From contig NZ_CP008985.1 in the NCBI RefSeq assembly GCF_000754265.1, positions 695,426 to 759,425 of the forward strand: a stretch of DNA of 64,000 bases, given 5' to 3'. The position numbers and the translations under genes are program-made. Under the pieces are notes generated by a model. That model made no database searches, was not told the DNA's origin, and saw nothing but the letters and a program-made list of their open reading frames with translations. The DNA comes from Candidatus Palibaumannia cicadellinicola. GTDB taxonomy: Bacteria > Pseudomonadota > Gammaproteobacteria > Enterobacterales > Enterobacteriaceae. Positions 1 through 64,000 of the stretch are shown here, piece after piece; position 1 is the stretch's first letter; every line of letters begins with the position of its first letter.

Positions 1-2
1 AC

Positions 3-764
3 TTAAAGCAAGCAATAAATCTAGAACAAATGCGCGAAGCGATAGAGCAAGCAGGATTCAAAGATATTTTAGTGCAGAATTTAGGTAGTAGCCGAGACGT
101 GATAATACGTATGCCGCCAGATGAGATTCAGCAAAAGCTAGGTGATAGAGTCCTTAAGATTGTGAATAAGGTGAATAGCCAGAACGCTACGGTGAAACGA
201 ATAGAGTTTATTGGACCTAATGTTAGCAACGATCTCTTACAAGCAGGCAGCCTAGCACTACTACTCGCTTTCCTTTGTATTTTTATCTACGTGAGTTTCC
301 GCTTTGAGTGGCGACTGGCTACTGGTACTGTGATCGCGTTAATCCATGACGTTATTATTACCCTAGGATTGCTATCATTATTCCATATTGAGATTGAATT
401 AACTATTATCGCTTCACTGATTTCAGTTATTGGTTATTCACTCAACGATAGTATAGTAGTTTCCGACCGAATTCGTGATAATTTCCGTCGAATGTGCTGC
501 TACAATGCTTACGATATTTTTAATATTTCGCTGACCCAAACACTAAGTAGGACCATTATTACGTCAGCTATTACTATGATGGTGGTACTAATACTTTTAA
601 TTTTTGGCGGCTCTATGCTACGTAGTTTTTCGATGACGCTGTTAATTGGCGTATTTATCGGCACTATTTCCTCCATTTATGTTGCTTCTGCGTTAGCGCT
701 TAAACTTGGTATCAAACACGAACATATCCTGCCACATAAATTAGAGAAAGAGGCAGTTGAATAA
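3..764 (+). CDS. secF: Protein translocase subunit SecF, 5' end outside the window
   Basis: SecF pairs with SecD in the inner membrane and uses the proton-motive force to help SecYEG finish protein export. The reading frame is open from base 3 and has no start inside the window, so the first transmembrane helix and about 70 residues are missing. What remains is the periplasmic domain (motif QNLGSSRDV) and the cluster of membrane helices that begins near [12 protein letters not shown]. The conserved stretches [18 protein letters not shown] and [16 protein letters not shown] are present. The end is normal ([10 protein letters not shown]). In E. coli secDF lies just before nrdR-ribD-ribH-nusB, and the same order follows here, with the genes between removed. 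Confidence 0.96.
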
Positions 765-873
765 TCAAGATATATTGTAGCTATTACAATAAGTGCTGCT
801 TGCTTTCTCATAGGCTACGTTCGCGCTACACTTGTTTGATCTAAATTCATCAGCTAGCCAGGAAGCGCAATCC

Positions 874-1290
874 ATGCATTGCTTATTTTGTTTCGCGGTC
901 GATACTAAAGTTATCGACTCCCGTCTCGTAGGAGAAGGAACACAAGTTCGCCGCCGCCGACAGTGTGTTATCTGTAATGAACGTTTTACCACCTTTGAAG
1001 TAGCAGAGTTTGTCTTACCTCGAGTTATAAAAAGTAATGAAATGCGTGAACCATTCAACGAAAATAAGCTACGGCGCAGTTTTCTCAAAGCTTTAGAGAA
1101 ACGTCCTGTCAAATCCGATGATATCGATATGGCTATAAATAACATTAAATTTAATTTATGCGCTACCGGTGAGTGCGCAGTGCCTAGTAAAATGATAAGT
1201 AATTTAGTCATGGACGCTTTAAAAAAACTAGATAAGGTAGCCTATATACGCTTTGCTTCTGTCTATCGCCATTTCGAAGATATTAGCTAA
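874..1290 (+). CDS. nrdR: Transcriptional repressor NrdR, slightly short at the C-terminus
   Basis: NrdR is a zinc-ribbon plus ATP-cone regulator that represses ribonucleotide reductase genes. I place the start at the ATG giving [16 protein letters not shown], because this is the family's normal N-terminus and a GGAAG ribosome site lies 8 bases upstream. A longer frame from 832 adds residues unlike the family. The four zinc cysteines (CLFC near residue 3 and CVIC near residue 31) and the ATP-cone ([21 protein letters not shown]) are intact. The protein has 138 residues and stops right after YRHFEDIS, about 11 short of the E. coli protein. It is first in the ribD-ribH-nusB-thiL-pgpA cluster. 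Confidence 0.95.
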
Positions 1291-1340
1291 TTTTGCAAAA
1301 AAATAGCTAGATGATAAGATTCAATTTCAAGGCTTATTGA

Positions 1341-2468
1341 ATGATATGTGATGAATTTTACCTGGCATTGGCATTTAAGTTAGCCCGTCGCGGACGGTTT
1401 ACAACCGCGCCTAATCCCAATGTGGGTTGTGTGATCATCCGCGATCGTTGCATAGTTGGTAAAGGTTACCATGTACGCGCTGGTGAACCTCATGCAGAAG
1501 TACATGCACTACGTATGGCTGGTACGGCGGCGCGCGGTGCTACTGCTTACATAACACTAGAACCTTGCAGCCACTATGGACGAACCCCACCATGTACCGA
1601 AGCACTAATAGCAGCTGGCGTAGTACGGGTGGTAGCTGCTATGCTCGATCCGAATCCGCAAGTTAATGGCCGCGGCCTGTACCGTCTACAAGAGGCAGGC
1701 ATAGAAGTCCGCCATAGTCTCATGCTGCTAGAGGCAGAGATGATTAATCAAGGTTTTATTAAACGTATGCGTACCGGTTTTCCTTGGATAAGAGTAAAAT
1801 TAGCGGCGTCTTTGGATGGCCGTACAGCAATGGCATCAGGGGAGAGCAATTGGATTACTTCTGATCAAGCGCGTCAGGATGTACAGCGGTTCCGCGCCGA
1901 AAGCGACGCTATTCTTTCTACCTCAGCTACCGTGTTGGCAGATAATCCTGCACTTAATGTACGCTGGTTATCTCTTCCTGCTGACGTTCAGTGCTTATGC
2001 GAAGAGAAGTACCTACGCCAACCAGTAAGAGTGATTATCGATAGTGCTAATAAAGTAAATCCTATCCACCGTGTGATACACGGTCAGGGGATAACCTGGC
2101 TGGCACGTCGAAAAAAGGACAATAATAGATGGCCAACATGGGTCGAGCAACTGGAATTACCATCATTTAATCAGCAGGGTCTAGTACGTATTGATATCAT
2201 GGCGCTGATGATGCAACTAGGAAGCCGGCATATTAATAGTGTATGGGTAGAAGCTGGAGCAAGTCTCTCAGGATCTCTCTTTTCGGCAGGTCTAGTAGAT
2301 GAGCTAATTCTTTATCTTTCACCGAAACTACTAGGTACCGCTACACGGCCGCTATGCTTACTACCTGGACTGGAACGTCTCAGTGATGCGCTTACTTTTG
2401 ACCTGCTAGATATGCGTCAAGTTGGTCCTGATATACGCCTACGTTTGAAACCGATCCGTGCAGTATAA
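1341..2468 (+). CDS. ribD: Bifunctional riboflavin deaminase-reductase RibD
   Basis: RibD carries out two consecutive riboflavin steps: deamination of the pyrimidine made by GTP cyclohydrolase II, then NADPH reduction of the ribosyl side chain. The N-terminal deaminase half shows the zinc and catalytic motif HAEVHALRMAG (around residue 50) and PCSHYGRTPPC (around residue 75). The C-terminal reductase half starts near MRTGFPWIRVKLAASLDG and holds ASGESNWIT and WVEAGASLSG. Its 375 residues are close to the E. coli length. It begins 50 bases after nrdR with an AAGG site. With ribH and ribB in this window, it shows that riboflavin synthesis is kept. Confidence 0.97.
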   Translation: MICDEFYLALAFKLARRGRFTTAPNPNVGCVIIRDRCIVGKGYHVRAGEPHAEVHALRMAGTAARGATAYITLEPCSHYGRTPPCTEALIAAGVVRVVAAMLDPNPQVNGRGLYRLQEAGIEVRHSLMLLEAEMINQGFIKRMRTGFPWIRVKLAASLDGRTAMASGESNWITSDQARQDVQRFRAESDAILSTSATVLADNPALNVRWLSLPADVQCLCEEKYLRQPVRVIIDSANKVNPIHRVIHGQGITWLARRKKDNNRWPTWVEQLELPSFNQQGLVRIDIMALMMQLGSRHINSVWVEAGASLSGSLFSAGLVDELILYLSPKLLGTATRPLCLLPGLERLSDALTFDLLDMRQVGPDIRLRLKPIRAV

Positions 2469-2542
2469 TGAATTCGCTTCAAAAGCATGATGTGAAAATC
2501 TCCATCTACGTGTTAATATGTTAATATTAGGTTAGGAGACTT

Positions 2543-3016
2543 ATGAAAGTTATTAAAGGTATTGTTGCAGCACCTAATGCGCACGTTGCTATCGCTATTG
2601 CACGCTTTAACAACTTCGTCAATGATAGCTTGCTTGATGGTGCAATCGATGTCCTCATTCGTATTGGTCAAATCAAAGATGAAAATATCACCGTCGTATG
2701 GGTACCGGGCGCCTATGAGCTACCACTTACTGTTAGCATGTTAGCCAAAAGCCAGAAATACGACGCTATAATTGCGTTGGGTACTATTATACGTGGAGGG
2801 ACCGCACATTTTGAATTTGTTGCTAGCGAATGTAGTTCAGGTCTATCAGCCGTAGCTATTAATAGTGCACATCCTGTAACGTTCGGGGTACTTACTACTG
2901 AAAGCCTCGAGCAAGCCATCGATCGCGCTGGCGTTAAGGGTGGTAATAAGGGCGCAGAAGCAGCACTAGCTACGCTAGAAATGATTAACGTATTACAAGC
3001 AATCAAAGCTTTGTAA
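2543..3016 (+). CDS. ribH: 6,7-dimethyl-8-ribityllumazine synthase
   Basis: Lumazine synthase (also called RibE in E. coli) condenses the RibD product with the four-carbon unit made by RibB, the last step before riboflavin synthase. Landmarks are the substrate-binding [24 protein letters not shown], and [14 protein letters not shown] with the catalytic His in AHF. The C-terminal [14 protein letters not shown] is typical. Its 157 residues match the usual length of about 156. A strong AGGAG site 8 bases upstream fixes the ATG. nusB begins 20 bases after the stop, so the genes are probably co-transcribed. Confidence 0.97.
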
Positions 3017-3036
3017 ATCTAGTCAAGGAGAATTGT

Positions 3037-3456
3037 GTGAAACTAACGGCTCGTCGCCGTGCCCGTGAATGCGCTGTCCAAGCGCTTTACTCATGGCAGT
3101 TATCTCATAACAATATCGCAGATATAGAAGTACAGTTACTAGCTGAACAGGATATAACAGGTATTGATCTAGCTTATTTTCACAAGCTATATTCTGGTAC
3201 AGCAATCGCTGCTCATGCACTAGATCAATTAATGGCGCCATATCTATCCCGTCCACTAGAGAAACTTGGACACGTAGAGCGTGCTGTGTTACGTATTGCG
3301 CTATATGAACTAAGCAAGTGTCAGGACGTACCATATCGAGTAGCAATTAATGAAGCAATAGAGCTAGCTAAAACTTTTGGTGCCGAAGATAGTTATAAGT
3401 TTATCAATGGTGTTCTGGAGAAAACAGCACCTCAGGTTCGTCCTAACCGGAAATAA
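3037..3456 (+). CDS. nusB: Transcription antitermination factor NusB
   Basis: NusB binds boxA RNA together with ribosomal protein S10 and helps antitermination of rRNA operons. The start is GTG, supported by AAGGAG 7 bases upstream and by the normal N-terminus [18 protein letters not shown], which carries the RNA-binding basic patch. The helical core includes [20 protein letters not shown] and [18 protein letters not shown]. The 139 residues are full length. It lies between ribH and thiL as in E. coli. Confidence 0.97.
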
Positions 3457-3532
3457 CATTCCTGTCAGCCCCTATCCGTAGCTCGTTTAGCCAGTGATTT
3501 CATGTAATAGTCAAAGTTAATTGAGACATAGT

Positions 3533-4519
3533 ATGGCATGTGGTGAGTTTGAGTTAATTAACCGTTATTTCAACCAGATGCGTAATACACGCCAAGATGT
3601 TTTAGTTGGAATAGGTGATGACTGTGCGCTATTATCTGTGGTCGGTACAAAACTAATTGCGATTAGTACCGATACATTAGTTGCTGGTACGCATTTTCTG
3701 CCTGAAATAGATCCGATTGATCTAGGTTATAAGTCGCTAGCGGTGAACCTAAGTGATTTAGCAGCAATGGGTGCCGATCCCTCCTGGTTATCGCTATCTT
3801 TGACGCTACCATCAGTAGATGAAGCTTGGATAGCTGCTTATAGCCATAGCTTATTCCAGCAGCTGAATCATTACAATATGCAGCTAATTGGTGGCGATAC
3901 AACGAAAGGGCCACTAAGTATCACACTAACAGTTCATGGGCTTATTCCGGTAGGTCAAGCGTTAACTCGCTCCGGTGCCTGTATTAGCGACTTTGTTTAT
4001 GTCACCGGTACGTTAGGAGATAGTGCCGCTGGACTAGCTATTTTACAAAATAAACTACCAGTAAATAATGAAAAAGATCGACAGTATCTGCTAGGCCGCC
4101 ATCTTCGTCCTCAACCACGCATACTAGAGGGGCAAGTTCTGCGCGATATAGCTAGTGCCGCTATCGACCTCTCTGATGGTATGATTAATGATTTGCGTCG
4201 TATCTTGATCGAGAGCGACTGTGGTGTACATATCAATTTAGAAAATATTCCCTGTTCATCGGCGCTGAAGCGGCATACAACGCCGGACCAGGCTTTGCGC
4301 TGGGCGCTGAGTGGTGGGGAAGATTATGAACTTTGTTTTACTGTGCCACAGATCAACTGCGCAGCACTAGATGTAGCTATGAATTACATTGGTACTCAAT
4401 TCACCTGTATCGGTCAAATTAAACCTAGCGGTGAAGGGATTAAATTTATGGTTCATAACCATCCCGTACAGTACAACTGGTACGGTTATGACCACTTCAA
4501 ATTAGATAAACTCTTATGA
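3533..4519 (+). CDS. thiL: Thiamine-monophosphate kinase
   Basis: ThiL phosphorylates thiamine monophosphate to thiamine pyrophosphate, the active cofactor. The start is set at the ATG of [13 protein letters not shown], the family N-terminus; an upstream in-frame TTG at 3521 adds four unlikely residues. Motifs are [50 protein letters not shown] and LSGGEDYEL, typical of the PurM/ThiL ATP-binding fold. The 328 residues are normal. Its last bases overlap the pgpA start by four (ATGA), which indicates translational coupling. thiD is also in this window. Confidence 0.96.
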
Positions 4520-5043
4520 CTCTCAAGAGTCAGCACGCCAAAAAGCCCATTGAACTATCTAACCCCTTGCACTTACTTGCTACTGGTTTCGGTAGTGGCA
4601 TGTTTTATTGGATGCCTGGTACAGTGGGATCGCTTGTAGCTATTTTATTATGGTTTCTATTGCTATCCTTCTTACCTTGGCCACTAGATTTACTAGTCGT
4701 AATCTTGAGTATTTTCCTGGGCATCTATGTTTGTCATCATACTGCATGTGATATAGGGGTGCATGACCATAGTTGTATTGTATGGGATGAATTTATCGGT
4801 ATGTGGCTAACGTTAATAGCTTTGCCGAGGAATGATTGGCGCTGGGTTATAACTGGTTTTTTGTTGTTTCGTTTTTTAGATATTTGGAAACCTTGGCCAA
4901 TTAGTTGGCTTGACCGTAAAGTGCAGGGAGGCATAGGTATAATTATCGACGATGTTGTAGCTAGCATGATAGCAGCAGGAATATTAATTCTACTCCATAC
5001 GTCAGGCTGTTTTTTGAGCGAAACATTAACAAAAGACTTATAA
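4516..5043 (+). CDS. pgpA: Phosphatidylglycerophosphatase A
   Basis: PgpA is an inner-membrane phosphatase that converts phosphatidylglycerophosphate to phosphatidylglycerol. The 175-residue protein has the family motifs [18 protein letters not shown], the acidic active-site segment [10 protein letters not shown] and [12 protein letters not shown], with [12 protein letters not shown] near the end. Several hydrophobic helices (for example [21 protein letters not shown]) place it in the membrane. It starts inside the thiL stop codon (ATGA overlap). With plsC in this window it shows that phospholipid synthesis is at least partly retained. Confidence 0.96.
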
Positions 5044-5087
5044 AACACTTAGTAAGAACGTTTGTTTGTGGATGGGATAGATAAACT

Positions 5088-6827
5088 TTGCCAGGCAATA
5101 ATATAAGCGTGAAAGTACGACATCACTGTAAATTATTACTACTCTATGTTTTATTTTATATGTCACCTACTTATGGTACGACTTGCTTAGAGTTTAAAGG
5201 ACTCAGCGAAGACTTACAGAGCAACGTACGTACCCGTTTATCCACACTTGACGCAGATGATGTTCATGTTTATAGCAGTTGGCTTAATGACGTGGTGCGC
5301 GAAGAGCTGCGTGCTCTTGGTTATTACTCTCCTACCATAGATTTTGAATTACGACCTGCGTTAAATAGCGGGTGTGATGTTCTTATTACCAATGTAGATA
5401 TTGGTAAACCTATTACGATAACAGGAGTGAACGTTGTTTTGCGTGGCGATGCATGCCTGGATATTGATTACCAGCAGTGGGTCAAACTTAGTAAGCCGGC
5501 ATTAGGCTCGATTCTAAATCACCGTCAGTACGATAATTTCAAAAGTGGCTTCTCTAGCCTAGCACTACGTAAGGGTTACTTTAACGCTGCATTCTACAAA
5601 AGTCAGTTAAGTATCTCACCTATACGCTACCAGGCTTACTGGGATATTGATTTTGATAGCGGTAAGCGTTACCGATTTGGAAAAGTGCGTTTTCATGGCA
5701 CGCAAATCAGCGAAGATTACTTACAGAATATCGATTTAATTAATTTAGGTGCTTCTTATAGCCTAGAAGCGCTGGCAATCTTCTATAACAGCTTGGTCGC
5801 GAGCAACTTATTTAAATCAGTAATTATATCACCTGACTTTCAGGATAACACTTTGCTGCTAGACACTATGGTAACGCAATGTCTCCGTAATAAGCTAGAA
5901 ATAGGTCTAGGATATTCAAATGACTTAGGACTACGGTTAAAAACACTCTGGCATAAACCTTGGCTGAACTCGCGCGGTCATAGTATGAAAACAAGTATCA
6001 ACTTGCCAGTACCAGAGCAAGTGATTGAGATAACATATAAAATTCCTTTGTTTCATCATTATCTGGAGCAATACTATCTACTACAAGGGAGATTTAAGCT
6101 AGCTCATATCAATTATAATAAATCTGAGTTAACCACCCTAAATGTAATACGTTACTGGGATATATCTAACAGCTGGCAACGGGCAATACATCTACGCTGG
6201 AGCATGAATCATTTCACAGAAGCAAAAATAAATAATACTACTATGCTGATTTATCCAAGTATCAGCATGAACCGCACCCGACAACGCGGTGGAATCATGT
6301 CAACCTGGGGTGATAGCCAGCGCTATTCGTTATCGGTATCTACTACTACCTGGGGTTCAAATGTAAATTTTCTGCTATTACAAGCACAAAATGTTTGGAT
6401 CCGTACGCTAGCGGAAAAGTATCGCTTTGTAATGCGTAGTCATTTAGGCTGGATTGAGACTAATAATTTTGAAAACATTCCTCCTACACTGCTTTTTTTT
6501 GCCGGCGGAGACCATAGTATACGGGGTTATAAATATCAATCCTTATCGCCACGGAATAACTACGGTAAGCTCACTGGCGCTTTAAAATTAGCAAGAGTAT
6601 CACTAGAGTATCAGTACCATATGATAGGCAAATGGTGGGGTGCAGTCTTTATCGATAGCGGTGAAGCAGTAAATGACATCACACAGAGTAATATTAGAAC
6701 TGGTGCCGGTATTGGTATGCGTTGGCAATCGCCAGTTGGTTTGTTCGAATTAGATCTTGCTACACCGGTAGCAGATAAGTGTGAGCATGGATTGCAGTTA
6801 TACATCGGATTCGGGCCAGAACTGTGA
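5088..6827 (+). CDS. tamA: Translocation and assembly module outer-membrane barrel TamA
   Basis: TamA is an Omp85-family outer-membrane barrel that works with TamB in outer-membrane assembly and lipid transport. The protein has an N-terminal signal segment (CKLLLLYVLFYM), three POTRA-like domains (EELRALGYYSPTIDFELRP; ALRKGYFNAAFYKSQL; YRFGKVRFHGTQISEDYL) and a C-terminal 16-strand barrel with FFAGGDHSIRGYKYQSL and the closing GLQLYIGFGPEL. Its 579 residues match E. coli. The start is uncertain: TTG at 5088 has GGGA 11 bases upstream, and GTG at 5109 would give a more compact signal peptide. The stop overlaps the tamB start. Confidence 0.95.
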   Translation: MPGNNISVKVRHHCKLLLLYVLFYMSPTYGTTCLEFKGLSEDLQSNVRTRLSTLDADDVHVYSSWLNDVVREELRALGYYSPTIDFELRPALNSGCDVLITNVDIGKPITITGVNVVLRGDACLDIDYQQWVKLSKPALGSILNHRQYDNFKSGFSSLALRKGYFNAAFYKSQLSISPIRYQAYWDIDFDSGKRYRFGKVRFHGTQISEDYLQNIDLINLGASYSLEALAIFYNSLVASNLFKSVIISPDFQDNTLLLDTMVTQCLRNKLEIGLGYSNDLGLRLKTLWHKPWLNSRGHSMKTSINLPVPEQVIEITYKIPLFHHYLEQYYLLQGRFKLAHINYNKSELTTLNVIRYWDISNSWQRAIHLRWSMNHFTEAKINNTTMLIYPSISMNRTRQRGGIMSTWGDSQRYSLSVSTTTWGSNVNFLLLQAQNVWIRTLAEKYRFVMRSHLGWIETNNFENIPPTLLFFAGGDHSIRGYKYQSLSPRNNYGKLTGALKLARVSLEYQYHMIGKWWGAVFIDSGEAVNDITQSNIRTGAGIGMRWQSPVGLFELDLATPVADKCEHGLQLYIGFGPEL

Positions 6828-9800
6828 ACCTATTGAAGAAAAACCATTTAGGAATTTTACTGTTACTCTTGTTACTAAGTACGCTAGCTTTTTTGCTTAG
6901 TACAACTACTGGTTTACATCTAGTACTAAACAGTGTCGTTAGCTGGGTACCAGGGCTAGAAATTTCTTCTGTTCACGGTGATTGGAGTAATATTATTCTT
7001 AAACAAGTCCGATACCAAATACCAGGTGTTATAATTAAAGCAAGTGAATTTAACCTTGCGCTAGACTTTAGCAGTTTGGTGCACCGTAAGCTATGTATTC
7101 ATACTGTCTATCTACGTGATGTCTCGGTCCAGGTCAAAATTAAACCACTAAGCTCACATACTACACAAGCTTGCTTGAGTAACTATGAGCCAAATAGTAC
7201 AACTAGAATAATTCTCTCGACACCTTATCCACTTATTATACGCCGCCTGACACTACATAATATGCAGGTTAAGGTCAATCATACTAATATTAAACTTCAT
7301 GAGTTAAGTACTGGACTGATATTCAGAGAACATCAATTATTGGTAAAGTCAACACGTATCTCAGGTCTATTCGTCGCACTGCCTAAAGCAGCACCAGTAG
7401 TAATAAACCAGTGGGTTGCAATGGCAATCAAACTCAAAAACCTCAGTCAATCTTCGCTGTTAAAAACTCTGCCAAATATGTTTACCAAACCATTTAGATC
7501 CGTGTCATTACTACCAACGCTGCCGTTGAATATTACTATTGAAGATCTTAATGGTAATAATCTACATATCACGGGAAAAAATGATATATGGATTACTCGG
7601 CTACGCATGCAGGCAATAACTCACGATCAGTACGCAGAACTAATACTACTAGAGATAGAATCCTCCCAGGGGTTGTTAAATGCATCCGGCAATGCAGATT
7701 GGCGTTGTAGTAAATTACCAGTTCATTTGATAGTAAACAGTATACTGAATATCGATCCTATTAAAAAAGAAATAGTTCAGTTAAGCATCAGCGGTAGTTT
7801 ACGTGATGAACTACATACAATGATTGATCTTTCTGGCTCTGTCAAAGCTAAACTCGCTATTAATATTAAGATGATACAGTTAGGAGCTCATAAGTTCGCG
7901 CTACCGCCGGAAGTTAATCATCAGCTTAGATTAAGTTCCGGCGGTAGCGCGCGTGGGAGTCTCAAACTCAGAGGTGATATAAGCATCAGCTCGCAGCAAG
8001 TACTAGTAGACTGTCACATTAGCTCGTTACGCTGGGCTGATTTAAACATTAGGGACATTACTTTACAAGGGATAATATTATCAGGAGAAAGTCTTAGTGG
8101 TTACCTGCACTTGCAAATCGCTCAATTGCAGCAGAGGCAATGGTTATTACGTCAGCTAATTTTTACAGCTACCGGAGATGAGAAGCAGCATCAGCTAACA
8201 TTGATCATGCTTGGTAAACCAAAGATAGCAGGTCAGTTACAAATACAAGGTCATTTCGATAGCACACATCAGCTATGGCATGGTGTACTTAGCCAAACTA
8301 GTTTCACAACCACTATCGGAGAAATACTAAAACGATTGGTGCCTAAATTTCAATTTCAATCTAATATGCAGGCTAGCGGTTTTGTTACAGGTAGCGCAGA
8401 GGTTGGTTGGGAAGCTGGCAGTAAACTACCGCATGCCAAAGTTGGACTTTTCGGCCAGAATATCAAAATCAGTCAGATAGTACCAGTACCGGGAAAAACC
8501 TGGCAGGTATTATTAGATAGGCTCATATTAAATGCAGGATTCGATAAAGATCAGGCACACTTTAATTGGTTACTAAAAATAGCTAGTAACGGTCAGTGTA
8601 ACGGGCAATTACAAGTAGTGCATACTAAAAAAAAGCATAATATTAACGGTAATATTAATATTCAAGATATCTCTCTAGCGCTACTGAAGCCCCTCTTCGG
8701 GCGTGGAGAGAGCGTAGAAGGTATGCTAAATGCAGCCTTATTGATCAGCGGCAATACTAAGTTACCACAGCTTGACGGTCAGCTAAGATTAGAACAACTC
8801 ATTATAAAACACACAGTAATACCTTGTTCTATGACAGAAAGCCGGTTAACACTGAATTTTTCAGGTACTAAATTAGATTTGCATGGATTGATTAGTACCA
8901 AACATGGACAAGTTAATATCATCGGCCACGCTAATTGGAACTGTGTTGATGTTTGGCAAGCGCGTATTGCCGCCTCGGGTAATAGAATGCGCATTACTAT
9001 GCCGTCGATAGTACAGATAGTACAGTTAGATATATCTCCTAACATTGTTTTTGAAGCTACTCCGACGTTATTAACCCTTAACGGTAAGATAGACATTCCC
9101 TGGATGCGCATTAAAGTGAAAGATATGTCGGAAAGTACCGGGAGCATTTCATCTGATGAGGTACTATTAGATGAGCAACTTAAATTAGTGACAATGCGAG
9201 CACATGATCAAAGTATTGTTATTCCTATCATCACTAACCTATTAGTCCATGTTGGGAATGACGTACAAATCAATGCCTTAGGTTTGAAAGCTAATCTTTC
9301 AGGTGACCTAAAAGTAACTCAAGATCAAAAAAGACTGGGTATTAGTGGGGAAATAGATATTCCATCCGGCTATTTCCAAGCTTATGGTCAGGACTTAATC
9401 ATAACTCAAGGCCAACTGCTCTTCTCTGGACCCATAGATCAGCCTTATCTCAACATCCAAGCGATCCGTGATCCAGAGTATACTAAGGATAATGTAATAG
9501 CTGGCGTACAAGTTACTGGTCCAGTTTACCAACCGATACTAGATGTATTTTCTAATCCGATTAAATCCCAGCCAGAAGCGCTGTCTTATTTATTAAAAGG
9601 CCACGGTATTGATGAAATGAGTACTGATCGTAATATCATGGTAGCAATGTTAATTAGAATGGGAATGGTACAAAGCGAGCAATTTTTAGGTAAAATTGGA
9701 GATTTATTTGGGGTGACTGATCTAGCTTTAGATACCCAGGGTAGTGGAGATAGTTCCAAAGTAATTTTCAGCGGATATATTGCTCCTAGATTACAGGTTA

Positions 9801-9931
9801 AATATAATCTTGATATTTTTGACTCACTAGCAACGTTAATCTTACATTACCGCTTAATGCCTCAACTTTATTTAGAAGTAGTATCTGGTCTTAACCAGGC
9901 ACTGAACTTATTTTATAGATTTGATTTTTAA
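6824..9931 (+). CDS. tamB: Translocation and assembly module inner-membrane protein TamB, shortened
   Basis: TamB is anchored in the inner membrane and spans the periplasm as a long beta-taco groove; in E. coli it partners TamA and shares phospholipid transport with its AsmA-like relatives. Here it starts with GTG overlapping the tamA stop (GTGA). The N-terminal anchor (LGILLLLLLLSTLAFLLS) and the conserved C-terminal DUF490 region (GQDLIITQGQLLFSGP, DTQGSGDSSKVIFSGY, final YRFDF) are intact. At 1035 residues it is about 220 shorter than E. coli TamB. The loss appears internal: after the segment with QTSFTTTIGEIL the usual cysteine-containing stretch is missing before FVTGSAEVGWE. It is probably functional with a shorter groove. 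Confidence 0.94.
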   Translation: MNLLKKNHLGILLLLLLLSTLAFLLSTTTGLHLVLNSVVSWVPGLEISSVHGDWSNIILKQVRYQIPGVIIKASEFNLALDFSSLVHRKLCIHTVYLRDVSVQVKIKPLSSHTTQACLSNYEPNSTTRIILSTPYPLIIRRLTLHNMQVKVNHTNIKLHELSTGLIFREHQLLVKSTRISGLFVALPKAAPVVINQWVAMAIKLKNLSQSSLLKTLPNMFTKPFRSVSLLPTLPLNITIEDLNGNNLHITGKNDIWITRLRMQAITHDQYAELILLEIESSQGLLNASGNADWRCSKLPVHLIVNSILNIDPIKKEIVQLSISGSLRDELHTMIDLSGSVKAKLAINIKMIQLGAHKFALPPEVNHQLRLSSGGSARGSLKLRGDISISSQQVLVDCHISSLRWADLNIRDITLQGIILSGESLSGYLHLQIAQLQQRQWLLRQLIFTATGDEKQHQLTLIMLGKPKIAGQLQIQGHFDSTHQLWHGVLSQTSFTTTIGEILKRLVPKFQFQSNMQASGFVTGSAEVGWEAGSKLPHAKVGLFGQNIKISQIVPVPGKTWQVLLDRLILNAGFDKDQAHFNWLLKIASNGQCNGQLQVVHTKKKHNINGNINIQDISLALLKPLFGRGESVEGMLNAALLISGNTKLPQLDGQLRLEQLIIKHTVIPCSMTESRLTLNFSGTKLDLHGLISTKHGQVNIIGHANWNCVDVWQARIAASGNRMRITMPSIVQIVQLDISPNIVFEATPTLLTLNGKIDIPWMRIKVKDMSESTGSISSDEVLLDEQLKLVTMRAHDQSIVIPIITNLLVHVGNDVQINALGLKANLSGDLKVTQDQKRLGISGEIDIPSGYFQAYGQDLIITQGQLLFSGPIDQPYLNIQAIRDPEYTKDNVIAGVQVTGPVYQPILDVFSNPIKSQPEALSYLLKGHGIDEMSTDRNIMVAMLIRMGMVQSEQFLGKIGDLFGVTDLALDTQGSGDSSKVIFSGYIAPRLQVKYNLDIFDSLATLILHYRLMPQLYLEVVSGLNQALNLFYRFDF

Positions 9932-9987
9932 ATACTTATGGTTGTAGTAAAGTATATTACTGAAACTTTATTATTTTTGATACCTAT

Positions 9988-10542
9988 TTATCTTCCTTCG
10001 TTATGAGCTAAGTTTTGCTTTGCTCGTGAGAAGGATAGCATAATCTCTCTTTTAGCATCTTGAGCGTTTTCCCAGCCGTCTACTTTAACCCATTTGCCAG
10101 CTTCTAGATCTTTGTAGTGCTCGAAGAAGTGGATAATCTGCGCCCGCAGTTTTTGTGGTAAGTCTTCAATATCTTTTATATTTTCATATTCATTCGATAA
10201 CGTAGTGTGCGGCACTGCGATCAGCTTAGCATCTTCACCAGATTCGTCGGTCATTTTTAGCATACCAATTGGACGGCAGCGGATTACGGAACCTGGTTGT
10301 AGTGGATAAGGTGTTGGTACCAGCACATCTACTGGATCACCGTCTAGCGATAAGGTATGGTTTATGTAACCGTAGTTACAAGGATAAAACATCGCAGTGG
10401 ACATAAAACGATCAATAAATAACACTCCTATTTCTTTATTTACTTCATATTTAATCGAAGCAGCCGTATTTGCTGGAATTTCTACCACCACGTAAATATC
10501 ATCTGGTATATTTTGTCCTGCAGGTACCAAATTTAAGCTCAT
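9988..10542 (-). CDS. ppa: Inorganic pyrophosphatase
   Basis: This soluble family I pyrophosphatase hydrolyses pyrophosphate and so drives biosynthesis forward. The start is taken at [18 protein letters not shown] with an AAGGAAAG site 5-6 bases upstream; a frame starting at 10557 adds five atypical residues. Active-site motifs are [31 protein letters not shown] and the metal-binding DGDPVDVLV. It is 184 residues, slightly longer than E. coli's 176 at the C-terminus. It converges on tamB, as in E. coli once msrA and ytfP are removed. Confidence 0.97.
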
Positions 10543-10662
10543 GTAACTTTCCTTCAATATAATTTATCCGTAGTTAGCCTAAATAAGTGACAATAAAAAG
10601 CAGTTTTCCCTAAAGTAATTGATCTATTATAACATAGTGTAGTAATATGTGTACTAAAATTA

Positions 10663-10739
10663 CGGTGAGTGGCGCAGCCTGGTAGCGTAATACGTTCGGG
10701 ACGTATTGGACGGAGGTTCAAATCCTCTCTCACCGACCA
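10663..10739 (+). tRNA. proK: tRNA-Pro (anticodon CGG)
   Basis: The acceptor stem CGGTGAG pairs with CTCACCG, the D-arm is GCGCAGCCTGGTAGCG, and the anticodon loop TTCGGGA gives anticodon CGG for codon CCG. The T-arm has GGTTCAAATCC. The 3' CCA is encoded. It closely resembles E. coli proK. It points toward the 3' end of proS on the other strand, with only 28 bases between and no visible terminator. Confidence 0.97.
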
Positions 10740-10767
10740 CAGAATAGGTACATAATACACAACATAT

Positions 10768-12495
10768 TCAACTCATGCCCGTAGCTATCTCAGCAGTTAG
10801 AAACTCTACGATAGTACTAAGTTTCATGATCTTTTTTTCACCGCTACGGCGATTTTGGTATTCTATCTCTTCAGTATCTAGATTACGATCGCCTATGACG
10901 ATCGTATGTGGCACCCCAATCAGTTCAATATCAGCAAACATAACGCCCGGACGTTCTTGTCTATCGTCTAATAGTACGTCGATGTGGTTAGTGCGTAGTA
11001 GATTATAAAGTTGTTCTGCGGTGTTTTTAACCCGAAAAGATTGATGCATATTTATCGGCAAAATAGCCACATTGAAAGGTGCTAGTGCTTCTGGCCATAA
11101 AATACCGCGCTCATCATGGTACTGCTCTATAACTGCGGCAACGACACGAGTAATACCGATGCCATAGCAGCCCATCGTGACAATCTGATGATTGCCGTCT
11201 TTGCCTTGCACCGTAGCTTTTATAGCTTCGGAATATTTGCTTCCTAGCTGGAATATATGTCCTACTTCAATCCCGCTTTGTATTAGCAGAGTTCCCTGAC
11301 CATCCGGACTAAGATCACCATGAATTACTTTTCTAAGATCTGCCACTTCTGGCAAACATAGATCTCGTTCCCAGTTAATACCGAAAAAGTATTTGCCATC
11401 AATATTAGCGCCGGCAACGAAATCGCTCATTAACGCAACACTATGATCAATCACCAATGGCAATGGCAAATTCACCGGTCCTAGTGAACTGGAACTAGCG
11501 CCGATAGCTAAGCGGATCTCATCTTCAGTCGCAAAAACCAGAGGAGTTGCCACCTGAGGTAGTTTTTCTACCTTAGCGTCATTGAGATAATGATCGCCTC
11601 GTACCATCAGCGCTACCAACGGTAGATCCGCATCTTTTTTAGCACGAACAATAATCATCTTAATAGTTTTTTCTATCGGTAAGCTAAATTGTTTCAATAA
11701 TTCAGCAACAGTGGAAATACCAGACGTATCTACTAAATGCATTTTCATACTAGGTTGATCACATTTAGTAGATGATACCACAGCTTCCGCAATTTCAATA
11801 TTAGCAGCATAATCAGAAGTAGTAGAAAATACCATATGGTCTTCGCCATTACCGACTAGTACCTGGAACTCATGTGATACGATACCACCTATCGAGCCGG
11901 TATCCGCCTGTACCGTGCAAAAATCCAGACCCATACGGGTAAAAATTGCGCTGTAGGCACGATACATTGCGTCATAAGTTACTTGCAGCGACTCTTGATT
12001 AGCATGAAAAGAGTAAGCATCTTTCATTACAAATTCACGCGAACGCATCACGCCAAAACGTGGACGAACTTCGTCACGGAATTTTGTCTGAATCTGGAAT
12101 AAATTCAGTGGGAGTTGTTTATAAGATCTAACTTCATTACGAATTAAATCAGTAATAACTTCTTCATGAGTCGGTCCTAGAAGAAACGCACGAGCGCTTC
12201 GATCGGTAAAACGTAGGAGTTCCTGACCATATTGTTCCCAGCGTCCACTCTTCTGCCACAAATCTGCTGGCTGTACTATCGGCATGGATACTTCGATAGC
12301 TCCAGCATTGTTCATCTCTTCTCGCACGATGTTTTCTACCTTACGTAGTGTGCGTAGACCAGTAGGCAGCCAAGTATAGAGACCTGATGCCAATTGACGA
12401 ATCATTCCTGCGCGTAGCATCAATTGGTGGCTGACCACTTCTGCATCTACGGGAATTTCCTTAAGAGTAGAGAGTAAATATTGGCTAGTACGCAT
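10768..12495 (-). CDS. proS: Prolyl-tRNA synthetase
   Basis: ProS is a class II synthetase that charges tRNA-Pro. The 575 residues are of bacterial type with an inserted editing domain. Motif 2 lies in [21 protein letters not shown] (near residues 138-158); motif 3 is in [14 protein letters not shown] (about 440). The editing insertion spans about 225-400 ([37 protein letters not shown]). The C-terminal anticodon-binding domain follows from about 475 ([31 protein letters not shown]). An AGGAG site is present upstream of the ATG. A tRNA-Pro gene lies immediately downstream on the opposite strand. Confidence 0.97.
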
Positions 12496-12581
12496 GCTTA
12501 TCTCCTTCTAGTCTAGTCTTAGCCGACCTAATTAAATAGAGATGTAGATGCGCATAATATCTGAAACCTTTTGCAGTAGAA

Positions 12582-12663
12582 TGCCGAAGACCGGACTCGA
12601 ACCGGTACACCTAAAGGTGGTTGATTTTGAATCAACTGCGTCTACCAATTTCGCCACTTCGGC
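12582..12663 (-). tRNA. leuX: tRNA-Leu (anticodon CAA), CCA end not encoded
   Basis: On the minus strand the acceptor GCCGAAG pairs with CTTCGGC, followed by discriminator A. The anticodon stem-loop GTTGA-TTCAAAA-TCAAC gives CAA, which reads the leucine codon UUG. A long variable arm is typical of class II tRNAs. The sequence is close to E. coli leuX. After the discriminator comes TTC instead of CCA, so CCA must be added by the enzyme encoded by cca at 23.8-25.0 kb. Confidence 0.95.
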
Positions 12664-12729
12664 CTTGAAAGATCTTCGTAAGTGAAGATAGATAAACTTA
12701 CTATTTACATAAACTAATTTACTAGTATT

Positions 12730-12758
12730 AATACCCGTACTAATCAGCTACGGGTATT
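12730..12758. repeat. Perfect 10-bp inverted repeat between nadK and tRNA-Leu
   Basis: AATACCCGTA at 12730-12739 is mirrored by TACGGGTATT at 12749-12758 around a 9-base loop. It lies about 100 bases after the nadK stop and could end the nadK transcript, but no T-run follows the stem on the minus strand, so the terminator role is weak. The rest of 12664-12860 shows no gene; recN, which follows nadK in E. coli, is absent and I see no remnant. Confidence 0.5.
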
Positions 12759-12860
12759 GGGTAGAGATAAAAATACCATGAATTTATATTCTATCGTAAC
12801 CTCATTTGCAAACCAAGTTTTTTATGTTATTACTTGATATTATTGATTTAATTACTGAGT

Positions 12861-13808
12861 TTAGATTGGCTTAATAGCCTTATTTGAGCAAAAAATTTTT
12901 GACCAGCCTAGTTTACGGCTTAAAGTATGAAAATAATTATAATCATTCGGATGGATCAAATATAGGTAGTAATTGCTACGGCGGATTACAATTTCATCTC
13001 CATCATGGATGGGAAAGGTGATCTGACTATCGCAGCTAATTTCTACATCAGGCTTCCATTCAGCAAATTTAAGTCTGATAGTACTGCTACCATGGATAAC
13101 TAACGGACGGGAAGAAAGAGTGTGCGGAAACATAGGTACAAGTGCTATCGTATCCACAGTAGGGGTAAGGATAGGACCTCCAGCAGAAAGAGAGTAGGCA
13201 GTAGATCCGGTAGGAGTAGATATAATCAGTCCGTCGGCACGTTGTGAAAATGCGAAGTGATCATCGATATAAACATCAAATTCAATCATATGTGCGACCT
13301 TACCAGAATGTAGCACAACTTCATTAATAGCGGTACTAGGTTGTCCGCATATGTTGTTACGACAAATACGCGCTTCTAGTAAGAAGCGTTTATCACTGTG
13401 ATAATTACCTGCTAAAACATCGGATAACTGTGTTAACGCTGAGTCTGGGTCTAAATCAGTGAGAAAACCCACATTACCACGGTTGATGCCAATAACTTTT
13501 ATATAGTAGCGGGATAAAATCCGCGCTGCACCTAGCATATTACCGTCACCACCGATAACAATCGCTAGGTCTGCCTGCTGGCCTATATCTGCTAAACTAC
13601 CGGTTATAGTATCGTATAATTCCAAATCACTAGCAATTTTATGTTCTATGATAACTTTTATACCCTTTTTTATTAACCAATAATATAGCATTTCATGGGT
13701 AGCTAGTGCATTTGGATAGCCGGGATGGCCGACAATACCAATAGTTTTAAAAGTTGCCGTAATGTTCTTGGTGATATCTGCGTTTGTTTTGTCTTTTGCC
13801 AGTTTCAT
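12861..13808 (-). CDS. nadK: NAD kinase
   Basis: NadK phosphorylates NAD to NADP with ATP. The family motifs are present: the [11 protein letters not shown] loop (near residue 87), the NxxxxG-type [11 protein letters not shown], and [16 protein letters not shown] in its usual form [17 protein letters not shown]. The 315 residues include about 17 extra at the N-terminus compared with E. coli and a slightly longer C-terminus after LGWSKIF. The ATG at 13808 has GGGAC about 9 bases upstream and no better internal start is visible. It diverges from grpE, as in E. coli. Confidence 0.96.
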
Positions 13809-13820
13809 TATGTTTCGTCC

Positions 13821-13848
13821 CTTGAATCCTTACTATTTATCCCCATAA
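13821..13848 (+). promoter_or_regulatory. Sigma-32 (heat-shock) promoter of grpE
   Basis: CTTGAA at 13821-13826 and CCCCATAA at 13841-13848 are separated by 14 bases. This matches the E. coli RpoH consensus (CTTGAA, 13-15 bases, CCCCATnT) almost perfectly, and it lies 43 bases upstream of grpE, a classic heat-shock gene. The match is read directly from the sequence; that RpoH exists in this genome is inferred. Confidence 0.85.
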
Positions 13849-13891
13849 TAACCGGACTCGTAAGAATAATGCTGAAGCGCGGAGAAAACGT

Positions 13892-14491
13892 ATGATGAGT
13901 CAAGAAATAAACACTCCTGACGAGCAAGTCTCACAAGATCACCAAAAAGATCAAGCACAAGCACAAGCACAAGTAGAAGTCGCGCCTGAAATGGTTGAAG
14001 AAGTGGTCGATCCTAGAGATGAGCGTATTGAAGAACTAGAAGTAGAACTAGCACAGTTGCAACAGCGCGAACGAGATTGCCTACTACGTGCTAAAGCAGA
14101 AATAGAGAACATGCGCCGCCGCAGTCAGATAGAAGTAGAAAAAGCCTATAAATTTTCTCTAGAACGTTTTGTCAGTGAATTACTACCGGTGATTGATAAT
14201 TTAGAGCGCGCATTGGAGATGTCAGATAAATCTAACAGCGATCTAACTTCTACCATTGAAGGCATTGAGCTCACGTTGAAATCTCTGCTAGATGCTGTAC
14301 GTAAATTTGGGCTCGAAGTTATAAGTGAAATACACATTCCATTTAACCCAGACGTACATCAGGCAATTACCATACTCGAATCTGAAGAGCATGAACCTAA
14401 TAATGTCATAATCGTTATGCAGAAAGGCTATACTCTAAATGGTCGTCTTATTCGCCCGGCTATGGTTACAGTATCTAAAGCAAAAAGTTAA
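13892..14491 (+). CDS. grpE: Nucleotide exchange factor GrpE
   Basis: GrpE releases ADP from the chaperone DnaK. The protein (199 residues) has a disordered N-terminus with a short QAQAQAQ repeat (about residues 19-27), then a long coiled-coil ([21 protein letters not shown]), the central [15 protein letters not shown] and the C-terminal beta domain ([34 protein letters not shown]). A perfect-looking sigma-32 promoter precedes it. An in-frame ATG follows directly after the first one, so the exact start is one codon uncertain. It converges on ung. Confidence 0.96.
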
Positions 14492-14520
14492 CTATTTAAC
14501 ATTGACTCGGTACTATACTA

Positions 14521-15240
14521 CTATATTTTGTTTATGTGGTTCACGTGATGCCACCCTATGGGTAGTTTTGGCTCCCAGTTTATGGTAGTTTTACCTTGTT
14601 CTTTTAGCAGAGTATTAACCTTTGAGAAATGATGGCAACCAATAAAGCCGCGATGCGCGGACAGCGGAGATGGGTGTGATGCTTTTAGAATGTAGTGGCG
14701 TCTCACGTCTATTATTTTGCTTTTTGTGTGCGCATGATTACCCCATAGAAGAAAGATAATGCCTTCACCTAGGCTATTAACTAAAGTAATCACTTTATTG
14801 GTAAAAATTTCCCAACCTAAGTGGGCGTGGGAATGTGCTTTGCCTGCTTCTACGGTTAATACTGTATTGAGTAGCATTATTCCCTGTGTTGCCCAACTAT
14901 GTAAATAACCATGTGGTGGTATAATAAAGCCAGGTATATCGTTCTTTAGCTCTTTATAGATGTTTATCAGTGATGGTGGTATAGGTACACCAGGCGGTAC
15001 AGAAAATGATAAACCATGGGCTTGCTTAGGCCCATGATAGGGATCTTGACCGAGGATAAGAACCTTAATAGTATTAAGTTCCGTCAGGCAAAAAGCTTTA
15101 AATATATCGTTCTGCGCTGGATAAATAGTAACGCCTGCTGCCCGTTCGCTAGCTATAAAAGCTAATATGTTCTTAAAATAAAGCTGTTTTTTTTCCTCCG
15201 AAATCATATGCAGCCAATTCATATTTTGTCCATTAATCAT
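14521..15240 (-). CDS. ung: Uracil-DNA glycosylase
   Basis: Ung removes uracil from DNA, mainly after cytosine deamination. The water-activating loop [20 protein letters not shown], the [16 protein letters not shown] segment (here [12 protein letters not shown]), and the leucine loop [11 protein letters not shown] with its catalytic His are all present. It has 239 residues. The start is uncertain between 15240 (MINGQNMNW) and the ATG at 15222; neither has a strong ribosome site. Its retention in an AT-biased reduced genome is notable because cytosine deamination drives that bias. Confidence 0.96.
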
Positions 15241-15289
15241 CTGATTAAGTTTCTATTCTATTATTCACTAGTATGTTGATCTTTTACTT

Positions 15290-16948
15290 TTATCCTGATC
15301 CATAGTAATAAGCCTTCCTTCCTGGTTGTAGAATAGTTGGTTGCGGGTTGGGCTGCATAGTAGGATAATCCAGCGTATAATGTAACCCGCGGCTCTCTTT
15401 GCGTAAGAGGGCACTTTTAACAATCAGTCCCGCTACTTGAAGTAGGTTACGTACTTCTAGTGCAGCGTGAGATATCCTAAAATTAGAGTAATACTCATTC
15501 ATTTCTTTAGTAAGAAAGTTGATACGATATAGTGCACTCTCTAATCGTTTTGTTGTGCGCACAATACCAACATGATCCCACATCAATAGCCGCAGTTCTT
15601 GCCAATGCTGCTGTAAGACTATCTCATCACCATAACCAGAGTTACTAATAGAGCTATGATTCCAAGAAGGTAACTGATGTTCTTGTTTTACGAAAGTTGG
15701 TAAGCGGTGCAAAATATCTACAGACGCAGTCCAGCCATAGACTAGGCACTCAAGCAAAGAGTTGGATGCCAGTCTATTAGCACCGTGTAGGCCGGTATAA
15801 CTTACTTCGCCGATAGCGTAAAGCCCGTCTAGATCGGTACGTCCATGTTTATCGACCATAACACCACCGCAGGTATAGTGTGCTGCTGGAACTATAGGAA
15901 TCGGTTGGCGAGTTAAATCGATATCTAGCGTACGTAACTTATCATAGATCGTAGGAAAATGATGGCGAATAAACTTCTCAGGCCTATAGCTGATATCTAA
16001 ATACATACATTTTGCCCCTAAACGTCTCATTTCGTGATCGATAGCGCGCGCCACGATATCCCTAGGTGCTAGTTCAGCTCGTAAGTCAAAATCAGGCATA
16101 AAGCGGCTGCCATCCGGTCGATATAGGTAGGCGCCTTCGCCACGTAGCGCTTCTGTTAACAGAAAATTACGAGCTTGCGGATGGAATAATGAGGTGGGGT
16201 GGAACTGATTAAATTCAAGATTTGCAACTCGGCACCCAGCACGCCAGGCCATTGCAATACCGTCACCAGATGAGATATCTGGGTTAGTGGTATATTGATA
16301 AACTTTGGAGGCTCCGCCTGTTGCTAGTACGACGGCGGCACAAGCATAGCACCGTTCCACTTTTTCCTGGGATCTATTCCAGATATAGGTGCCAACCACC
16401 CTACTGGGGCCGCACAGACCTATTGTATTCGAGGTAACGAGATCTACGGCGTGACAGTGTTCTATTATATGAATATTAGGATGCAGTGCCGCCTTGTGAA
16501 TAAGAATTGTTTCTATTGCTTTACCAGTAGCATCAGCAGCATGTAATACGCGACGATAACTATGGCCTCCTTCTCGGGTAAGATGATAACGTGTGTTAAG
16601 CGGCACCGGTAAGGTCGCATTCTCTGCCTCTACATCGAATAGTACACCTTGCTGGACCAGCCACTCCACGCAATGGCGAGCATTACTAGCGATAAATTCT
16701 ACCACATCGCGATTACAGAGTCCGGCACCGGCTTGTAACGTATCTTCTACATGAGAATTGATACTATCCATATCCTCAAAGACAGCAGCTATACCACCCT
16801 GTGCATACCAAGTGGAGCTCTCATTCAATAAATCTTTGCTAAGGATGATAACTTTGCAGTGTTCAGCTAGACGAAGCGCGAGCGATAAACCTGCCGCACC
16901 ACTACCGATGATTAGTACGTCAGTGACATATTCAGTTAATGGTTGCAT
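15290..16948 (-). CDS. nadB: L-aspartate oxidase
   Basis: NadB oxidises aspartate to iminoaspartate, the first step of de novo NAD synthesis. The FAD-binding motif is [17 protein letters not shown] near the N-terminus, followed by [39 protein letters not shown] and [41 protein letters not shown] closes the flavoprotein domain, and a helical C-terminal domain follows. The 552 residues are about 12 longer than E. coli. With nadK this suggests NAD(P) synthesis is kept, although nadA and nadC lie outside this window. Confidence 0.96.
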
Positions 16949-17089
16949 AACGAAAGAGTTACATTTGCTAATATACTAATACTGATGTTAACACCCAATC
17001 TCCGCAGTATAAATATTTTTTAACCTTCTATTTAACTTATCAAATGACCTAAAATCGGGGAGATAAAAAAAGTAAATTAGCATTTGGTA

Positions 17090-17165
17090 TGGTGGCCCCT
17101 GCTGGACTTGAACCAGCGATCAAACGATTATGAGTCGCCTGCTCTAACCACTGAGCTAAGGGGCC
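17090..17165 (-). tRNA. ileX: tRNA-Ile (CAU, lysidine type)
   Basis: The acceptor GGCCCCT pairs with AGGGGCC, and the anticodon loop CTCATAA gives CAU. The body is nearly identical to E. coli ileX, the minor isoleucine tRNA whose C34 is changed to lysidine by TilS so that it reads AUA; it is not a methionine tRNA. CCA is encoded. It lies downstream of rpoD as in E. coli, where mug lies between. Confidence 0.95.
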
Positions 17166-17241
17166 AAACTAATAGTAAATTATAAATAGTACCGCTAAAC
17201 TGGTCCATAGTTTTTTTGCTAGATTGATGATTTCTTCCTAT

Positions 17242-19083
17242 TTAATCATCCAAAAAGCTACGCAGAACCTCAGAGCGGCTTGGATGGCGTAATTTCCGCA
17301 ATGCCTTAGCTTCAATTTGCCGGATACGTTCACGAGTTACGTCAAATTGTTTACCTACTTCTTCTAATGTATGATCTGTATTCATATCTATCCCGAAACG
17401 CATACGTAGTACTTTAGCTTCACGAGCGGTCAGACCAGCCAGTACGTCATGGGTAGCAGAACGTAGGCTTTCAGAAGTAGCTGATTCTAAAGGAAGCTCT
17501 AAGGTCGTATCCTCGATAAAATCACCTAAATGTGAATCTTCATCATCCCCAATCGGTGTTTCCATAGATAAAGGTTCTTTAGCTATTTTCAGTACCTTAC
17601 GAATTTTATCTTCTGGCATCAACATACGTTCTGCTAGCTCTTCTGGTGTCGGTTCTCGTCCCATTTCCTGTAGCATCTGCCGGGAAATCCTATTTAGCTT
17701 ATTAATAGTCTCAATCATATGTACTGGAATGCGTATAGTACGTGCCTGATCAGCAATAGAACGAGTAATAGCCTGGCGGATCCACCAGGTAGCATAAGTA
17801 GAGAACTTATAGCCACGGCGATATTCAAATTTATCTACCGCCTTCATCAGACCAATGTTGCCTTCCTGGATCAAATCAAGAAATTGCAGACCGCGGTTAG
17901 TATATTTCTTGGCGATAGAAATAACCAACCGTAAGTTAGCTTCTACCATTTCTTTCTTGGCGCGACGAGCTTTCGCTTCACCAATTGACATGCGGCGGTT
18001 AATTTCTTTTACCTGTTCGATGCTTAGGTCAGTTTCTTCTTCTATTTGGCGTAGTTTTTGCAAGCTCTCACGTACGTCTTCATCTACTTTATGCAGTTTT
18101 TCAGACCATGGCTTGTTCATAGTAAGTGCTGTTTTGAACCAGGTTTCACTAGTTTCATTACCAGCAAATAGCTTGACAAAGTTTTTCTTCGGCATTTTGC
18201 TGATTTCGACACATAGCTTCATGATCAAACGTTCTTGAGTACGCACTCGATCCATCATAGCGCGCATGTTCTTGACGAGATAGTCAAACTGTTTTGGCAC
18301 CAAATGAAACTGCTTGAAGATCTCGGATAGCTTGATAATTTCTTCTATGGCTTTGGTATGACTGCGGCCTTTGGTCTGAATAATATTACGAGTTATTTCA
18401 TATTGTTCGCGTAATTCGATAAATTTCTGGTGGGCAAGTTCAGTATCGATGCTACTATCTTCGTTAGTATGATCGTCATCAACGTCCTCTTCTTCTTCGT
18501 CATCGTTGATGTCTGAAGGTAGTTCTGAACTCATATGGCGAGAGGTCGACGCTATGTCGACTTCTTCCGCATGAGCATCGACAAAGTCTGTTATGAGATC
18601 TGCTAAACGAACTTCACCAGATTTGACGCGATCATACTGTTTAAGTAGATACGTGATAGCTTCAGGATACTCAGCAACAGAAGATTGCACCTGATTAATA
18701 CCATCTTCTATACGTTTCGCAATATCAATTTCACCTTCGCGGGTCAGTAGCTCTACAGTGCCCATTTCGCGCATATACATGCGAACAGGATCAGTAGTAC
18801 GCCCGATTTCTGACTCTACGCTAGATAGTACCTGGGCGGCTGCTTCTACAGCATCTTCATCAGTATCGGAGGTCGTTTCAGCTAAAAGAAGGTCATCAGC
18901 GTCTGGTGCTTCTTCCATGACTTGGATGCCCATATCATTAATCATCTGGATGATATCTTCTATCTGATCAGAGTCAACAATATCTTCCGGTAAGTGGTCG
19001 TTGACCTCAGCAAAAGTCAAATAGCCTTGCTCTTTACCACGTGTGACAAGTAACTTTAGCTGTGAATGCTGGTTTTGTTCCAT
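17242..19083 (-). CDS. rpoD: RNA polymerase sigma-70 factor RpoD
   Basis: RpoD is the housekeeping sigma factor. All regions are visible: region 1.1 at the N-terminus ([19 protein letters not shown]), 1.2 ([21 protein letters not shown]), the acidic non-conserved insert ([19 protein letters not shown]), region 2 with [17 protein letters not shown] binding the -10 element, region 3 ([16 protein letters not shown]), and region 4.2 ([16 protein letters not shown]) binding the -35 element. The 613 residues equal the E. coli length. It is the last gene of the rpsU-dnaG-rpoD operon, 35 bases after dnaG. Confidence 0.98.
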
Positions 19084-19118
19084 AACAAGGTATCCACATA
19101 TCAGAGTAACATGCTCTT

Positions 19119-20876
19119 TTATTGATCTTTTTTTGCTAATGCTTGATTAAGCGACCAAAGTTCTTTACGCTCTTCAGCAGTCAGACCATGCGTTCGGTCA
19201 AGAGCAATAAGGGCTTCTTGGCGTTGTTCAAGTATAGAGTCGTACAGACTCGTCAATGCATCGACAAACGTTGTTTCGATCATATCTTCTATGATCATGT
19301 GGTTCCAGGTTACTAAAGTTTCAAGTTGTGAGTAAAATTTATTATTACGATAAAACTCTAACAACTGTCCTGTAGTTAACCACGGCTGTGTTTGGCAAGT
19401 TTTCACTAAGTTAATAAACAGCATTACTCCTGGCTGTTTCGCTTGCTCTAGTCCCTGAATGATCGGAACCAAGGTGGAAAGCCATGGATTTTGCACTAGT
19501 AATCCTATCAGGATACGCATAGTTGTGCATTTCATCCGCGGCTGTCGCCAAATATATGCTTGCCTTACTTTTTTATTAGGTAGCAGGAGTTTTTCCAGCT
19601 GGCTATCGTCAATAAGACCAAGTTTATGACCTAATTGCTGCCGAAGACATATACGTAGGATACTACCTGGTATTTGATGGATCAGGGGTAATGCCAGTGC
19701 ACTCAGTTTAGCACGACCGTCTAGATTACTAAGGTCAACCTGTTGCATTAACGTTTCAAACAAAAATTTAGATAGTGGCTGTGCCTGTTCAATACATTGT
19801 TCGAATGCTGTTTGACCAATTTTACGTACTAGCGTATCAGGATCTTCCCCCTCAGACAAAAACATAAAGCGCAATTGACGCCCGTCTATTAGGTAGGGTA
19901 GAGCGTTTTCTAGTGTCCTCCAGGCTGCCTCCTGTCCTGCACGATCTCCATCATAACAGCAAATGACTTGATCGGTGGTACGATATAGTAACTGAATATG
20001 TTCGGTAGTTGTTGCGGTGCCAAGGGATGCAACCGCATAATCTATACCAAACTGCGTCAAAGTCACTACATCCATATAGCCTTCTACAACTAATACCCGA
20101 GATAATTTAGTATGTTTCTGTTGTGCTTCATACAGGCCGTATAACTGGCGGCTTTTATGAAAAATATCAGTTTCTGGTGAATTTAGGTACTTAGGCTGAC
20201 CTTCTCCGAGAATACGGCCGCCAAAGGCTATGATTCGCCCACGCTTGTCACGAAGAGGAAAAATAACTCGATTACGAAAACGATCATAAGTATCGCCGTT
20301 ATTATTTTGAATCACCATGCCGGCTGCTTTGAGCAAGGTTATTTCTTCAGCTGAACGACCGAAGTACTTGATCATGTTGTTCCAGCCCGGCGGCGCAAAG
20401 CCGATCGCAAAATTATTGATGACGATTTCACTCAGACCGCGTTGTTGAAGATAGTTATGAACTAACATTGCCTGTTTATTTAGCGATTGCTGATAAAATT
20501 TACTGAGCTGATTCATAAGCTTATAAAGGCTCTGGCGCGAATGCAACTTCTGCTGCCAATTGGAACTAAAATGCGCTTCGTATGGGACATTTAAGCCACA
20601 TATTGTGGCTAATTCTTCAATAGATTCTAGAAACTCTAGACGATCATAATTCATCAGAAAATCGATGGCGTTACCATGAGAGCCGCAGCTGAAACAGTGA
20701 TAAAATTGCTTTTCACTACTAACGTTAAACGAAGGGATTTTATCATGATGGAACGGACAGCAAGCAATAAAATGCTTACCCTGCTTTTTTAGCTTAACTC
20801 GTGCATCAATTAGGTCAACGATGTCAGTACGTGCCAATAAACTATTGATAAATGTACGTGGAATTCGTCCAGCCAT
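19119..20876 (-). CDS. dnaG: DNA primase
   Basis: DnaG makes RNA primers for replication. The start is taken at [18 protein letters not shown], the universal N-terminus; the open frame continues 22 residues upstream with no family similarity. The zinc-binding domain has ACCPFHHDK and [16 protein letters not shown]. The TOPRIM core includes [35 protein letters not shown] and [13 protein letters not shown]. The C-terminal DnaB-interaction domain is present. At 585 residues it is about the same size as E. coli (581). It lies between rpsU and rpoD. Confidence 0.97.
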
Positions 20877-20999
20877 AAGCTCTATAAAATTAGCTCTAAA
20901 ACTTAAACAAGCTACTACATCTACACAGATGTAGTAACACAATCTAGCGAAGGTATAACATGGCAGAAGTATACTCTTATCTAAAAAATGTTAATTAAC

Positions 21000-21266
<267 letters not shown>

Positions 21267-21413
21267 TTACTATTTCTTAAATCGTACTGAATTTTACTTT
21301 AAGTATGCTTCTTTTGTAAAGTAATGATATTTTTGACTTGGAATATTGCTGATTGATTTACCAATTTTAGTGTAAGTGCAAATATATTATATTTAATAGG
21401 AATGATAAAAATT

Positions 21414-22445
21414 ATGCCAGTATTAGGTATTGAGACTTCCTGTGATGAAACTGGCGTGGCAATTTATGATGATCAGCAAGGGCTACTAGCGAATCAAATT
21501 TACAGCCAGGTGAGACTACATGCAGATTATGGCGGTGTGGTACCTGAACTAGCGTCTCGTGATCACGTACGAAAAACAGTGCCTTTAATTCAAGCAGCAC
21601 TATTAGAGGCTGGACTACAGGCAAAAGATATCAACGGAGTTGCGTATACCGCTGGACCAGGACTAGTTAGCGCGCTGATGGTAGGAGCTACCGTAGGATG
21701 CGCGCTAGCCTATGCATGGAGGGTACCGGATATAGCTGTGCACCATATGGAAGGTCATTTGCTAGCACCGATGTTGGAGGCTAATCCTCCAGATTTTCCT
21801 TTTGCCGCGCTGTTAGTATCTGGTGCGCATACTCAACTTATAGCGGTAACAGGCATCGGTGAATATCAATTACTAGGTGAGTCTATAGATGATGCTGCAG
21901 GTGAGGTATTTGATAAGATAGCTAAGCTACTTGGTCTCGATTATCCAGGAGGACCTCTGTTATCACTAATAGCACAACAAGGCGTTGCAGGACGCTATAC
22001 TTTTCCGCGGCCTATGACTGACCGCCCTGGTCTGAATTTCAGTTTCTCTGGATTAAAAACCTTTGCTGCTAATACAATAAATGCGGTCGCTAGGAATGCA
22101 CAGACTGATGCCGATGTGGCGCGGGCATTCGAAGATGCGGTAGTAGATACGTTAGCAATTAAATGCCGCCGTGCGCTAGATCAAACTGGTTTACAAAGAC
22201 TAGTAATTGCAGGCGGCGTTAGCGCTAACCAGACGCTACGTACGCGTATGAAGGAGATGATCGAACAACGGGGAAAGGGAGAGAAAGTATTTTACGCACG
22301 ACCTGAGTTATGTACTGATAATGGTGCAATGATCGCATACGTTGGCATGGTACGGTTACCATCCTGTACCAAGAGAAAGAGTCAATTAGCAGTCACAGTA
22401 CGCCCACGTTGGCCACTAGAAGAGTTAACAACCGTAAGAACCTAA
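21414..22445 (+). CDS. tsaD: tRNA N6-adenosine threonylcarbamoyltransferase TsaD
   Basis: TsaD transfers threonylcarbamoyl to A37 of ANN-decoding tRNAs, making the t6A modification. Motifs: [17 protein letters not shown], the metal-binding [45 protein letters not shown] and [12 protein letters not shown] choose the ATG at 21414, because AGGA lies 12 bases upstream; the ATG at 21402 almost touches that site. The nucleotide-binding SGGHTQ of E. coli is SGAHTQ here, one unusual substitution. In E. coli plsY and folB come next; plsY is gone and folB follows after 53 bases. Confidence 0.96.
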
Positions 22446-22498
22446 TCAATTTGTTCAGACAAAAAATTATATTTGTGACATATCATGGAATTTAACAC

Positions 22499-22855
22499 GT
22501 GGATATTATCTTTATTGAACAATTAACCGTAATGGCCTTCATTGGTGTTTATGACTGGGAGCAGCAATATTTGCAAAAGTTAGTTTTCGATTTAGAACTT
22601 GGCTGGGATAACCTACCAGCAGCGCGTAGCGACAATATATCTGATAGTCTGAGCTATACCGATGTTAGCGAAACTGTATTGTCTTTAGTTAGTAGTAATT
22701 GTTTTACACTGATAGAACGAGTGGCCGAAGAGGTAGCGGAACTACTAATCACTAAATTTTCTCTCACCTGGGTACGCATTAAAGTAACTAAACCAGGAGC
22801 TGTGCCGCAGGCGGCAAGCGTCGGCGTCATTATTCAGCGTGGACAGAAAAAATGA
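22499..22855 (+). CDS. folB: Dihydroneopterin aldolase
   Basis: FolB cleaves dihydroneopterin to the hydroxymethyl pterin used for folate synthesis. The start is GTG, giving MDIIFIEQLTVMAFIGVYDWEQ, the normal N-terminus. LSYTDVSETV (residues 50-60), TLIERVAEEVAELL and VRIKVTKPGAV with the C-terminal catalytic Lys region are present. The 118 residues are near normal. Together with folP (43.3-44.1 kb) and fau (56.0-56.6 kb) it shows that folate synthesis and use are retained. Confidence 0.95.
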   Translation: MDIIFIEQLTVMAFIGVYDWEQQYLQKLVFDLELGWDNLPAARSDNISDSLSYTDVSETVLSLVSSNCFTLIERVAEEVAELLITKFSLTWVRIKVTKPGAVPQAASVGVIIQRGQKK

Positions 22856-22891
22856 CATCTTTTGATCGTTATGATTTGAGGTAAATGTAAT

Positions 22892-23701
22892 ATGGCAGAT
22901 ATGCACTGGTTAGTAATTGCGTTGATACTTGGCCTAGTAGAAGGAGTAACAGAATTTTTACCTATCTCCTCTACCGGACATATGATATTAGTAAGTAATT
23001 TACTAGGATTAAATGACGATAAGACGAAGACCTTTGAGATTATGATCCAACTTGGCCCCATTTTAGCGGTAGTTGTCATTTTCTGGCGTCGGTTATTTAG
23101 TCTGATCGGCATCAACTTTAATAGTGTCAGTAGCGATCGTAGGTTGCATCTCAATCATATTATACTGGGCATAGTACCATCTGTAGTATTTGGATTAATG
23201 TTTCACAAAAAAATCAAATCTCTTTTTGAACCAAAATACGTGATGTATGCGTTGGTTGTTGGTAGTCTGTTACTACTAGCAGGTCAATGGCTGAATCCTA
23301 GAAAACCCCGCGCTACTAGTATTGACGATATTAGCTATCGACAAGCTTTTTTTATCGGCTGTTTTCAATGTTTTGCTTTATGGCCTGGTTTCTCACGTTC
23401 TGGTGCGACAATTAGTGGTGGCTTATTGGTAGGAGTAAGCCGTGATGCTGCGTTTGAGTTTTCCTTTATTCTAGCTGTGCCGATGATATTAGGAGCTACA
23501 ATATTAGATGTATATAAAAGCTTACCTTGTTTATTCTGGCAAGATTGGCCAATGTTCATCGTTGGTTTGTTCACGGCGTTTATTGTAGCCCTGATTACTA
23601 TTCAATTCTTCTGGCATATTATTAAGTCCATATCCTTAGTTCCTTTTGTTCTCTATCGCTTTCTACTTGTAACTCTTTTCTACTGGGTTTTAATATATTA
23701 G
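22892..23701 (+). CDS. uppP: Undecaprenyl-diphosphatase UppP
   Basis: UppP (BacA) is an inner-membrane phosphatase that recycles undecaprenyl pyrophosphate, the lipid carrier of cell-wall synthesis. The active-site motifs are [18 protein letters not shown] near the N-terminus and the second [19 protein letters not shown] near residue 165. Seven or eight hydrophobic segments are visible. At 269 residues it is close to the E. coli 273. It is co-directional with folB, 36 bases after it. With glmM and dacB it supports retention of a peptidoglycan wall. Confidence 0.96.
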
Positions 23702-23764
23702 GGATTAGGATATCGTATCCTCTATCCGGTTTATGCTACTAAATTATCGTATAGTGAAGTAAAT

Positions 23765-24991
23765 TTAATACCTACCCTGTTGCTTCCATCTTGCTATTGC
23801 ACGCTGACGTTGCTGACGCAACTGTTCTCCAATTTGTTGGCCGGTAAAACCATTATCTACAACCTCGCGCGACGTAATAGAAGAGGCTATGCGGTAGGCT
23901 TCACGCAGTAATTCGCCCTGGGGATAGGGATGATTTTCAAACCCGGTGCGCCCACGGGCATCTGCTGTACTAATGAGGATCATCTGTTCTAGACGCTCAG
24001 GACGACGCCAGACATCGATAGCATAAAAAAATGTTATTAGCTTCTTCGGCGTTAGCTTTGCTACGCAGTGCAGCAAATCATGATACTTAGTAACTATTAT
24101 AGCCAAATTACGTAGTGAATTTGGCACCCGTAGACGTTTGCACAAAGAATTAACTAACTTGACTCCAGCAGGTCCGTGCCCATGATGACTAGGCCACTTA
24201 TCGCGTGGAGTCAATCCTTTACCAACATCATGACAGAGCGAAGCAAAACGGACCGCGATATTGTCGGATAACTGCGCCGTCATTGCTACGGTCATTAGAG
24301 TATGAATACCAGTATCGATTTCTGGATGCCATTTAGCAGGTGCTGGGATACCAAAAAGTGTATCTAATTCAGGAAAAAGCGTCTTAAGAGCACCACAATC
24401 ACGTAGAACCTGAAAATATATTTGCGGATTACGTGTAACTAGTGCTTTTTCTGTTTCTTTCCATACTCGCTCTGGCGATAGCAGTGGTAACTCACCAGTC
24501 ATATGCTGCATCATAACTAATGTATCCGGCACGATACGGAAATTTAGGTGAGCTAGCTGTGCTGCAAATCGTGCGACCCTAAGTACACGTAACGGATCTT
24601 CGTAGAAAGCTTCTGAGACATGGCGTAGCCAGCGTTGGTGAATATCACGCTGACCATGATAGGGATCAATCAATAATCCCTGTGCATCGCAAGCTATCGC
24701 ATTTATAGTAAGATCACGGCGCCGAAGATCTTCTTCTAACGTTATTTCTGGTGAAGCATAATAGGTAAAGCCGGTATAACCACCCATTACTGACTTTTTT
24801 TCAAAACGTGCAAGTGCATATTCTTCCCCACTTTCGGGATGTAGGAACACCGGAAAATCTTTTCCAACTTGTTGATATCCGGCCATGAGCATTTCTTGCC
24901 GTGTTGCGCCGATGACAACCCAATCCCGTTCTGCTACCGGAAGCTGCAGTAACCTGTTACGTACGGCACCGCCCACCAGATATTTTTCCAA
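23765..24991 (-). CDS. cca: tRNA CCA-nucleotidyltransferase (multifunctional)
   Basis: Cca builds or repairs the 3' CCA of tRNAs without a template. The class II nucleotidyltransferase core shows LVGGAVRN at the start, [25 protein letters not shown] and [15 protein letters not shown]. An HD domain ([21 protein letters not shown]) lies in the C-terminal half, as in E. coli, where it has phosphatase and phosphodiesterase activities. The 408 residues are full length. In E. coli all tRNA genes encode CCA; here at least two tRNA genes in this window do not, so this enzyme must act in primary maturation. Confidence 0.97.
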
Positions 24992-25229
24992 ATTGATCTC
25001 CCTTCGACGTGTAGACGTATAATAGGTAATAGAAAAATGAAACGTATCTAGTTGGATATTGCTTTAAACATACATACTCTTTCCTATTAAAGCTTCATTA
25101 ATTATGTCCGTTATTTTTAATGTTAATCTGAATTTAAATAGGATATAATCTAATCTTACTGTAATAAAATTAGTAGATTATGTCTGGTGGTAATGTGGTC
25201 GTTAATATCTAACTTTTAATCAAAGTACT

Positions 25230-25565
25230 CTATTTATTATTTTCCATGTTTTTTAAGGAATGTTTGCCCAGCGAGCATTCTTGTGGTGTATCAGGCGTAG
25301 TTTTTTCATCGCTGTCTTTCTTCATCAGCATCATTTCCAGCGCCTTCAGACGTAATTCTAATTGGCTAAGTTTTTCGCGGGTACGTAGTAGTACCTGGGT
25401 TTGTACATCAAATTTTTCACAGCTAATTAAATTCATACGATTAAACTGGTTTTGCAAAACCTGACGGATCTTTTTTTCTATATCGTCTCCTAGGTTGCGA
25501 ATACTTTTAGGTAACGAATCATGAACTTGGAGAACAAGTGCTTCTATTTTTTGGGGATCTATCAT
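25230..25565 (-). CDS. ubiK: Ubiquinone biosynthesis accessory factor UbiK
   Basis: UbiK (YqiC) is a small coiled-coil accessory factor that helps the soluble ubiquinone biosynthesis complex in aerobic conditions. [22 protein letters not shown] and the following [21 protein letters not shown] match the family, and [25 protein letters not shown] forms the C-terminal coiled coil. The 111 residues are somewhat longer than E. coli (96) owing to a divergent tail. It is divergent from ribB, as in E. coli. ispB, ubiH and ubiI elsewhere in this window belong to the same pathway. Confidence 0.93.
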
Positions 25566-25866
25566 AGTTAGTTCTCTAAACTAGTTAGAATAGAATTGGT
25601 TAAATGTAATGCTAGTTAAATTCAAAGAAAAACACTATAAAATATAACCATATTTTGTTACTAATTTTTCTATTTTTAATGAAACTGTTTTATTACATGG
25701 GAGGCTTTCATCATCCGCTGTCATTTTTCATGAAGTTTTATTAAATAATTTTACTAACTAAAATTAACCAGTACTCAATTACTTTACTTATACTGGTAAT
25801 TTTTTTTACGTTTAAGCCTACCTTTTAGTTCTAGTAACCTATAATAATTTAGAGGTTGATCTTACC
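25566..25866. other. ubiK-ribB divergent spacer; no riboswitch seen
   Basis: This AT-rich 301-base stretch must hold the promoters of ubiK (minus) and ribB (plus). In E. coli the ribB leader carries an FMN riboswitch (RFN element). I looked for its conserved GGGGYGAAAUUCCCNACCGGCGGU-type core (shortened here as GGGCGGGG and CCACCGGCGG) and found none. AGAGGTTGATC just before the ATG supplies a weak ribosome site. I see no small gene. Confidence 0.6.
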
Positions 25867-26508
25867 ATGAATAAGATACTTTTTTCCCAATTCGGTACAC
25901 CCATAGAACGCGTAGAAATAGCGCTTGGTGCTTTACGTCATGGCCGTGGTGTATTAGTACTAGATGATGAAGATCGGGAAAATGAAGGCGATATGATTTT
26001 TGCAGCAGAAAATATGACTATTGAGCAAATGGCACTTGCTATTCGTTATGGCAGCGGTATCGTATGCCTGTGTCTTACTGAAGAACGCCGTCAACAACTA
26101 GAGCTACCGATGATGGTAGAGCGCAATACTAGCCACTATAAAACCGCCTTCACCGTAACCATAGAAGCTGCAGAAGGTGTGACTACTGGTGTTTCTGCGG
26201 CTGATAGAATCACTACGATTCACGCAGCTATCAACGATGATGCTATACCATCAGATCTCAATCGCCCTGGGCATGTCTTCCCACTACTAGCTCAGCTAGG
26301 CGGTGTACTGAATCGGGGAGGGCATACCGAGGCAGCCATTGATTTAACCTCACTTGCTGGTCTTAAGCCTGCTGGCGTATTATGCGAAGTAACTAATCAA
26401 GATGGTAGCATGGCGCGGACATCAGAAATAATTGCCTTTAGCCATCAGCACAATATGCCAGTGCTCACCATAGACGATTTGGTAGCCTATCGTCTAGCTT
26501 TGCTCTAG
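25867..26508 (+). CDS. ribB: 3,4-dihydroxy-2-butanone-4-phosphate synthase
   Basis: RibB converts ribulose 5-phosphate to the four-carbon unit used by lumazine synthase. The active-site loop [18 protein letters not shown] (residues 30-48) and [14 protein letters not shown], plus the closing [23 protein letters not shown] (His and Glu active residues), are intact. The 213 residues compare with 217 in E. coli. Together with ribD and ribH, three riboflavin genes are in this window, at two loci. The expected FMN riboswitch was not seen upstream. Confidence 0.97.
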
Positions 26509-26587
26509 CCAACTTTCATTATCAGGCTAAGTTATCGCTTTCAAGCACATTATGAGAAATTATAACTACAATAGACAATGTTAATCT

Positions 26588-27415
26588 ATGGAAAGCCTGT
26601 TAAAACTTCCTGTAGCGTGTGGGGCTAATATCAGGATATTACAAATAACAGATACTCACTTGTTCGCAAGTAAGCACGATACTTTACTTGGAGTAAAGAC
26701 TTTCTATAGCTATAATGCAGTACTGGACGCAGTGCAAGCTACAGATGATCATTTTGATCTGGTAGTGGTAACCGGAGATCTGGCACAGGACTACTCACCT
26801 AATGCTTATCGTCACTTTGCTAGTGGTATGACGCGGCTGCCGGCACCATGTGTCTGGTTACCGGGTAATCACGATTACCAACCGGTGATGGTGAATATTC
26901 TAGCTGAGTACGGGATTTCTCCGGCAAAACAAGTAATAATGGGTGAAAACTGGCAGCTTTTGCTACTTGATAGCCAGGTATATGGTGTACCATACGGCAA
27001 ATTAAGCGACTACCAATTAAAATGGCTTGTCAAAATTTTAGTACAGCAGCCGCTGCGCCATACCATACTTTTGCTACATCATCACCCTTGTCCTTCAGGA
27101 TCTATCTGGCTAGACCAGCATCGCCTAGGTAATGCCCACAGATTGGCAGAGGTACTACAGCAGCATCCCTTAGTTCATACTCTGCTATGCGGTCATATTC
27201 ATCAAGAGCTAGATGTAAACTGGCAAGGACGACGTGTGCTGGCTTCGCCCTCAACTTGCGTACAGTTCAAACCGCATCATACTAGCTTCACTATCGATAC
27301 AGTAGGTCCTGGCTGGCGTTATCTTGACCTTACTTTGGAGGGAGATGTTTATACTGAAGTGCGTCGATTGACGAGTCATGAGTACCTACCTGACATTAAT
27401 AACGAAGGCTACTAA
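26588..27415 (+). CDS. cpdA: 3',5'-cAMP phosphodiesterase CpdA
   Basis: CpdA is a metallophosphoesterase that hydrolyses cyclic AMP in E. coli. All metal-ligand motifs are present in order: ITDTHLF (residue 20), VVTGDLAQD (about 62), LPGNHDY (about 93), LLLHHHPCPSG (about 164) and LCGHIHQELD (about 203). The 275 residues match E. coli. It follows ribB by 79 bases and converges on plsC. Whether cya and crp exist elsewhere in this reduced genome cannot be seen here, so its in vivo substrate is open. Confidence 0.93.
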   Translation: MESLLKLPVACGANIRILQITDTHLFASKHDTLLGVKTFYSYNAVLDAVQATDDHFDLVVVTGDLAQDYSPNAYRHFASGMTRLPAPCVWLPGNHDYQPVMVNILAEYGISPAKQVIMGENWQLLLLDSQVYGVPYGKLSDYQLKWLVKILVQQPLRHTILLLHHHPCPSGSIWLDQHRLGNAHRLAEVLQQHPLVHTLLCGHIHQELDVNWQGRRVLASPSTCVQFKPHHTSFTIDTVGPGWRYLDLTLEGDVYTEVRRLTSHEYLPDINNEGY

Positions 27416-27452
27416 ATTATGCCTATCTTATCGTATTATTCTATGAACTTAC

Positions 27453-28190
27453 TTATATAACGTGAGACTCATATTTAGCAACTTCTGCGTTTAGTTCATC
27501 GATCTTGTTTTTCATTATTTCACGACAGTATTTAGTCAATCCTCGTACCTGTTTCCTACTATAGTCTTGGGTATCTATAGGTGGAAGAATTTCGATAATA
27601 ACGATCCCATTAGACCAGCGGTTAAGCTTAATCTTATCGGTAGTATTGGAGACGCAAATTGGTACGATTGGCACTTCAGCTGCAATAGCAGTGTAAAAAG
27701 CACCAGTTTTGAACGGTAGCAGTCCGCGTCCGCGGTTGCGAGTTCCTTCTGGAAATATCCAAATAGATATGTTACGTTTTTTCATACTATCGACAATCTG
27801 GCTTAGTATCTTATGGGCACGAGTGCCGTTATCACGATCAATAAGTAAATTACCGGTGAGCCAATAAAGTGGACCAAAAAGTGGGATCCACAGTAGGCTT
27901 TTTTTACCAACGGTAACCGTCCGCGGTTGTACTACATAGGCGGCGGTCACCATATCGTAATAGTTTTGATGATTAGCGATATAGATGCAATTTTGCGGTA
28001 AAGTTACTTTTTGAGGAAAACGTACCTCAATTTTGATTCCAAATAGGGGTGCCATACGCCCAAACCAACGGCCGAATGCCGCAACATGACGAGGATTACG
28101 CGGGCTAAAGAGACAATAAATTAAGCCTAATATGCAGATCATAATAGAGAATAGTACCACCAAAAAGGCGCGAACAATAGCTAGTAGCAT
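27453..28190 (-). CDS. plsC: 1-acyl-sn-glycerol-3-phosphate acyltransferase
   Basis: PlsC adds the second acyl chain to lysophosphatidic acid at the inner membrane. The catalytic HX4D motif is NHQNYYD (about residue 73), followed by IDRDNG, FPEGTRNRGRGLLPFKTGAF (about 145) and VPIVPICVSN. An N-terminal hydrophobic helix (FLVVLFSIMICILGLIYCLF) anchors it. The 245 residues match E. coli. plsY, which normally makes its substrate with PlsX, is missing from its usual place between tsaD and folB, so the first acylation must be done by a gene elsewhere. Confidence 0.95.
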   Translation of the reverse strand: MLLAIVRAFLVVLFSIMICILGLIYCLFSPRNPRHVAAFGRWFGRMAPLFGIKIEVRFPQKVTLPQNCIYIANHQNYYDMVTAAYVVQPRTVTVGKKSLLWIPLFGPLYWLTGNLLIDRDNGTRAHKILSQIVDSMKKRNISIWIFPEGTRNRGRGLLPFKTGAFYTAIAAEVPIVPICVSNTTDKIKLNRWSNGIVIIEILPPIDTQDYSRKQVRGLTKYCREIMKNKIDELNAEVAKYESHVI

Positions 28191-28397
28191 GTTTACCTCT
28201 TAACTCTCTGATCTACTGTAACTAGAATATCGTACTCAAATTTTATACTAGTTAGGAATACTTTAGTCGGAAGCTGATAAAGCAGCTTACAGCGCATCTT
28301 TTAGATCAGTTAGCAGCTTAATTGATTGATGTTGAAAATCACAGTAAAAAATATAATATACTCGTTAGTAGTAATATTTTTATATTTTTCAGAGGAT

Positions 28398-29798
28398 TCA
28401 GATCTGTTCTAATATCGTGAGTGCATCAGTCAGTTTCTTCACACCGAATATTTGCATATTCTCTGGCACTTTTTTTGGCACATTAGCTTCAGGTAATATG
28501 GCATAGCGGAAACCATGTTTCGCGGCTTCAGTAATACGCTCTTGACCACTCTGAACTGGGCGAATTTCACCAGCAAGTCCTACTTCACCAAATACTACCA
28601 AGTCTCTTGGTAGCGGACGGTTATGTAAGCTAGATACTATAGCTAACATCAGTGCTAAGTCAGCGCTGGTTTCACTAACTTTTACTCCACCAACTACATT
28701 TACGAACACATCCTGATTTGCCATCTGTAGCCCACCGTGGCGATGTAGCACCGCTAGCAATATTTCTAGCCTATTTTGTTCTAATCCCACCACGATCCTA
28801 CGGCGCGGCTGTGCGATTATAGAATCATCTACCAGGGCCTGAATTTCTACTAAAAGCGGGCGAGTACCTTCCCATACTACCATAACACTACTGCCTGCGG
28901 TCATTTCTTCCCTTCGACGAAGGAAAATAGCTGACGGGTTATTTACCTCGTGCAACCCATGCTCGGTCATAGCAAAAACCCCCAGTTCATTCACAGCGCC
29001 AAAACGATTTTTATTACTGCGTAAAATTCCAAAATGGGAATCTGAGTCTACATTCAGCATAATCGAACAGTCAACACAGTGTTCAAGTACCTTAGGACCT
29101 GCCAATGAGCCGTCTTTGGTAACATGTCCAACCATAATTACTGCTACGCCCTCGTTTTTTGCAAAACGCGTAAGACAAGCTGCGGCTTCACGCACCTGGG
29201 AAATACTACCAGGCGACGATGGTACATCCGTCATATACATTACTTGAATGGAGTCTATAACCATCAACTGCGGTTTTTCTTCTAAGGCAGTGAGGCAAAT
29301 TTGCTCAATGTTAGTTTCTGGTAATATATTTAGCTCTGTGTTAGGTAGTAGTTTCAATCTATGAGCACGTATAGCTACTTGCTGCAGAGATTCCTCGCCA
29401 CTTACGTATAAGGTTTTTATTTGCAGTTGGGTGGTTATTTGGCACAATGTTTGTAGTAATAACGTACTTTTTCCGGCTCCGGGGCTACCGCCTAGTAGAA
29501 TCACGCTGCCTGGCACTATACCACCACCCAGCACGCGGTCGAACTCTTTAAAACCGGTAGAAAAACGTGGTAGTTTTTTGAGGCAAATATTTCTCAGTTT
29601 TTGTACTTTTTTTGTACTGACAATAGTTTGATTATCATAGCCGGCAAACCAAACTGGCCGTACCGCAACTCCGGTAGCCTCTCGGTAGCACTCAGTGATA
29701 GTATTCCAAGCCTGACAATTAGTACACTGCCCTTGCCAGTGAGGATATTCTAAACTGCACTTATTACATATAAAAAAACGTTTTACCGCTTTAACCAC
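28398..29798 (-). CDS. radA: DNA repair protein RadA
   Basis: RadA (Sms) is a RecA-like ATPase that promotes branch migration during recombination. The N-terminal zinc finger (CNKCSLEYPHWQGQCTNCQAW), Walker A loop GGSPGAGKSTLLLQ, the KNRFG motif (NKNRFGAVNELGVF) and the C-terminal Lon-like domain (FVNVVGGVKVSETSADLA, GEVGLAGEIRPV) are complete. I choose the GTG at 29798, since GAGG lies 7 bases before it and the resulting VVKAVKRFF matches the family N-terminus; an ATG at 29813 is the alternative. This gives 466 residues, against 460 in E. coli. Confidence 0.96.
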   Translation of the reverse strand: MVKAVKRFFICNKCSLEYPHWQGQCTNCQAWNTITECYREATGVAVRPVWFAGYDNQTIVSTKKVQKLRNICLKKLPRFSTGFKEFDRVLGGGIVPGSVILLGGSPGAGKSTLLLQTLCQITTQLQIKTLYVSGEESLQQVAIRAHRLKLLPNTELNILPETNIEQICLTALEEKPQLMVIDSIQVMYMTDVPSSPGSISQVREAAACLTRFAKNEGVAVIMVGHVTKDGSLAGPKVLEHCVDCSIMLNVDSDSHFGILRSNKNRFGAVNELGVFAMTEHGLHEVNNPSAIFLRRREEMTAGSSVMVVWEGTRPLLVEIQALVDDSIIAQPRRRIVVGLEQNRLEILLAVLHRHGGLQMANQDVFVNVVGGVKVSETSADLALMLAIVSSLHNRPLPRDLVVFGEVGLAGEIRPVQSGQERITEAAKHGFRYAILPEANVPKKVPENMQIFGVKKLTDALTILEQI

Positions 29799-29960
29799 AA
29801 ATGACCTCGGCAATGGCTAATGCAAGTAGAACACTACAGAATACTACGTTTAGAGTCATTAGTCTTTATGATGGTAGCTTAGGAGACACAAAAATTACAA
29901 GATGTCGCACCTAGATCAGACCAATTAGTAGTATCTAGTAAACTAAACGAGTAAAATCTA

Positions 29961-30362
29961 TTAATGATTTTTTATAGATATGATCTGACGCCATAGATCA
30001 CGTTTAGCAGCAGCGTCATTCTCAAGTACCGATAATGGTGGAGTGACTAAAGAAATACCGTTTAAGTTGCGGATAGCTGTTAAACCTACCCACCAACAGT
30101 GAAAGCGTAAATGTTTTGGTAAGATCATTAATTGTTCAGGAGTAATATGCAGTAGTTGTTTCGTAATCAATGGTATGCTACGTACCACATCTGCGACGAG
30201 AGGATGATCTGGAGGCGGCAGATGGTCTGCAATTGCAACAAATAAGAAATTGGTATGTGCCGGCAACGTTACTACAACTTCGCCTTGTAGCAATTGTGGA
30301 CGCCACAGCGTCCATTGTATGATGCCTAGTTGTTTTAACTGCCAGTCACGCCTTATAGTCAT
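29961..30362 (-). CDS. holD: DNA polymerase III psi subunit
   Basis: HolD (psi) links the chi subunit to the clamp loader of DNA polymerase III. The start is taken at MTIRRDWQLKQLGIIQWTL, matching E. coli (MTSRRDWQLQQLGITQW). Further support comes from RPQLLQGEV, LPPPDHPLVADVVRSI and a conserved Trp near the C-terminus (RDLWRQI). It has 133 residues, about the E. coli length. It is one of the most divergent proteins here. It lies 30 bases from the deaD stop and runs in the same direction, possibly as a readthrough partner. Confidence 0.85.
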   Translation of the reverse strand: MTIRRDWQLKQLGIIQWTLWRPQLLQGEVVVTLPAHTNFLFVAIADHLPPPDHPLVADVVRSIPLITKQLLHITPEQLMILPKHLRFHCWWVGLTAIRNLNGISLVTPPLSVLENDAAAKRDLWRQIISIKNH

Positions 30363-30392
30363 AAGTAACAAGTAGAGTGAGTAAATACTTAT

Positions 30393-32156
30393 TTATTCAC
30401 TATCACTACGCTGGGCACGCGAGCTCTGACGGCTGAAACGACGTTCGCAGCCAGCAGCAGTTCCAGCTGCACGGCGATCGTGGAAGTTACGACGAATACC
30501 ATGGCGTTCAATACATCTAGCCGGAGCTTCACTAAAAAGTTGCATATTAATAGGTTTATTCATAATACGAGTACGGGTGAAATGAGAGAGCATATCACCC
30601 GGTATGCCTTTCGGTAGCTCTATAGTAGAATGTGATGCAAATAACCTAATATTACCAATGTAACTACTATTTATATCCCCTTCATTGGCGATAGCCCCAA
30701 CGATATGACGTACTTCTACACCATCATCACGACCTACTTCAATTCGGTATAAATCCATTTTACTAAAGTCTAAACGTTCACGGTGAGTATGTCGACGAAA
30801 CTCACTACGAGGGCGGCGTTCAACAATAGGATCTGGCGACATAATTAGTGGACGTTCACCCTGAGCCATTTTAAGTAGTACTGCGGCCAGCGTTTCCATA
30901 TCGAGATCTAATTTTTCTGTCCGCTGCAGCCTAGCCAGCATGGCACGATACATACTTAGATCTCTATTTTTGAGTTGATTTTTTACTTTAGCAGCGAATT
31001 TTTCTAGACGACGGGTGCTCAGCACCTCGGCGGTTGGCAACTCCACTTCCGGAATCGTAAGTTTCATCAGGCGTTCAATATTACGCAACAAGCGACGTTC
31101 GCGGTGCTCTACGAACAGTAGAGCACGCCCAGCTCTACCGGCGCGCCCCGTACGACCTATGCGGTGTACATAGGATTCAGAGTCCATAGGAATATCATAG
31201 TTCACTACAAAGCTGATGCGATCAACATCTAAACCGCGTGCGGCTACATCAGTTGCTATTAGAATATCTAGACGGCCATCTTTAAGACGGCTCAGCGTTT
31301 GCTCTCGTAGCGCTTGGTTCATATCACCGTTCAGCGCCGCGCTATTATAACCATTTTGTTCCAGCGATTGTGAGACTTCTAACGTTGCATTTTTGGTACG
31401 GACAAAAATAATTGCCGCATCGAAATCTTCTGCTTCTAGGAAACGTACTAGCGCTTCATTTTTACACCTTCCGTGCACTGTCCAGTAGCTTTGACTGATA
31501 TCTGGACGATTAGTAACACTAGATTCTATGTGCACTTCTTGTGGTTCATTCATAAAACGTCGGGTAATGCGACGAATCGCTTCCGGCATAGTAGCTGAGA
31601 ATAGCGCGGTCTGGTGTTTAGCTGGTATTTGCGCCAGAATATTTTCTACATCTTCGATAAAGCCCATACGCAGCATTTCATCTGCTTCGTCCAATACCAG
31701 GCCGTTTAGATGGGATAAGTCTAATGTGCCACGTTTGAGATGATCCAGTAAGCGACCTGGAGTGCCTACTACGACCTGGGAACCTTGACGTAAAAAACGT
31801 AACTGTACGTCATAGCGCTGGCCACCGTACAATGCAACAACATTTACGCCTTTCATATGTTTAGAAAAATCTGAACATGCTTCTCCAACTTGAACGGCAA
31901 GCTCGCGAGTAGGTGCTAAGACAAGCACCTGCGGGGCATTTAACTTAGGATTTATCTTATGGAGTAATGGCAGAGCAAAAGCAGCGGTTTTACCGCTGCC
32001 TGTTTGAGCCATACCTAACACGTCACGACCAGCTAATAGGTACGGAATACACTCAACTTGAATCGGAGATGGTTTTTCATAACCAAGATCATTGAGAGCG
32101 TCAAGAATAGGAGCATTAAGTCCCATATTCGCAAAAGAGATATTAACTACAGACAT
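30393..32156 (-). CDS. deaD: ATP-dependent RNA helicase DeaD (CsdA)
   Basis: DeaD is a DEAD-box RNA helicase that helps ribosome assembly and mRNA decay, especially in the cold. All helicase motifs are present: Q motif (YEKPSPIQ), [49 protein letters not shown] and [13 protein letters not shown]. The RNA-binding domain near [23 protein letters not shown] is kept, while the Arg/Gly-rich tail is shorter than in E. coli (587 against 629 residues). The ATG at 32156 is chosen because GAGG lies 9 bases upstream. It lies downstream of pnp, with an nlpI fossil between. Confidence 0.96.
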
Positions 32157-32364
32157 GTACACGTGCCTCATTTCTTCTAGTGGCCAGTCTACATACCTCG
32201 TAGTGAAAATTGTAATTCATTTTCATAAAAAGGGTGAACCTGATCACATTAAATTTAAAACTAAAAACAAGCAGTAACCCGATAAGATCAAGCATAATAA
32301 AATTAATTTAGTCGTTTTACTCTTATCCTCTTTACTCAGACCTATGCGGATGATTATCATCAGT

Positions 32365-32485
32365 TAGATTAAGTTAGAAGATAAGTAAATTATTTTATCA
32401 AGTATATGCTAATAGTGTGAATTACTTCCTGATACTGAATATCATGCTATTGTATCATACAGTACTCCACGTTCATATAACATAT
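32365..32485 (-). pseudogene. nlpI: Fragment of the nlpI lipoprotein gene
   Basis: In E. coli the order is pnp, nlpI, deaD. Here the 334-base space between pnp and deaD holds a clear remnant on the same strand. At 32454-32480 it reads LYERGVLYD, identical to a stretch I recall near residue 65 of E. coli NlpI. Past it, frameshifted pieces resemble the next NlpI residues: RK*FTLLA for RNDFSQALA, then NNLLIF*L for NYLGIYLT. There are stops and shifts, no start, and the signal peptide and about 60 N-terminal residues are gone. It cannot make a functional lipoprotein. Confidence 0.75.
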
Positions 32486-32505
32486 GTTCTATCTCTGACT
32501 TTTAC

Positions 32506-34626
32506 TTATCTGAGTACCATCGCATCCTGATTATGATCATTAGTAATACTAGCTTCTTTCATGCTGAGACGAACGCGTCCATTACGGTCTACTTCCAGTA
32601 CCTTAACTAACACTACCTGATCTAAGACTAAATAATCGGCAATTTTATCCACCCGCTTGTTAGATATTTGGGAAATATGCACCAACCCCTCTTTACCACC
32701 ACTAATAGCTATAAAAGCGCCAAAGTCAACGATACGGGTAACTTTACCATGATAGATACGACCTACTTCTATTTCTGCGGTAATCTCTTCGATACGGCAA
32801 ATGGCTTGACGTGCTTTAGTACTATCAGTTGCGGCAATTTTCACGGTACCATCATCTTCAATTTCGATGATTGTTTTAGTCTCTTCGGTCAAAGCTCGGA
32901 TCACAGATCCGCATTTTCCGATCACATCCTTAATTTTATCTGGATTAATTTTGATGGTGTGAATACGCGGCGCGAATTTGGAAAGATCACTACAAGGCGC
33001 GCTGATCACCTGCTCCATCATACTCAAAATATGCATCCGCGCATCTTTTGCCTGATTTAACGCTAATTGTATAATATTGCTGGTTATACCTTCTATTTTT
33101 ATGTCCATCTGTAATGCGGTAATTCCCTCTCTGCTACCAGCGACTTTCAAATCCATATCACCAAGATAATCTTCATCACTTAGAATATCCGATAACACGA
33201 CAAAGTTATCACCTTCCTTTACTAAACCCATAGCCACACCGGCAACTGCAGCTTTAATAGGCACTCCGGCATCCATTAATGCTAGTGAGGCACCACATAT
33301 CGAAGCCATAGAAGAGGATCCATTGGATTCGGTTATTTCTGAAACAACGCGTATGGTATAAGGAAATTCCTTTGCTTTCGGTATGACTGCTAGCATACCA
33401 CGTTTTGCTAAACGACCGTGACCGATCTCACGACGTTTTGGTGAACCAACCATCCCGGTTTCACCGACGCAATATGGAGGAAAATTATAGTGTAGTAAGA
33501 AACGGTCAGTACGTTCACCAGTAAGCTCATCGATATTCTGTGCGTCGCGTTCAGTTCCAAGAGTGACGGTCACCAAGGCCTGAGTTTCGCCGCGTATGAA
33601 TAATGCGGAACCATGGGTACGTGGTAGTATGCCAGTACGCATGTCTAAACTTCTAATCATATCTTTGGTACGACCGTCAATGCGTGGCTCACCACGTAGG
33701 ATACGGTTACGGACTATTTTTTTCTCCAGGTTGCTGAGGATATTTTTTATTTCTTCTTCTTCGATAGTTTCGTTTGACTGATTCAATGTGCTTACTATAT
33801 CGGCCTTGAGAGATTCTATATAGGCGTAACGTTCTTGTTTTTCTCTAAGGCAAAACACGTTATTTAAGCTGGATTCAGCAAGTTTAGTAACCTGCGACTG
33901 TAGATGAGCATTGACTTTTGGTGCTTGCCAATGCCATTTTGGTTTACCAGCTTCAGCAACTATATTTTGAATATTTCGGATAACAATTTGCTGTTGTTCA
34001 TGGCCGAAAACTACTGCGCCTAGCATTTGCTCTTCGCTTAACAATTGTGCTTCTGATTCAACCATTAGTACCGCGTTAGCCGTACTAGCAACTACTAAAT
34101 CAAGGCGGCTTTCTACTAATTCTGTCATCGTTGGGTTCAGTATATATTGATTATTGATGTAACCCACGCGCGCTGCGCCAAACGGTCCGTTAAATGGGAT
34201 ACCAGATAGACTTAACGCTGCTGAAGCACCAATCATTGCGACGATATCTGGGCTCACCTGTGGGTTAACAGATACAACTGTGGCTATCACTTGAACTTCA
34301 TTTAAGAATTCTTCCGGAAACAAAGGACGGATCGGACGATCGATAAGACGAGAAATCAAGATTTCTCCTTCGCTAGGACGGCCTTCACGGCGGAAGAATC
34401 CACCAGGAAAACGGCCAGCTGCATAAGTTCTTTCCTGGTAGTTTACCGCCAGCGGAAAGAATTTTTGTTCTGGTTTTGTTTGTTTAACGCCTACTACGGT
34501 AACTAGTACTGCTGTATCGTCCATGCTTACCATAACTGCTGCAGTTGCCTGACGAGCTAGAATACCAGTTTCTAGCATTAGAGTATGCTTACCGTATTGA
34601 AAATGGTGAACAATAGGATTTAGCAA
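32506..34626 (-). CDS. pnp: Polyribonucleotide nucleotidyltransferase (PNPase)
   Basis: PNPase degrades RNA from the 3' end using phosphate and is part of the degradosome. The protein has two RNase PH domains (first around [22 protein letters not shown], second around [22 protein letters not shown] and [19 protein letters not shown] active-site acidic residues in [19 protein letters not shown]), then a KH domain ([19 protein letters not shown]) and an S1 domain ([18 protein letters not shown]). The 706 residues are about the E. coli length (711). It follows rpsO and precedes the nlpI remnant. Confidence 0.97.
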
Positions 34627-34800
34627 AATGATATCCTTAATTTCAGAGTGTGCAGCGCAAGCTTAACTTAACCGCCGACCACCATTGACTAACAATCTTC
34701 TCATTACATTAGCTGAAGTCGTCTAATAAAATGGAAGAATACTTTTAAAATTTCAAACAAGTAATTAATATAATTATTCGTTTAACTTTATATATAATAT

Positions 34801-34825
34801 AAGAAAGGGGCCAAATTAGGCCCCT
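34801..34825 (-). terminator. Rho-independent terminator after rpsO
   Basis: On the minus strand AGGGGCC and GGCCCCT form a 7-bp GC-rich stem with a 6-base loop (34806-34825), followed by TTCTT. It lies 64 bases after the rpsO stop. E. coli has terminator t1 at the same place between rpsO and pnp, which limits readthrough into pnp. The rest of 34627-34888 is AT-rich leader for pnp. Confidence 0.85.
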
Positions 34826-34888
34826 ACGATACTAATCGATCAGATTTGTTGTTCCTGATTAATATTATCATCTATATCTAAATCTAGC

Positions 34889-35158
34889 TTAACGACGCAG
34901 GCTAAGACGTTCAATTAGGTTGGTATAACTAGCTATATCTTTATCCTTAAAGTAGGATAGCAGTTTACGACGTTGTGAAACCATACGTAGTAAACCACAG
35001 CGGCTATGGTAATCTTTTTTATGTTCTGTAAAATGACCCTGCAAGTGGCTAATCTGAGCTGTTAAAAGAGCAATTTGAACTTCTGTTGAACCGCTGTCGT
35101 GAGCATAACGGCCAAAATCAGAAACTATTTTTGCTTTTGCGTTGATACTTAGAGACAT
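34889..35158 (-). CDS. rpsO: 30S ribosomal protein S15
   Basis: S15 is an early-binding 30S protein that contacts 16S rRNA helices 20-22. The 89 residues are full length, with [26 protein letters not shown] helices (here [20 protein letters not shown]), [22 protein letters not shown] and the conserved end LIERLSLRR. It lies between truB and pnp as in E. coli. A good rho-independent terminator follows it. Confidence 0.98.
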
Positions 35159-35282
35159 TGTAACACTCCAAATTGAAGGTAAAATAGACAGGCATTAATC
35201 TATAATTTAGCCGCCAGCTTCACAAAGCATTATCATTTTACTCTGAGCCTATTTTTATCGCAAGGTTAAGGTGATTGCATCA

Positions 35283-36227
35283 TCAAATAAGTGATTCAGT
35301 AATAAGGCGCCGAGGCTTCAGCCGTCCCGGCTCAGTAATTTCACCAATGCCGAAGAAGCGTAGAGTATCCGCTATGCGTACTCGTACTAAGCCCCGTTGC
35401 CAAGCGGTATCAACTACCACTGTCTGGCCGAGTCGTACTCGGGCGGCAATGGTTGGAGGTAAGTTGATAGCTGGTAAATTAGCTAACGCACTATCTATTG
35501 GTAATAGTAGCGCATCTAGCTGCGCTAGATGCGTCTCGGTAACTTGTGGTACATCTATAGTTTTTTGCAACATCTGGAGTGTCACCATACGTGCTGCAGG
35601 ATAGTGCGCTACTGCCAAACGACGCAATCTTGTAACGTGCGCACCGCAACCTAAGAACTCACCAAGATCATTAATAATAGTACGGATATAAGTGCCTTTC
35701 GAGCAGTGAACTTCTAGTTCAATATTCGTATGATCCCAATAAAGTAACTGTAGATCGTATATATGAATCAACCGTGCTTCACGTGGAACTTCGATACCTT
35801 TGCGTGCATATTCATACAGTGGTCGACCTTGGTACTTTATAGTTGAAAACATTGGGGGAACCTGGTGGGTCTCACCGTAGAACTGCGCTAGTGTCTGCTC
35901 AAGCATTACTTGATCTAGTATAACAGGACTAGTACTAATAATTTTACCTGTAGCATCGTAGGTATCAGTCCGCTCCCCTAGCTTTGCAGTAACACGGTAA
36001 CGTTTGTCAGCATCTAGAAGATACTGGGAAAACTTGGTCGCTTCCCCTAGACAAATAGGTAACATACCAGTAGCTAGTTGATCTAGCACACCAGTATGCC
36101 CGGCTTTTTTTGCTCTGAATAATTGTTTTACTGTTTGTAATAAATTGTTCGACGACACACCACCTGGTTTATCTAGCAGAATAATGCCATCAATATTACG
36201 ATAGCTGCAACTGAGACGATGGTCCAT
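35283..36227 (-). CDS. truB: tRNA pseudouridine-55 synthase TruB
   Basis: TruB makes pseudouridine 55 in the T-loop of nearly all tRNAs. The active-site motif is [26 protein letters not shown] with the catalytic Asp in VLDQ. E. coli and most TruB proteins have LDPLATG; the Pro is Gln here. [37 protein letters not shown] and [15 protein letters not shown] are as expected, followed by a divergent PUA domain. It has 314 residues. The ATG lies one base beyond the rbfA stop, so translation is probably coupled. Confidence 0.96.
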
Positions 36228-36228
36228 A

Positions 36229-36627
36229 TTAATCGGCTGTATCTTTTTCGTGATAACGTTGACGATCTTTTTCTACAGCTTGACTAACAAGATTATATAT
36301 GCGCATACCTTTTACCAATGAGTAGTCATAAGCGAAAGTTAGCTTCGGCACCACACGTAAGTGCATTGCTTTGCCGAGCAGGCTACGGATAAATCCCGAA
36401 GCAGCCTGCAGTGTCCGTATCGCTATGTTTACCTGATCATCGTTATTCTCATTCAGGAAGGTGAAGGTCACAAAAACTGTTGCTGATGCTAAGTCACGGG
36501 ATACATCAACTCCTGAAACAGTAGCCATACTAATACGAGGATCTCTAATTTCGCGTTGCAAACTAATGGCTATTGTTTTTTGCATCTCCTGAGCGAGACG
36601 TTGTGTACGGCTATACTCTTTGGCCAT
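36229..36627 (-). CDS. rbfA: 30S ribosome-binding factor RbfA
   Basis: RbfA helps 30S maturation and 16S rRNA 5'-end processing. The start is at [20 protein letters not shown], with GGAG 12 bases upstream; a longer frame from 36666 adds 13 unsupported residues. [24 protein letters not shown] and the C-terminal [21 protein letters not shown] match the KH-like fold. It has 132 residues. rimP, another 30S assembly factor of this operon, is broken here, while rbfA, truB and infB remain. Confidence 0.97.
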
Positions 36628-36686
36628 AAGACATTCTCCAGATAGATAAGCCAAGGCGTTTCTCATATTTCTGTACTTAACGATCG

Positions 36687-39344
36687 TTAGTTATCAAGCG
36701 CTAGTTTTTGTATTATCTGAATGAATTCGAATACTTCTATAACGTCGCCAGTATGAATATCAGTATAGTTTTTTATACCAATACCACATTCCATACCGTT
36801 ACGCACTTCATTAACATCATCTTTAAAGCGACGTAGCGAATCTAGCTCACCTTCGTAGATGACGATATTATCGCGTAGTACGCGAATTTTGTTATGGCGC
36901 TTAACTACACCTTCTGTTACTATACAACCAGCGATAGCGCCAAATTTAGGTGAACGAAAAACATCACGTACTTCTGCTAAACCAATAATTTCCTGTTTAT
37001 ACTCAGGTGCTAGCATACCATTAATTGCTTGTTTGACTTCATCAATCAAGTCGTAGATTACAGAATAATAACGTATATCAATATTTTCAGTATCAATTAT
37101 GCGACGAGCAGAGGCATCAGCACGAACGTTAAAACCTAGTACTATAGCATGAGAAGCAGCAGCAAGAGTAACGTCAGTTTCAGTAATACCACCAACACCA
37201 GAGCCGATGATATTCACTTTTATGTTATCGTTAGAAAGTTTCTTAAGTGCATCATGGATTGCTTCTGCTGAACCTTGTACGTCTGATTTGAGCACAATGT
37301 TCAACTCTAATATGTTGCCTTCGGTAACATTAGCGAACATATTTTCTAGTTTAGAACTATGCTGACGTGCTAATTTTACTTCACGAAACTTACCCTGACG
37401 ATATAGGGCCACTTCACGAGCTTTTTTCTCATCACGGACTACAGTCACTTCGTCACCAGCAATAGGAACTCCGGATAGACCGAGAATTTCTACTGGGATA
37501 GATGGACCAGCAGAATATAAAGTACGACCTCCTTCATCACGCATGGCACGTACACGACCATATTCTAGTCCGCATAGCACAATATCACCACGATTCAGAG
37601 TACCTTCACGTACTAATATGGTTGCTACTGGACCTCTGCCTTTATCCAAGAAAGATTCGATCACAACACCGCTTGCCATACCATGATGAATGGCTTTAAG
37701 TTCTAGCACTTCCGCCTGTAGCAGGATAGCGTCTAGTAGATCTTCAATACCGGTACCATCTTTAGCAGAGACATTCACGAACTGATTTTCACCACCCCAT
37801 TCTTCCGGAATAACACCGTACTTAGTTAGTTCATTTTTTATACGATCTGGATCAGCTTCTTGTTTATCAATTTTATTGATAGCGACAACAATCGGTACTT
37901 TTGCAGCTTTAGCATGTTGTATCGCTTCTATTGTCTGCGGCATAGCGCCGTTGTCAGCCGCAACCACTAGCACAACAATATCCGTTGTTCTAGCACCACG
38001 AGCACGCATGGCAGTAAAAGCTGCATGTCCAGGAGTATCCAGAAAGGTAATCATACCTCTCTCTGTTTCTACATGGTAAGCTCCAATATGCTGAGTAATA
38101 CCGCCAGCTTCGCTAGCTGCGACCTTAGTTGAGCGGATATAGTCTAGTAATGAGGTTTTACCATGGTCTACGTGCCCCATGATGGTTACAACGGGAGCAC
38201 GTAATTCAGCAGCAGCGTCGCTACCAATATCACGGTCGTTCATAATCGATGCTTCTAATTCGTTTTCACGAAGTAGGATAACCTTATGACCCATATCTTC
38301 TGCCACAATTTGCGCAGTTTCTTGATCAATTACTTGGTTAATAGTTACCATGGCACCTAATTTCATCATTTTTTTTATTATTTGTGAACCTTTTACTGCC
38401 ATCTTATTAGCTAGTTCAGCAACCGTGATCATTTCTCCGATAACAACATCGCGGTTGATTACTTGCGAAGGTTTGTTGAAAACTTGCATCAGAACGCTAG
38501 ATTTACGTTTGTTTTGACTTTTCCCACTACGTCCAACAGCGCGTGCTTCTTCGCGATCTGCTTTAAACTCAGATAAACGGTTAGTTCTTTTTTGTTTAGA
38601 AGTTTTACCTCCTCGGATTCGACGTTCGTTTTCTATCTTTCTATCATTATCGTCTTCTGCTACACGGGCGTGATGACAAGTCGTAATATGGTAATCAGTT
38701 ATATCTTCTTCGGTAGATTCGGACGTAGCAATCCAATTGCTACCATGATTTTCAGCAAGTTGAGAGACTTCTTCTGCAATTTGGCGAGCCTTTTCTTCGA
38801 TCTTACGACGTGTTTCTTCTTCTACTTGATGTTTCAACCATGCTGCTTCTACTTGACGGTTGGCTTTTTCAGACGCCTGTTTTGACTTAGTCATAGGATT
38901 GGTCTGATTTATTATCAATTTATTACTTTCCGCTATCCTACATTTATTTTGTTTCTTAGGAACAGATTTAGTATTATCTTCTGTCTGAAGTATTACTGTT
39001 TCGACAGTCATCTTTTTAGTCAGTTCTTCTACTTCATTCTGTTTCAAAGCCTGAGGTTCTCGTTGCACATATATGCGCTTTTTACGTACTTCTATTTGTA
39101 CTGACTTACTTTTACCACTGGCACTAGGAATCTTTAAGGTGCAGCGCGTTTTACGTTGTAAGGTTAATTGATGTGGCGCGTTGCTAAGATCAGATTTTAG
39201 GTACGCGAGTAAGGTTTCTTTTTCCTGCGAAGTAACATAATCTACTGCGGTTTTATCAATACCAACATCAGTAAACTGCTGTACTAGACGATCCACAGGA
39301 ATTTGCATTTCTGCGGCAAGCGATTTTACTGTTACATTTGTCAT
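36687..39344 (-). CDS. infB: Translation initiation factor IF-2
   Basis: IF-2 is the GTPase that brings fMet-tRNA to the 30S subunit. N-terminal IF2-N domains ([20 protein letters not shown] near residue 1; [19 protein letters not shown] segment near residue 305) flank a long charged linker rich in Glu, Lys and Arg. The G domain has [23 protein letters not shown] and [11 protein letters not shown], and domains II-IV end in [22 protein letters not shown]. The 885 residues are the E. coli size. It follows nusA by 25 bases. The linker is intact, unlike in many tiny genomes. Confidence 0.97.
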
Positions 39345-39369
39345 GCTGTTTCTTCCATGCTACGTTTTA

Positions 39370-40857
39370 TTACACCTTATTACCAAACCAGCAAATATTG
39401 CGCGCTGCCATAATTAGCTCTCCAGCTTCCTCACTGCTTAATCCTTCAATATTTGATAAGTCTTCGACACCTTGTTCGGCAAGATTTTCCAGCGTACACA
39501 CCCCATGCGCGGCTAATTTGAAAGCTATATTGCGCTCAAGTTTCGATAATCCCAATAAGTCTTCAGCCGGCTTGACTACTTTGCTATTATTTTCCATAGC
39601 TAAGGCAAGTTCCGTAAGAGCATGCTTAGCTTTTGTTCGCAGCTTTTCTACTGTATTTTCATCAAGTTTATCGATGGCTAGTAATTCCTTTATTGGTACG
39701 TAGGCTAGCTCTTCCAGCGAAGAAAAGCCACCATCCACAAGTACTGTAGCTAAATTTTCATCGATCTTTAGATGTTTAATAAAAATTTTGATAGAAGCAT
39801 AAGCTTCAGCTCTATGTTTTTCCTGTAGATCATATACTGTCATAACATTTAGCTCCCATCCGCTGAGCTGGGAAGCTAACCGGACGTTTTGTCCGTTGCG
39901 TCCTATAGCCTGAGCAAGGTTCCCAGCTTCTACCGCAATATCCATAGTATGTTTATCCTCATCTACTACTATGGACGTTACGTCAGCGGGGGCCATAGCG
40001 TTAATAACAAATTGAACAGCGTTATCATCCCATAAAACAATATCAATACGTTCCCCGCCTAATTCGCTAGAAACTGCCTGTACGCGCGCACCGCGCATAC
40101 CAACACACGCACCAACAGGATCAATTCTTTTATCATTAGTTTTCACTGCTATTTTGGCTCGTGAGCCTGGATCTCTGGCTACAGCCTTAATTTCAATTAC
40201 TTCTTCGCCGATTTCTGGTACCTCAATACGAAACAGCTCAACTAACATTTCGGGACGAGCGCGGCTCACGAAAAGTTGCGGGCCACGTGCTTCCGGACGT
40301 ATGGAGTAAAGCACTCCGCGGATACGGTCACCCAGGCGAAAATTCTCACGTGGTAACATATCTTCACGACTAATAAAAGCTTCAGCATTATTCCCGAGAT
40401 CTAGATTTATACTGTCGCGATTAACTTTTTTTACCACACCGGTAAGGATTTCTCCTTCGTGATTACGAAATTGTTCTACTACCATAGCACGCTCTGCTTC
40501 GCGTACTTTTTGCACAATAACTTGTTTAGCGGTTTGAGTAGTGATACGGTCAAATATTACAGATTCAATTTCATCTTCAATATAACCGCCTATTTTAGCT
40601 TTTGAATTGTCAAATTTTGCTGCTTCCAGTGTGATCTCGCGAGTTGGCAGGGTGACTTCTTCTACAATAAGCCAACGGCGGAATGTTTTAAAATCACCAG
40701 ACTTACGATCAATGTTAATGCGAACTTCAATTTCTTGTTCGTATTTTTTCTTTGTTGCGGTAGCCAGAGCAGTCTCAAGCGCTTCGAAAATCTTTTCCCT
40801 TGGAATTGATTTTTCGTTGGAAACTGCCTCAACAACAGCAAGAATTTCTTTATTCAT
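39370..40857 (-). CDS. nusA: Transcription termination/antitermination factor NusA
   Basis: NusA binds RNA polymerase and modulates pausing, termination and antitermination. The N-terminal domain ([28 protein letters not shown]) is followed by an S1 domain ([21 protein letters not shown]), two KH domains ([51 protein letters not shown]) and the two acidic C-terminal AR repeats. It has exactly 495 residues, as in E. coli. Upstream, where rimP should be, lies only a broken rimP copy whose frame ends over the nusA start. Confidence 0.97.
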
Positions 40858-41063
40858 CCTAGTAGCCTCAGTAAAATGTTAAAAGTCGGGTACAAAGCGA
40901 AAACTTTTACTTTTTTTCTTTCTACCGTCACCGTGATCATTTCACCGTCGACCGCTTTAAGAATGACCTACTACTTACCGCTACCGCCGTAGTTTGGCAC
41001 TGCTATACCATAACCATCTTCTGCGCCGGTAAATAGCGCGAAATAGGCTGCGGTGAACTTTGA
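40858..41063 (-). pseudogene. rimP: rimP (30S maturation factor) pseudogene with two adjacent stops
   Basis: RimP normally precedes nusA. In one minus-strand frame this interval reads FTAAYFALFTGAE, matching FTAEHYARFVGEE of E. coli RimP, and further on KAVDGEMITVTVE, identical to RimP, then VFAL. Between them K-W-Q-G has become K-stop-stop: TAG TAG at 40968-40973, each explained by one base change from TGG and CAG. The N-terminal half (about 90 residues) is missing. The frame runs on to a TGA that overlaps the nusA ATG. The gene is recently dead but still easy to recognise. Confidence 0.88.
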
Positions 41064-41090
41064 TCTTATTATTTAATAATAATATTTAAT

Positions 41091-41116
41091 AACAAAAAGC
41101 CCCGAAAAATCGGGGC
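41091..41116 (-). terminator. Rho-independent terminator after tRNA-fMet
   Basis: On the minus strand GCCCCGA, a 4-base loop and TCGGGGC form a 7-bp stem (41099-41116), followed directly by TTTTTG. It lies about 85 bases after the tRNA-fMet gene and before the rimP remnant, so it separates the tRNA transcript from nusA-infB, either fully or by partial readthrough as in the E. coli metY-nusA operon. Confidence 0.9.
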
Positions 41117-41201
41117 GTTAAGTTATTGTAACTTGTCAATCGCAAGCAAAAATGCAAATTATTAATAATATTTTAAAAAATACTATTAAAGAAAAAAGAG
41201 G

Positions 41202-41275
<74 letters not shown>

Positions 41276-41332
41276 TAATAAAATACTTTAATATACTTTG
41301 TTTACCGTAATAAATCAACTAATCAACGAAAT

Positions 41333-41419
41333 TGGTACCGAGAACGGGACTTGAACCCGTAAGCTTTATTAAGCACTACCACCTCAAGGTAGCGTGTCTA
41401 CCAATTCCACCACCTCGGC
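41333..41419 (-). tRNA. leuU: tRNA-Leu (anticodon GAG)
   Basis: This 87-base class II tRNA has the acceptor GCCGAGG against TCTCGGT (one G-U at each end of the stem), the D-arm GTGGAATTGGTAGACACG and the anticodon loop CTTGAGG giving GAG, which reads CUC and CUU. The T-arm is GGGTTCAAGTCCC, and CCA is encoded. It follows secG as in E. coli. Confidence 0.96.
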
Positions 41420-41466
41420 ACTAAACAACTATATTTATAAAATGAATTATTTTGTAAGTAAAGACT

Positions 41467-41799
41467 TTACTTTAAAATATCATTAGTAACTTTATCTGAA
41501 GATAAAGTACTACCTGTACTGATGCGCATATCTTTAACTAGATTTGAATCATGTATATCACTATTTTTATCATAATCATGACTGCTTATATTCCCTAATA
41601 TTAAACTCAGCAACAAAAACAGTGTTCCCATAACTGCAGTCATACGTGTTATAAAGTTACTAGAACCACTCGAACCAAACAAGGTACTAGAGGCGCCGAT
41701 ACCGAAAGAAGTATCCATATAAGTACCTTGTTGCAGTATAATCAGTGTTATTAGACATACTGCCACTAATATAAATATTACTAATATAGTTTGACACAT
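41467..41799 (-). CDS. secG: Protein-export membrane protein SecG
   Basis: SecG is a small two-helix subunit of the SecYEG translocon. The first helix (ILVIFILVAVCLITLIILQQG) and second helix (MTAVMGTLFLLLSLILGN) surround the conserved cytoplasmic loop FGIGASSTLFGSSGSSNFITR. The 110 residues equal E. coli, with a divergent hydrophilic tail. It starts the secG-leuU-metY segment; glmM is 146 bases upstream. Confidence 0.95.
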   Translation of the reverse strand: MCQTILVIFILVAVCLITLIILQQGTYMDTSFGIGASSTLFGSSGSSNFITRMTAVMGTLFLLLSLILGNISSHDYDKNSDIHDSNLVKDMRISTGSTLSSDKVTNDILK

Positions 41800-41817
41800 A
41801 ATATTTTTGATTATTAT

Positions 41818-41846
41818 TTTGTATAATACTAATTATTGTTTCTCAA
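41818..41846 (-). promoter_or_regulatory. Candidate sigma-70 promoter for secG
   Basis: On the minus strand TTGAGA (41841-41846) and TACAAA (41818-41823) are 17 bases apart, upstream of the secG ATG at 41799. TATACA (41820-41825) is an overlapping alternative -10. In such AT-rich DNA chance matches are common. Confidence 0.35.
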
Positions 41847-41945
41847 ACTCTAACCTAAGTAATCAGTTAGTTTGAAGTTTAACCAAAGCATTCGTTACGC
41901 ACAAGAAGCATTTTTCTGCTCGTTTATTTATTTAATTAATGTTCC

Positions 41946-43283
41946 TCAGTTCACAGCTTTTACAGCATCTGCTATATAATGTGCTAAGTGTGTGACCTTA
42001 GTTTCATCTTCACCTTCAACCATGACTCGGATAAGATGTTCGGTACCAGATTGACGTAATAATACTCGACCTTGCTCGGCTAATTTTCGCTCAACTTCTT
42101 CACACGCCTTAATAACGGTAATAGAATTTAGTGGATTATTTTTACCAGCAAAGCGTACATTAACTAATGTTTGGGGAAATAGCCGCATACCGTGGCACAG
42201 ATCATGTAGTTTCATACTATTCCCCACCATTGCCGATAAAACCTGTAGTCCTGCAATAATACCATCACCCGTTGTAGTATGATCCAGTAGAATTACGTGA
42301 CCAGAGTTTTCTGCTCCAATACGCCAACCTTTCTCCTGCATTTTTTCCAACACATAACGATCTCCTACACGGGTACGTACAAAAGGAATACCCAACTTTT
42401 TAAGCGATAACTCGAGCCCCATATTACTCATTAGTGTGCCAACAACACCACCAGCTAACTGACCTTGTCGCATTTTCTCACGTGCTATAATATATATGAT
42501 TTGATCACCATCTACCTTATGCCCTAAATGATCTACCAAGATCATTCGATCACCGTCACCGTCGTAAGCAATACCAATATGAGCATTTTCGGCCAGTACT
42601 CTACTTTGTAGCTGCCGGACATCGGTAGTACCGCACTCTTTATTAATATTCATACCGTCTGGTTGGCAACCGATAGCTACTACCTCAGCGCCTAATTCAC
42701 GTAGCACGCTTGGCGCAATATGGTAAGTAGCCCCATTAGCACAATCAACTACAACTTTAAGACCCTTGAGACTGAGATTACGCGGGAATGTACCTTTACA
42801 AAATTCAATATAGCGGCTTGCCGCATCGCCTATTCGGCTAGCTTTTCCAAGTTCTGCTGACTCAACGCACATTAGTTTATTTCCTAGTTCTGCTTCGATC
42901 GCTTGCTCAACTTCGTCTGGAAGCTTAGTACCTTCAATAGAAAAAAATTTAATGCCGTTGTCATAAAATGGATTATGTGAAGCTGAAATGACAATACCCG
43001 CCTCTGCACGAAAAGTTCTAGTTAAATAAGCAATCGCTGGCGTAGGCATCGGACCAGTAAAAGCAGTCGAAAGACCGGCAGCGGCCAGTCCAGCTTCCAA
43101 AACAGACTCTAGCATGTAACCGGAGATCCGTGTATCTTTGCCAATAATAATTTTACGAGAGCCGTGACGTGCCAATACCTTACCAGCTGCCCAGCCTAGC
43201 TTTAGCACAAAGTCAGGTGTGATCGGAGTATCACCTACCTTACCGCGGATACCATCGGTACCGAAATATTTATTGTGATTCAT
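41946..43283 (-). CDS. glmM: Phosphoglucosamine mutase
   Basis: GlmM converts glucosamine 6-phosphate to glucosamine 1-phosphate for peptidoglycan and lipopolysaccharide precursors. The active-site serine loop is [18 protein letters not shown] (Ser near residue 102), the metal loop is [13 protein letters not shown] (about 240), the sugar loop is [10 protein letters not shown] and the phosphate loop is [12 protein letters not shown]. The 445 residues are full length. Its ATG overlaps the folP stop (ATGA), so the two genes are translationally coupled. Confidence 0.97.
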
Positions 43284-44146
43284 ACAAAAAACTGTTCCTT
43301 TGCTAAAAGTGTAGCTTCTACTACACGTAGTGCTTCGATGGTCTGCTTGACATCATGAACACGAATGATCTGCACCCCTTGCATAGCAGCAATTACTGCA
43401 CAAGCAATGCTACCGGTTACTAGCTGCTCAGGCGGTCGATTAATTAGCTGTCCTATCATCGATTTACGCGACATACCTACTAGTATAGGTAGGCTAAAGT
43501 GATGAAAATCTACTAGTCTAGCTAGTAAGCGATAATTGTGCGCTAAATTTTTGCCAAAACCAAAGCCTGGATCGATAATTATTTTGTTTCTTTTGATTCC
43601 AGAGACTTCACAACGTGCAATCTGTTGTACAAAGTAATTTTGTACTTCGGTAAGTACATTATAGTAAGATGGCTTTTGTTGCATAGTGCGCGGTTCTCCC
43701 TGCATATGCATTAGGCATACTGGTAACTCACTGGCCGCTGCTGCTTCTAGTGCTCCAGGTTGACTCAACGAGCGGATATCGTTAATTAAATGTACTCCAG
43801 CGGCAGCGCTTTCGCGTATCACCAAAGCCTTAGAAGTATCAACTGATATTAAAGTATCAAACCGCTGTACTAATGCAGTCACTACCGGGACTACCCGCGC
43901 CGCTTCTTCTTCATCATTAACAATATCAGCTCCCGGACGAGTAGATTCTCCACCGATATCGATAATACTTGCGCCGGCTTCGATCATAACAGCAGCATGA
44001 TCGATAGCAGCAGCAATAGTATTGTATTTACCACCATCAGAAAAAGAATCCGGAGTAACATTCAAAATACCCATAATTCTAGTTACTGAAAGGTCCAACG
44101 TACGTTTGTTAGAGACTATTTGTCTCATAGCTATATTTATCGGCAC
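43280..44146 (-). CDS. folP: Dihydropteroate synthase
   Basis: FolP joins para-aminobenzoate to the pterin made through FolB. Signatures are [53 protein letters not shown] and [11 protein letters not shown]. It has 288 residues if translation starts at the GTG at 44146, which has AAGG 9 bases upstream; an ATG at 44128 would give a length nearer E. coli's 282. It lies between ftsH and glmM in the E. coli order. Confidence 0.96.
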
Positions 44147-44185
44147 TAAAAATACCTTATGATGCTGAATTATTTATTGCCTAAT

Positions 44186-46111
44186 CTAATTGCTTTGACA
44201 TAACATAGTATTATCTTGATTCGGTACCGGACTCTTCTCTCCCATATTCATGTCATGGCTACTACTGCTACTTCTATCTAAATGATCATCCCATCCTGCC
44301 GGTGGTCGTATAGAAGATTGGCGTGTCATTAGATCATCGATCTGTGGGGCATCAATAGTTTCATATTTCATGAGCGCATCTTTCATAGCCTGTAAGATAT
44401 CCATATTTTCTATCAATAACATGCGTGCGCGCAGGTAATTACGCTCAATTAGCAATTTCACTTCTTGGTCAATGATACGTGCAGTTTCGTCTGACATATG
44501 TTTAGCTTTAGCGACGGAACGACCGAGAAACACCTCACCCTCCTCTTCTGCGTATAAAAGTGGGCCTAATTTATCTGAGAATCCCCACTGAGTCACCATA
44601 TTACGAGCAATAGAAGTGGCTACTTTTATATCGTTGGATGCTCCGGTAGAAACTCTAGCTGAACCATAAATTATTTCTTCTGCCAAGCGTCCACCATATA
44701 GGGTAGAAATTTGGCTTTCCAGCTTTTGACGGCTAGAGCTAATCGTATCTCCTTCAGGTAAGAAGAAAGTCACTCCGAGAGCACGACCACGCGGGATAAT
44801 AGTTACTTTATGCACCGGATCATGGTCTGGCACCAGACGACCAATAATCGCATGACCTGCTTCGTGATAGGCTGTCGACTCTTTCTGTGCTTCGGTCATA
44901 ACCATGGAACGACGTTCGGCACCCATCATAATTTTATCTTTGGCTTTTTCAAACTCGATCATTGAGACAACATGTTTGCTACAGCGTGCCGCAAAAAGTG
45001 CTGCTTCGTTTACTAAATTAGCTAAATCTGCTCCGGAGAAGCCTGGTGTACCACGAGCAATAACTGAAGCGTCCATATCTGCTGCTAGTGGAACGCGGCG
45101 CATATGTACTTTAAGAATCTGTTCACGCCCACGCACATCCGGTAAACCAACAACTACCTGCCGATCAAAACGTCCTGGTCGTAGCAACGCTGGGTCTAAC
45201 ACGTCCGGGCGATTGGTAGCCGCGATAATAATAATGCCTTCATTACCTTCAAAACCGTCCATTTCAACCAGCATTTGGTTCAAGGTTTGTTCGCGTTCAT
45301 CGTGACCGCCGCCCAGGCCTGCTCCACGCTGCCGACCGACAGCGTCTATTTCATCTATAAATATAATGCATGGTGCTGCTTTTTTAGCCTGTTCAAACAT
45401 ATCCCGCACACGCGAGGCGCCTACACCTACAAACATTTCTACAAAATCAGAACCAGAGATCGTAAAGAATGGCACTTTTGCCTCTCCAGCGATCGCTTTA
45501 GCTAGTAAGGTTTTACCAGTACCGGGTGGCCCAACCATTAAAACACCTTTTGGAATTTTACCACCTAGTTTTTGAAAACGACTCGGTTCTCGTAGATAAT
45601 CTACCAGCTCGCTGACTTCTTCTTTAGCTTCATCGCAACCAGCAACGTCAGCAAAAGTAGTTTTAATTTGATCTTCTGTTAGCATACGTGCTTTACTTTT
45701 ACCGAAAGAAATTGCCCCCTTACCGCCTCCTTGCATTTGCCGCATAAAAAAGACCCAAACGCCAATTAGCAACAACATCGGGAACCAGGATATAAAGATT
45801 GACGCTAGCAGACTCGGTTCTTCCGGTGGTTCACCAACTACTTTCACATTTTTTGTTAAAAGAATATCTAGCAGTTTCGGGTCATTGATTGGAATAAAAG
45901 TAGTATAATGGTGATTATCTTTTTTGGTAACGGTAATCTCACGACCATTAATACGTGCTTCCCTAATTTGGTCTTGATTTAATTCGGATATAAAGGTGGA
46001 GTAATCTACTTTACGTCCATTTGATTCGCTGGGCCCGAAGCTCTGGAATAACGACATCAGCACTATTGCGATGATTAACCAAAGAATTAGGTTCTTCGCC
46101 ATATCACTCAA
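44186..46111 (-). CDS. ftsH: ATP-dependent zinc metalloprotease FtsH
   Basis: FtsH is a membrane-bound AAA+ protease that degrades LpxC, RpoH and faulty membrane proteins. Two N-terminal helices ([39 protein letters not shown]) anchor it. The AAA module has [26 protein letters not shown] and [20 protein letters not shown]; the zinc site is [11 protein letters not shown]. The 641 residues match E. coli. It lies 49 bases after rlmE. With a sigma-32 promoter at grpE, it is likely part of the retained heat-shock control. Confidence 0.97.
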
Positions 46112-46160
46112 GAGATTAACCTCATATTAAAACAACATGAACTATTTGCATAATAGGGTA

Positions 46161-46790
46161 TTATATTTTACGCCCCTTCGCTAGAAGGTATACTTCGCTG
46201 GAACGAGACAGCGAAGCATCTGGTTTAATAATTTTGACTTTCGTAAATAAGAAGCGTATGTTCCGTAAAGACTCATCAAACCCATCTCCCTGAAATACTT
46301 TAACTATAAAACTACCACCTGGAATTAAAATATCTCGACATATTTTTAATGCATGTTCTACTAAAGACATAGATTTTGGAATATCTATCATTGGGATCCC
46401 ACTCATATTAGGGGCCATATCTGATAAAATAACCTGAACTTTTGTTTGTCCTACTAATTTCAGTAGTATTCGTAATACTTCCGGATCACAAAAATCCCCC
46501 TGCAAAAACTCTACGCCTAATAACGGAGACATAGAGAGGAGATCACAGGCAATCACACGTCCTTTTCTGCCTATTTGCGTCGCAGCATATTGCGACCAAC
46601 CTCCAGGTGCCGCACCAAGATCTATTACTGTCATGCAAGGCTGAAACAGCTTATATTTTTTTTGTATTTCATCAAGTTTAAACCAAGCACGAGAACGTAG
46701 TCCCTTTTTTTGTGCTTGTATCACGTATTTATCTTTAAAGTGTTCTTGCAGCCAGCAGTGGGAGCTAGCTGAACGTTTTTGGGAAATCAT
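46161..46790 (-). CDS. rlmE: 23S rRNA 2'-O-ribose methyltransferase RlmE
   Basis: RlmE (FtsJ, RrmJ) methylates U2552 of 23S rRNA, important for 50S assembly. The SAM motif [15 protein letters not shown], the K-D-K-E residues within [36 protein letters not shown] and [13 protein letters not shown] are all present. The 209 residues equal E. coli. It sits next to ftsH, in the E. coli heat-shock pair order, and has a possible sigma-32 promoter upstream. Confidence 0.97.
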
Positions 46791-46896
46791 ATTAATTTTT
46801 GAAATGATTTGAATAGAATACCGTCAGTAAACGGTGAAGAGATTTTGCCACTCATACGTCTAACATATCGCTGTTCAAAGCAATCTGATGTGTATG

Positions 46897-46925
46897 ACAT
46901 GACGGTAGAGGGCTTCGTTTTCAAT
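46897..46925 (-). promoter_or_regulatory. Possible sigma-32 promoter for rlmE-ftsH
   Basis: On the minus strand ATTGAA (46920-46925) and CGTCATGT (46897-46904) are 15 bases apart, about 107 bases before the rlmE ATG. They fit CTTGAA-N13-15-CCCCATnT with one and two mismatches. E. coli transcribes rrmJ-ftsH from a heat-shock promoter, which supports the call. It is much weaker than the grpE site. Confidence 0.35.
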
Positions 46926-46948
46926 CCCAAACGAAGCAAAAAAGATAA

Positions 46949-47200
46949 ATGAATCCAAAGCAAAATCAACAACAGCATCACCTAACCTAAAAACCTGGCC
47001 ATACGTGGCAAATCAAATGGTAATTATAATCAACGAATAACAACAACTATGATTGAATATTTTTCGCTAAAATTGAATCGGTACTGGAAAGTTTTAATCT
47101 GATTAGTGAACAGCTGATTGCAAACTAACCAAGACACTATCTATTATAACTAAATATACTTTATTTAGTATATCAGCAAAGAGTATAACATTTTTAATAA
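46949..47200 (+). pseudogene. yhbY: Probable yhbY remnant between rlmE and greA
   Basis: E. coli has yhbY (a small CRM-domain ribosome-assembly RNA-binding protein) on the plus strand between rlmE and greA. Here the interval has no open gene, but frameshifted pieces match in order and spacing: MN..KQ at 46949, VIII for VVLL at 47020, LI*LV for LIKVK at 47094, and D-x-x-TKTL for DRETKTL ending at 47139, then AKSITF for GKTLVL near the greA end. The offsets from the E. coli positions stay within 8-11 bases. Each piece alone is weak; together they suggest a dead gene. Confidence 0.55.
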
Positions 47201-47204
47201 AAAA

Positions 47205-47681
47205 TTATATATACTTAACTTTTAATATATGATACTTGACTTCTCCTCCAGGCGTTTGAATCACAACAATATCTCCCTCTTCCTTACCTACGAGTCCACG
47301 AGCAATGGGTGAATTTATAGAAATTAGATTCTGTTTAAAATCTGCTTCATCGTCACCAACTATGCGATAAGTTTGTTGTTCTTGGATATTAAGATTATCA
47401 ACACTTACCGTAGCGCCAAAAATTACGCGAGAACTAGGAGATATTTTAGTTACATCAATAATCTGTGCATTAGAAAGTTTAGCTTCAATTTCCTGAATCC
47501 TACCTTCGCAAAAACCTTGCTGCTCGCGTGCAGCATGGTATTCAGAGTTTTCTTTTAGATCTCCGTATTCACGAGCTTCCACAATATCCCGGATAATTTC
47601 AGGGCGACGTACACTTTTTAAGTAACTTAGTTCTTCCCGTAGTTTTTCAGCGCCGCGTAGAGTCATGGGAGTTTGATTCAT
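47205..47681 (-). CDS. greA: Transcript cleavage factor GreA
   Basis: GreA rescues stalled RNA polymerase by stimulating cleavage of the backtracked RNA. The N-terminal coiled coil carries the acidic tip [21 protein letters not shown] (residues about 39-59), which reaches the active site. The C-terminal domain includes [32 protein letters not shown] and [13 protein letters not shown]. The 158 residues are full length. It is divergent from dacB, as in E. coli; the 244-base space between holds promoters only. Confidence 0.97.
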
Positions 47682-47925
47682 AATTATACCTTTACGTTAA
47701 TTGATACTACATTGCGAAAGTAGTAGCTATCTAAAAGTGTAATGCTAATGCTACTTTAGCTTCGTTAGCCCTACTATGAACTGCTTCCCAACCTAATCTA
47801 ATTTTTAAATGATGATTTGAGAAGCATTTTACCGCAGAGTTTAGTATCGGTCATCGTTTACTTTCTCCATATTCGCACCGTAGTATGTACTATTAGAGTT
47901 AGTGATTTTTTTTTGACTCAATATT

Positions 47926-49365
47926 ATGTTTGTTTCAAAATTAATAAGATGCTGGACTAGTGTTTTAATACTATCCGCACAAGCAGTAGCGGTTGAAAAC
48001 TACACCGCATATTTACCAGAAGGTGTTAACCTAGCGTTAATGGTACAAAAAGTAGGAGCGCCGCAGCCGATTATCGATTATCACAGTCAGCAGCTAGCGC
48101 TACCTGCTAGTACGATTAAGCTATTGACAGCACTAGCAGCACTACTACAACTAGGACCAACCTATCGTTTTCATACTAGTTTTGAAGCAGTATTACCTGC
48201 TGTAGAGGGAGTATTGCACAGTGATCTGATCGCACATTTTGGCGGTGATCCAACATTTTCTCGTCAACGACTGCATACAATGGTGACAACACTACGTAAG
48301 CAGCGTATAAGACAGATTACTGGTAACTTAATTATCGATACGTCAGTATTCGCTAGTTATGATAAAGCACCTGGTTGGCCATGGAATAATTTGACCCGAT
48401 GCTTTAGTTCACCTCCAGGTGCTGCGATCATTGATCGTAACTGCTTTTCTCTTTCTCTTTATAGCGGGCAGACTGTAGGTGAAATAGCTTTTATTCATCT
48501 CTCTTCTTACTATCCTATACATATGTTCAGTCAGGTACGTACTCTTGCGCGTAGATCTCGAGATTACTGTGAGCTAGATATAATATCAGGCGAACTAAAT
48601 CGTTTTACCTTAACAGGTTGTATTACTCAACGCTCTGAACCTCTATCACTTACATTTGCAGTACAGGATGGCGCTAGCTATGTCGGTGCCATTATAAAAG
48701 AAGCACTAAAGCAGGCAGATATAAAGCTGAATGGTACGATTATACGACAAAATTATCCTACTACAGTTACATCACGTCAGGTTTTAGCGGAATCTACTTC
48801 TGCGCCATTACATGATTTATTACATGTTATGCTCAAAACATCAGATAATATGATTGCCGATACTATTTTTCGTACCATCGGCCATGAACGCTTCAAAGTA
48901 CCGGGCACCTGGCGTGCTGGTTCTGACGCAGTACGCCAAATTCTACACGAATATGCTAATATTAACTTAGGTAACACTATTCAAGTTGATGGATCTGGTC
49001 TATCACGCTATGATCTCATCTCGCCTGCAACTATGATGCGTGTCCTACAATATATCGGTCAGCATGATCAGGTACTCAATTTCATCTCTATGCTACCATT
49101 AGCTGGTTATGACGGTACGCTGATGTTTCGTACTGGCCTGCATAAAGCAGGATTAGACGGTAAACTTTCAGCAAAAACTGGCTCATTACAAGGTGTCTAT
49201 AATTTAGCTGGTTTTATGACGGTCTCTAGTGGTCAGCGTATAGCGTTTGTCCAGTATCTTTCTGGATATACAGTTTTGCATTCACCGGAAGATTCGTATG
49301 CATATAAAATACCGTTAGTTCGTTTTGAATACTGGCTATATAAAACTATTTATCTTCATAACTAA
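47926..49365 (+). CDS. dacB: D-alanyl-D-alanine carboxypeptidase/endopeptidase PBP4
   Basis: DacB (PBP4) trims and cleaves peptidoglycan cross-links in the periplasm. A signal peptide (WTSVLILSAQAVA) leads to penicillin-binding motifs: PASTIKLLTALAAL (SxxK, Ser near residue 62), LKTSDNMIADT (SxN) and SAKTGSLQGVYNLAGF (KTG). The extra domains between SxxK and SxN, typical of PBP4, are present. Its 479 residues match E. coli (477). It stands between greA and obgE as in E. coli. Confidence 0.96.
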   Translation: MFVSKLIRCWTSVLILSAQAVAVENYTAYLPEGVNLALMVQKVGAPQPIIDYHSQQLALPASTIKLLTALAALLQLGPTYRFHTSFEAVLPAVEGVLHSDLIAHFGGDPTFSRQRLHTMVTTLRKQRIRQITGNLIIDTSVFASYDKAPGWPWNNLTRCFSSPPGAAIIDRNCFSLSLYSGQTVGEIAFIHLSSYYPIHMFSQVRTLARRSRDYCELDIISGELNRFTLTGCITQRSEPLSLTFAVQDGASYVGAIIKEALKQADIKLNGTIIRQNYPTTVTSRQVLAESTSAPLHDLLHVMLKTSDNMIADTIFRTIGHERFKVPGTWRAGSDAVRQILHEYANINLGNTIQVDGSGLSRYDLISPATMMRVLQYIGQHDQVLNFISMLPLAGYDGTLMFRTGLHKAGLDGKLSAKTGSLQGVYNLAGFMTVSSGQRIAFVQYLSGYTVLHSPEDSYAYKIPLVRFEYWLYKTIYLHN

Positions 49366-49454
49366 AAGTTACTCGGAATTCAAAGACAAAATTTATGAAG
49401 GATAATATATATGCTATAGTAAAATCTACAAAAGATAGTTTTATATGATCAAAT

Positions 49455-50564
<1,110 letters not shown>

Positions 50565-50619
50565 TTAGGTACTATAAAGAATAATAATAAAAATTATTTA
50601 TTGTTTATTTTATTAGTAA

Positions 50620-50895
50620 TTACTTAATTTCGTTAATAACGTTAACAACGTGACGTTTTTTATGTTTCAGACGATTATTCTTAACTTTAAACTGTACTTT
50701 ACCCTCAGTTAGAGCAAAGATAGTATAATCTTTACCACAGCCTACGTTCGTTCCTGGATGAAATTTAGTTCCTCGCTGACGTATAATAATACTACCTGCT
50801 TTTACTATTTCATCACCAAAAAATTTAACGCCTAGTCGCTTACTTTCTGAGTCACGACCATTGCGTGTAGAGCCACCAGCTTTTTTATGTGCCAT
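50620..50895 (-). CDS. rpmA: 50S ribosomal protein L27
   Basis: L27 reaches the peptidyl transferase centre with its N-terminus. [20 protein letters not shown] and [26 protein letters not shown] are conserved. The 91 residues exceed the E. coli length (85) owing to a basic tail ([19 protein letters not shown]) unlike the usual end. It lies 23 bases after rplU and is surely co-transcribed with it. Confidence 0.97.
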
Positions 50896-50918
50896 AAGTA
50901 TACTTTAAATTTATTAAA

Positions 50919-51230
50919 TTAAACTTTAATACTAGTGACTTCAACTTCGGTAAACCACTGACGATGACCATGGTGCTTACGAGAGTGTTTACGACGACGA
51001 AACTTGATAATGTTTAATTTTTTACCCCTACCGTGAGCAATTACTCTTGCAGTAATTTTGCCATGATTAATTAGAGGATTACCGATATGAATATTATCGC
51101 TAGTAGTTATCATCATAACTTCGTTAAATTCGATAGTACTATCAGTTGCTATGTTCAGCTTTTCAAGGCGGACAGTTTGACCTTCTCTTACTCGGTACTG
51201 TTTACCACCATTTTGAAAAATTGCGTACAT
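50919..51230 (-). CDS. rplU: 50S ribosomal protein L21
   Basis: L21 is a 50S protein that binds 23S r[28 protein letters not shown] and the basic [23 protein letters not shown] are typical. Its 103 residues equal E. coli. A very good AAGGAG site precedes the ATG. It is divergent from ispB, as in E. coli. Confidence 0.98.
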
Positions 51231-51276
51231 AAAAAACTCCTTTTAGTCCGCTTTTTCTGTTCACAACAATAATAAT

Positions 51277-51305
51277 ATGATACGTGAAAATTTGATTCAA
51301 AACAA
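51277..51305 (-). promoter_or_regulatory. Candidate sigma-70 promoter for rplU-rpmA
   Basis: On the minus strand TTGTTT (51300-51305) and TATCAT (51277-51282) are exactly 17 bases apart, about 47 bases before the rplU ATG. The -10 has one mismatch and the -35 two. Position and spacing fit a ribosomal protein promoter, but the DNA is AT-rich. Confidence 0.45.
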
Positions 51306-51428
51306 GTTTTTATCAGGTTTTTACTTCTGATTTTTTTAAGTACAATCAGCAAAAACATTTTTGCCATTTAATTTTATGTGTTATGTGCTGCATTACATAT
51401 AACGTCACACTAAAATAGTGAAAATATA

Positions 51429-52400
51429 ATGAATATCAAACAAATTCTCGAAATAATAGCATCCGATATGGCAAATGTTGATACGATGATTTATGAACAA
51501 CTTAATTCTGATATCGTTTTGATAAATAAACTAGGACACTATATTATCAGCGGGAGAGGTAAGCGCATTCGTCCAATGATCGTTGTACTAATAGCTCGGG
51601 CATTAAACTATGATATTAAACAGCATGTAACTGTTGCGGCACTAATCGAATTTATTCATACAGCTACATTACTTCACGATGATGTCGTAGATGAATCTAA
51701 TATGCGTCGTGGTAAAGCAAGCGCTAATGCTACATTTGGTAATGCAGCAAGTGTATTAGTCGGTGACTTTATTTACACACGTGCTTTTCAGATGATCATA
51801 GCACTCGAATCACTACGAGTACTGAAATTAATGTCTGAAGCAGTAAACATTATTGTAGAAGGCGAAGTACTACAATTAATGAATTGTCACGATCCAGACA
51901 TTACTATCGAAAATTATATGCAAATTATATATAATAAAACTGCAAAATTATTTGAAGTAGCTTCTCAATCGTCTGCGATTTTGGCAGGTGCACTTCCATA
52001 TCAAGAAGTGGCGTTACGTGATTACGGCCGCTATTTAGGTACTGCTTTCCAACTAATTGATGATTTACTAGATTATGGTGCTAATGGTAATCGGATAGGA
52101 AAAAATACTGGAGATGATCTAAACGAAGGAAAATCTACCCTACCTTTACTACATGCTATGCATAATGGTACTCCTGTACAGACATCACTTATTCGTCAAG
52201 TAATTGTACAAGGTAATGGTCGTAATTTTATGGAAATGATATTAGAAACCATGCATCAATGTGGTTCATTAGAATATACACGTAAATGTGCTGAAGAAGA
52301 GGCAGATAAAGCCATCACTTGTCTTACTTGTTTATCCCCTTCTCCTTATCGTGATGCTTTAGAAAATTTGGCACACTTAATAGTACAACGTAGCTTTTAA
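51429..52400 (+). CDS. ispB: Octaprenyl diphosphate synthase
   Basis: IspB makes the C40 side chain of ubiquinone from farnesyl pyrophosphate and isopentenyl pyrophosphate. The two aspartate-rich motifs are LLHDDVVDESNMRRGKAS (DDxxD near residue 84) and FQLIDDLLDYGANG (near residue 211). GKRIRPM and KTAKLFEVASQSSAILAG are typical. The 323 residues are full length. This is the first gene of the more AT-rich last part of the window. It is divergent from rplU, preserving the E. coli arrangement. Confidence 0.96.
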   Translation: MNIKQILEIIASDMANVDTMIYEQLNSDIVLINKLGHYIISGRGKRIRPMIVVLIARALNYDIKQHVTVAALIEFIHTATLLHDDVVDESNMRRGKASANATFGNAASVLVGDFIYTRAFQMIIALESLRVLKLMSEAVNIIVEGEVLQLMNCHDPDITIENYMQIIYNKTAKLFEVASQSSAILAGALPYQEVALRDYGRYLGTAFQLIDDLLDYGANGNRIGKNTGDDLNEGKSTLPLLHAMHNGTPVQTSLIRQVIVQGNGRNFMEMILETMHQCGSLEYTRKCAEEEADKAITCLTCLSPSPYRDALENLAHLIVQRSF

Positions 52401-52588
52401 TAGCTTCTATAAATTGAAATAAATTTATTTATATCAAACATGTCTCATGATTATAGCACTTAATAGAAAGTGAAAGATGATTGTGTTGATTAAATACTTA
52501 CTACAGCTTTGGTAGAAAGACTCGATAATAACTGAATCTATAGTAGTTAATCTTATTAAAACTAAGATAGCTAAAAAATATTCAGTAC

Positions 52589-52606
52589 TGACTTGAGGTC
52601 AGTTTA
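52589..52606. repeat. Small hairpin before pgk
   Basis: ACTGAC and GTCAGT form a 6-bp stem around TTGAG, followed by TTACG. It lies 190 bases after ispB and about 25 bases before pgk, so it might end the ispB transcript or sit in the pgk leader. No T-run follows. Nothing else is seen in 52401-52632; epd, which precedes pgk in E. coli, is absent. Confidence 0.3.
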
Positions 52607-52632
52607 CGAGCTCAAATATAAGAAGGTGAATT

Positions 52633-53829
52633 ATGGCAATCATTCAGATGATAGATTTAAATTTAATGGGTAAACGTGTTTTAATTCGCTCTGATCTTAA
52701 TGTACCAATTCACAAAGGTGAAATTACTTCACATGCTCGTATATATGCGTCTTTACCAACTATCAAAACAGCTCTGAAACAAGGCGCAAGTGTAATGGTT
52801 ACTTCTCATCTTGGCCGACCTATAGAAGGTCAATACAACGCTGAATTATCATTACAGCCAATAGTAAATTATTTAAAAAAGAAAATTTCTGCTCCTATTA
52901 GGCTTGTTAAAGATTATCTCAATGGTGTAGAAATTTCTGTAGGAGAACTAGTAGTATTAGAAAATGTACGTTTTAATAAAGGTGAAAAAATAAATGATGA
53001 TAATTTAGCAAAAAGATATGCGGCATTATGTGATATTTTTGTGATGGATGCTTTTGGCACTGCTCATAGAGCTCATGCTTCTACTTATGGAGTAGGAAAA
53101 TTTGCGCCGATTACCTGTGCTGGCCCACTATTATTTGATGAATTAAAAACATTAAGTACAGTACTACAAAATCCAGAACGTCCAATGGTTGCTATCATTG
53201 GTGGTTCTAAAATATCGACAAAACTAACGATACTTAATGAACTTTCAAAAATATCAGATCAAATTATCATTGGTGGAGGTATCGCAAACACTTTTTTTGC
53301 GGCACTAGGTTATAATATTGGTTTATCGTTATTTGAAACTAATTTACTTACAGAAGCAAAACAATTACTAAACAGTAATAAAATTTATATTCCTACTGAT
53401 GTACGCGTAGCTACTAAATTTTGTGAAACAGCTATAGCAACCTTAAAGTCTATCAAAAATATTCAGCCATATGAATATATTCTTGATTTGGGTGATGAAT
53501 CTGCAGCTAGTTTAGCAAACATGTTAAAAAATGCTAAAACTATTTTGTGGAATGGCCCAGTTGGAGTTTTTGAATTTACTAATTTTCGTAAAAGTACTGA
53601 GATATTGGCTCGTGCTATCGCTGAAAGTAATGCGTTTTCTATAGCTGGTGGTGGCGATACACTAGCAGCAATTAATCTTTTTAAGATTGCTCATAATATA
53701 TCTTATATTTCTACAGGTGGTGGTGCTTTTCTCGAGTTTATCGGGGGAAAAACACTTCCTGTAGTCGTAATGCTTGAAGAACGTGCAAAACATTTAGAAT
53801 ACGTAGGAAAAAACGATGCAAAAATCTAG
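52633..53829 (+). CDS. pgk: Phosphoglycerate kinase
   Basis: Pgk makes ATP in glycolysis by transferring phosphate from 1,3-bisphosphoglycerate to ADP. Motifs are [67 protein letters not shown] and AGGGDTLAA. At 398 residues it is about 11 longer than in E. coli, with a small C-terminal extension. It is followed by fbaA after 92 bases, as in E. coli. An AAGGTG site precedes the ATG. Confidence 0.97.
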
Positions 53830-53921
53830 CTTTACTACATTTGTTAATCAAATAATACTGAGATAGTAATACTCATATATTTTATCTTTCACTTGATTTT
53901 ACAAAAGTAGGACCAAATTAT

Positions 53922-54998
53922 ATGTCTAAAATTTTAGATTTTGTAAAACCAGGAGTGATTACTGGTGATGATATTCAAATAGTATTCGCTATCGCAAAAG
54001 AAAACAAATTTGCTTTACCTGCTGTTAACTGTATCGGTACAGATTCTATTAATGCAACATTAGAGGCAGCTATGAAAGTAAGTGCACCTATTATTGTCCA
54101 ATTTTCTTATGGCGGTGCAGCTTTTATGGCAGGTATGGGTATTAAAAAGGAAAGCAAGACTACTTCAGTACTAGGAGCAATATCCGGAGCCCTACACGTG
54201 CATCATATAGCAGAATATTATGGAGTGCCGGTCATACTACATACTGATCATTGTTCTAAAAAACTATTGCCATGGTTAGATGATCTCCTAATAGCTGACG
54301 AAAAACATTTTATGACCACTGGTAAGCCACTGTTTTCCTCACATATGATTGATCTATCTGAAGAATCATTAGATGATAATCTAAAAATAAGTGCTGAATA
54401 CTTAGCTAAAATGGATAAGTTAAACATAACACTAGAAATAGAATTAGGATGTACTGGTGGTGAAGAAGATGGTGTCGATCATCGTTTGATAGATCATTCA
54501 GTGCTGTATACCAAACCAGAAGATGTTGCCTATGCTTACGAAATACTAAATGCAATTAGCCCACGCTTCACAATCGCAGCTGCTTTCGGTAACGTTCACG
54601 GTGTGTATCAACCAGGTAATGTACAGCTGAGACCTAAAATTCTTGAGAACTCACAGAAATACGTTTCTAAAAAATTTGGACTTCCGACTAATGTTATCAA
54701 TTTAGTATTTCATGGTGGTTCTGGCTCTACGCTAGAAGAGATTAAGGAAGCAGTAAGTTACGGTGTAGTAAAAATGAATATTGATACAGATATCCAGTGG
54801 GCTACTTGGCAAGGAATTCTGCAGTACTATGATCAGAATCAAAAATTTCTACAGAGCCAATTAGGTAACCATGATGATATTAATAAACCCAATAAAAAAT
54901 TTTATGATCCACGCACTTGGATTCGTGCCGGACAGATATCGATGGTGAACCGTCTTGAATTAGCTTTTCAAGAACTTAATGCGATTAATGTGTTATAG
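53922..54998 (+). CDS. fbaA: Fructose-bisphosphate aldolase, class II
   Basis: FbaA is the zinc-dependent aldolase that splits fructose 1,6-bisphosphate. Zinc ligands and substrate motifs are visible: VILHTDHCSKKLLPW (His near residue 110), LEIELGCTGGEEDGVDH (about 174), GNVHGVYQPGNVQLRP (His near 227), VFHGGSGSTLEEI (His near 265) and VKMNIDTDIQWA. The 358 residues match E. coli. It probably shares a transcript with pgk. Confidence 0.98.
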   Translation: MSKILDFVKPGVITGDDIQIVFAIAKENKFALPAVNCIGTDSINATLEAAMKVSAPIIVQFSYGGAAFMAGMGIKKESKTTSVLGAISGALHVHHIAEYYGVPVILHTDHCSKKLLPWLDDLLIADEKHFMTTGKPLFSSHMIDLSEESLDDNLKISAEYLAKMDKLNITLEIELGCTGGEEDGVDHRLIDHSVLYTKPEDVAYAYEILNAISPRFTIAAAFGNVHGVYQPGNVQLRPKILENSQKYVSKKFGLPTNVINLVFHGGSGSTLEEIKEAVSYGVVKMNIDTDIQWATWQGILQYYDQNQKFLQSQLGNHDDINKPNKKFYDPRTWIRAGQISMVNRLELAFQELNAINVL

Positions 54999-55175
54999 TA
55001 TTAATATAAATATATATAGTAACAACAGTGATTCTGTACTAATAGCTGTTAAACATATCAAATAAATTCATATAGATGATCAATTTCAGTTAGTAACCTA
55101 ATCTTAAATTAGTCGATTTTTTGTAGAGTAAAAATAACAAGTTTATTACTATACTTGACATCTTTGCTCAATTGT

Positions 55176-55206
55176 TTGACATAAGGGCTTGATTAATTTG
55201 TATATC
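55176..55206 (+). promoter_or_regulatory. Candidate promoter for rpiA
   Basis: A perfect -35 TTGACA (55176-55181) is followed by TGTATA at 17 bases or TATATC at 19 bases. A second TTGACA lies at 55155-55160. The putative -10 overlaps an inverted repeat CTTGAT..ATCAAG. The rpiA ATG is at 55223, so the leader would be only about 10-15 bases. Confidence 0.4.
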
Positions 55207-55222
55207 AAGTAGAATAACAACG

Positions 55223-55882
55223 ATGATGCAGGATGAACTGAAAAAAGCTGTGGGTTGGGCCGCCCTAAAATATATTCCGTTAGGGACTATCGTAGGAGTA
55301 GGTACTGGTTCTACGATCGCTCACTTTATCGATGCTCTTGCGACAATCAGGAATAATATTAAAGGTGTTGTCTCTAGTTCTGAAGTCTCAACAGAAAAAT
55401 TAAAAAGTCTAGGTATCTTACTATTTGACCTCAATGATGTTGATTCACTAGATATATATGTTGATGGTACCGATGAAATTAATAGCAACATGCAAATGAT
55501 TAAAGGTGGCGGTGCAGCTCTGACCCGTGAAAAAGTTATTGCCGCGGTAGCACGTCAATTTATTTGTATTGCTGATATTAGCAAACAGGTTCAGATATTA
55601 GGACACTTTCCTTTACCAGTTGAAGTTATACCTATGGCTCGTGCTTGGGTTACACGAGAATTAATCAACCTTACTGGTGGTTTACCTAAATACCGTCATG
55701 GTGTTGTTACTGATAACGGGAATATTATTTTAGATATACATCACTTACATATTTTAGATGCTATTACATTAGAAAATATTATTAATAATATACCAGGAGT
55801 AGTCACCGTCGGACTTTTTGCTCGTCGTAGAGCAGATATAGCTCTTATTAGCAACCCACAGGGTATTAAAGTAATGAGCTGA
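55223..55882 (+). CDS. rpiA: Ribose-5-phosphate isomerase A
   Basis: RpiA interconverts ribose 5-phosphate and ribulose 5-phosphate, the substrate of RibB. The motifs are [13 protein letters not shown] (residue 25), [36 protein letters not shown] with catalytic Asp and Glu (about 80-103), and [11 protein letters not shown]. It has 219 residues, as in E. coli. The first two codons are both ATG, so its start is one codon uncertain. It converges on fau. Confidence 0.97.
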
Positions 55883-55959
55883 CAATCTTGATTATTATCA
55901 AGAGATATCAGTTATCTAACTAAGTAACATTAGTTAACTTATTGTAAGTACTTCTAATA

Positions 55960-56556
55960 TTATTTACTCCAGCGCCAATAGCAAGAAGGAGTAATAATTT
56001 CTGGTAAAGAAATATCCCATTTTTTGATTGGTAGAGCTTCATTTTGATATTGACAATCATGCGCTAAACCTATAGGAAAAAAATATTGGTCTTGACGCCA
56101 ATTTTGCAAAGTACGATCATAAAAACCACCACCCATCCCTAATCGATGACCATAGATATCAAAAGCTACTAGTGGAACAAATAGAATATCTAATTGGTCT
56201 AACGATAATAAAGTTGTAATATCTAGTTGAGGTTCGTAAATATTAAAATTATTAATTACTAATGATGTAGTAGGAGTATATTGAAAAAATAGTAAATGCC
56301 CGGTAGTAAAAGGATGCGGTACCGGTAAATAAACTTGCTTACCTTTTTTCCATAAAATATCAATCAATGGATTGGTATTGATTTCGCCATCAAAAGAAAG
56401 GAAAAGCGCTAACTTATCCGCTTCTCTAATACGCGTCTCTTGTAAAGCACGAATAACAACCATATGAGCTGCTTTATTTTGCTGCTCGGTCGTTAAAGTA
56501 CGACGTTGTAAGCGAATATTTTTTCTAATAATTTGTCGCAGTAGATGTTTATCCAT
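55960..56556 (-). CDS. fau: 5-formyltetrahydrofolate cyclo-ligase
   Basis: This enzyme (YgfA) turns 5-formyltetrahydrofolate back into methenyltetrahydrofolate using ATP. The family signature FVPLVAFDIYGHRLGMGGGFYDRTL lies near residues 125-150, and QVYLPVPHPF and FSFDGEINTNPL are also typical. The 198 residues are close to the E. coli length. It lies 36 bases from zapA, in the same direction. In E. coli the 6S RNA gene ssrS lies between these two; there is no room for it here. Confidence 0.93.
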   Translation of the reverse strand: MDKHLLRQIIRKNIRLQRRTLTTEQQNKAAHMVVIRALQETRIREADKLALFLSFDGEINTNPLIDILWKKGKQVYLPVPHPFTTGHLLFFQYTPTTSLVINNFNIYEPQLDITTLLSLDQLDILFVPLVAFDIYGHRLGMGGGFYDRTLQNWRQDQYFFPIGLAHDCQYQNEALPIKKWDISLPEIITPSCYWRWSK

Positions 56557-56592
56557 ATCGATTACAAAACTACAGATAATAAATTAATTCTC

Positions 56593-56913
56593 TTAGGTAC
56601 TAGAACGTTTTTTCATATGTTCTTGCTTCATTAATGCTTGTTCAATAGTTTGTTGTAATAGTAGCATACGTTTTTCTATCTTAGTTTTATAATTACTTCT
56701 TTTAAGTTTTTCTTGCGTTAGTTCATGACAAACATTGAGTGCAGCTATAAAAACTAGTTGTTCAGTATTGGTAACTTTAGTTTTAACTTTGAGTTCTTGT
56801 AACCGTTTATTTAGATCTCCTGCTGCTTGATTTAGCGCTTCTTGTTGTTCTATAGGACAACTTACTCTTAAAGTACGGTTCAAAATATTGATTTCTACCG
56901 GTTGTGCGGACAT
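56593..56913 (-). CDS. zapA: Cell division protein ZapA
   Basis: ZapA cross-links FtsZ filaments at the division septum. The N-terminal globular domain ([19 protein letters not shown], then [19 protein letters not shown]) is followed by a conserved [21 protein letters not shown] and a C-terminal coiled coil ([20 protein letters not shown]). The 106 residues are close to the E. coli 109. It is divergent from ubiH, with pepP and ygfB lost from between. Confidence 0.93.
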
Positions 56914-57327
56914 TTGAGCTTCCTATATTTTGACCGTATAAAAGTTTACCTTTGTGACATTAATGGAAGTGTACTAAAACGGTCACTATAATCGATCTTA
57001 TTTAAAATAGCAGTGATAAATAAGTGATTTTTAGCAAAAGCTATTATTAAGATAAAACATAGACTCACTTGATATAAAGAAAATCTTTTATTTAAATTTT
57101 AAATTTATATTTCTTTTAACTGAGATAAACAAAAATTAGTTTTGGTAAAAGACTAAATGATATAATAGGTAATAATATCTATTTATTTAATAATAAATAG
57201 ATACTGCTATCGTATTCGTACTTATCAAAAGTTATTGACATAATCTTTGTACATAAACGATCAAGTAGAATGACATTCTATACTAGTAAAAAAAATTTTT
57301 GCTACGTTAACATTGACGGTGCGCTAA
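56914..57327. other. zapA-ubiH divergent spacer, AT-rich, no gene
   Basis: This 414-base stretch replaces ygfB and pepP of the E. coli order zapA | ygfB-pepP-ubiH-ubiI. I looked for their motifs in the plus frames and found no convincing match; the sequence is so AT-rich that any remnant has faded. It must hold the zapA and ubiH promoters; TTGACA at 57235-57240 is a possible -35 but has no good -10 at 16-18 bases. Confidence 0.5.
57176..57203. repeat. Perfect 12-bp AT inverted repeat
   Basis: TATCTATTTATT (57176-57187) and AATAAATAGATA (57192-57203) are exact inverted copies around TAAT. It lies between two divergent promoters, where a terminator would not be expected. It could be a protein-binding site, a cruciform or chance in AT-rich DNA. 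Confidence 0.6.
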
Positions 57328-58497
57328 ATGATGACAGTTAATATTATTGGTGGTGGGATGACCGGTGCAACGCTTGCACTAGCACTTTCTAAATTAACTC
57401 AAAGACGTATTCTTATTAATTTAGTAGAAGCGATTATACCAGATCAATGTATTCATCATAGCTTAGGTGCACGTTCGATAGCTATTGCGCATGGTACTAT
57501 TTGTGAATTAAAGTCCATCGGAATTTGGTCAGCACTAGCCTCTTGTGCAACCGCTATCACCTACGTAGAAGTAAGCAATAGTAGTTATTTTGGTAAAATC
57601 GGTATTGCTGCAGAAAACTATCATTTGCCTGCATTAGGCTATGTTATACAGCTATCGGATGCTAGACAAATACTATTTAACTTATTACGCGAGGAACCTG
57701 GAATAAGGTTATACTCTCCAGCTATCTTACAGCATATCAATCGTAATGATACTCATAGTATAGTAACACTTGATACAGGTCAGCAACTTAGTGCCGAACT
57801 AATGGTTGCAGCAGACGGAACATCTTCTCAGCTAGCTATTCTATGTGGTATCCGTTGGAGAAAGAAAGATTATCAGCAAATAGCCGTGATAGCAGATATT
57901 AGAACTATGTTACACCATAGAGGCTATGCTTTTGAACGCTTTACTCTTCAAGGATCCTTGGCGCTCTTACCTATGCCAGAGGGACAAAGCTCGCTCATAT
58001 GGTGCCTACCTGCAATAAATCAACAAGAAATATCTAGTTGGAATGATAAACAATTTTGTCGAATATTACAGAAACAATTTGGATGGCGTTTAGGACGTAT
58101 AATTAGTGTCGGAGAACGCCAGTACTACCATCTACAGCTACGTATCGCCGAACGGCATATTGCTCATAGATTAGCACTTATAGGAAATGCAGCGCAAACC
58201 TTACATCCAATTACGGGTCAAGGCTTTAACCTTGGTTTACGAGATGTTATGACATTAGCAGAAATTTTAGTACATGCAGTAGTGCAAGGCGATGATATCG
58301 GTGATTATACAGTATTAGCACGCTATCAGCAGCGTCGTCTGCAAGATCAAACTAAGACCGTTAGTATGACTGATATGTTCGCGAACTACCATACACTACC
58401 AGTAATAGTACGTAACCTAGGATTACTAACTATTGCTCATATTCCATTACTTCGTGATATAATAGTACGACAAATACTAGGATGGGTAGCTCGTTAG
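57328..58497 (+). CDS. ubiH: 2-octaprenyl-6-methoxyphenol hydroxylase UbiH
   Basis: UbiH is a flavin monooxygenase that hydroxylates the ubiquinone ring. The dinucleotide motif is NIIGGGMTGATLALAL at the N-terminus, the DG motif is ELMVAADGTSSQL (about residue 155), and the second FAD motif is LALIGNAAQTLHPITGQGFNLGLRDV (about 280). The 389 residues are near the E. coli 392. Two ATGs in a row make the start one codon uncertain. ubiI follows after 19 bases, as in E. coli. Confidence 0.95.
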   Translation: MMTVNIIGGGMTGATLALALSKLTQRRILINLVEAIIPDQCIHHSLGARSIAIAHGTICELKSIGIWSALASCATAITYVEVSNSSYFGKIGIAAENYHLPALGYVIQLSDARQILFNLLREEPGIRLYSPAILQHINRNDTHSIVTLDTGQQLSAELMVAADGTSSQLAILCGIRWRKKDYQQIAVIADIRTMLHHRGYAFERFTLQGSLALLPMPEGQSSLIWCLPAINQQEISSWNDKQFCRILQKQFGWRLGRIISVGERQYYHLQLRIAERHIAHRLALIGNAAQTLHPITGQGFNLGLRDVMTLAEILVHAVVQGDDIGDYTVLARYQQRRLQDQTKTVSMTDMFANYHTLPVIVRNLGLLTIAHIPLLRDIIVRQILGWVAR

Positions 58498-58516
58498 CTG
58501 TCAAATAGAGTTTGTT

Positions 58517-59740
58517 ATGGATATACAAAAATTTGATATTGTTATTAATGGTGGCGGCATAGTAGGTTTAGCACTAGCATGTGGTTTACAACAAAATAAT
58601 TTGCAAATTGCAGTAATTGAGGACCAAACATTACAATCTCTATTATCAGTTCATAATAGCACTCTTAGAGTATCTGCCATCAATGCAGCTAGTAGACGTT
58701 TACTACAATATTTACAGGTATGGAATGAAATTACTACGCAAGGTGCTAATCCTTATCGAAAAATAGAAGTATGGAATCAAAGTAGCTATGTCAAAATATC
58801 ATTTGATAGTTGTCAGTTAGGGTACCAACAGCTAGGACATATTATCGAAAATACAGTAATTCAAAAAGCACTTTTACATCGTATAAGCCAACTTAGTAAT
58901 GTCACATTATTCACTTCAATATCATTAAAAAATATCACATGGTACGAGCATGAAGTATTAATGACTCTTAATGATGATCGCAGACTAACAGCCAGGTTAG
59001 TTGTTGCGGCAGATGGTGCGAACTCTTGGTTACGAGAGTATGTCAATATACCGATAACATTTTGGGATTATCAACACTATGCTCTAGTAGCTACTGTTCG
59101 TACCGAACGGCCGCATGAAAATATAGCTCGTCAAGCATTCCATCATAATGGAATTTTAGCATTTTTGCCTCTCATAGATCCGTATCTAAATTCTATAGTT
59201 TGGTCTCTACATTCAGATTTAGCACAACAGCTTTTAGTTCAATCTGACGCAAATTTTAATATTGCTTTAGCAAAAAATTTAAATTTAGCGCTGGGTTTAT
59301 GTCAATTACAGGGTAAATGCCACAAATTTGCTATTAGCATTCGTTATGCACGCTCTTTTGCTGCTCATCGCCTAGTACTTGTTGGTGATGCAGCCCATAC
59401 TATTCATCCACTAGCGGGGCAAGGTGTAAATCTTGGCTTAATGGATGTAGCTGAACTAATAAGTCAAATTCAGCAGTTAAATAAAACTGATAAAGATATC
59501 GGCAATTATTCCTATTGGAGGCATTACGAACGTAACCGTAAGTACAGTGCAGCGCAGATGTTAACGGGTATCGAGTGTTTTCGTCAGCTCTTCTGCGGTA
59601 ATCATTTGTCAATAAAATTACTACGTGGTATAGGTTTACGGTTGGTAGATAGAATACCAGGTATTAAGCAGATTTTTCTTAATAAGGCAATAGGTTTAAA
59701 CGATATGCCGGCCTGGTTATCAATGATAGATTATGATTAA
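58517..59740 (+). CDS. ubiI: 2-octaprenylphenol hydroxylase UbiI
   Basis: UbiI (VisC) is the C5 hydroxylase of ubiquinone synthesis and a close paralogue of UbiH. It has INGGGIVGLALACGLQ near the N-terminus, RLVVAADGANSWLREY (about residue 160) and VLVGDAAHTIHPLAGQGVNLGLMDVAELI (about 290). The 407 residues resemble the E. coli 400. Together with ubiH, ubiK and ispB it shows that aerobic ubiquinone synthesis is maintained. Confidence 0.95.
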   Translation: MDIQKFDIVINGGGIVGLALACGLQQNNLQIAVIEDQTLQSLLSVHNSTLRVSAINAASRRLLQYLQVWNEITTQGANPYRKIEVWNQSSYVKISFDSCQLGYQQLGHIIENTVIQKALLHRISQLSNVTLFTSISLKNITWYEHEVLMTLNDDRRLTARLVVAADGANSWLREYVNIPITFWDYQHYALVATVRTERPHENIARQAFHHNGILAFLPLIDPYLNSIVWSLHSDLAQQLLVQSDANFNIALAKNLNLALGLCQLQGKCHKFAISIRYARSFAAHRLVLVGDAAHTIHPLAGQGVNLGLMDVAELISQIQQLNKTDKDIGNYSYWRHYERNRKYSAAQMLTGIECFRQLFCGNHLSIKLLRGIGLRLVDRIPGIKQIFLNKAIGLNDMPAWLSMIDYD

Positions 59741-59786
59741 AACTATGTTCATATGAGTTTTTTATAATTCATAACTATTTATAACT

Positions 59787-60590
59787 TTACCACCATTGAT
59801 AAAAATGATGGACCGGTCCTATCCCTTGTCCTACATGTAATTGATCAGCATGTAACAATGCTTCTTGTAGCCATGCTTTAGCTACATTTAATGTCTGCGG
59901 CCAATCTTGATAACGTGGACGAAGTGCTGCCAATGCGGCAGATAATGTGCAACCAGTACCATGAGTATTCTTAGTTTCTACACGTGGACAAGTAAAACGT
60001 AGCTCTTCCTCAGATGTGATTAACCAATCAGGACACTCTATTCCCATTAAATGTCCTCCTTTCATTACTACTGCTTTACTGCCTAATGTTAGTAATTGTC
60101 TGCCCTGCTGACACATTTCATTTTCATCTTGAGCAAGCGGGCAGCCTAATAATACGGCTGCTTCAGGTAGATTAGGCGTGATAATAGACACTAATGGTAA
60201 CAGTTCATCTCGTATACTACGCACTCCATCCTCATCTAGTAGTTTATCACCACTTTTTGCAACCATAACGGTATCTAAAACTAACCAGGGGATAGAATAT
60301 TGTTTAAGTTGAGCAGCAACCACTCGAACAATATCTGCCTGGCATAATAAACCAATCTTAGCACTATCGATTTGTACGTCACTCAGTACAGAATAAAGTT
60401 GCTTTGTAACAAATTCTGGACTAATCGGATAAAGTGCTTGCACACCATAGGTATTTTGTGCAACTAATGATGTAATTACTGAAGTACCATAAGTACCTAG
60501 TGCTGAAAAGGTTTTTAAATCAGCCTGAATACCTGCTCCACCGCTTGGATCACTCCCAGCAATACTTAAAATATTATTTATCTGTTTCAT
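59787..60590 (-). CDS. thiD: Hydroxymethylpyrimidine (phosphate) kinase ThiD
   Basis: ThiD phosphorylates hydroxymethylpyrimidine twice, giving the pyrimidine half of thiamine. SIAGSDPSGGAGIQADLKTFSALG begins the protein, KIGLLCQADIV and TPNLPEAAVLLG follow, and the ATP and active-site loop is NTHGTGCTLSAALAA. The 267 residues match E. coli (266). It stands alone here, converging on ubiI, whereas E. coli has it next to thiM. No TPP riboswitch is visible upstream. thiL is at 3.5-4.5 kb. Confidence 0.96.
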   Translation of the reverse strand: MKQINNILSIAGSDPSGGAGIQADLKTFSALGTYGTSVITSLVAQNTYGVQALYPISPEFVTKQLYSVLSDVQIDSAKIGLLCQADIVRVVAAQLKQYSIPWLVLDTVMVAKSGDKLLDEDGVRSIRDELLPLVSIITPNLPEAAVLLGCPLAQDENEMCQQGRQLLTLGSKAVVMKGGHLMGIECPDWLITSEEELRFTCPRVETKNTHGTGCTLSAALAALRPRYQDWPQTLNVAKAWLQEALLHADQLHVGQGIGPVHHFYQWW

Positions 60591-60757
60591 AATAAATGCT
60601 TTGCATACTTATTATTAATAATACTTTTAGATACATATAAATTAAATAAAAAAGTATTGTTTATTAGTACAAAACTAGTACACAAAAACTTAAATACTAT
60701 TTTCTATATAATACTATATGCTATATGTAGAAGTAAAAATTAAAAATAATAATTTTA

Positions 60758-62341
60758 TTACTCCCATTCAATAGTAGCAGGTGGCTTACCTGAAATATCA
60801 TAGACTACACGGGAAATACCATCTATTTCATTTATAATACGGTTAGAAACACTTTCTAGTAATTCGTAAGGTAGATGCGCCCATTGTGCCGTCATAAAGT
60901 CAATAGTTTCTACTGCACGAAGCGAAATTACTGGTTGGTATTTGCGGCTGTCACCCATAATACCAACTGAAGAGATAGGAATAAAAACTGCAAAAGCCTG
61001 ACTAACTTTATAATAAAGATTAGCTTTGTGTAATTCTTCTATAAATATTAGATCTGCTCTACGTAGTAGATCACAATATTCTTTTTTAACTTCTCCTAAG
61101 ACTCGAACACCTAACCCCGGTCCAGGAAAAGGATGACGGTAAAGTATATCATACGGTAGCCCTAGTTCTAAACCTATTTTACGTACTTCATCTTTAAATA
61201 GTTCTTTTAGCGGTTCTATTAATCTCATTTTTAACTTTTTAGGTAAACCACCGACATTATGATGGGACTTAATCATATGAGCCTTACTGGTTGTAGATAC
61301 TGCAGATTCTATGATATCTGGGTATATAGTGCCTTGTGCTAACCATTGAATATCACTTTTTAAACGTTGTGCCTGCTCTTCGAAAATTTTTATAAAGACT
61401 CTTCCTATAATTTTTCTTTTAACTTCTGGATCCTTAATTCCTGCTAGTGCGCTCAAAAAACGATTTTCAGACGGTACATAAACAATGTTAAGACCAAAGT
61501 GATTCCTAAACATTTCTAGTACTTGATTTGCTTCATCAAAACGCAATAAACCATTATCAACAAAAACGCAGGTTAGATGATCTCCTATGGCATAATGCAG
61601 CAACATAGCTGTTACAGATGAATCTACCCCGCCTGACAGTCCTAAGATCACTCGTTCGTCACCTACTTGCTCTCGAATACGAGCTATCGCGTTAATTTTT
61701 ATCTGTGTTGGTGTCCACAATGCTTGACAACAGCAAATATCTAGTACAAATCGTTTGATTATATGTTGTCCCTGCTTCGTATGAGTCACTTCAGGATGAA
61801 ATTGTACGCCATAAAAACGTTTTATTTCGTTAGCAACAATAGCAAATTTACAAGTTTTGGTACTAGCAACAGTGATAAAATCATGGGGAATAGATGTAAC
61901 ATTATCGTTATGACTCATCCATACATCTAATAGTGGTTGACCATTACTACTAATATCATCCTGAATATTTTGTACCAACGGGCTATTAGTAATCACAGCT
62001 ACCTGAGCATAACCAAATTCACGTAGGTTAGTTGTTTTATTGACCTGTCCTCCAAGCTGTACCGTTATTATTTGCATACCATAGCAAATACCTAGTACTG
62101 GTACACCAGCCTGAAAAATATACTCAGAAGCACGTGGACTATTAGACTTTATAGTACTTTCCGGACCACCAGAAAGGATAATACCATGAGGAGCAAAATC
62201 ACGGATTTGCATTTCAGTTATATCCCAAGCTCTGAGTTCACAATACACACCTAGCTCGCGTACTCGTCGGACTAATAACTGAGAATATTGAGAACCAAAA
62301 TTCAAAATCAAAATTCTGGATGTATAGATATTTCCTGTCAT
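60758..62341 (-). CDS. guaA: GMP synthase (glutamine-hydrolysing)
   Basis: GuaA aminates XMP to GMP. The N-terminal glutaminase domain has [17 protein letters not shown] with the nucleophile Cys near residue 84 and the His/Glu pair in [11 protein letters not shown]. The ATP-pyrophosphatase domain has [17 protein letters not shown] (P-loop, about residue 234). The dimerisation domain carries [14 protein letters not shown] and ends in PPATIEWE. The 527 residues match E. coli. It lies 21 bases after guaB, as the second gene of a guaBA operon. Confidence 0.98.
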
Positions 62342-62362
62342 GATACAATCATTATTATAATT

Positions 62363-63814
62363 TCAGCCCATGCGGTAATTTGGAGGTTCTTTGGTGATGT
62401 CTACATCATGGACATGACTTTCCTTAATCCCAGCACCGCTGATACGGACAAATTCTGCCTTAGTACGTAAATCTTCAATAGTCGCACAACCTGTTAGCCC
62501 CATACAGGAACGTAAGCCTCCCATTTGCTGATGAACAATCTCTGTTAACCGTCCTTTATATGCCACACGTCCTTCGATACCTTCTGGTACTAATTTATCG
62601 TTAGAGTTTTGGAAATAGCGATAAGAAGCACCTTGAGACATCGCTCCTACTGAACCCATACCTCGGTAAGATTTAAATGATCGGCCCTGGTAAAGTTCAA
62701 TATCTCCTGGTGATTCTTCTGTACCAGCTAGCAACGAACCAACCATAACGCAAGTAGCACCTGCTGCAATAGCTTTGGCAATATCGCCGGAAAAACGGAT
62801 ACCACCGTCTGCAATGACCGGTATATGAGTACCTTCTAAGGCTTCTACAACATCAGCGATAGCTGTTATTTGTGGTACACCTACTCCGGTTATAATGCGA
62901 GTTGTACAGATTGAGCCAGGACCTATGCCAACTTTGACAGCACTCACTCCTGCTTCTATTAGTGCTAACGCACCAGCACCTGTGGCAACATTACCACCAA
63001 TAATTTCTAATTCTGGATATTCTACGCGTATTTTGCGTATACCTTGTAGTACTCCTTCTGAATGACCGTGTGAGGAGTCAACAAGTAAAACGTCAACACC
63101 TACAGCAACTAAAGCTTCTACACGGTTTTTATCACTAGCACCTACTGCTGCACCAACATGTAGACGCCCATGCTTATCTTTACAAGCATTAGGTTTTCTT
63201 TCTGCTTTCTGAAAGTCTTTTACGGTAATCATACCTAATAAGTTAAATTGGCTGTCAACTACTAATGCTTTTTCCACTCGTTTTTCATGCATTTTCATTA
63301 ATACTACTTCGCGTAACTCGCCTTCTTTAACCGTGACTAATCGTTCTCTCGGAGTCATTACAGCAGCTACAGGTACGTGTAGATCGGTCATAAAACGTAC
63401 ATCACGATCTGTGATAATACCCATTAGTTCCTTATCTTCAGTTACTACTGGGTAGCCAGCAAAACCATTTTGAGCAGTAAGTGCTTTGACTTCTAATAGT
63501 GTCGTATAGGGAGTTACGCATTGTGGGTTGATCACAACACCACTTTCATAACGTTTTACACGTTTTACTTCTTCTGCTTGACACTCGATCGACATATTTT
63601 TATGAATAAAACCTATACCACCTTCTTGCGCTAAAGCGATGGCTAATCGAGATTCAGTAACGGTATCCATAGCTGCGGATAGCATCGGAATATTAAGGTT
63701 GATTTTGGGAGTTAATTGCGTACGAAGATCGACTGTTTTTGGTAGTACCGCAGAATAAGCAGGAAGGAGCATAACATCATCGAAGGTCAGTGCTTCTTTA
63801 GCAATACGTAGCAT
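62363..63814 (-). CDS. guaB: Inosine-5'-monophosphate dehydrogenase
   Basis: GuaB oxidises IMP to XMP, the committed step to GMP. The TIM barrel opens with [15 protein letters not shown]. Two CBS domains sit between about residues 92 and 200 ([25 protein letters not shown]). The catalytic loop is [15 protein letters not shown] with the active Cys, then [21 protein letters not shown] and the flap [10 protein letters not shown]. The 483 residues are close to the E. coli 488. It is the first gene of guaBA. Confidence 0.98.
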
Positions 63815-63863
63815 AGCAATATCTCACTAAAGTAGATGTTAAATGATAACATATTGCCATGGC

Positions 63864-63869
63864 ATTATA
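63864..63869 (-). promoter_or_regulatory. Candidate guaB promoter -10 element
   Basis: A perfect TATAAT on the minus strand lies 50 bases before the guaB ATG. No good -35 lies at 16-18 bases, and no PurR operator is recognisable in 63815-64000. The remainder of this end stretch shows no gene. Confidence 0.3.
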
Positions 63870-64000
63870 CAGAATGTTATCTATTGCCTCCAGCACTGTT
63901 TAATAAATTATTTGTCAATGAATATTAGCTATTTTTTGAATGTTTCATTTATACCTAAGTATATAATATAAAGTTTATTTGTATTCACCAAATAGCGTAC

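Follow-up and report, generated by a model that had tools for sequence, protein, structure and literature searches.

A long-dead rimP remnant before nusA in a Baumannia symbiont, conserved in its nucleotides and probably kept as an upstream control region

The window, a stretch of 64,000 nucleotides from Candidatus Palibaumannia cicadellinicola, the bacterial partner of a sap-feeding insect, carries on its minus strand a tRNA-Met gene followed by nusA and its usual neighbours. The tRNA-Met (CAT) is located at 41200..41275, in the position of metY of Escherichia coli. The nusA gene (39370..40857, 495 aa) is intact, and beyond it lie open frames of 885 aa (36687..39344) and 145 aa (36229..36666), both on the minus strand. 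We take these to be infB and rbfA, with truB beside them, on the basis of the gene order. Between the tRNA-Met and nusA, at about 40872..41060, translation of one minus-strand frame gave KFTAAYFALFTGAEDGYGIAVPNYGGSGK, two stop codons and VILKAVDGEMITVTVERKKVKVFAL, and translation, phmmer, blastn and alignment identified this piece as a RimP homologue that starts at about residue 84 and reaches the C-terminus. When the translation, with X at the stops, was compared with PDB chains by phmmer, it matched residues 82-138 of E. coli RimP (7afi_X) with an E value of 7.5e-6, the sole further chain listed being unrelated (E 0.86). At the DNA level, a 461-base query (40840-41300) aligned by blastn to E. 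coli genomes with 82.1% identity over 41% of its length, in two pieces corresponding to rimP and to the tRNA-Met. The scores against family profiles were low (13.4 bits for the C-terminal SH3 domain PF17384, whose cut-off is 26.3, and 15.9 bits for the NCBIfam RimP model, whose cut-off is 162) because the piece is short, being half of a protein of about 150 aa, and decayed. An earlier note on this DNA had proposed a rimP pseudogene beside intact nusA-infB-rbfA-truB, with a frame resembling the second half of E. coli RimP. Both the match and the gene order tRNA-Met, rimP relic, nusA, which is that of E. coli, agree with this proposal. The stretch spelling KAVDGEMITVTVE (40920..40958, minus strand) was identical to the E. 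coli protein, and FTAAYFALFTGAE was similar, not equal, to it.

The frame of this relic is interrupted by several lesions. Two tandem TAG codons at 40968..40973 stand opposite the Trp-Gln codons of intact RimP, as the earlier note had stated and as alignment to E. coli confirmed. Relative to E. coli, 25 nt are deleted directly after the FAL codons (approximate junction 40890..40900); because this deletion shifts the frame, the ancestral rimP stop (TTTTAA), which together with the nusA Shine-Dalgarno sequence TGAGGCTACTAGG occupies 40858..40887, is out of frame and reading continues to a TGA overlapping the nusA start. Length changes of -6, +9 and +3 nt with respect to Sodalis, all of them in frame, were read from the alignment. 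Neither this deletion nor these length changes, nor the retained rimP-leader hairpin described below, had been mentioned in the earlier note. The N-terminal half had already been considered as gone, and searches of the complete genome (759,425 bp) did not give any match to RimP_N (PF02576) nor, at E<=0.001, to RimP_C, so that no second copy was found. With the N-terminal half absent, two stops and a frameshifting deletion, RimP cannot be made from the relic.

A part of the relic might still be translated, either by read-through of the stops or as a small frame coupled to nusA, and by eye a short frame does run in the window from an internal ATG to the TGA that overlaps the nusA ATG. However, in the nearest relative, the Baumannia genome G003, that ATG is ATA and indels disrupt the frame, and RimP_N is unmatched across the window's own genome. 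Since the start is not conserved and the N-terminal half is absent, we rejected this explanation, which we regard as hardly credible. An antisense gene was discarded as well: a 38-aa frame on the plus strand had a counterpart in G003 with 68% identity over 31 aa, and there an extra base, detected by eye, breaks it.

The earlier note had also held that a 30S maturation factor was lost here and that other assembly factors stayed. This was true in part, as RimM and Era were detected in the genome, but RsgA, a 30S assembly GTPase, was not found in it by a search whose E. coli control was positive. RimP is consequently not the sole late 30S factor that is missing, and the genome shows a thinning of its 30S maturation factors, not an isolated loss.

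The four Baumannia genomes available (the window's own, G000, and G001, G002 and G003) were compared in order to date the loss. None of the four gave a match to RimP_N or RimP_C, and in place of an intact rimP the three sister genomes contained, between the leader hairpin and nusA, remnants of the gene that had been trimmed differently in each. That of G003 covers approximately the same stretch as in the window. In G002, which we take to be the symbiont of the glassy-winged sharpshooter, a 5' piece resembling GCAGCCTATTTCGCGCTATTTA remains (79% over 47 bases, E 0.001), and G001 has a piece at the rimP stop (92% over 38 bases) and another, recognised by eye, near codon 75. The distance from hairpin to nusA is about 259 bases in the window, 315 in G003, 131 in G001 and 127 in G002, and 558 in the Sodalis locus L061, where rimP is intact. 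Moreover, the window has the 25-nt deletion in common with G003, as well as the second TAG and, with respect to Sodalis, an insert of about 10 nt; at the site of the tandem stops G003 has TAG only as the second codon, directly preceded by an extra base that disrupts the frame. Because these lesions are shared, the alignments indicate that rimP was already broken before the lineages of the window and G003 split.

These data bear directly on the recent loss that the earlier note had suggested, that is, an independent event with rimP still coding during most of the time since the split from G003. The exact preservation of KAVDGEMITVTVE, the three internal length changes of the window's relic, all multiples of three, and the identity of neighbouring whole genes, which is similar to that of the relic (0.82-0.91), would be expected from it. 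Against it stand the lesions common to G003 and the distribution of the substitutions, which had no excess at third positions (see below). On these two grounds the recent loss was rejected, and we consider it very improbable. The simplest reading is one ancestral deletion for all four Baumannia, with one end just past the leader hairpin of rimP and the other near codon 75, in which case the loss would predate the four sequenced lineages.

Loss of RimP is ordinary among small genomes: RimP_N was present in 47 of the 60 genomes surveyed, the own genome included in this number, and each of the 13 genomes without it was 1.1 Mb or smaller. The gene was intact in G018, a relative with a genome of 1.0 Mb. 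The nusA start could be located in seven of ten further loci (G013, G016 and G024 being left out), and five of these seven did not have a convincing trace of rimP (best E 0.60), the other two being the intact gene of G018 and a decayed one in G032. Among the papers searched, none mentioned both rimP and Baumannia, and those listed for rimP pseudogenes of endosymbionts were off-topic by title.

The relic was compared with that of G003 for determining its rate of change. Both sequences were identical at 172 of 192 positions, with 25 gap columns, whereas four-fold degenerate sites of six neighbouring genes were identical at 729 of 1062 (0.69). A neutral simulation with a four-fold matrix derived from five of the six genes (1033 sites) gave, over 2000 runs, identities averaging 0.671 (sd 0.032, maximum 0.778), and none of the runs attained 0.90 or more. 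With its last 14 bases left out, the relic was identical at 169 of 186 positions, which is not the neutral rate of this simulation. The count of mismatches varies with the alignment, being 20 in 192 in one and 17 in 200 columns in another. In the latter, the 17 changes were distributed 4/7/6 over codon positions 1/2/3, whereas in the six neighbouring genes third positions took most of the changes (identities of 0.902/0.958/0.735). The lack of a third-position excess points to nucleotides, and not a protein, as what has been kept. In this genome pair, the only one with the long relic on both sides, the relic appears clearly conserved at the nucleotide level, without constraint at the protein level.

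This rate must also be judged against other non-coding DNA, and here ordinary decay, the possibility that the relic is just a decaying pseudogene whose high identity comes from chance, from a locally low mutation rate or from four-fold sites being a poor yardstick, finds an argument. The 30 other spacers compared with G003 had a pooled ungapped identity of 0.83 (2724/3271, with 1328 gap columns), well over that of the four-fold sites, which may therefore overstate the neutral rate. The baseline was built with mechanically called ORFs and with 17 of the 45 submitted contigs of G003. Among spacers of at least 55 nt the relic ranked 3 of 29, and the 28 spacers ranked against it include the tRNA-Met/nusA spacer that contains the relic itself. 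By eye, the top-ranked spacer contains part of csrA, and the spacer 329542-329770 looks coding. Other well-conserved spacers near the relic in this ranking are truB-rpsO, which overlaps the S15 leader, and 666895-667089, which overlaps the RpsF leader; three unexplained ones come close to its identity (665892-665950, 0.90; 91231-91411, 0.89; 254968-255374, 0.87). The relic thus seems to be conserved like a regulatory leader, but it shares this with other spacers, and the description of it as an unusually well preserved fossil is right against the four-fold expectation and only partly so against the spacers, where it is high, not unique. Ordinary decay further agrees with the restriction of RimP_N loss to small genomes and with the deletion of most of the relic in G001 and G002. 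On the other hand, none of the 2000 neutral simulations reached the observed identity, and the rank of the relic places it near a spacer overlapping a known type of leader. With both sides weighed, we consider ordinary decay rather unlikely, although it keeps a substantial weight.

As a separate observation, the spacers 254968-255374 and 91231-91411 of contig C1 of G000 lack an Rfam match and are 0.87-0.89 identical to G003. Pfam scans of seven translated frames (five of 254968-255374 and two of 253583-253884) did not give any match.

The identity to G003 was not uniform along the minus strand of the relic. The large block 40919..41000 was identical at 78 of 82 positions with 1 gap column, and 41001-41060 at 50 of 58 with 14 gap columns. 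The lowest identity (26/31, 1 gap column) was that of 40888..40918, and the Shine-Dalgarno region of nusA (40858-40887) was identical at 30 of 30 positions, with 7 extra bases in G003, and near-identical in Sodalis. In E. coli, an internal cold-responsive promoter of nusA, P3, lies in distal rimP, with ATCACA as -35 and AAAGAT as -10, and its transcription start is given there as 75 bp before nusA, inside rimP (PMC6511841). As this start falls at the FAL codons on the E. coli record, P3 covers part of KAVDGEMITVTVEGKDEV, and the stretch spelling KAVDGEMITVTVE overlaps its -35 half. The -10/start region of P3 corresponds to the block with the lowest identity, and the window retains the -35 half whereas the -10 half is variable. 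A scan of the minus strand for promoters (9/12 consensus) did not give any match inside the relic and gave one just upstream, at 41068-41095. Since the -10/start block is the least identical and no 9/12 match lies inside the relic, a P3-like promoter role is only plausible. The metY-rimP-nusA-infB operon of E. coli shares with the window its gene order as well as the tRNA-Met, the hairpin and the Shine-Dalgarno region, with the relic covering the P3 region, and differs from it in that the window has lost the rimP frame and conserves poorly the counterpart of the P3 -10/start (PMC6511841).

Synonymous variation was studied in 79 enterobacterial rimP genes (L061-L139), which are the best 80 loci among those listed, less that of G003. 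Many codons from about column 130, the P3 -10 region, to the stop were unusually constant synonymously, in a count that ignores kinship; this may be taken as a hint that the 3' DNA of rimP has a role beyond coding for the protein. We rejected the idea of a general synonymous-site conservation in the DNA of KAVDGEMITVTVE, since that stretch was for the most part unremarkable in these 79 genes. Reduced synonymous variation at many of the codons was also observed, over the same 79 loci and likewise ignoring kinship, in alignment columns of about 0-8 and 36-55, besides 130-148; the 3' stretch of low variation begins at the P3 -10 region.

Upstream of the relic, a rimP-leader attenuator (Rfam RF01770) was recognised by its covariance score on the minus strand at 41040..41152, with its hairpin at 41099-41116. 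The scores were 43.1 bits in the window, 42.2 in G001 and 48.3 in G003, the gathering score being 47 and the loci L021, L024 and L060 being examined besides the window. In G002 the family was not listed at E<=0.5, and the hairpin is visible. The attenuator has thus outlived rimP, being recognisable in three Baumannia genomes and over the gathering score only in G003. The window resembles the Rfam leader in having the hairpin with its flanks at the same site before the former rimP, and departs from it in its sub-gathering score and in preceding now a dead gene and nusA.

The nusA leader folded better than shuffled sequences in the window and in G003 (z of -2.54 and -2.32, respectively), and its consensus fold contained one pair altered on both sides. 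In controls that kept the substitutions but relocated them, the consensus energy was as good in 24 of 500, and the result for broken pairs was equalled in 113 of 500. With these figures, we discarded the view that the relic is conserved for an RNA structure alone. A GCCT within the relic may mask the Shine-Dalgarno sequence of nusA, the pairing probability being >0.99 in G003 and G002 and about 0.01 in G000; G001 does not have such a site.

Taken as a whole, the relic is mostly an ordinary old rimP pseudogene of a reduced genome, and its preservation is the interesting part. The death of the gene follows from the lesions themselves. As for the preservation, the comparisons suggest that the nucleotides of this 3' half of a rimP that died long ago have probably been kept as the upstream control region of nusA. 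The function retained would be the control of nusA through its Shine-Dalgarno sequence and leader, perhaps with the P3 region too, and the orphaned attenuator would sit in front of this region. A stronger form, in which relic and attenuator together would now act in cis on nusA in one Baumannia lineage, as an extended leader or promoter under constraint, we hold tentatively and would put its chances somewhat short of even. In the genus as such the relic is dispensable, because most of it is missing from G001 and G002, which retain nusA.

A comparable situation is found in Buchnera, where inactivated elements lose most of their DNA in the long term and functional spacers persist (PMC3164680). 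This pattern agrees with a retained role of the relic without proving it. The two systems are alike in that dead genes shrink inside spacers and many spacers keep Shine-Dalgarno sequences, terminators and small RNAs (PMC3164680); they differ in that the constrained spacer seems here to be supplied by a dead gene that can be named. The death of genes in shrinking genomes is commonly judged by the proteins lost. The remnants of this one gene in sister genomes, at different stages of decay, suggest that what persists is the DNA needed by the neighbouring gene, and conservation of endosymbiont spacers can stem from promoters or leaders that formerly overlapped a gene. If the retained role is true, the relic would be a small case of a coding remnant kept for regulation.

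Finally, a separate rimP pseudogene was observed before nusA in G032, a relative with a genome of 1.2 Mb (contig C5, near 370990); its RimP_N match is interrupted by four stops. As in the window, the rimP before nusA is broken by several stops; in contrast to it, residues 1-133 of E. coli RimP are still recognisable in G032.
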